This document shows, piece by piece, positions 1 through 25,102 of a DNA stretch of 25,102 bases. Numbering within the stretch: position 1 is the stretch's first letter; every line of letters begins with the position of its first letter. The notes beneath the pieces are model-generated. The model did no database searches, had not been told where the DNA came from, and was given only the letters and a program-made list of their open reading frames with translations. The DNA is from a virus. A program made the position numbers and the translations under genes. Where the stretch lies: IMG/VR virus record IMGVR_UViG_3300048837_000333, positions 1 through 25,102 of that record; one strand, 5' to 3'.

Positions 1-597
1 AATACACATAAAAAAGAGCTTAATAAAGGTGTTCATATAAACAATAAGCTACAAGAAGCATATTGTTTATATGGAGAACCTCTTTGTATAATATTAGAAG
101 TATGTACTATAGATGTTCTTACAGTAAGAGAAACTTATTGGATCAATGATTTTGATTCTGTTGAAAATGGATATAATATAGTGTATCCTTCGTGGAATGG
201 TAGTGGTCCTTATTACTCTAATAGTAAATATGATATATTAACTGTAATAAAGGTATTTAGATATAGTTATCTAGATCTTTACAAGAATCTAACGTATAAT
301 GAAATTGCTCTAAAACTAAATGTATCTGCTGCACTTGTAAATAGTATACGTAGTCAAAAGAGTCACTTATGGTTAAAACAGCGGTATCCCTATCAATATA
401 ATAAAATGGTAGCACTGCTAGGTACTAGAAATGGTAAACTTACACATAAGAAATATCTTATTAAGTCACCTACGCTAGAATTATTTGAAATTAGTAATAT
501 TTCTCAATTTGCTAAGCAAAATAGTTTGGATAGAAGGCATTTACATAAAGTAATTCAAGGAAAGGCTAAATCTCATAAGGGATGGGTATTAGCGTAA
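1..597 (+). CDS. GIY-YIG homing endonuclease, 5' end cut by window edge
   Basis: The reading frame is open from the first base, so the N-terminus with the GIY...YIG motif lies outside the window. The visible 198 residues begin with the second half of a GIY-YIG domain. An HKKELNKGVHINNKLQEA segment is followed by VRETYWINDF, where the Glu matches the catalytic Glu of the family, and then GYNI. A helix-turn-helix-like stretch follows (YNEIALKLNVSAALVNSI). The last 40 residues look like a NUMOD-type DNA-binding module, ending in a GKAKSHKGWVLA pattern. This architecture is typical of phage homing endonucleases such as the Seg and I-TevI kind, which cut DNA to spread their own gene. I see no group I intron core downstream, so it may be free-standing or belong to an intron whose core lies to the left. 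The family call is firm; the role is inferred. Confidence 0.85.
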   Translation, partial: NTHKKELNKGVHINNKLQEAYCLYGEPLCIILEVCTIDVLTVRETYWINDFDSVENGYNIVYPSWNGSGPYYSNSKYDILTVIKVFRYSYLDLYKNLTYNEIALKLNVSAALVNSIRSQKSHLWLKQRYPYQYNKMVALLGTRNGKLTHKKYLIKSPTLELFEISNISQFAKQNSLDRRHLHKVIQGKAKSHKGWVLA

Positions 598-610
598 CCT
601 CCACGAAGTT

Positions 611-917
611 TGCCGGGTTCCTTGTTAAATAATACCCGGCACACTAACGGATATGCTCTAAACCGTACCAAAGGGTGGTATGTACGTAACGTACGGGTTA
701 CAGAGGGCCGGAATTCCCAAGACTGCCTAACAAGCAGCGTGAGCATATCCATTAGTGTTCGTATACGTAATTAGTCTAGACCCTAAGTCGCGGCAACTTC
801 TTAGGATTGAAAATGCTAAAAACCCGTAGGCCTTGCCGGGTCATTACTGAATAAAACACAGGGTGCATAGCCCTAAGATCTCGGATTATTGGTTTGACGA
901 GCCCGCTCTGATGGCGG
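611..917 (+). ncRNA. Candidate structured RNA in a 350-base gene-free stretch
   Basis: Positions 598-948 carry no convincing gene but many helices. An 8-bp hairpin pairs 611-618 with 634-641. A long-range helix pairs 642-658 with 741-757 (17 positions, one C/A mismatch). It encloses a multibranch domain with hairpins 666-670/676-680, 682-686/690-694 and 723-726/734-737. Further hairpins pair 782-787/800-805, 822-826/837-841, 860-863/871-874, 880-883/898-901 and 903-906/914-917. TTGCCGGGT occurs at both 610-618 and 833-841. The location beside a phage tRNA cluster resembles that of large phage RNAs such as GOLLD, but I cannot match it to that family. It could also be leader or intron-derived sequence. 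The strand is assumed from the neighbours. Confidence 0.4.
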
Positions 918-948
918 TGTAGTTTAAGATGTACGACTAATTACTTAT

Positions 949-1525
949 ATGAATAAAGGCTATACTAAGTCTGTTTGACTATTCCGGAAATTGGTCCGCC
1001 CCATATAAAGAGGCAGGCTATGACGTATATCAAATAGACATTAAACATGATATAGACATCCTTACAATAGAATACGAAGATATTGTAAACAAAAACGTTT
1101 ACGGCATTCTAGCAGCCCCGCCGTGTACCGACTTCGCCGGATCGGGCGCACAATACTGGAAAGTTAAAGACGCTGATGGCAGAACCGAGGCGTCTCTAGC
1201 TCTTATAGATAAGGTGTTAGAAATTGTTTCCTGGTTCCCGGATATTAAGTTCTGGGTGCTAGAAAACCCCGTAGGACGACTACAAACGTTGCGTCCACAG
1301 CTTGGGAAGCCCTGGTATTTTCAGCCACATTGGTACGGAGATCCTTGGACTAAAAAGACTGGTTTATGGGGCAAATTTAATAAAGAACTGCCTAAAAATG
1401 AAGTAGCTCCTGACCCTAATTCTTGGATAATGAAGTTAGGTGGTAAGTCCGAACGTACAAAAGAGCTACGTAGTATGACACCACCGGGCTTCGCAAAAGC
1501 TTTTTTTGAAGCAAATAATGGATAG
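949..1525 (+). CDS. DNA cytosine-5 methyltransferase-like protein, apparent +1 frameshift near start
   Basis: The product resembles small phage C5-methyltransferase-like proteins that would transfer a methyl group from S-adenosylmethionine to DNA cytosine. Visible motifs are LSLFDYSGNWSAPYKEAGYD (motif I region), AAPPCTDFAGSG with the PPC motif that holds the catalytic Cys, and VLENPVGR (motif VI-like, ENP instead of ENV). At about 190 residues it is shorter than full C5-MTases, with no obvious target-recognition domain. The coding frame is open from 953, but the only nearby ATG (949) is one frame off. ATG AAT AAA is followed by an extra G; without it the protein would start MNKAILSLFDYSG. 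This may be a real mutation, a sequencing error, a non-canonical start or a +1 shift at AAA-G. There is no strong ribosome-binding site before 949. Family is likely; activity is uncertain. Confidence 0.7.
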
Positions 1526-1575
1526 CCAACTCTATTAACTGAAGATAATCTAAAAAAGCACAATAAGTTTAACAT

Positions 1576-1668
1576 GGCCACCTTAGCCGAATCGGCATAG
1601 CGGCAGCTGCCTTGAAAGCAGAAGGCTCAGAAATGGGTGTGGGGGTTCGAGTCCCTCGGTGGCCGCCA
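1576..1668 (+). tRNA. tRNA-Ser(TGA)
   Basis: The acceptor stem GGCCACC pairs with GGTGGCC (1658-1664). It is followed by discriminator G and an encoded CCA (1666-1668). The anticodon loop CTTGAAA gives anticodon TGA. A long variable arm and the T loop TTCGAGT identify a class II serine tRNA. Confidence 0.95.
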
Positions 1669-1685
1669 TTAAATAAGAAAGTAAT

Positions 1686-1838
1686 ATGAGTTCAGGACAA
1701 AAAGCCGTTTGGGAGGACGAGAACGACTGGATCGAGTTTAAGCATTCTACGGACATTCTTAATAAAGTAACTTGGGATGTGTATATCCCTAAAAGGCTAC
1801 TAGAAGTTAATAACCTACTTAAGATATTCATAAAATGA
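1686..1838 (+). CDS. Small hypothetical protein, 50 aa
   Basis: A 50-residue protein starts MSSGQKAVWEDENDWIEF and ends LLKIFIK. It has no recognisable domain. It is rich in charged residues and tryptophan (WEDENDWIEF). The start ATG lies 17 bases after the CCA end of tRNA-Ser, and its stop overlaps the next start as ATGA. That translational coupling is the main argument that it is a real gene. No strong ribosome-binding site is visible before it. Function unknown. Confidence 0.6.
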   Translation: MSSGQKAVWEDENDWIEFKHSTDILNKVTWDVYIPKRLLEVNNLLKIFIK

Positions 1839-2149
1839 AAATGTATATTGCGGTACTAGACAGTGTGCCAGCGCACATGGTTCCAGTATTAGTAGCGCAT
1901 TCAGTGCTAGGTGCGCATCTCCACTTTAATGGTAACGAGCTTTTAGACTATAATGATTGGTTGGATTTTAGCTTCAAAAAGTGTGTAGTAAAAGTTAACC
2001 AAAAAGAGTTTGAAAAGATTAAAGCCCTAGAACACGTATACCAAGGTTTTGAGCGCACTGTATTGAATGCTCAGCCATCTTGTTTAGTAGTGTGTCCTAG
2101 AAACGAATACCCTAACGTACTTAAATTTGCAAAACTATGGACTCCCTAA
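1835..2149 (+). CDS. Possible peptidyl-tRNA hydrolase 2 (Pth2)-like protein, 104 aa
   Basis: The protein starts MKMYIAVLDSVPAHMVPVLV and continues AHSVLGAHL, then FKKCVVKVNQKEFEKIKAL. This order resembles the Pth2 fold: a first beta strand, an alpha helix with a conserved (Q/A)HA/S-type segment, and a later KVVxKV-(D/N)xxE strand-helix unit. The classic Pth2 lysine and aspartate of the active site are not clearly kept, so it may be a divergent, non-hydrolytic member. Pth2 enzymes release peptides from stalled peptidyl-tRNA, which would suit a location inside a tRNA cluster. The start is fixed by the ATGA overlap with the gene before it. It overlaps the next gene by 13 bases. The assignment is tentative and rests on pattern reading only. 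Confidence 0.5.
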   Translation: MKMYIAVLDSVPAHMVPVLVAHSVLGAHLHFNGNELLDYNDWLDFSFKKCVVKVNQKEFEKIKALEHVYQGFERTVLNAQPSCLVVCPRNEYPNVLKFAKLWTP

Positions 2150-2427
2150 AGAAATTTGTTGTTGCCTTTCTGTCGCTACATGATAGTATTATTAAACAAG
2201 AAATTGTAGAAGCTAAAGACGAAGTTGCTGCAATTAAAAGCTACCTTAACTGGGGCGATATTGCTTTTCCTGAAGATGCGACATTACAAGATATCTATGA
2301 AACGGTATATAATAGTGATTGTTACATTTCAGTAATGGATTTAGATAAGGAGCTGCGAGCCAGGCGGTCAGGCAGCGGATTGCAAACCCGTGTAGCTCAG
2401 TTCGACTCTGAGGCAGCTTTCCAGTAA
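2137..2427 (+). CDS. Hypothetical protein, 96 aa, whose 3' end contains a whole tRNA gene
   Basis: The first 72 residues (MDSLKKFVVAFLSLHDSIIK through VMDLDKEL) look like ordinary acidic, helical phage protein. The last 25 codons read straight through the tRNA-Cys gene and give a basic tail unlike the rest. The stop TAA comes one base after the tRNA's CCA. The start overlaps the previous gene by 13 bases, and the stop overlaps the next possible start as TAATG. No domain is recognised. Either the C-terminal tail is tolerated by-product sequence, or a tRNA has been laid over the end of an older gene. The gene is likely real; its function is unknown. Confidence 0.65.
   Translation: MDSLKKFVVAFLSLHDSIIKQEIVEAKDEVAAIKSYLNWGDIAFPEDATLQDIYETVYNSDCYISVMDLDKELRARRSGSGLQTRVAQFDSEAAFQ
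2350..2423 (+). tRNA. tRNA-Cys(GCA), nested in a coding sequence
   Basis: The acceptor GAGCTGC (2350-2356) pairs with GCAGCTT (2413-2419), with a G.U first pair. The D stem is GCC/GGC and the anticodon loop TTGCAAA gives GCA. The T arm is CTCAG-TTCGACT-CTGAG. Discriminator T and CCA (2421-2423) are encoded. One A/C mismatch closes the anticodon stem. The whole gene sits inside the reading frame of the preceding protein gene. Confidence 0.9.
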
Positions 2428-2516
2428 TGGCTATTAAACTAATGCAGCCTAATATAGTGTTGCACTGGTATATAGATAAATACGGATTTCTACAACTGGA
2501 AATAATTCACAGATAA
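2427..2516 (+). CDS. Possible 29-aa peptide
   Basis: An ATG overlapping the previous stop (TAATG) opens a 29-codon frame, MAIKLMQPNIVLHWYIDKYG and so on. Its stop lies one base before tRNA-Gly. The coupling and the neat fit between two tRNA genes favour a real gene. The length is too small for certainty and no family is recognised. There is no separate ribosome-binding site, so translation would depend on coupling. Confidence 0.35.
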   Translation: MAIKLMQPNIVLHWYIDKYGFLQLEIIHR

Positions 2517-2517
2517 C

Positions 2518-2590
2518 GCGTGCGTAGCTTAATTGGTAAAGCATCTGGTTGCCAACCAGAAGACTGCGGGTTCGAGACCCGCCGCCCGCA
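2518..2590 (+). tRNA. tRNA-Gly(GCC)
   Basis: The acceptor GCGTGCG pairs with CGCCCGC, with one T/C mismatch. The anticodon arm TCTGG-TTGCCAA-CCAGA gives anticodon GCC. The T arm is GCGGG-TTCGAGA-CCCGC and the discriminator is A. A complete CCA is not encoded here, unlike in the neighbouring tRNAs. Confidence 0.93.
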
Positions 2591-2597
2591 CAAATTT

Positions 2598-2619
2598 GCA
2601 CTTGAATAAAGTGCTTTTT
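2598..2619 (+). terminator. Rho-independent terminator after tRNA-Gly
   Basis: GCACTT (2598-2603) pairs with AAGTGC (2609-2614) around the loop GAATA and is followed by five Ts. The stem is only 6 bp, so it is modest. It overlaps the -35 element of the promoter that follows. Confidence 0.6.
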
Positions 2620-2630
2620 CAATATATAAT
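2602..2630 (+). promoter_or_regulatory. Sigma70-type promoter before the 90-aa acidic protein
   Basis: TTGAAT (2602-2607), a 17-base spacer and a perfect TATAAT (2625-2630) predict a transcript starting near 2637. It would serve the gene at 2660 and the tRNAs behind it. The -35 lies inside the loop of the upstream terminator. Confidence 0.75.
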
Positions 2631-2659
2631 ATATGCTTACATACTGAAAAAGTAAACAA

Positions 2660-2932
2660 ATGCGAAAAGTATTTTTTAGTTATTCTACCGGCTATGCTGG
2701 TATGGACGGTCATGAGGTTCTTGAATTCGATGATGATGTTTCTGTAGAAGAGTTGGATCTTGCTGCTTGGGAAGGTGCGGTTGCTAATGCAGAAATGTAT
2801 GGTGTGTATAACGCGTGCGAATACGAGGATTCTATCACCGAAGAGGAACTAGATAGCGAATGCTATTCTTATGATATCTCGGGGGATTGGGAAGACTACG
2901 ATCCAGAAAAACACGACGGGTTTATCAACTAA
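2660..2932 (+). CDS. Acidic hypothetical protein, 90 aa
   Basis: The protein begins MRKVFFSYSTGYAGMDGHEV and is very acidic afterwards, with many Asp and Glu and runs such as ITEEELDSE. It has no membrane segment and no recognised catalytic motif. Its small size, strong negative charge and own strong promoter (TATAAT at 2625-2630) fit an early phage protein that binds a basic host or nucleic-acid-binding partner; that is inference only. The ATG lies about 23 bases after the predicted transcription start. Its TAA stop directly abuts the first base of the next tRNA. Function unknown. Confidence 0.8.
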   Translation: MRKVFFSYSTGYAGMDGHEVLEFDDDVSVEELDLAAWEGAVANAEMYGVYNACEYEDSITEEELDSECYSYDISGDWEDYDPEKHDGFIN

Positions 2933-3009
2933 GGCTCCTTAGCAAAGTCGGTTAATGCAGCGGTCTCATACGCCGCCATGCGCGTGTTCGAATCACGCAG
3001 GAGCTACCA
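2933..3009 (+). tRNA. tRNA-Met(CAT) (or Ile2 if the wobble C is modified)
   Basis: The acceptor GGCTCCT pairs with AGGAGCT (2999-3005). The anticodon arm GCGGT-CTCATAC-GCCGC gives CAT. The T arm is GCGTG-TTCGAAT-CACGC, and A plus CCA are encoded. The paired first base argues against an initiator tRNA. Elongator Met and lysidine-modified Ile2 cannot be separated by eye. Confidence 0.92.
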
Positions 3010-3010
3010 C

Positions 3011-3085
3011 ATCCCCTTAGTTCAACGGATAGAATAGGGGTTTCCTAAACCCTAGGTACAGGTTCGATCCCTGTAGGGGGTACCA
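3011..3085 (+). tRNA. tRNA-Arg(CCT)
   Basis: The acceptor ATCCCCT pairs with AGGGGGT (3075-3081). The anticodon arm GGGGT-TTCCTAA-ACCCT gives CCT, reading the AGG arginine codon that is common in this window. The T arm is ACAGG-TTCGATC-CCTGT, and A plus CCA are encoded. Confidence 0.94.
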
Positions 3086-3103
3086 ACCATTTCTAAAGTA
3101 TTT

Positions 3104-3394
3104 TTGAAATTAAAGACAAAGCTAGGCCTCGATGACGTCCTGACCTTTGGCAAGTATCACGGACATAAAGTTGAGGATATAGTAAACGACTCCCCACACT
3201 ATATTTCTTGGTTGATACAAAATACAGATACTAAGTTCTACGAGTCTGTTCACGAAAGAATGTACTCAGCCTTAGCTAAATACGTACCTAAGGGGCCGGT
3301 AGGTCCTTGGGTTTATAGTGGGGAAAATAATTTATATGCTAACGGCTTGAGTAGTGATGACTTCACTAATTGGATAGAAGACGTACCTTTTTAA
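3104..3394 (+). CDS. Exodeoxyribonuclease X C-terminal-like / DUF3820-type small protein, 96 aa
   Basis: The segment LTFGKYHGHKVEDIV, followed by SPHYISWLI, matches the short module found at the C-terminus of exodeoxyribonuclease X-type proteins and in DUF3820-type proteins (pattern FGKYKGxxxxxIxxxxPxYLxWL). That module occurs alone in many phages, and no nuclease domain is present here. The rest, with PKGPVGPWVYSG and a WIEDVPF tail, is unassigned. No ATG suits the start: the frame opens with TTG at 3104, 18 bases after tRNA-Arg, without a clear ribosome-binding site. The true start could be an ATT at 3089. It stands between two tRNA genes. The domain call is fairly sure; the role is unknown. 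Confidence 0.75.
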   Translation: MKLKTKLGLDDVLTFGKYHGHKVEDIVNDSPHYISWLIQNTDTKFYESVHERMYSALAKYVPKGPVGPWVYSGENNLYANGLSSDDFTNWIEDVPF

Positions 3395-3401
3395 CAAATA
3401 T

Positions 3402-3477
3402 GCCCGGTTGGTGTGAGAGGTGAGCCGCCATCCCTACAAGATGACTAATGTCAGTTCGAGTCTGACACCGGGTACCA
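3402..3477 (+). tRNA. tRNA-Val(TAC)
   Basis: The acceptor GCCCGGT pairs with ACCGGGT (3467-3473). The anticodon loop CCTACAA gives TAC. The T arm is GTCAG-TTCGAGT-CTGAC, and A plus CCA are encoded. The D arm and the outer anticodon-stem pair are irregular. Confidence 0.9.
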
Positions 3478-3490
3478 CCTTTAGATCAAC

Positions 3491-3826
3491 ATGAACTTAA
3501 ATATTGAATCAATGTCCCATTTCTATGCACAAGATACCGACGAATCTCCAGTAAAGCAATCAAGTACCACACTTAAGCATTATGAGGATGATTATGGGGA
3601 TGCGGTGATTAGGCGTAATGAGGATGCGGTAACTAGTCGCAAATTTATTGTTGGATCACTAACTAATGCAGGGATTAGTTTCGCTGCTATGCCGGTAATT
3701 CATGTGAGCGAAGCGAGTGCTAGAACAGAATGCGATAGGCTAGCACGAGTCAATCCGGGTAAGACTTATATCTACTGTCAATTGCTGGGCGGTGCTACGC
3801 TGCCAATAGGTCTTAAAAGACTATGA
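3491..3826 (+). CDS. Hypothetical protein, 111 aa
   Basis: The product starts MNLNIESMSHFYAQDTDESP. Residues from about 50 on (RKFIVGSLTNAGISFAAMPV, then HVSEASARTECDRLA) have an alpha/beta look, and NPGKTYIYCQLLGGA resembles phage proteins that carry a short beta hairpin near the end. No family is recognised. The ATG is 14 bases after tRNA-Val's CCA. The stop overlaps the following start by four bases (ATGA), so the two are coupled. Function unknown. Confidence 0.75.
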   Translation: MNLNIESMSHFYAQDTDESPVKQSSTTLKHYEDDYGDAVIRRNEDAVTSRKFIVGSLTNAGISFAAMPVIHVSEASARTECDRLARVNPGKTYIYCQLLGGATLPIGLKRL

Positions 3827-4215
3827 CACTACAGGTCGGTAATGCTAATACTGTAGATATTAAGCCCGAAGATTTACAGGTTGCATATAGAGGGGTTATC
3901 GCAGCAGTCAAATGTGTACAGGTTAATGAGTCTTTTGAAGTTCTAGCTTGCATTAAGAAAAACGACGCCTGGTTGGTTTCTAGTAAGCTGTACTCCGACA
4001 CTCTTAGTAGTCTAGAATTAGCTGTTAAGAAACGAGGGGATGCTGTGAGCTGGATAAAGGACGGATTGCTGCCTAAGATTAATGAATGGCTAGGGGCTTT
4101 ATTTCCACCCAATAAAGTGGCGGAAGTTTCTGCTATAGCGATAGAAGTTGATAGAGCTGTATCGGGCATTAGGTTTATAGCCCATGCAGACGGTACATTA
4201 GTGGCAACACTATAA
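3823..4215 (+). CDS. Hypothetical protein, 130 aa
   Basis: The protein begins MTLQVGNANTVDIKPEDLQV and contains a helical, mildly basic middle (LSSLELAVKKRGDAVSWIKD). A C-terminal strand-rich part ends ADGTLVATL. No known motif or membrane segment is seen. ATGA coupling to the gene before suggests the two products are made together. Its TAA stop directly touches the first base of tRNA-Phe, repeating the tight packing seen across this cluster. Function unknown. Confidence 0.75.
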   Translation: MTLQVGNANTVDIKPEDLQVAYRGVIAAVKCVQVNESFEVLACIKKNDAWLVSSKLYSDTLSSLELAVKKRGDAVSWIKDGLLPKINEWLGALFPPNKVAEVSAIAIEVDRAVSGIRFIAHADGTLVATL

Positions 4216-4291
4216 CCATCTTTGGCGTAGCTGGTGCGCGCGCTGGTCTGAAGAGCCAGAGGACTTAGTTCGATTCTAAGAGGGTGGGCCA
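4216..4291 (+). tRNA. tRNA-Phe(GAA)
   Basis: The acceptor CCATCTT pairs with AGGGTGG (4281-4287) using two wobble pairs. The anticodon arm CTGGT-CTGAAGA-GCCAG gives GAA. The T arm is CTTAG-TTCGATT-CTAAG, and CCA is encoded. The discriminator is G and the first pair C-G, unlike the G1 and A73 of typical bacterial tRNA-Phe. Confidence 0.87.
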
Positions 4292-4298
4292 TAAAGTG

Positions 4299-4374
4299 AG
4301 AACGCCGTGATTAGTCCACCGAGGTAGGGCGATGCGGAAGCTAATGGACGTGCCCAAGACGGCGTTCTTTCTTT
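4299..4374 (+). ncRNA. Closed structured element between tRNA-Phe and tRNA-Asp (small RNA or elaborate terminator)
   Basis: AGAACGCCGT (4299-4308) pairs perfectly with ACGGCGTTCT (4359-4368), followed by T-rich TTCTTT. The 50 bases inside can form GTCCA/TGGAC (4314-4318 with 4345-4349) and CCG/CGG (4319-4321 with 4335-4337). GGGC/GCCC (4327-4330 with 4352-4355) would cross the GTCCA helix as a pseudoknot. A plain terminator would not need such an interior. tRNA-Asp follows within three bases. Confidence 0.5.
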
Positions 4375-4376
4375 AT

Positions 4377-4456
4377 GGCGTATGGGACTGCTTGGTTGTG
4401 GTCACCTGCCTGTCACGCAGGATATCAGACGGGTTCGATTCCCGTATACGTCGCCA
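4377..4456 (+). tRNA. tRNA-Asp(GTC)
   Basis: The acceptor GGCGTAT pairs with ATACGTC (4446-4452). The anticodon arm CCTGC-CTGTCAC-GCAGG gives GTC. The T arm is ACGGG-TTCGATT-CCCGT. Discriminator G, as expected for Asp, and CCA are encoded. Confidence 0.95.
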
Positions 4457-4480
4457 GATCAATACAATACACAACACATC

Positions 4481-5005
4481 ATGAGTTATAATATATGGCT
4501 GGTAGCCGACTACCATTTTGGACATGAAGGTCCCTATACTAAATTCACCAGGGACGACGGTAGCAAGCTTAGAGATTTTTCCTGTGCTGAGGACTGTGAC
4601 GAGTACATGATCCAAGAACACAATAAGCTGGTTAAGCCAAAAGACAGAGTGTACGTTCTAGGAGACGTTACTTTTCATAAAAAGTACCTAACCTATCTTC
4701 ACAGGATGGTTGGGCGTAAGGTACTAATTAGAGGTAATCATGATGAGGAAAAGCTTAGTACTTACGCCGAATATTTCGACGATGTGCGAGGCTGCCATCA
4801 ATTTTCTGGGCTTCTGCTTACGCATATTCCCGTACATCCTGACAGCCTCGGTCGTTGGGGGTATAATATTCATGGACATCTTCACGCGCACAGGGTTATG
4901 ATTGGTACTGAGGTAGACCCTAGGTATTTTTGCGTTTCCGTAGAACAAACCAACTACAGACCCATGTCTCTAGAGGAAGTCAAAAAGTACAAGCCCAATG
5001 ATTAA
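4481..5005 (+). CDS. Calcineurin-like metallophosphoesterase, 174 aa
   Basis: The metal-binding motifs of the calcineurin-like phosphoesterase fold are all present in order: VADYHFGHEG (residues about 7-16), VYVLGDVTF, IRGNHDE, LLLTHIPVH and INIHGHLH-type HGHLHAH. The unlinked two-metal site would hydrolyse a phosphoester. Small stand-alone phage members of this family are common and their substrates are unknown. The length is typical for them. The start is ATG 4481 rather than any upstream codon, because the frame upstream runs through tRNA-Asp. There is no strong ribosome-binding site. The gene lies between tRNA-Asp and a strong hairpin. Confidence 0.9.
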   Translation: MSYNIWLVADYHFGHEGPYTKFTRDDGSKLRDFSCAEDCDEYMIQEHNKLVKPKDRVYVLGDVTFHKKYLTYLHRMVGRKVLIRGNHDEEKLSTYAEYFDDVRGCHQFSGLLLTHIPVHPDSLGRWGYNIHGHLHAHRVMIGTEVDPRYFCVSVEQTNYRPMSLEEVKKYKPND

Positions 5006-5012
5006 AGAAAAT

Positions 5013-5087
5013 GTCTCTACTAAATAAGGTAATACAACCAGGCTCCGATACTACAAGTTATCGGAGCCTGGTCGTGCTTCTAGAGAT
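5013..5087 (+). other. Long two-part hairpin containing a 27-codon open frame
   Basis: ACCAGGCTCCGATA (5037-5050) pairs perfectly over 14 bp with 5059-5072 around the 8-base loop CTACAAGT. An outer helix GTCTCTA/TAGAGAT (5013-5019 with 5081-5087) closes around it. No T tract follows, so it is not a standard terminator. It lies within an open frame from ATG 5011 to TAA 5092-5094 (MSLLNKVIQPG...). It could be a regulatory RNA, an RNase processing site or an attenuator. Confidence 0.55.
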
Positions 5088-5119
5088 GGGTTAAACATAA
5101 ATATGGCTGCGACTATAGG

Positions 5120-5143
5120 CCGTAAAGTACGGTTTGTTATAAT
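5120..5143 (+). promoter_or_regulatory. Extended -10 promoter with an inverted repeat in its spacer
   Basis: TGTTATAAT (5135-5143) is an extended -10 with a perfect TATAAT, but no good -35 lies 17 bases upstream. CCGTA-AAG-TACGG (5120-5132) is a perfect inverted repeat directly upstream and could be an operator. It would drive the 54-aa gene and thyX. Confidence 0.55.
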
Positions 5144-5186
5144 GTTTGTAGAAAACGATAAATAAAATGTTCTATGGAGAATATTA

Positions 5187-5351
5187 GTGAAAACCAATAA
5201 CAGGTTAGCCTTAATTTCTTATAAAGAAAAAGCGGTCTTTGTATATGAAGACAAGATAATGATTGCAAAGTACGAATTCGTGCCAGAGCAGCCTTTTACT
5301 AAAGATGATATTGAGTACGTCCGTACAATGGATTATAAGGAGAAAGCTTGA
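5187..5351 (+). CDS. Small hypothetical protein, 54 aa, coupled to thyX
   Basis: A GTG start at 5187, preceded by GGAGA at 5177-5181, opens 54 codons: MKTNNRLALISYKEKAVFVY and so on, ending MDYKEKA. The composition is that of a real protein: alternating hydrophobic strands, then an acidic helix FTKDDIEYVRTM. Its TGA stop overlaps the TTG start of thyX, so the two are translationally coupled. The promoter at 5120-5143 lies about 45 bases upstream. No family is recognised. Confidence 0.6.
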   Translation: MKTNNRLALISYKEKAVFVYEDKIMIAKYEFVPEQPFTKDDIEYVRTMDYKEKA

Positions 5352-6013
5352 CAGTAGTGAGAGTATCGGCGATCACAAAGCCTCTAGTAGAGGGAATTGA
5401 AACAGCCGACGAATTTATCGCCTATGCTGCCCGCGTAAGCAATCCAACTAACCAACTAAATACGGAAACCGCGCCAAACCTCATCGCGTATTTGATTAAA
5501 AATTCCCACTGGTCCCCTCTAGAGATGGTAAGTGCCACACTAGAGATCGAAACTACTAGAGATATTTCACATCAGATTGTGCGTCACAGGTCTTTCGCCT
5601 TTCAGGAGTTTAGTCAGCGTTATGCTGATGTAAGTGTAATGGGACATACTAAATCTGAAGTACGCCTGCAAGACACTAAGAACCGTCAGAATTCTATTGA
5701 AACCCATAATTCTGACCTACATGATTGGTGGTCAGCAGCACAGGGTGCCATATGGGATCTAGGATCTGCTATATACGAGACGGCTCTTGCCAAAGGTATA
5801 GCCAAAGAACTGGCTCGTAAAGTTTTACCGGAAGGCATAACGAACTCCAGGCTGTATATGTCTGGTACTCTACGATCTTGGTATCACTATACTGATTTAC
5901 GCAGTGCTAATGGTACCCAAAAGGAACATAAAATAATTGCAGTAAAAGCAAGAGAAGTGCTAGCCCCTTACTTTCCCTCTATCTTTAATAACCCCAAACT
6001 ACTAAATGTCTAA
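5348..6013 (+). CDS. thyX: Flavin-dependent thymidylate synthase ThyX
   Basis: ThyX makes dTMP from dUMP using methylene-tetrahydrofolate, FAD and NADPH, in the cytoplasm. The diagnostic ThyX motif RHRx7S is present as RHRSFAFQEFSQRY near residue 78. The N-terminal region ending in SHWSPLEM (about residue 55) and the C-terminal LPEGITNSRLYMSGTLRSWY also fit the family. At 221 residues it has the usual length. The start is TTG 5348: AAGGAG lies six bases upstream, and the codon overlaps the stop of the preceding 54-aa gene. The next gene starts eight bases before its end. A phage enzyme of this kind feeds thymidylate to rapid DNA replication. Confidence 0.97.
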   Translation: MTVVRVSAITKPLVEGIETADEFIAYAARVSNPTNQLNTETAPNLIAYLIKNSHWSPLEMVSATLEIETTRDISHQIVRHRSFAFQEFSQRYADVSVMGHTKSEVRLQDTKNRQNSIETHNSDLHDWWSAAQGAIWDLGSAIYETALAKGIAKELARKVLPEGITNSRLYMSGTLRSWYHYTDLRSANGTQKEHKIIAVKAREVLAPYFPSIFNNPKLLNV

Positions 6014-6416
6014 ACAAACTAAAAAAGGCTCTGGTAAAGAAGCCTATTTCGCTCGCTACAAAACCGCTAAAGTTTTTGAAACTAATAAGCGTCGTAAATT
6101 AGAACGGGCATTAAAACGTAATCCAGAAAACAAGCAAATTGTAGAAGCTCTAAAGAATGTCGCCTTTACAAGGAAAGGTCCAAAAACTTCTGTCTGGAAT
6201 CCTACAACAATTGCCTTTGTTAAAATTCTAAAAGAGTTTAAAGGTAAGTTTAATCCGGATATTTTTAATAAAGATCCAGAGATTGCTACTAACGCACTGA
6301 AGACGAAAAATGAAGCTCTGTTTACTAAAGCCGGCAGTAAGATGGGCAAGCAGTCGTTTTTTAGCGTCGGACAGCGTGCTCATGATGGCCTAGGTAATTT
6401 AGTATGGAGTACTTGA
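6006..6416 (+). CDS. Basic hypothetical protein, 136 aa
   Basis: The product is strongly basic, with Lys/Arg-rich segments such as TNKRRKLERALKRNPENKQI near residues 25-45. A middle helix (TTIAFVKILKEFKGKF) and a C-terminal stretch (KMGKQSFFSVGQRAHDGLGN) follow. It has no recognised domain. The charge suggests nucleic acid binding, which is inference. It overlaps the end of thyX by eight bases and the start of the next gene by thirteen, so it belongs to the thyX operon. Confidence 0.8.
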   Translation: MSKQTKKGSGKEAYFARYKTAKVFETNKRRKLERALKRNPENKQIVEALKNVAFTRKGPKTSVWNPTTIAFVKILKEFKGKFNPDIFNKDPEIATNALKTKNEALFTKAGSKMGKQSFFSVGQRAHDGLGNLVWST

Positions 6417-6676
6417 TATTGTATTTCATATTTGCTCTAACCACAGCCATTGCTGTGCAATACGTCATTATAGGGCCGGCACTTCGAGAGGCCATACTAC
6501 TCCTGGACAAAGGGGATCCAATTTACGATAATCCCCGATTAGCTGCAGTAACATTCTTTCTTATGAGTATTATTGTAGCCCCTGTAGTGTTTATTGTGTA
6601 TCTGTCTACTGCTGGTACACAGACGTTTAAGGACGCTCTAGTGAATAGCCTAACAGGGGCAAAATTTCAGTCTTGA
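6404..6676 (+). CDS. Small membrane protein with two predicted helices, 90 aa
   Basis: Two long hydrophobic stretches stand out: residues about 3-26 (YLILYFIFALTTAIAVQYVI) and about 46-70 (LAAVTFFLMSIIVAPVVFIV). They are joined by a charged loop (REAILLLDKGDPIYDNPR), with a polar C-terminal tail. This fits a two-pass inner membrane protein, though no family is recognised. It starts inside the preceding gene and ends within the -35 box of the next promoter. Candidate roles such as host exclusion or membrane anchoring are guesses. Confidence 0.8.
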   Translation: MEYLILYFIFALTTAIAVQYVIIGPALREAILLLDKGDPIYDNPRLAAVTFFLMSIIVAPVVFIVYLSTAGTQTFKDALVNSLTGAKFQS

Positions 6677-6701
6677 TTTATACAACAAATTGAAATATAA
6701 T
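6673..6701 (+). promoter_or_regulatory. Sigma70-type promoter before the 93-aa gene and tRNA-Trp/His/Thr
   Basis: TTGATT (6673-6678), a 17-base spacer and TATAAT (6696-6701) predict a start near 6708. The -35 overlaps the stop codon of the gene before it. The sequence after the -10 (ATATCTTCACTGGAAAATTAA) resembles that after the promoter at 2602-2630. Confidence 0.8.
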
Positions 6702-6726
6702 ATATCTTCACTGGAAAATTAAACAC

Positions 6727-7008
6727 ATGAAACGTCTAATCTTTAACTATCGTAAATCTAATGGTGAAGTCTCTACCCGAGACCTTTTGGCTTTTGTTAC
6801 TCCAAGCAATAAATATGCTGGTATCGACATGAGCTCACTAACGTCTCCAGAAGATGTAGAGGATTTTACGGCTGAAGCTACTGCTCTGCATACTGAGTTT
6901 GTGCAAAAGATGGCAGCACTTCAAGCTAAATATGATCTGAAGCATAATTATCGACAGTTTCTAGAATCAGGCGTTTCTATGCTAGAAGAAGTTGAGGCGC
7001 GAGTGTGA
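6727..7008 (+). CDS. Hypothetical protein, 93 aa, with 3' end overlapping tRNA-Trp
   Basis: The protein starts MKRLIFNYRKSNGEVSTRDL. A short strand-rich N-terminus is followed by two helices that could form a coiled hairpin (EDVEDFTAEATALHTEFVQK, then MAALQAKYDLKHNYRQFL). No catalytic motif is seen. Its own promoter lies 26 bases upstream of the ATG. The last five codons and the TGA fall inside the tRNA-Trp gene, the second tRNA/CDS overlap in this window. Function unknown. Confidence 0.8.
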   Translation: MKRLIFNYRKSNGEVSTRDLLAFVTPSNKYAGIDMSSLTSPEDVEDFTAEATALHTEFVQKMAALQAKYDLKHNYRQFLESGVSMLEEVEARV

Positions 7009-7068
7009 CGGTTGCATACAGGTCTCCAAAACCTTGTGGATGGGGTTCGACTCCCTAGTGCTTCGCCA
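6994..7068 (+). tRNA. tRNA-Trp(CCA)
   Basis: The acceptor GAGGCGC pairs with GTGCTTC (7058-7064) with two wobbles. The anticodon loop CTCCAAA gives CCA. The T arm is TGGGG-TTCGACT-CCCTA, and discriminator G plus CCA are encoded. It begins 15 bases before the end of the preceding coding sequence. Confidence 0.92.
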
Positions 7069-7076
7069 TGTTCAGT

Positions 7077-7152
7077 AGTGAGTATAGTGTTAGCGGTTAG
7101 CACGCAAGGTTGTGGCCCTTGTAGCGCGGGTTCGAATCCCGCACTCACCCCA
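7077..7152 (+). tRNA. tRNA-His(GTG) with an irregular acceptor stem
   Basis: The D stem is GTGT/GCAC. The anticodon arm CAAGG-TTGTGGC-CCTTG gives GTG, and the T arm is GCGGG-TTCGAAT-CCCGC. The acceptor pairs GTGAGT with ACTCAC over only six positions, then C73 and CCA. One base is missing from the 3' strand compared with E. coli tRNA-His. The -1 base encoded is A (7077), not the usual G. Confidence 0.88.
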
Positions 7153-7156
7153 ATTA

Positions 7157-7230
7157 GCCCTTGTAGTATATTGGTATTACAGTTGCCTTGTAAGCATCAG
7201 AAGAAGGTTCGATTCCTTACTGGGGCACCA
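7157..7230 (+). tRNA. tRNA-Thr(TGT)
   Basis: The acceptor GCCCTTG pairs with CTGGGGC, with one mismatch. The anticodon loop CTTGTAA gives TGT. The T loop is TTCGATT, and A plus CCA are encoded (7227-7230). It starts five bases after tRNA-His. Confidence 0.92.
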
Positions 7231-7234
7231 CATT

Positions 7235-7474
7235 ATGAAATTCGGAAAAGAAGATACAAAAATTATAGGGGAATGCTACGAGCTAGCAGAGCAATTTGCC
7301 AGTCATATTATGACTTTAGCAAAAAACGCTGAAGTGGTCCCTAGTGAACTGCCAGTTTCTGAGCTACCTACACATGTTCTCTTGAATATGTGTATTGCTT
7401 ATAGTATAATGTACGATAGACTAGAAGAAATGAGTCTATTGTCTAAACTAACTTCCACCAAAACTCAACATTAA
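7235..7474 (+). CDS. Hypothetical protein, 79 aa
   Basis: The start is ATG 7235, four bases after tRNA-Thr; the frame upstream runs through tRNA genes and is not real. The protein (MKFGKEDTKIIGECYELAEQ...) looks all-helical, and HVLLNMCIAYSIMYDRLEEM suggests a helix-bundle or dimer surface. No family is recognised. A good promoter lies inside its 3' part and probably serves the next gene. Confidence 0.7.
   Translation: MKFGKEDTKIIGECYELAEQFASHIMTLAKNAEVVPSELPVSELPTHVLLNMCIAYSIMYDRLEEMSLLSKLTSTKTQH
7382..7410 (+). promoter_or_regulatory. Internal sigma70-type promoter for the small HTH gene
   Basis: TTGAAT (7382-7387), a 17-base spacer and TATAAT (7405-7410) lie inside the 79-aa gene. Predicted transcription starts near 7417, about 65 bases before the ATG at 7482. 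The transcript would run to the strong terminator at 7844-7869. Confidence 0.6.
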
Positions 7475-7481
7475 GGTAATA

Positions 7482-7841
7482 ATGACTACTACTTGGACCC
7501 CAGAACTTAAAGAACAAGTTATTGAAGAATACAAAGAGCAGGATCCTACGCCTGAAACTAGTACTGAGATCATCAAGCAAATTGCTGAAGAAAACGATCT
7601 GTCGCCGAACGGAGTGCGACAAGTCCTAGTACAGGCAGGGGTTTATGTTAAGAAGGATACTACTGCAAGTAAACCCACAGAAGCCAAAGGCAAGGGGGAG
7701 GGCACTAAGCGTGTCTCTAAAGAATCCCAACTAGATGCCTTGCGCGAGGCTATTAAGGCTCGCGGACATAGTGTCGACGAAGACATTGTTGGTAAATTGA
7801 CGGGTAAAGCAGCAGCCTACTTTACTACAGTTCTCTCTTAA
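7482..7841 (+). CDS. Small helix-turn-helix protein, 119 aa, related in pattern to the D5-like protein
   Basis: Residues about 5-55 (WTPELKEQVIEEYKEQ, IIKQIAEENDLSPNGVRQVL) form a helix-turn-helix unit that ends AGVYVKK. A Lys/Thr/Gly-rich linker (about 56-80) and a small helical C-terminus (LDALREAIKARGHSVDED) follow. The unit resembles each of the four modules in the protein at 10513-11274. I infer a DNA-binding role, perhaps early transcription control. It has its own likely promoter inside the gene before and a strong terminator just after its stop. The HTH is clear; the target is unknown. Confidence 0.75.
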   Translation: MTTTWTPELKEQVIEEYKEQDPTPETSTEIIKQIAEENDLSPNGVRQVLVQAGVYVKKDTTASKPTEAKGKGEGTKRVSKESQLDALREAIKARGHSVDEDIVGKLTGKAAAYFTTVLS

Positions 7842-7843
7842 TC

Positions 7844-7869
7844 AAAGGCTGCCGCAGGGCGGCCTTTTT
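7844..7869 (+). terminator. Rho-independent terminator after the small HTH gene
   Basis: AAAGGCTGCC (7844-7853) pairs with GGCGGCCTTT (7858-7867) over 10 bp with one T.G pair and a GCAG tetraloop. It continues into five Ts. The next gene starts five bases later. Confidence 0.9.
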
Positions 7870-7874
7870 CAATT

Positions 7875-8471
7875 ATGGCAACCAAAAGATCAAAGAACGC
7901 TGAACATGAACGACTTGACGACAAGAGTATTGAAAAAGCCATAGAAATCCTTAATAACAAGGGTACGAAAAAAGCTGCTTGCGAAGTACTAAATATTTCT
8001 TATAATACTACTCGATTAAATACCTTAATCGAAAAGTATTTGGAAAATAAGCGACGCACGGCCGAAAAGCGAAAAGAAAAACGAGGTAAGCCTGCTACTG
8101 CATCAGAAATTCAGTATACTGTAGAAAGCTATTTGGAAGGTAGAGCAGTACAGGACATTGCGGAAGCTTTATATCGGGGTCCGGCGTTTGTAGTCTCTAT
8201 CCTGTCTAGATATTCTGTACCTATGCGAAATATCCCCCACAGCTATTTCAGTCCTAAACTCATACCGGACGAAGCCTGTCGAGATAAGTTTATGGTAGGG
8301 GAGAAAGTGTATAGTGCAAGGTATGACTCTCTAGCTACTATTGAAAGCGAATTTAAACCAGGCATATACAAGATCTATCTGCTTTCTGAAAAACAAAAAC
8401 AATACGCATATCAGGAGGCTGCGGAACTGGCTTCTTTAGAACATCTAAGAAAGCTAGGAATCAATGTCTAA
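7875..8471 (+). CDS. HTH-containing hypothetical protein, 198 aa
   Basis: The N-terminal half is basic and has a helix-turn-helix-like stretch at about residues 18-50 (IEKAIEILNNKGTKKAACEV, then LNISYNTTRLNTLIEKYL). A Lys/Arg-rich linker (RRTAEKRKEKRGKPA) is followed by a second HTH-like unit (VESYLEGRAVQDIAEALYRG). The C-terminal third (MVGEKVYSARYDSLATIESE) has a beta-rich look. Two HTH units suggest DNA binding. It overlaps the PC4-like gene by eight bases, so the two are likely co-expressed. Similar proteins sit here in T5-like phages as far as I recall, without known function. Confidence 0.75.
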   Translation: MATKRSKNAEHERLDDKSIEKAIEILNNKGTKKAACEVLNISYNTTRLNTLIEKYLENKRRTAEKRKEKRGKPATASEIQYTVESYLEGRAVQDIAEALYRGPAFVVSILSRYSVPMRNIPHSYFSPKLIPDEACRDKFMVGEKVYSARYDSLATIESEFKPGIYKIYLLSEKQKQYAYQEAAELASLEHLRKLGINV

Positions 8472-8787
8472 CGTAATATATGAGAAGGTGATCTACGAAA
8501 ACCCTGATAAGGGATTTCAACTTAGACTGGTTTTAAACTCTTTTAGAGATGTAGAGTACGTACACATTAGAAAGTATTTTATGTCGTATGATGAAGGATA
8601 TCTACCATCTAAGGAAGGAATATCCCTGCCAGCTAATATAGAAAGTATTTTTAATCTATTGGATGGCCTAGTAGAAATATGCTCTCTAGAAGAAAATAAG
8701 CATGTAATAGTAGATTATCTAAATAAACTAATATCGACCCTAGACGATGAACAAAGTCCACGAATTTTTGAGCCTGGCAGCCCGTAG
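8464..8787 (+). CDS. PC4-like single-stranded DNA-binding protein, 107 aa
   Basis: The segment FQLRLVLNSFRDVEYVHIRK, then YFMSYDEGYLPSKEGISLP and FNLLDGL, matches the PC4 fold core. The order is strand, YVxIRxY-type strand, KxGISL turn and the final helix. A PC4 homologue is known from phage T5 and has been linked to recombination-dependent replication. Such proteins bind ssDNA as dimers. The acidic C-terminal tail is short. It overlaps the gene before by eight bases and ligA by 41 bases. That places it in one unit with the HTH protein and the ligase, and supports a replication/recombination role. Confidence 0.8.
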   Translation: MSNVIYEKVIYENPDKGFQLRLVLNSFRDVEYVHIRKYFMSYDEGYLPSKEGISLPANIESIFNLLDGLVEICSLEENKHVIVDYLNKLISTLDDEQSPRIFEPGSP

Positions 8788-9697
8788 TTATTACGCCGGC
8801 AGTCCTATTATTAGCGACGAGCAGTTTGACAGATTAGCAGATATATCTGGGTATACAGATGTAGGTGCTAAACAACATGAAAACATTGAGAAGCACTACT
8901 TTCGCATGTATAGCCTGCAAAAATACTACGAAGGAGAGGGTAAGCCCCCTAAACTAGAGGGCGAAATTGATGTAAGCCCTAAAATCGACGGTGCCGCAGT
9001 ATCGCTGCTATATGTGGAAGGTAACCTAGTACGCGCGCTGACGCGCGGAGACGGAGTAGAAGGCACGAACGTTACAGATAAATTTCTGAACACAAATCTA
9101 GTGCCTAAGGTAATTATCACTGATATTCCAATTCTACAGATAACCGGCGAATTAGCGGCCCCCAGTCACATAGAGAACGCCCGGAATTACGCTGCAGGTA
9201 GTCTTAACCTAAAAGACATACAAGAGTTTAGGACGCGGGCTGTAACCTTTTTTGCATATAACACTCAGCCGTCTATTTCTGGGTACTTTAGTCTAGATAT
9301 GCGAGCCCTTATGCAGTATGGATTCAATACTGTAAAAGACTCAGAAATTCACAATATCTATCCTTGTGATGGTATTGTGTATAGGTTGAATGTCGTAGCT
9401 GACTTTGAGGCTGCTGGTTATACAGCAAAACACCCAAAAGGCGCATACGCTTTAAAAGAGCGCAAAGAGGCCGTGGAAACTACTCTGCTTGATGTAGTTT
9501 GGCAAACAGGTAAGAGTGGTAAGGTTACACCCGTGGCAGTACTAGAGCCTGTCAAGATTGGAGACGCTCTAATCTCTCGTGCTACTCTAAATAACATTGC
9601 GTATATACGAGCATTAGATATTCGTATTGGGGACACCGTAGGTGTTGTTCGATCTGGTGAGATCATCCCTCAAGTCGTGTACAAGGCTGCTGGATAG
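8747..9697 (+). CDS. ligA: NAD+-dependent DNA ligase, subunit A (adenylation and OB domains)
   Basis: This is the N-terminal half of a LigA-type ligase, which seals nicks using NAD+. Residues about 3-35 (YYAGSPIISDEQFDRLAD) are the NAD+-binding Ia domain. The nucleotidyltransferase domain has the active-site Lys in SPKIDGAAVS (about residue 79), plus LTRGDGVEG, TGELAAP and a DGIVYRLN motif. The OB fold ends at about residue 313 (ATLNNI, RIGDTVGVVRSGEIIPQVV). The protein stops exactly where the zinc finger would begin. The zinc-finger, HhH and BRCT parts are encoded separately downstream, as in T5-like phages that carry ligA and ligB. The start ATG lies within the PC4-like gene. Confidence 0.95.
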   Translation: MNKVHEFLSLAARSYYAGSPIISDEQFDRLADISGYTDVGAKQHENIEKHYFRMYSLQKYYEGEGKPPKLEGEIDVSPKIDGAAVSLLYVEGNLVRALTRGDGVEGTNVTDKFLNTNLVPKVIITDIPILQITGELAAPSHIENARNYAAGSLNLKDIQEFRTRAVTFFAYNTQPSISGYFSLDMRALMQYGFNTVKDSEIHNIYPCDGIVYRLNVVADFEAAGYTAKHPKGAYALKERKEAVETTLLDVVWQTGKSGKVTPVAVLEPVKIGDALISRATLNNIAYIRALDIRIGDTVGVVRSGEIIPQVVYKAAG

Positions 9698-9713
9698 GAT
9701 GAAAAATTTGATC

Positions 9714-9742
9714 TTGATTTCTTTCGGCATTTGATCTATAAT
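9714..9742 (+). promoter_or_regulatory. Strong sigma70-type promoter placed directly on the ligB start codon
   Basis: TTGATT (9714-9719), a 17-base spacer and TATAAT (9737-9742) are close to consensus. Transcription would begin at about 9749, the A of the ligB ATG, giving a leaderless or nearly leaderless mRNA. ATTTGATCT occurs twice, at 9706-9714 and 9729-9737, flanking the -35 and touching the -10 with 23-base spacing. Confidence 0.75.
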
Positions 9743-9748
9743 AATAAC

Positions 9749-10516
9749 ATGACTGAGAAATTATATACTTTTATCGAAGAGCCTACAGAGTGCCCATGTT
9801 GCCTGTATCCTCTAGAAAAAATTAATGACCAACTATTTTGTAGAAACTCAGCCTGTTCAGCTAAAGTAAATAAAAGACTGGAGCATTTTTGTAAAGTCCT
9901 TAATATTAAAGGGTTAGGTCCGAAAACCATTGAGAAACTACAAATCCAAGAAATATCTGAATTATATTATCTAGATTTAGATGACATGATAAAAGTACTT
10001 GGAGAAAAGGTTGCTCTAAAACTACAGGACGAAATTGAAAAATCAAAAACAGCCTCACTTGAAACAGTACTAGCTGCACTATCTATTCCACTAATAGGTG
10101 AAACTGCTTCTACTAAAATCTGTGCAGTAGTTAAGCATATTAGTGAAATTAATCAAGAAACTTGCAAAAAAGCAGGTCTTGGTGAAAAAGCTACCTTCAA
10201 TCTCTTAGAGTGGCTTAATACAGAAGGAAAAGACGTTATACCGTTCCTTCCTTTTTCTCTAGAAACTAAAATTAAACCTAACGTTACAGCTAACAAGTCT
10301 GTATGTATTACTGGAAAATTGAAGTCTTTTAAGAAAAAATCCGATGCTACCGAAGCTTTGCTGGCTGCAGGATATAAACTAGTAGATTCTGTAACAAAAA
10401 CTACAGACTATCTAATTAACGAGAGCGGAAGTTATTCCGCAAAAGTTCAAACAGCCGAAAAATACGGCATACCCATTATAACCGATCTAAACGATCTATT
10501 GAAAGAAACTAAATGA
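9749..10516 (+). CDS. ligB: NAD+-dependent DNA ligase, subunit B (zinc finger, HhH, BRCT)
   Basis: This is the C-terminal half of a LigA-type ligase on a separate gene. Residues about 10-35 hold a four-Cys zinc finger (CPCC at the start, then CRNSACSAKV). The helix-hairpin-helix region follows (LNIKGLGPKTIEKLQ, LSIPLIGETASTKI). A BRCT domain fills the last 75 residues (SVCITGKLKSFKKKSDATEA through TDYLINESG to YGIPIITDL). These parts bind nicked DNA and would complement the catalytic half encoded upstream. I choose ATG 9749; a TTG at 9731 lies inside the promoter. No ribosome-binding site precedes the ATG. The stop overlaps the next start as ATGA. Confidence 0.93.
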   Translation: MTEKLYTFIEEPTECPCCLYPLEKINDQLFCRNSACSAKVNKRLEHFCKVLNIKGLGPKTIEKLQIQEISELYYLDLDDMIKVLGEKVALKLQDEIEKSKTASLETVLAALSIPLIGETASTKICAVVKHISEINQETCKKAGLGEKATFNLLEWLNTEGKDVIPFLPFSLETKIKPNVTANKSVCITGKLKSFKKKSDATEALLAAGYKLVDSVTKTTDYLINESGSYSAKVQTAEKYGIPIITDLNDLLKETK

Positions 10517-11274
10517 GCGAAAACCAAAACAAAAAGTGGAACGATGAAGCTGTTGCAACTCTGAAGGCTAATGCTGTTGAGGGTGAAGTGGTTCCTGCGC
10601 ACGTCGTAGAAGCTATGGCTGCTGAACTGGAAACTAGTGTGCGTTCCGTTGCAGCTAAGTACCGTCAACTTGGCTACGAAGTTGCCTCTATGGCTAAGGA
10701 AAAGCTTCCGGCATTTTCGCCGGAGCAAAGCCAAGACCTTCTTGATTTTGTCACTGAAAATAGTGGAGTTTACACATACAAAGAGCTGGCCGAACAATTC
10801 CCAGGCGGGTTCTCTGCTAAGCAGATTCAAGGTAAGATCTTAGCACTTGAGCTTACTTCCCACGTGCGTCCTGCCGAAAAGGTTGAAGTGGCTCGTTCGT
10901 ATACGGAAGCGGAAGAAGCTACTTTCATTAAGATGGCCAAAGAAGGTCGTTTTATTGAAGACATTGCAGCAGCCCTAGGCAAGGAAGTTCCTAGTGTTCG
11001 CGGTAAAGCCCTGTCACTAACGCGTAGTGGTCATCTTGACAAGATTCCGCAGCAGCGCGAAAGCCATGCTAAGGATGTGATCGATCCGGTGGTTGCTCTG
11101 GGCGACAAGATTCATGAAATGACAGTTGCGGAAATTGCTGCCGCTGTCGATAAGACTGACCGCGGTGTTCGTACCCTTCTTACCCGTCGTGGTATTAAGG
11201 TTGCTGATTACGATGGCGCTGGTAAAAAGGCCAAAGCAGAAGCTAAGCAGGCTGCTGCCAAGCAAGCTGCTTAA
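10513..11274 (+). CDS. DNA-binding protein built from four HTH modules (T5 D5-like by position and size)
   Basis: The protein has four similar modules of about 50 residues. They start near residues 8, 68, 128 and 190, and each ends in a recognition-helix-like segment: SVRSVAAKYRQLGYEV, SAKQIQGKILALELTSHV, EVPSVRGKALSLTRSGHL and TDRGVRTLLTRRGIKVAD. The C-terminus is a Lys/Ala-rich tail. This is an array of helix-turn-helix or SANT-like units. Phage T5 D5 is an abundant DNA-binding protein of about this mass needed for replication and late expression. The equation with D5 rests on position and composition and is inferred. A strong terminator follows. The gene is more GC-rich than its neighbours, perhaps reflecting high expression. 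Confidence 0.75.
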   Translation: MSENQNKKWNDEAVATLKANAVEGEVVPAHVVEAMAAELETSVRSVAAKYRQLGYEVASMAKEKLPAFSPEQSQDLLDFVTENSGVYTYKELAEQFPGGFSAKQIQGKILALELTSHVRPAEKVEVARSYTEAEEATFIKMAKEGRFIEDIAAALGKEVPSVRGKALSLTRSGHLDKIPQQRESHAKDVIDPVVALGDKIHEMTVAEIAAAVDKTDRGVRTLLTRRGIKVADYDGAGKKAKAEAKQAAAKQAA

Positions 11275-11299
11275 TTACTAGACTTTAAGTCTTAAGTAT

Positions 11300-11332
11300 A
11301 AGGCCGGAGTAGTGTCTGCTCCGGCCTTTTTT
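11300..11332 (+). terminator. Strong rho-independent terminator after the D5-like gene
   Basis: AAGGCCGGAG (11300-11309) pairs with CTCCGGCCTT (11319-11328) over 10 bp and continues into a run of six Ts. It isolates the ligB/D5 unit from the helicase block. Confidence 0.95.
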
Positions 11333-11345
11333 GCTTGAGCTGAAA

Positions 11346-11371
11346 TTAGAGTTACGTTAAGTTAACTCTAA
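11346..11371 (+). repeat. 9-bp perfect inverted repeat upstream of the helicase operon
   Basis: TTAGAGTTA (11346-11354) and TAACTCTAA (11363-11371) are exact inverted copies with an 8-base spacer. They lie between the terminator and the AGAGGA ribosome-binding site of the gene at 11396. This could be an operator or an mRNA hairpin. I see only a weak -35 (TTGAGC, 11335-11340) near it. Confidence 0.5.
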
Positions 11372-11395
11372 CTTGAGTTCATAGAGAGGAATTTA

Positions 11396-11695
11396 ATGCA
11401 AGTAACTATTAACTACCATGATGACTCCGCACTAACAGTGGAAGAAGTAGTAAATCTAGCCCATCAAAATTATGGTAAATCTGCGCGAGTAGAGGTACGC
11501 GCAGATAGCCCTGCGCCACACGACCTAATTTACTTTGCCTTACAGCAGATAGTTACTCACCGACAGCTTTCCTTATTATATGATAATAAGTATACTTATG
11601 CTACTGGACTTAAGGAGTTAAGATCAGAAGTTTTATTAAAGTTAACTGAGTTACTGGATTCTGTAATTATAGACAATGAGTCAAGAGTAGTGTAA
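11396..11695 (+). CDS. Hypothetical protein, 99 aa, first gene of the helicase-primase block
   Basis: The protein begins MQVTINYHDDSALTVEEVVN. A beta-strand start with an acidic helix is followed by helical segments (HDLIYFALQQIVTHRQLSLL and LKELRSEVLLKLTELLDS). No motif is recognised. AGAGGA sits at 11384-11389 before the ATG. The stop overlaps the helicase start (TAATG), so it is translated with the helicase. A helper role, such as a helicase loader, is conceivable from context but not shown by sequence. Confidence 0.8.
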   Translation: MQVTINYHDDSALTVEEVVNLAHQNYGKSARVEVRADSPAPHDLIYFALQQIVTHRQLSLLYDNKYTYATGLKELRSEVLLKLTELLDSVIIDNESRVV

Positions 11696-13065
11696 TGGAT
11701 GTTTCAGCAATTGTATTAAACAAACTGTTGCTAGAGTCCAATCTTGAAGTATGGTCCAAACTAAAGTTATCCTTTCTAGATCCAGCATACACTTCTTTAT
11801 ATAGTAGTATTTCTAGGCACTACGAGAAATACAATACTCTTCCTTCCTTTGAAGAGCTAGACTTAGTTTGTAGGGAGGGTGCTAGTCAGAAAACTTTAGC
11901 AATTATTCGTCTTATTGATGAACCTGATATTGACGCAACCGTTGCGATGGATGCGTTGATAGACCAGTATACACAAGATCTGACCCTAGGGATGTTAGAT
12001 AAGTTTGTAGACAAAATAACTGTCTATGACACTGACGAAATTAAATCAAATCTGTCAAACATCGTAATGAAACTGGACGAGAAGACACTTACCACAGAGG
12101 GTGTCTATAGTATGGCAGATATTATGTTGTTTAAAGAAGCAGATGAAATATCTAAGGATAGAGCGTTTCTTGGTATAAATAACATGTTCGACAGCGTTCT
12201 TAATGGTGTAGCCCGTGAGGAGCTAATTCTTATTGGGGGAGAGCGCGGTTCTGGTAAGTCGATCACAGCCTGTAACGTCGGCGCCAATCAGTACGAGAGT
12301 GGCAACTCTACAGTAATCTTCACCATTGAAATGCTTGCTAGAGAAATGACAGAACGAACCCAAGCTATTTTGGCGGAGGTTCCGTATCTAGAGCTGCGCA
12401 ACGGCACATTATCTAATGAGGATTGGTTGAAGGTTGTTAAATCCAGGGCTGGAATGTTTCAAAATTCTGATGACTTAGTGGACGAATACTTAGTACATAG
12501 AAACAGATTTAAGTTTGAACAAGACCTAGTTCGCTCCAAGAGCCTAAAAGAGGACAATCAGATTATTATTATTGATAATAGATCTTTAACAATTTCTGCT
12601 ATTGATTTACATTTAGGTAAACTAAAGGCGAGATTCGGGGATAAGTTTAAAGTAGCTGTAGTGGACTACCTAAATCAGATTGTGCATGGAAATCATGATA
12701 ATAGTGGCGGTCAATATGACTGGAAAGTACAGATAGAAATATCTAAAGGACTCAAAGATCTGGCAAGAAAGCACGGCATAGTTATATACTGCCCCTATCA
12801 GATTGATTCTTCTGGAGAAGCCAGATTTGCTAAAGGTATTCTAGATGCGGCAGACATTGCCATGCTAATGAAGCCTGGAAAGAAAGAAGAAGGTATAATT
12901 AATTTTGAGACTACTAAGATTCGCGGAGGTCCTCCGATGCATTTTAGCAGTAAAATTGATTGGACGTCTCTTAGAATTTATCCGGAAAACGTTTCGGCTC
13001 CACCAAAACCAGAAAAAACAAGTAAAAAAGACAAATCAGGCGAGACTGACATACCATGGAATTAA
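11695..13065 (+). CDS. Replicative DNA helicase, DnaB/gp41-type, 456 aa
   Basis: This is a RecA-fold hexameric helicase that would unwind DNA 5'-3' at the fork. Walker A is LIGGERGSGKSITA (about residues 180-193). Motif H1a-like FTIEMLAREMTERTQA follows. Walker B is FKVAVVDYLNQI (about 320-331), and the switch and arginine region lies in GLKDLARKHGIVIYCPYQ, then FETTKIRGG near residue 405. The N-terminal 120 residues look like a DnaB-type N-terminal domain (EEYNT-type helices: YEKYNTLPSFEELD). The last 25 residues are a charged Lys/Pro-rich tail. Length is normal. It overlaps the primase gene by ten bases, as expected for interacting partners. It matches the T5 D6 position. Confidence 0.92.
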   Translation: MDVSAIVLNKLLLESNLEVWSKLKLSFLDPAYTSLYSSISRHYEKYNTLPSFEELDLVCREGASQKTLAIIRLIDEPDIDATVAMDALIDQYTQDLTLGMLDKFVDKITVYDTDEIKSNLSNIVMKLDEKTLTTEGVYSMADIMLFKEADEISKDRAFLGINNMFDSVLNGVAREELILIGGERGSGKSITACNVGANQYESGNSTVIFTIEMLAREMTERTQAILAEVPYLELRNGTLSNEDWLKVVKSRAGMFQNSDDLVDEYLVHRNRFKFEQDLVRSKSLKEDNQIIIIDNRSLTISAIDLHLGKLKARFGDKFKVAVVDYLNQIVHGNHDNSGGQYDWKVQIEISKGLKDLARKHGIVIYCPYQIDSSGEARFAKGILDAADIAMLMKPGKKEEGIINFETTKIRGGPPMHFSSKIDWTSLRIYPENVSAPPKPEKTSKKDKSGETDIPWN

Positions 13066-13931
13066 CACCAGTAGCTAAACTACTTCAGGCTAAAGGTATA
13101 CCCTTTAGTTCCTCTGGTAGAGACTATGTAATTAAGTGCCTAAACCCCAAACACGACGACTCCAACCCGTCTTTTAGGGTCGATAAGGTTTCAGGGCTGG
13201 CGCATTGCTTTGCTTGTGGGTATAAACGTAACCTGTTTAAGCACTTTGGTGTTTTTTCAGCAGCTTTAGTCCCTGTAAAAGTAGAAAAACTAAAAGAAAA
13301 GATACAGGAGATAGTGTCAGGCACCGCCAAAGAAGTGAGTTTGCCCAAAGGCGCAGTACCTTATACACAATCTTTTAGAGGTATATCAGCTGCTACGTAT
13401 AAACACTTTGGAGCGTTTTATACTCATGAGGATGATGCGTACGAAAATAGAATAGTTATACCCATTAAAGATATAACTGATAAAACCATAGCTTTTATTG
13501 CACGACATGTCGATAGAAATACAGAGCCCAGATACAAAGTATTTCCAGCTAAAACACCTCTGCCCTGTTATCCTGCTATAGTACCAAATACCCATACGAT
13601 AGTCCTGGTCGAGGGTATCTTTGACATGATGAACCTATACGATAAAGGTCTAACAAATTCAGTTTCTATCTTTGGCGCTAATAATCTAACTAATACTGCG
13701 CAGTATAAAATGTTAGCATATAAAGCGCAAGGCATTCATACAGTATACCTATTAATGGATGGAGACGATCCAGGAAGGGCTGCAGCAGCAGAGCTAAAAC
13801 CAGTCTTAGAGAGTTTAAACTTAAAAACACACATAGTCGAACTGGAAGAAGGTCAGGATCCGGGTGGACTATCCAAGAAAGAGGTAGATGTGTTAAATAG
13901 GATGATAAATGGCAAAAGTAGCGATAATTGA
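13056..13931 (+). CDS. DNA primase, DnaG/TOPRIM-type, 291 aa
   Basis: The enzyme would make RNA primers for lagging-strand synthesis. The N-terminal zinc-binding domain is visible as CLNPKHDDSNPSF and HCFACG (residues about 28-60). It follows the CHC2 pattern with two extra residues between the first Cys and His compared with DnaG. The TOPRIM domain has the catalytic Glu in TIVLVEGIFDMMNLY (about 180-195) and the metal-binding aspartates in YLLMDGDDPGRAAA (about 228-241). It lacks a C-terminal helicase-interaction domain, so it is short, like other phage primases. It overlaps both the helicase gene (10 bases) and the polymerase gene (23 bases). Confidence 0.93.
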   Translation: MELTPVAKLLQAKGIPFSSSGRDYVIKCLNPKHDDSNPSFRVDKVSGLAHCFACGYKRNLFKHFGVFSAALVPVKVEKLKEKIQEIVSGTAKEVSLPKGAVPYTQSFRGISAATYKHFGAFYTHEDDAYENRIVIPIKDITDKTIAFIARHVDRNTEPRYKVFPAKTPLPCYPAIVPNTHTIVLVEGIFDMMNLYDKGLTNSVSIFGANNLTNTAQYKMLAYKAQGIHTVYLLMDGDDPGRAAAAELKPVLESLNLKTHIVELEEGQDPGGLSKKEVDVLNRMINGKSSDN

Positions 13932-15626
13932 TAAAGCCCCCTCTAGAAACGACTATTCGAAGTATTTTGACTTTGAATTTGATTTGTACCACATGTCTAG
14001 CATTCCAGTGCAAAAGTTACTCAAAAAAGACATTGATTTAGAAGTCTATCTAGAAGAGTATGGCTATGTTATATGCGTAGGTTCTGAGGCTTCTAAAGAG
14101 TATGCAGGCGTCACGAAGGTGACCGACTATGCTGGTCAGCTGGTACGAGAAAAGTTTATCTGCATTCCTAACCCTGCAGTGCTTATCTTCAAACCTGAGG
14201 GTAAGGCAGAATTTGATAGAGCCGTAGACAAGGTTAAAAAGTATGTATCCGGAGAAGTTAAAGATGGTGTTAAATTTGGCGATTTTAAGGGCATTGATAA
14301 TGGAGATGAAGCCTATAACTTTTTACTACAGGCGCTCGAAGACGAAGGCTCAGTAGTTGCTCTAGATACTGAAACTACGGCCCTATATCCTAGGGACGGA
14401 TATGTTTTAGGTTTATGTATATCATATAAACCTGGACAGGGTAGATATATTCTATCTGACGTACTTGAAGATAGACACATGGAGTTGATACAGAAAATTG
14501 TGGATACTAAAGAAATAGTATTTCACAATATGAAGTTCGACTACAAAATGATTGAGTATCACTTTGGTATTCGGTTTAGAGACGACCACGTGCATGACAC
14601 AATGGTTATGCACTACATTCTAGACGAGAACTCCTCCCACGGTCTTAAGCCTCTAGCTATTAAATATACCAGTTATGGGGACTATGATACTGAGTTGTCG
14701 GAATTTATAGATAACTACTGTAGGCTGCACAGCGTATTACGTGATGACTTTACTTGGGACTTAATTCCTTTTGAAATTATCTCTATATATGCTAGTATTG
14801 ACCCTGCAGCCACTTTAGAAATATTCTTTAAATTTAAGCCGCTTATTGACGGCAATGCTAAATTTAAGAAAGTGTATTATAATATTCTAAGGCCTGGAAC
14901 ATTGTTTCTCCACAGAATGGAAGAGCACGGTATTCCGATCAGCAAGGAGAGGATGATAGGTGCTGAAGGCTACTTGGACAGGACTATCGAAGAAGCTAGA
15001 AATTTACTTTATACTTTCGATGAAGTAAAGCAGTTTGAAAAAGACAGCGGGGTTATATTTAATCCTAACTCAGTACAGCAACTTCGAGTTCTTCTATTTG
15101 ACTATCTAAAACTTCCACATCCAGGAAAGCGTACTAAAACTGGAGCACTCTCTACAGATGCAGAAGTTTTGCAGGAATTAGAGCATTTACACGAGCTTCC
15201 GAGAGCTCTGTTAAATATACGCCAGCTAACCAAAATTAAGAACACCTATGTCACGAAGATTCTAGCCGAGCTAGATCGTGATGGTAGAATCAGAACGAAT
15301 TTTAATCTGATATTTACCACATCAGGTAGACTTTCTAGTTCCGGTAAATTTAACGCACAACAAATTATACGTGACGATCCTATTATTAAAGGGTGTATAG
15401 TAGCTCCAAAAGGCTATAAAGTCGTCTCACAGGATTTACAAACAGGCGAAATGTATTATGCGGCTGTATTGTCGGGAGACAAAGAGTTGCAAAAAGTGTT
15501 TATCGAAGGAGGAGACTTCCACTCTTCGATTGCAAAAATGGTTTTTAACCTTAATTGTGTTGTAGAAGCCGTAAAAGAAATCTTTCCGGCTATGAGGCAA
15601 TCAGCCAAGGCAATCTCATTTGGGAT
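13909..15626 (+). CDS. DNA polymerase (family A, D9-like), 5' exon
   Basis: This exon encodes about 573 of the 765 residues of the joined polymerase. A 3'-5' proofreading exonuclease is seen at VVALDTETTAL (about residue 150), FHNMKFDYKM (about 205) and a later ASIDPAATLE. The polymerase part begins with TSGRLSSSGKFNAQQI (about 470). Motif A is VVSQDLQTGEMYYAAV (about 505), where Asp is kept but the usual SQIEL is SQDLQ-like. Motif B starts RQSAKAISFGI (about 563) and is cut by the intron after the second base of the Ile codon. Without splicing, translation would end at TAG 15646-15648 after six intron-encoded residues. The exon joins 16084-16663. Confidence 0.93.
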
Positions 15627-15644
15627 TAACCTACAAAGGTCCCG

Positions 15645-15792
15645 CTAGTAAGTGATTACTAGGTAATAAACTCGCTCAATTGCTGGAACCCCTATTATTA
15701 AGTTAAGGGCAATCAGCAGCCAGAGTTGCCAGGAATGGCTTCAAATGGTTCAGAGACTGACAGTACTTCCAGAACGGAAGTAGCTGCGATAC
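15645..15792 (+). repeat. 148-base block shared exactly with the helicase intron (copy 1)
   Basis: This block is identical, base for base as I read it, to 17858-18005. It covers P2 through P7.1 of the ribozyme core. A second shared piece, TATAACACGGCGAGTATCT, follows in both introns (P3' region). Confidence 0.95.
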
Positions 15793-15907
15793 CTAAAAAT
15801 ACTCTTGAAACTTATATGGCACAGGTGTATAGTATACCTACGCCATGAAAATTTTGGGAGAGGTATAACACGGCGAGTATCTCTCCCTACACAACAAAGT
15901 AGGGTTT

Positions 15908-15985
15908 ATGACTATAGAATATACAAAATATTTGGAATTAAAGCAGCAAGGCTTAACAAGAGCTAAAATTGCGAAGTATATTTAG
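15908..15985 (+). pseudogene. 25-codon remnant of a homing endonuclease in the polymerase intron
   Basis: ATG 15908 opens MTIEYTKYLELKQQGLTRAK, then IAKYI and a TAG stop. It resembles the N-terminus of the LAGLIDADG protein in the helicase intron (MNELTKEVFLNLREQGLTFK). It lies at the same place in the intron, between P8 and the S element. No LAGLIDADG motif is left. I read it as a decayed endonuclease gene; it could also be a coincidental short frame. Confidence 0.6.
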
Positions 15986-16083
15986 ATAGAAAATACGTCT
16001 TATACGATCGTATAGTGGTCAATAGTATAAGGCAAAAGAGATAAAGGTATAGTCCATCCCGATAGTAATATCGGAATACGATG

Positions 16084-16663
16084 TTTGTACGGTTCCGGGC
16101 CACAAAAGGTATCGGACACAGTTTCAAAAGCTACCGGAGAGTACTACGGAATAGATAGGGCCAAGGACGATATTAACGCATACTTTACTAAGTTTAAGAA
16201 GTTAAAGGCTTGGTTAAATAGTCGTAAAAAGTTTATAGAAGAGAACGGTTACACATATTCGTTCTTTGGACGTAAGCGTAGACTATTAAATGTATTCTCA
16301 CAAGACAAGGGTATTGCAGCACATGAAGTTCGTTCAGGAATTAACTCTGAAATTCAGTCTGTTTGTAGTGATATCAATCTACTAGGAGCAATGGATACTG
16401 AACAGGAGATTAGGTCCAGGGGACTTGATGCCGCTATAGTAATGCTAGTACACGACTCTATTGTTGGTATAGTTAGAGAAGACTGTGTAGAAGAATACTG
16501 TGAAATTCTAAAACGTAATACTCAGAAAGACAGAGGTTGTTCTATTCCAGGCTGCCCTATCGGAGTAGATCAAGAGGTTGGCGATGACTATTCGTTCGGA
16601 AAATTTGACAAATTCTATAAGCTTGATGGAAATATCCTATCCCGTCTTCTTCCTAGGAAATAA
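16084..16663 (+). CDS. DNA polymerase (family A, D9-like), 3' exon
   Basis: Exon 2 supplies the last 192 residues. It starts with the rest of the O-helix (the T completing Ile, then LYGSGPQKVSD). The fingers follow (YFTKFKKLKAWLNSRKKFIE, YSFFGRKRRLLNV). Motif C is AIVMLVHDSIVGIV near residue 690 of the joined protein, where the Asp is kept but the usual following Glu is Ser. The joined protein is 765 residues, somewhat shorter than T5 polymerase (about 855). It copies the phage genome 5'-3'. Because the intron separates motif A from motif C, splicing is required for activity. The following gene starts inside its end. Confidence 0.93.
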
Positions 16664-17147
16664 GAAGCCTACGACGGTTGATGGGGTAACTTTCTATCAC
16701 TATCTTTATGAAAAAGATGAAGTTGTTCGAGAAGTAATAAAGATAGTAGACGACAAGAACGTACCTGGAGATTCTATAGGACTGCGCAGGCTTCGGTTAA
16801 AAGCCGAAGGCGGCGCAGACTTATATGTTATGGGTACTGCCATTTATTTACTCAATAATTTAGTAAAACACGCAGCTAGTGGTAAGTGGTATATCGACAA
16901 CTCTGGAAAGGTATTTACCTATAAAAAGACCACCAGAGTTAGTCTAGAGTTTAGAAAAATAACAAAAATAATAAGAAACAGTGCCGGTGGATATATTTTA
17001 GAAGTTGATGGCATACCTGCTAGGTTTAAGACTCTGTACGAACCTTTAGAAGGCGAAAGATATGCTGGAATATTAAAATATGGTCTGGGCTACATTCTAT
17101 ATGGGCTGTATGATAGAGTGTATGATAATACTTGGAGAATGATATGA
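16626..17147 (+). CDS. Hypothetical protein, 173 aa, between polymerase and D10-like helicase
   Basis: The protein beginning MEISYPVFFLGNKKPTTVDG is mixed alpha/beta with basic patches (GLRRLRLKAEGGADLYVMG, FTYKKTTRVSLEFRKITKII) and a strand-rich middle. No domain is recognised. Two starts are possible. ATG 16626 gives a natural-looking N-terminus. ATG 16584 has AAGAGG six bases upstream but would add 14 residues that mirror the overlapping polymerase frame. I prefer 16626 with moderate confidence. The TGA stop overlaps the next gene's ATG. A replication link is suggested only by position. Confidence 0.7.
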   Translation: MEISYPVFFLGNKKPTTVDGVTFYHYLYEKDEVVREVIKIVDDKNVPGDSIGLRRLRLKAEGGADLYVMGTAIYLLNNLVKHAASGKWYIDNSGKVFTYKKTTRVSLEFRKITKIIRNSAGGYILEVDGIPARFKTLYEPLEGERYAGILKYGLGYILYGLYDRVYDNTWRMI

Positions 17148-17485
17148 GAACTATTATAGCAGGTTCTAGGCATATCACAGACTATAATAAGCTGCTGATA
17201 GCTATTGACAAAGTTAGCTGGCTTATCGAGTGTGTACTGTCAGGAGCAGCCAGGGGTACGGATAAGCTAGGTGAAATGTACGCATTGGAAAATAATATAC
17301 CATTAGAAATATACCCTGCTAAGTGGGACTTCTATGGTAAAGCTGCAGGTAGGGTACGAAACGTTCTAATGGCTGAAAGGGCTGATGCACTTATAGCTCT
17401 GTGGGATGGGGTTAGTCCAGGCACTGGAAATATGATAGATGAAGCACGAAAACGTAAACTAAAAATACATGTAGAGTTTGTATAA
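17144..17485 (+). CDS. YspA/DUF2493-type SLOG-family protein, 113 aa
   Basis: The order TIIAGSRHITDY, CVLSGAARGTDKLGEMYA, YPAKWDFYGKAAGRVRNVLM, ADALIALWDG and SPGTGNMIDEA is the signature of the DUF2493 (YspA) family. It belongs to the SLOG superfamily of Rossmann-like nucleotide or nucleotide-derivative binders, related to DprA and lysine decarboxylase-like proteins. The length is normal. ATG 17144 is chosen: GGAG lies six bases upstream and the ATGA overlap couples it to the gene before. Its stop overlaps the helicase start (TAATG). Phages commonly carry such proteins; a nucleotide-sensing role is an inference. Confidence 0.88.
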   Translation: MRTIIAGSRHITDYNKLLIAIDKVSWLIECVLSGAARGTDKLGEMYALENNIPLEIYPAKWDFYGKAAGRVRNVLMAERADALIALWDGVSPGTGNMIDEARKRKLKIHVEFV

Positions 17486-17838
17486 TGCCAAAAGCAGTAA
17501 TATCTGATCGAATATATTTAACTCCTAGGGACAAGGATCATCACAATGTTATAGTAAAGGAACTAACATATAAAATAGCCACTAAAGTACCAGTACGCGG
17601 TGGTAGTATGCGTACAGCTATAGAAATAATTAAGAACTATAAACTCTATGCTGGTGGTATTATCTCTATGCCGCAAGGGCGGCTGGACTTAATTCCTGAT
17701 GATTATGAGATTGTGGATAAACGCATAATTAATCCTATGCCATTTCCCGACCCACTGATTCCTTTAAGACCGCAACAACAAGAAGTATACGATAAGGTTG
17801 AGGATTCCTGCTTCATCAACGCTCTAGTAGGCTGGGGT
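17485..17838 (+). CDS. SF2 DNA helicase (T5 D10-like), 5' exon
   Basis: Exon 1 gives 118 residues. A basic N-terminal domain (MPKAVISDRIYLTPRDKDHH and onward) leads to a Q-motif-like IPLRPQQQEVYDKV. It then ends within the Walker A motif at INALVGWG. Read straight on, the frame runs nine codons into the intron (SLKSCPPSK) and stops at 17866-17868. Joined to 18861, the motif becomes ALVGWGKTFTAL, a complete helicase motif I. The start ATG overlaps the previous stop. The joined protein has 433 residues, close to T5 D10, a DNA helicase with branch-migration activity. Confidence 0.92.
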
Positions 17839-17857
17839 AGCCTTAAGTCTTGCCCTC

Positions 17858-18005
17858 CTAGTAAGTGATTACTAGGTAATAAACTCGCTCAATTGCTGGA
17901 ACCCCTATTATTAAGTTAAGGGCAATCAGCAGCCAGAGTTGCCAGGAATGGCTTCAAATGGTTCAGAGACTGACAGTACTTCCAGAACGGAAGTAGCTGC
18001 GATAC
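17858..18005 (+). repeat. 148-base block shared exactly with the polymerase intron (copy 2)
   Basis: This is an exact copy of 15645-15792. The sequence diverges at once on both sides: the guide sequence upstream differs to fit another exon, and the region beyond P7.1 is shorter here (about 10 bases before the shared P3' piece against about 75). Confidence 0.95.
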
Positions 18006-18068
18006 TAAATTTAGTATAACACGGCGAGTATCTTATATATTATTCAAAACCACATATGGGAATATATC

Positions 18069-18839
18069 ATGAACGAACTGACCAAAGAAGTATTTCTTAA
18101 CTTAAGAGAACAAGGACTAACTTTTAAACAAATAGGAGAGCTTTACAATCTAACAGAACGTCAGGTTAATTACAGAACAGTAAATAAATGGAAGCTAAAT
18201 TACTCTAGGAAAAAGAAGTTAAATGAATCTTTCTTTAGTAGTAATACAAAAGCGGCTTACTACTGGGCAGGTATGCTTGCCGCTGACGGTTGGATAGAAG
18301 CTGATAGAAATAGAGTGGGACTAGCTTTGCAGAGTCAAGACGTGGACCATCTGTATAAATTTAAGCTAGCTATTTCCTCTGAGCACGATATTTGTGCTTT
18401 TATGGACGGTACTGCCAACAGAATACGTTTTAATAGCATTAAAATGGTTGAAGATCTAGAAAATATCTTCAATATAACCTCTAATAAAACCTTTACGTAT
18501 TCTATGCCGCTATTTGAGGAGAATTACTTAATGCTCGAATTTCTTCGTGGTTATATAGATGGAGATGGCCATCTGGAAAAAACTGCTTCTGGAAGGGTTG
18601 CGTTACATCTGTGTTCTGCTAATGAGAAGTTTCTACAAGAGTTTAAAGATATTTGTGAGTTTCTACTGGAAAGATGTATTGCTCAAAATATTAGTCTAAA
18701 GGTTAACAAAAAAGGTCAGGTATACAGCATACGGCTAAACTTAGATGATAGCAGAGACATGCTCAAGCTATTGTACGCAAATTCTACAGAAAAAACTAGG
18801 TTAAGTAGAAAGTATGCTATTGCGTTAAATGTGTTATAA
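18069..18839 (+). CDS. LAGLIDADG homing endonuclease inside the helicase intron, 256 aa
   Basis: The protein would cut an intron-less helicase gene so that repair copies the intron into it. An N-terminal HTH (VFLNLREQGLTFKQIGELYN, about residues 9-40) is followed by two LAGLIDADG motifs. These are YYWAGMLAADGWIE (about 61-74, catalytic Asp kept) and LRGYIDGDGHLE (about 160-171, catalytic Asp kept). Two motifs in one chain imply a monomeric enzyme. The ATG has only a weak GGGA upstream. The stop TAA touches the intron's S element, so the gene fills a ribozyme loop without disturbing the core. Confidence 0.93.
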   Translation: MNELTKEVFLNLREQGLTFKQIGELYNLTERQVNYRTVNKWKLNYSRKKKLNESFFSSNTKAAYYWAGMLAADGWIEADRNRVGLALQSQDVDHLYKFKLAISSEHDICAFMDGTANRIRFNSIKMVEDLENIFNITSNKTFTYSMPLFEENYLMLEFLRGYIDGDGHLEKTASGRVALHLCSANEKFLQEFKDICEFLLERCIAQNISLKVNKKGQVYSIRLNLDDSRDMLKLLYANSTEKTRLSRKYAIALNVL

Positions 18840-18860
18840 GATAAAGGTATAGTCCATAAG

Positions 18861-19808
18861 AAGACGTTTACAGCTTTGCATATTGCTAGAAAGCTCGGTC
18901 AAAAGACATTAGTGGTTACACATACCACTATGTTGAGGGATCAATGGATTGAAGAAATAAAAGAACTGTTTGGCATGGATGCCGGAATTATTGGATCGGG
19001 TAATTTCGACATAGAGCCTACTATTGTAGTAGGTAACGTACAAACAGTAACGAAGAAAATACAGGAACTTAGAAAAGAGTTTGGTCTAATCATCTTAGAT
19101 GAGGCCCACCATACTCCTGCTAGTACATTTAGTAGTATCGTAGATGCCATGCATGCTAGATATCGTATAGGCCTTAGCGGTACTATGTTGCGAAAAGATG
19201 GCAAGCATGTACTCTTTAAAGATTATTTTGGCGATATAGTCTTTAAGCCACCACAGAGTCACACTCTGAATCCAGAAGTTGTGTTAGTAAAAACTGGAGT
19301 GATGTTGTCTCCGGGTGATACCTGGGCAACTAAAATTAACAAGTTGTTATACGATCCAGACTACCAAGAATACGTGTCCGTAATAGCTAAAACACAAATA
19401 GCTAAAGGCCATAAAGTTTTGATAGTAGCAGATCGTATTGAGTTTCTTCAACAAGTAAAGGAGTACTTAGGTGAAACGTGTGTGCTGGTTACTGGCGAAA
19501 CAACCTTGGAAGAAAGAGGAAGAATTACAGAACAACTCGAAACCGGAGAAAAAACGGCAATTGCCGGCTCTCGTCAGATCTTTTCCGAAGGAATCTCAGT
19601 AAATATTCTAAGTTGTGTAATTCTGGCTAGCCCTATTTCTAGTGTTGTACTACTAGAACAGATTATAGGTCGTATAATGCGCAAACATCCAAACAAACTA
19701 GATCCGGTAGTTATAGATCTACAGTTTTCTGGTTACTCGGATAAGAAGCAAAACAATGCTAGACTAGCCTTCTATTTAGAAAAAGGCTGGGATATAAAAA
19801 GCGTCTAA
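18861..19808 (+). CDS. SF2 DNA helicase (T5 D10-like), 3' exon
   Basis: Exon 2 starts with the KT of Walker A (KTFTALHIARKL). It continues with motif Ia (TLVVTHTTMLRDQW), motif II LIILDEAHHTPA (DEAH, about residue 197 of the joined protein) and motif III RIGLSGTML. In the second RecA domain come KVLIVADRIEFLQ, VTGETTLEERG (motif IV/V region), AGSRQIFSEGISV and motif VI EQIIGRIMRKHP. All motifs needed for ATP-driven DNA translocation are present after splicing. The UvsW/RecG-like type of activity is inferred from T5 D10. A strong promoter lies ten bases after the stop. Confidence 0.93.
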   Translation, partial: KTFTALHIARKLGQKTLVVTHTTMLRDQWIEEIKELFGMDAGIIGSGNFDIEPTIVVGNVQTVTKKIQELRKEFGLIILDEAHHTPASTFSSIVDAMHARYRIGLSGTMLRKDGKHVLFKDYFGDIVFKPPQSHTLNPEVVLVKTGVMLSPGDTWATKINKLLYDPDYQEYVSVIAKTQIAKGHKVLIVADRIEFLQQVKEYLGETCVLVTGETTLEERGRITEQLETGEKTAIAGSRQIFSEGISVNILSCVILASPISSVVLLEQIIGRIMRKHPNKLDPVVIDLQFSGYSDKKQNNARLAFYLEKGWDIKSV

Positions 19809-19817
19809 ATTTTCAAC

Positions 19818-19846
19818 TTGCGCGAGGGGTACACTTGTGCTATAAT
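19818..19846 (+). promoter_or_regulatory. Sigma70-type extended -10 promoter for the SSB-like operon
   Basis: TTGCGC (19818-19823), a 17-base spacer and TGCTATAAT ending at 19846 (extended -10) predict a start near 19853. The leader to the ATG at 19867 is only about 14 bases. It contains a GTGGGAAAG ribosome-binding site. Confidence 0.75.
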
Positions 19847-19866
19847 ATATTTTGTAGTGGGAAAGT

Positions 19867-20238
19867 ATGACTTTATTCTTTGACTTAAAGGAAATAGACA
19901 AAGACTGCACAGGAGATCCTGTAAAAACGTTAGAATTATTCCACTACTTAATTACTAAGAAACCTGTTAGGAAAGGCTGGAAAATACCCAGTAAAAATTA
20001 TATTGGTAGTAGTTTTTTACTTAACCCAAAGAATCTACTAGGCGCAGTAAAACAAGTAGATATACTATTTATTATACAGTACATTAAAGCAGCAGCTTTA
20101 AGAGACTATACTTTGTACAAACTGTACGGAATTAAATACTTACCACTATCTTACTACCCGGATATAAATTTAACTAGTATTAAACACAACCCTTTAATAA
20201 CTATTAAAGATAATAATCTAATCTTTAAATTTGAATAA
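19867..20238 (+). CDS. Hypothetical protein, 123 aa
   Basis: The product (MTLFFDLKEIDKDCTGDPVK...) is basic, with helices TLELFHYLITKKPVRKGWKI and VKQVDILFIIQYIKAAALRD and a strand-rich C-terminus ending NNLIFKFE. No family is recognised. It has its own promoter and stands directly before the SSB-like gene, 11 bases apart. It is AT-rich compared with that gene. Confidence 0.8.
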   Translation: MTLFFDLKEIDKDCTGDPVKTLELFHYLITKKPVRKGWKIPSKNYIGSSFLLNPKNLLGAVKQVDILFIIQYIKAAALRDYTLYKLYGIKYLPLSYYPDINLTSIKHNPLITIKDNNLIFKFE

Positions 20239-20249
20239 ACAAGGAAATC

Positions 20250-20900
20250 ATGGCTAAATCATTTAGTGACACCAAAGGCAAAGCAGCTAAAAACAGTGTT
20301 GACGCTTACAAATATGTTGACGGCGAAAACATTGTACGCATGTTCGGTGGAGTTCTCCCCCGTTACATGTACTGGATTAAATCATCTCAGGGTACCGATC
20401 TGCCGGTAGAGAGTCTTGCATTTAATCGCGATAAAGAGAAGTTCGATAACATTGAGTACGATCACGTTCCAGATTACTTTCCAGGAGCAAAATGCCAGTG
20501 GTCGTACAGCATCAACTGTATCGACATTAAGGACGGCGGAAAGGTTAAGGTCCTCAATCTTAAGAAGAAGCTGTTCGAGCAGATTATGAGCCTAGCAGAA
20601 GATCTAGGCGATCCTACGGATCCAGAAACGGGTTGGGACGCCGTGTTTCGGCGAGTTCGGACGGGTCCGCTACCGTTTAATGTAGAGTACACCTTACAAC
20701 AGCTACGTTGTAAAACTCGCCCTCTTTCAGAGGCGGAACTCGAAGCCATATCCAAGGATCCTGGTATTGACAGCAAGTACCCACGCCCCACTCCTGATGA
20801 AGTGAAGGCCAATCTGGATAAGCTAACCAAGCCTGTTGAAGACAGTCCGGAAGACGCTGACGAGGCTGACGAGGCTAAGGAAAAGCCCAGCGACCTGTAA
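20250..20900 (+). CDS. Probable single-stranded DNA-binding protein (gp32-like), 216 aa
   Basis: The protein has an OB-fold-like body and a strongly acidic C-terminal tail (residues about 190-216, rich in Asp, Glu and Pro: EDSPEDADEADEAKEKPSDL), the hallmark of phage SSBs. Motifs resembling T4 gp32-type proteins include GKVKVLNLKKKLFEQIM (about 90-110), LGDPTDPETGWDAVFRRV and RTGPLPFNVEYTLQ. It would coat ssDNA during replication and recombination and recruit partners through the tail. AAGGA stands upstream of the ATG. It has higher GC than its neighbours, suggesting strong expression. A strong terminator follows. The family is likely but read by eye; the T5 gene name is not certain. Confidence 0.75.
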   Translation: MAKSFSDTKGKAAKNSVDAYKYVDGENIVRMFGGVLPRYMYWIKSSQGTDLPVESLAFNRDKEKFDNIEYDHVPDYFPGAKCQWSYSINCIDIKDGGKVKVLNLKKKLFEQIMSLAEDLGDPTDPETGWDAVFRRVRTGPLPFNVEYTLQQLRCKTRPLSEAELEAISKDPGIDSKYPRPTPDEVKANLDKLTKPVEDSPEDADEADEAKEKPSDL

Positions 20901-20907
20901 ACCAAAT

Positions 20908-20942
20908 AGCCCCCTAGTGGCGTCAGTCCTAGGGGGCTTTTT
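20908..20942 (+). terminator. Strong rho-independent terminator after the SSB-like gene
   Basis: AGCCCCCTAG (20908-20917) pairs with CTAGGGGGCT (20929-20938) over 10 bp and runs into five Ts. It would limit read-through from the highly expressed SSB-like gene into the recombination genes. Confidence 0.95.
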
Positions 20943-20963
20943 GCACTTAACTGAAAGAACATA

Positions 20964-21359
20964 ATGTCGTTAGAGAAATTGGTAAACGAAGCTATACAAG
21001 GCGTATCACCACCAAATAAGCATTTAGAGGAATTTCTTGGCTACTTAGCCTATATCAAATCCTTTAGAACTTTAATCCTCTCAGTACCTAGAAGGTCAGG
21101 GAAGACTTATTTACTAAAACAACTGGCCTCTAAAAAATCTGCACTATTAATAAAAAAATACGGCCCTCCAGAGAGCAGACTAGAGGCTGGGTATAAGTTT
21201 AGAGGCATTAGAAGTCCTTTAAATTTAAAATACAACTATATACTGTTGGACGAATACGTCGACATACCCGATACCCTATGGGAGCTGATATCAGAGCTAA
21301 AATTGTGTGATATGGTAAGCGATGATCTCATTGTTTTAGCCTTAGGTACCAGATACTGA
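20964..21359 (+). CDS. Small P-loop ATPase, 131 aa
   Basis: Walker A is LILSVPRRSGKTYLLKQL (about residues 37-54) and Walker B is YNYILLDEYVDIP (about 91-103). The protein has one compact nucleotide-binding domain and little else. That is short for a helicase or terminase, but its GKT-to-DEY spacing resembles that of terminase-like or AAA-type ATPases. It sits just before SbcD. A two-base gap to the next ATG suggests coupling to the recombination nuclease genes. The role is unknown; a helper or loader for recombination is possible. Confidence 0.75.
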   Translation: MSLEKLVNEAIQGVSPPNKHLEEFLGYLAYIKSFRTLILSVPRRSGKTYLLKQLASKKSALLIKKYGPPESRLEAGYKFRGIRSPLNLKYNYILLDEYVDIPDTLWELISELKLCDMVSDDLIVLALGTRY

Positions 21360-21360
21360 T

Positions 21361-22308
21361 ATGAAAGTTTTATTTACTGCTGATTTACACATAAAGTTAG
21401 GACAGAAAAACGTACCTGTAGAATGGGCAAAAAATCGTTATAGGTTGTTGTTTAAAGAATTAGCTATTCTAAGCAAAAAGGTTGATCTAACAGTATTAGG
21501 CGGAGATATTTTTGATAAGCTGCCTAATATCGAAGAGCTAGAATTATACTTCGAACTAGTAACATGCCTACAATCCGATACAATAATATACTCCGGTAAT
21601 CACGAGGCGGTAAAGAAAAATACTACTTTTCTTACCAATCTGAAATCAGTTACCTCAGCGTTAAATAGTAATGTAGAAATTGTTGATGATTACTTAACGT
21701 ATAAAGGTATAGACTTCTTACCGTATAATAAACTAAAAGACTATCATCCTAGCGACGTAGACTTTACATCAGATATACTATGCACGCATGTACGAGGAGA
21801 AATTCCTCCACATGTAAAGCCAGAAATCCCATTGGAGTTGTTCGACAGATGGAAAACAGTCTTGGCCGGTGATCTGCATAGTTATGAAAACTCCCAAAGA
21901 AATATCCTCTATCCAGGCTCTCCTATTACTACTTCGTTTCATAGAAATAGGGTTGATACTGGTGTTATTATATTCGATACTTCAGATCATACATACGAAT
22001 GGGTAAAACTAGAACTACCTCAGCTCATACGTAGGACGATTAAGGCCGGAGACCCTATGCCTCCAGGGGACTATGATCACGTAGTTTACGAAGTGGAAGG
22101 AGACCTAGCTTCGCTAGCTCAAGTAGAGGATAGCGCTGTTCTAGATAAGAAGGTTTTAAACAGATCCAAAGATACGGCCCTATATCTAGACCCTGACATG
22201 AGTCTTTCCGAAGAAGTGCGAGAGTACCTACTCTATGTACTAAACTTAGAGGAACCTATTGTTGATAAAGTTATAAAAATACTAGATGGATACGTAGACA
22301 ATGAGTAG
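21361..22308 (+). CDS. SbcD/Mre11-type nuclease (T5 D12 / T4 gp47-like), 315 aa
   Basis: This is the nuclease partner of the SbcC ATPase, which processes DNA ends and hairpins. Phosphoesterase motifs appear in order: FTADLHIKLG (residues about 5-14), TVLGGDIFDKLP (about 44-55), IIYSGNHEAV (about 78-87), ILCTHVRGE (about 140) and VLAGDLHSYE (about 168). A capping region follows (NILYPGSPITTSFHRN). The C-terminal 100 residues probably bind SbcC. The length is close to other phage members. It overlaps sbcC by eight bases, as partners often do. Confidence 0.93.
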   Translation: MKVLFTADLHIKLGQKNVPVEWAKNRYRLLFKELAILSKKVDLTVLGGDIFDKLPNIEELELYFELVTCLQSDTIIYSGNHEAVKKNTTFLTNLKSVTSALNSNVEIVDDYLTYKGIDFLPYNKLKDYHPSDVDFTSDILCTHVRGEIPPHVKPEIPLELFDRWKTVLAGDLHSYENSQRNILYPGSPITTSFHRNRVDTGVIIFDTSDHTYEWVKLELPQLIRRTIKAGDPMPPGDYDHVVYEVEGDLASLAQVEDSAVLDKKVLNRSKDTALYLDPDMSLSEEVREYLLYVLNLEEPIVDKVIKILDGYVDNE

Positions 22309-24103
22309 TAATATTAAGTTTAAATCTATGCAATGGGAAAACATATTTTCTTATGGCTCAGACAATAGCATAAATTTTGATAGTGCTAAAGTTACCCAAC
22401 TAATAGGCAAGAATGGCCATGGTAAGAGTAGCATAGCACTAATTCTAGAAGAAGTGTTATTTAATAAGAACTCTAAGGGTATTAAACGTGGAAATATCTT
22501 AAACAGGTATTCAGGAGCGAAAGCTTACAACATTTCTTTAGAGTTTAGTAAGGGTGAAGATACCTATAATATTATTACCAACAGAGGGGCGACTCAGTCT
22601 GTACGACTATTAAAGAATGGCGAAGACATTAGTGCGCATACTTCCACGGGAACATATAAAGCTATAGAAGAAGTCCTTGGTTATGACCATAAGATGTTCT
22701 CTCAGATCGTATACCAGAACAACCCTTTCAGTCTTGAGTTTTTAACTGCTACAGATACGGCACGTAAAAAGTTTCTTATAGATCTATTGAATCTTACTAA
22801 ATATAATAGACTGGCCGATTATTACAAAGAGAGATCAAAAGAAGTTTCCAAGTTGTTGGATGTAGCTAAAATGTCTCTGTCTTCAGTAGACAGTTGGTTA
22901 CATAATCTTAATAAGAATGATCTAAATATTCGCACAGATATTCTAGATGTACCGGAATTAGATTTAAGTATAGATTCTGATATAGTTAATGTACAGCAAC
23001 GTATCGAAAATATAACTAGCATTAATCAGCGTATTAATAAAAACAATACGTATAAGAAAATGTTGGACGCTATAGATCCTCCGGTAGAGATACCTTTGGA
23101 ACTAGATGCAACTGAGTTAAATATACAGTATTCCACTTTACAAGCTGAAGCTAGAAAATTTAACAACGTAATTAAAGGTACCGGACCTATTCTAACCAAA
23201 TGTCCAAGTTGTGGCCAGAACATTGACGCGTCTCACAAAGTGCAGATGTTGGAGGAGGCGAAAATTTCGCTCGCGCCAATTCAGCAAAAATTGCAGGATG
23301 TCGAGAAAAAACTAAAAGAAATTAAAGCACACAATGATAGGATAGGTGTGCTAAAAAATAAGCAGCTAGAATGGGAAAAGCTACACACCCTCTACGACCC
23401 TAGGGTCGAAAAAGTTTTACTGGATCCCGTAGAACTAGAGACACTTCTAAAGCAGTTAAAGGCTGCTAAAACCAGTAATGTAAATGCAATAGATAAGGCT
23501 ACCAAGCACAATAACCTCATTATTGCACACAATACAAAGGTTGAAGTACTGTTAAGTCAAAAATCTGACATGTTGGAAAAACAGTCTAAGTTAAGTGCTG
23601 AAGTTGCTGAATTAACTGAACAGCTAAGTTTGTTACAAATACTCGTGAAGTCCTTCAGTCCTAATGGTCTGGTGGCCTACAAGCTAGAAGTTTTGGTAAA
23701 GGATCTCGAAGATATAGCTAACAAGTATCTGCAAGAAATGAGCTCCGGCAGGTTCCAGCTGTCTTTCCGATTAAATAGTTCAGATAAGCTAGACGTAGTT
23801 ATTACAGATAACGGCACGGATATTGATATACAGGCTTTGAGCAATGGTGAACTAGCGAGGGTTAACGTATCGACGCTGTTAGCTATTCGTAAGCTTATGC
23901 AAGCTATTTCTGATACTAGGACGAATTTACTCATACTGGATGAAACAGTTGAGTCTCTTGATTCGGAAGGCAAAGAAAAGCTTATAGAAATTCTTATAGA
24001 AGAAGAATACCTGAATACTATATTAGTATCGCACGGTTTCTCACATCCTCTTCTAGAGAAATTGCATATAACTAAAAAGAATAACATTTCTAGGATAGAA
24101 TAA
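22301..24103 (+). CDS. SbcC/Rad50-type ATPase (T5 D13 / T4 gp46-like), 600 aa
   Basis: This is the ABC-type SMC-like ATPase subunit that opens DNA ends for the SbcD nuclease. Walker A is LIGKNGHGKSSIAL (about residues 34-47), and a Q-loop region is FSQIVYQNNPFSL. Coiled-coil arms flank the zinc hook CPSCGQ (about residue 304). The ABC signature is ALSNGELARVN (about 515), Walker B is LLILDETVESLD (about 545), and the switch His is in ILVSHGF. The coiled coils are short (about 200 residues in total), as in phage versions compared with bacterial SbcC. Confidence 0.95.
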   Translation: MSSNIKFKSMQWENIFSYGSDNSINFDSAKVTQLIGKNGHGKSSIALILEEVLFNKNSKGIKRGNILNRYSGAKAYNISLEFSKGEDTYNIITNRGATQSVRLLKNGEDISAHTSTGTYKAIEEVLGYDHKMFSQIVYQNNPFSLEFLTATDTARKKFLIDLLNLTKYNRLADYYKERSKEVSKLLDVAKMSLSSVDSWLHNLNKNDLNIRTDILDVPELDLSIDSDIVNVQQRIENITSINQRINKNNTYKKMLDAIDPPVEIPLELDATELNIQYSTLQAEARKFNNVIKGTGPILTKCPSCGQNIDASHKVQMLEEAKISLAPIQQKLQDVEKKLKEIKAHNDRIGVLKNKQLEWEKLHTLYDPRVEKVLLDPVELETLLKQLKAAKTSNVNAIDKATKHNNLIIAHNTKVEVLLSQKSDMLEKQSKLSAEVAELTEQLSLLQILVKSFSPNGLVAYKLEVLVKDLEDIANKYLQEMSSGRFQLSFRLNSSDKLDVVITDNGTDIDIQALSNGELARVNVSTLLAIRKLMQAISDTRTNLLILDETVESLDSEGKEKLIEILIEEEYLNTILVSHGFSHPLLEKLHITKKNNISRIE

Positions 24104-24104
24104 T

Positions 24105-24557
24105 ATGGTGGATGTTAGAGCCAAAGGCACTAAAGCCGAAACAGATATTAAAGCGGTACTCAGAAAACATACGAAGCTTAATTGGGAACGTACTCCAAAC
24201 TCTGGTGCTCTTAACGAAAAGCACGGATTAAAAGGTGACCTTTACATTCCTAATAAAGAAAACTTGTTCTGTGTGGAGTGTAAACACTACGAAGAAGACC
24301 ATTTAACTAGTAAGATATTAAGCGGCAAAAACCCTCAAATACTGGAGTGGTGGAAACAGACATTAAGACAAGCAGATCAAGTAGGTAGAAAACCTCTCTT
24401 GATTTTTAAACATAATCGTAGTAAAATGTTTGTTGCGTACGAAGAAATGCCTATTACTTCTATAGATTTTGTATACCTAAGCGTCGACAGCTATGAGCTA
24501 TATGTATCGCTATTGGAAGAGTGGTTATTAACTGAACAACCCAAATTTGTAAAATAA
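24105..24557 (+). CDS. PD-(D/E)XK nuclease, Hjc-like Holliday-junction resolvase candidate (D14 position), 150 aa
   Basis: The pattern KGTKAETDIKAVLRKH, then RTPNSGALNEKHGLKGDLYI and FCVECKHYEE matches the PD-(D/E)XK fold, with GD followed by ECK as the catalytic core (Asp near residue 44, Glu and Lys near 57-59). Archaeal Hjc and related resolvases have this arrangement with an early Glu in an AExD-type helix. The rest (WWKQTLRQADQVGRKPLLIF) fits the following helix and strand. It starts just after sbcC and its stop overlaps the next ATG. By position it corresponds to T5 D14. Resolvase activity is inferred. Confidence 0.75.
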   Translation: MVDVRAKGTKAETDIKAVLRKHTKLNWERTPNSGALNEKHGLKGDLYIPNKENLFCVECKHYEEDHLTSKILSGKNPQILEWWKQTLRQADQVGRKPLLIFKHNRSKMFVAYEEMPITSIDFVYLSVDSYELYVSLLEEWLLTEQPKFVK

Positions 24558-25102
24558 TGGCAAAAAATATAATGACACCAGTACAGTATGACAAAAATAC
24601 TGTAATGATAGTAGATACACTCAACTTAGCCTTTAGATGGAAACACGCCGGTGCCGTACATTTTGAGCGCGAATTTATTACTACAGTAGAAAGCTTACGC
24701 AAATCATATCAGGCAGAGCATGTTGTAATTACCGCAGATAAAGGCGCATCTAGCTATCGTAGAGAGCTATATCCTGAATACAAAAGCGGTAGAAAAGAAA
24801 AATTTAAAGACCAGACTGAACAGGAGAAGGCCGAGTTCGAGGCCTTCTTTGAAGAATACAATTTAACCCTTGAAGCTCTAGCTAAGAAGTATCCTTTATT
24901 TTTTAGATTTGAAGGTTGTGAGGCTGATGATATTGCTGCATATATTGTAGATAAATTGAAAAAGACAAAAACTATATGGCTTATAAGCTCCGATCGAGAT
25001 TGGGACTTACTTATCACAGCCGGAGTGTCTAGGTTTTCCTACGTTACTAGAAAAGAAGTTACGTTTGAAAATTGGGGTAACCATTATGACTATGACATAG
25101 AT
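24557..25102 (+). CDS. 5'-3' exonuclease / flap endonuclease (T5 D15-like), 3' end beyond window
   Basis: The first 182 residues are present and the frame is open to the window edge. Matches to T5 D15 are clear. VMIVDTLNLAFRWKH holds the first metal-binding Asp (residue about 20). ITADKGASSYRRELYPEYKS has Asp and the basic helix. FEGCEADDIAAYIV carries the EADD acidic cluster, and WLISSDRDWDLLI the DxD pair. The enzyme removes RNA primers and 5' flaps during replication. The start ATG overlaps the previous stop (TAATG). The helix-3-turn-helix (H3TH) region would lie beyond the edge. Confidence 0.95.
   Translation, partial: MAKNIMTPVQYDKNTVMIVDTLNLAFRWKHAGAVHFEREFITTVESLRKSYQAEHVVITADKGASSYRRELYPEYKSGRKEKFKDQTEQEKAEFEAFFEEYNLTLEALAKKYPLFFRFEGCEADDIAAYIVDKLKKTKTIWLISSDRDWDLLITAGVSRFSYVTRKEVTFENWGNHYDYDID

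Follow-up and report, generated by a model that had tools for sequence, protein, structure and literature searches.

Two abutting long stems in a gene-free stretch of a phage tRNA cluster as candidate processing helices

The window considered here is a whole virus record of 25,102 bases (IMG/VR record IMGVR_UViG_3300048837_000333), from a phage with a DNA polymerase most similar to the one in Vibrio phage pVp-1 (48.7% identity), a T5-like member of the Demerecviridae. Ten tRNA genes lie within the first 7.3 kb of the window. In this tRNA gene cluster, positions 598-948 separate an I-TevI-like endonuclease ORF, which has a PHROG homing endonuclease match at 4.5e-10 and a match to the I-TevI catalytic domain 1ln0 at 3.5e-6, from a DNA methyltransferase ORF (Table 1). 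As the first-pass annotation had stated, no gene is recognisable between the two: the stretch contains no tRNA and matches no Rfam family, and for two of its open frames no relatives were found in IMG/VR.

Table 1. Positions of the stems, their component segments and the genes to either side, together with a comparable stem elsewhere in the window
Feature	Position	Strand	Remark
I-TevI-like (GIY-YIG) homing endonuclease ORF, C-terminal part	1..597	+	open at contig start
Hairpin TGCCGGGT / ACCCGGCA	611-618 with 635-642	+	minimum-free-energy and centroid folds
Stem HA, 5' arm	641..658	+	pairs with 741-758 at 17 of 18 positions
Head of HA, with about four small hairpins	659..740	+	predicted fold
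Stem HA, 3' arm	741..758	+	pairs with 641-658
Stem HB, 5' arm, abutting HA	756..776	+	pairs with 935-955
Segment enclosed by HB, 158 nt	777..934	+	no more structured than shuffles
Stem HB, 3' arm	935..955	+	pairs with 756-776
DNA methyltransferase ORF	953..1525	+	PHROG 757, 7.4e-46
Comparable long stem bridging tRNA-Phe and tRNA-Asp	4288..4379	+	score 17.3

Two long stems, HA and HB, dominate the stretch, and both are real structural elements, far beyond chance. HA had been described as a pairing of 642-658 with 741-757 that contains one mismatch; this pairing is confirmed and extends to 641 and 758, and its score of 15 was equalled in 0.05% of 2000 dinucleotide shuffles of 598-960. HB, which is flush with HA and absent from the first-pass annotation, scores 16.6, a value equalled in none of 2000 such shuffles. 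Scores of at least 15 occur for only three stems in the entire window (HA, HB and the stem at 4288-4379), against 0.1 expected. A short hairpin with a loop of 15-16 nt precedes HA and is also flush with it, the last base of the hairpin being common to both. The stretch folds more stably than shuffles, with z -2.1 for 598-948 and z -3.1 for 598-960, and this stability is unevenly distributed, with z -4.3 for the first half (609-760) and z +0.8 for the segment inside HB (777-934). The multiple hairpins that had been proposed for the rest of the stretch accordingly lack support in the second half, where the hairpins inside HB are no better than chance. A repeat of TTGCCGGGT is indeed present at 610-618 and 833-841, but it is weak and not significant, as a repeated 9-mer is expected about 0.2 times in 351 bases by simple arithmetic. 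Because the opposite strand of the stretch folds equally well, the strand given for HA and HB was taken from the flanking genes.

The presence of a structured, gene-free element beside the tRNA cluster is supported by these data, but the suggestion that it may be GOLLD or a GOLLD-like RNA is not supported by the comparison with Rfam that had been proposed as its check (cmscan for GOLLD, ROOL and others). The full library gave no match to the stretch at E <= 5 (positions 1-1700) and matches at chance level only at E <= 10 (positions 560-980), with the phage's own two group I introns, which score 61 and 44.4 bits, as the positive control. GOLLD was absent from the full-library scans at both thresholds. 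ROOL (RF03087), searched by name without a positive control, gave no match and was likewise absent from the full-library scans. Both families resemble the stretch in being gene-free, structured sequence beside phage tRNAs. However, the GOLLD and ROOL RNAs known so far exceed it in length (574 positions in the ROOL model), whereas the stretch comprises 351 bases, lacks an Rfam match and is not structured beyond chance in its second half (777-934), in place of an ornate, conserved fold. Two further candidates were rejected: a group II intron, for which there was no match in the full Rfam scans or with the group II model RF01998, and a tRNA with an intron, for which relaxed tRNA searches gave noise only.

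Homologues of the stretch were sought by several routes, all of which reach close relatives only. No homologue was found by blastn against phages and plasmids, exact-pattern scans of IMG/VR gave no hits or chance hits only, and back-translated scans with two open frames in IMG/VR, and with one of them in GTDB genomes, returned no relative. A covariance model built from the single sequence, and so of limited reach, found no homologue in 36 sources or in 31 related records, and 29 related loci lack the stretch. These results bear on whether the stretch could be an independent noncoding RNA gene that represents a new class, with a length of about 330 nt and transcription together with the tRNA cluster. 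We regard this as unlikely. The far better than shuffled folding of 609-760 would suit such a gene, as would the lack of any known family and of any open frame with relatives. However, half of the proposed RNA (777-934) is not structured beyond chance, no promoter-like site was found on its strand, and the absence of a homologue in related phages or elsewhere searched is unusual for a functional RNA class.

The downstream border of the stretch is complicated by the start of the methyltransferase gene, for which the ORF list gives no standard in-frame start before position 1214. The methyltransferase proteins of most related loci start with M or V shortly before ILSLFDYS. An ATG at 949-951 in the window lies at the same distance from ILSL as the starts of the relatives, but its frame is shifted by one base (ATG AAT AAA G GCT ATA CTA AGT CTG, read as M N K (+1) A I L S L). 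From its position this ATG is likely the native start of the methyltransferase, and a one-base insertion near 958 or an assembly error is the simplest reading of the offset; a spliced or noncanonical start is also possible. The 3' arm of HB overlies the ATG and reaches into the start of the gene, an arrangement that could suggest a 5' leader of the methyltransferase message, with HB as a riboregulator that regulates translation by masking the start codon. The placement of the ATG inside this arm agrees with a leader, which we nevertheless consider distinctly improbable: the frame of the ATG differs by one base from that of the ORF, no evident ribosome-binding site precedes it, relatives are without such a leader, and there is no significant alternative fold inside HB.

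The main rival of a role for the stems in RNA processing concerns the same border. It proposes that an unrecognised self-splicing intron, inserted at the start of the methyltransferase gene, encodes the I-TevI-like endonuclease and has the stretch as its 3' part, so that splicing would provide the missing start codon. Such an intron would account for an I-TevI-like, intron-type endonuclease immediately upstream, for a methyltransferase ORF without a standard start and for the absence of the stretch from the 29 related loci; the phage also has true group I introns, and UUUAAGAUGUACGAC at 923-937 is loosely like the group I S element. Td-like group I introns with GIY-YIG endonucleases present a comparable combination of an I-TevI-like ORF, a structured stretch and an abnormal gene start. 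Unlike these introns, however, the stretch is without a detectable core, although the true introns of the window are detected: the group I model RF00028 found nothing at 598-958 at E <= 10, as against 61 and 44.4 bits for the real introns, and there is no group II match. A group I core drawn by hand (P3 588-596/764-771, P7 757-763/932-937) has a drawable topology, but its guanosine site is U-A and not G-C, it lacks P5, J4/5, J6/7 and P9, and it was rejected. In addition, HB extends beyond the only plausible splice site, and the ATG at 949 is placed where relatives start; the native start region thus seems to be present, which counts against an intron boundary there. Overall, the end of an intron is a rather unlikely reading of the stretch. 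The true introns of the window, at 15617-16075 and 17824-18860, are copies of one group I intron and have nearly identical 5' parts. The first interrupts the family A DNA polymerase gene (13909-15648 and 16085-16663), and the second carries a LAGLIDADG endonuclease ORF (18069-18839) and interrupts a helicase-like gene.

The loci of related phages provide a different context for HA and HB. Of 33 records from environmental phages related to the Demerecviridae, 16 (including L083-L098) have a score above the cut-off of RF04321, the permuted two-piece tmRNA, in their tRNA clusters. This tmRNA gene often lies upstream of the same methyltransferase gene, within about 1.1 kb in the records checked, which are some of the total. 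In L013, for example, the permuted tmRNA occupies 2420-2682 and the methyltransferase is at 2924, and in L004 the corresponding positions are 4072-4431 and 5001. A long stem capped by a small head makes up the segment that separates the two tmRNA pieces. This linker helix covaries strongly and is maintained by compensatory change, with 37 cells changed on both sides of its arms against 10.0 +/- 2.4 in shuffles, and with 93% paired against 36-44% when the arms are slid. The covariation check proposed in the first-pass annotation thus had a positive outcome for a stem of the same form in related phages. The stretch shares with the linker helix a long, A/T-rich stem of 15-22 bp, a small head and a flush short hairpin, and both lie just upstream of the same methyltransferase gene.

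The frequency of RF04321 upstream of the methyltransferase in related records, together with a T-arm-sized hairpin that directly adjoins a long helix in the manner of permuted tmRNA precursors, allows the stretch to be read as a highly diverged permuted tmRNA or tRNA-like gene. However, such a gene is very improbable here. Neither RF04321 nor RF00023 matches 598-948 at E <= 10, relaxed tRNA searches return only noise, and the stretch has no T-loop, GGUUUCGA, CCA or acceptor stem. Nor does it have a convincing tag frame with a conserved short hydrophobic tail at its end, as inspection by eye found none comparable with ANDAFYGEVRLAA of L013. It further differs from the RF04321 precursor in having two stems, with no RNA pieces recognised on either side. 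Elsewhere in the window, a sub-threshold RF00023 match at 7007-7143 (24.5 bits) overlaps tRNA-His (7077-7151) and is probably tRNA-His itself. Among the related records, the intervening segment of an apparent permuted tmRNA, whose pieces score 46.5 and 25.1 bits and thus fall below the RF04321 cut-off, contains an HNH-endonuclease-like ORF of 209 aa, called by its motif (L107 962-1591, minus strand, record G026), and a longer intervening segment with a small open frame (MDILCAHHAKDPETCKW...) occurs in L083 (L017 1698-1848).

Long stems in these clusters extend beyond the tmRNA. A long-stem class was defined here by form, as an intergenic stem with a score of at least 15 and a loop of 25-180 bases that exceeds shuffles, and HA (15.0) and HB (16.6) have this form. 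A survey of 17 related loci yielded 36 stems scoring at least 15 against 1.2 expected (about 30-fold), although some of the loci are kin to each other and the counts are therefore not independent. By our own count, 21 of the 36 are at a tRNA or tmRNA, 14 of them abutting or enclosing a tRNA and seven linking tmRNA pieces. The remaining 15 include HA, HB and L025 3874-3964, and about three of these 15 fall inside open frames and may have no connection with RNA. The stem at 4288-4379 of the window has its edges 3 and 2 bases inside the ends of its two tRNAs, and a stem in L013 (7085-7191) also joins tRNA-Phe to tRNA-Asp; the arms of these two stems are unrelated in sequence yet near-perfect. In L004, a long stem (6781-6875) surrounds tRNA-His, and in L025 a gene-free, structured, stem-bearing stretch of 315 nt (z -3.2) stands directly before the same methyltransferase gene. 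The tRNA spacer and leader-trailer stems of these phages are like HA and HB in stem length, loop size and position in the cluster; however, they have tRNAs at their edges, whereas no tRNA lies within 60 bases of HA or HB, nor do these abut or enclose a tmRNA piece, and the 158 nt within HB exceed most spacers. A narrow search of the open-access literature found no description of this long-stem set of phage tRNA clusters.

The placement of the surveyed stems also bears on the proposal that HA and HB act as DNA, as a cruciform or a recombination or replication signal, or are the relic of an inserted element, with no role as RNA. Both strands fold equally and the two stems abut as inverted repeats, as would be anticipated for a DNA element. 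However, the stems of related loci sit at the ends of tRNA and tmRNA transcripts, which points to RNA, and we give a purely DNA role scant probability.

Two additional features were noted in the related loci. In L029 (8537-8723), a 22-bp stem around 143 nt ends in a T-arm (GAGGTTCGACTCCTC) and has the look of a tRNA-like RNA that is oversized or interrupted. A small motif, consisting of a 6-8 bp stem, UUACUUC, a hairpin and a closing strand, recurs in L025 (2316, 3908 and 3979), L030 (2985 and 3063) and L002 (3191); some of its copies continue into T-arm-like sequence, and those in L025 and L002 have no Rfam match.

Taken as a whole, these observations favour, tentatively and at somewhat less than even probability, a reading in which 598-955 is transcribed with the tRNA cluster but not translated and bears two abutting long-stem elements, most likely processing helices. 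In this phage related to the T5-like Demerecviridae, HA and HB, with the short hairpin before them, would lie within the tRNA-cluster transcript; elements of this form recur in the clusters of related phages, where they bridge adjacent tRNAs, surround a tRNA or connect the two pieces of a permuted tmRNA. An RNase III-like or tRNA-maturation activity could then cleave the double-stranded stems, which are about 17-20 bp long, and so separate the homing-endonuclease message from the methyltransferase and tRNA part. HB may also keep the methyltransferase start inaccessible until the stem is cleaved or opened. We infer the processing function from the positions of the other long stems and from what is generally known of RNase III substrates. 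RNase III processing stems occur in bacterial rRNA and phage transcripts, and HA and HB resemble them as long double-stranded elements that enclose or separate stable RNAs, although HB differs in overlying a start codon. Membership of HA and HB in the long-stem class rests on form and place and is accordingly presumptive; it counts against a processing role that no tRNA touches either stem, that the searches made returned no homologue of the stretch, that the opposite strand folds as well, and that the class is defined by form, with no shared sequence.

A broader and more doubtful extension of this model proposes that the clusters use widespread, as yet undescribed long-stem modules with fast-changing heads for the organisation and processing of their transcript, and that 598-955 is a double module carrying or excising a noncoding RNA of a new class. 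If the processing reading is right, the stretch would be one case of a general feature of phage tRNA clusters, in which long double-stranded modules join, enclose or separate stable RNAs and of which the permuted tmRNA would be the best-known example. The processing of phage tRNA arrays would then become testable, and many gene-free structured stretches that otherwise resemble separate new RNAs would be explained. The stretch also illustrates that a very stable fold next to tRNA genes does not necessarily indicate a GOLLD-like RNA.
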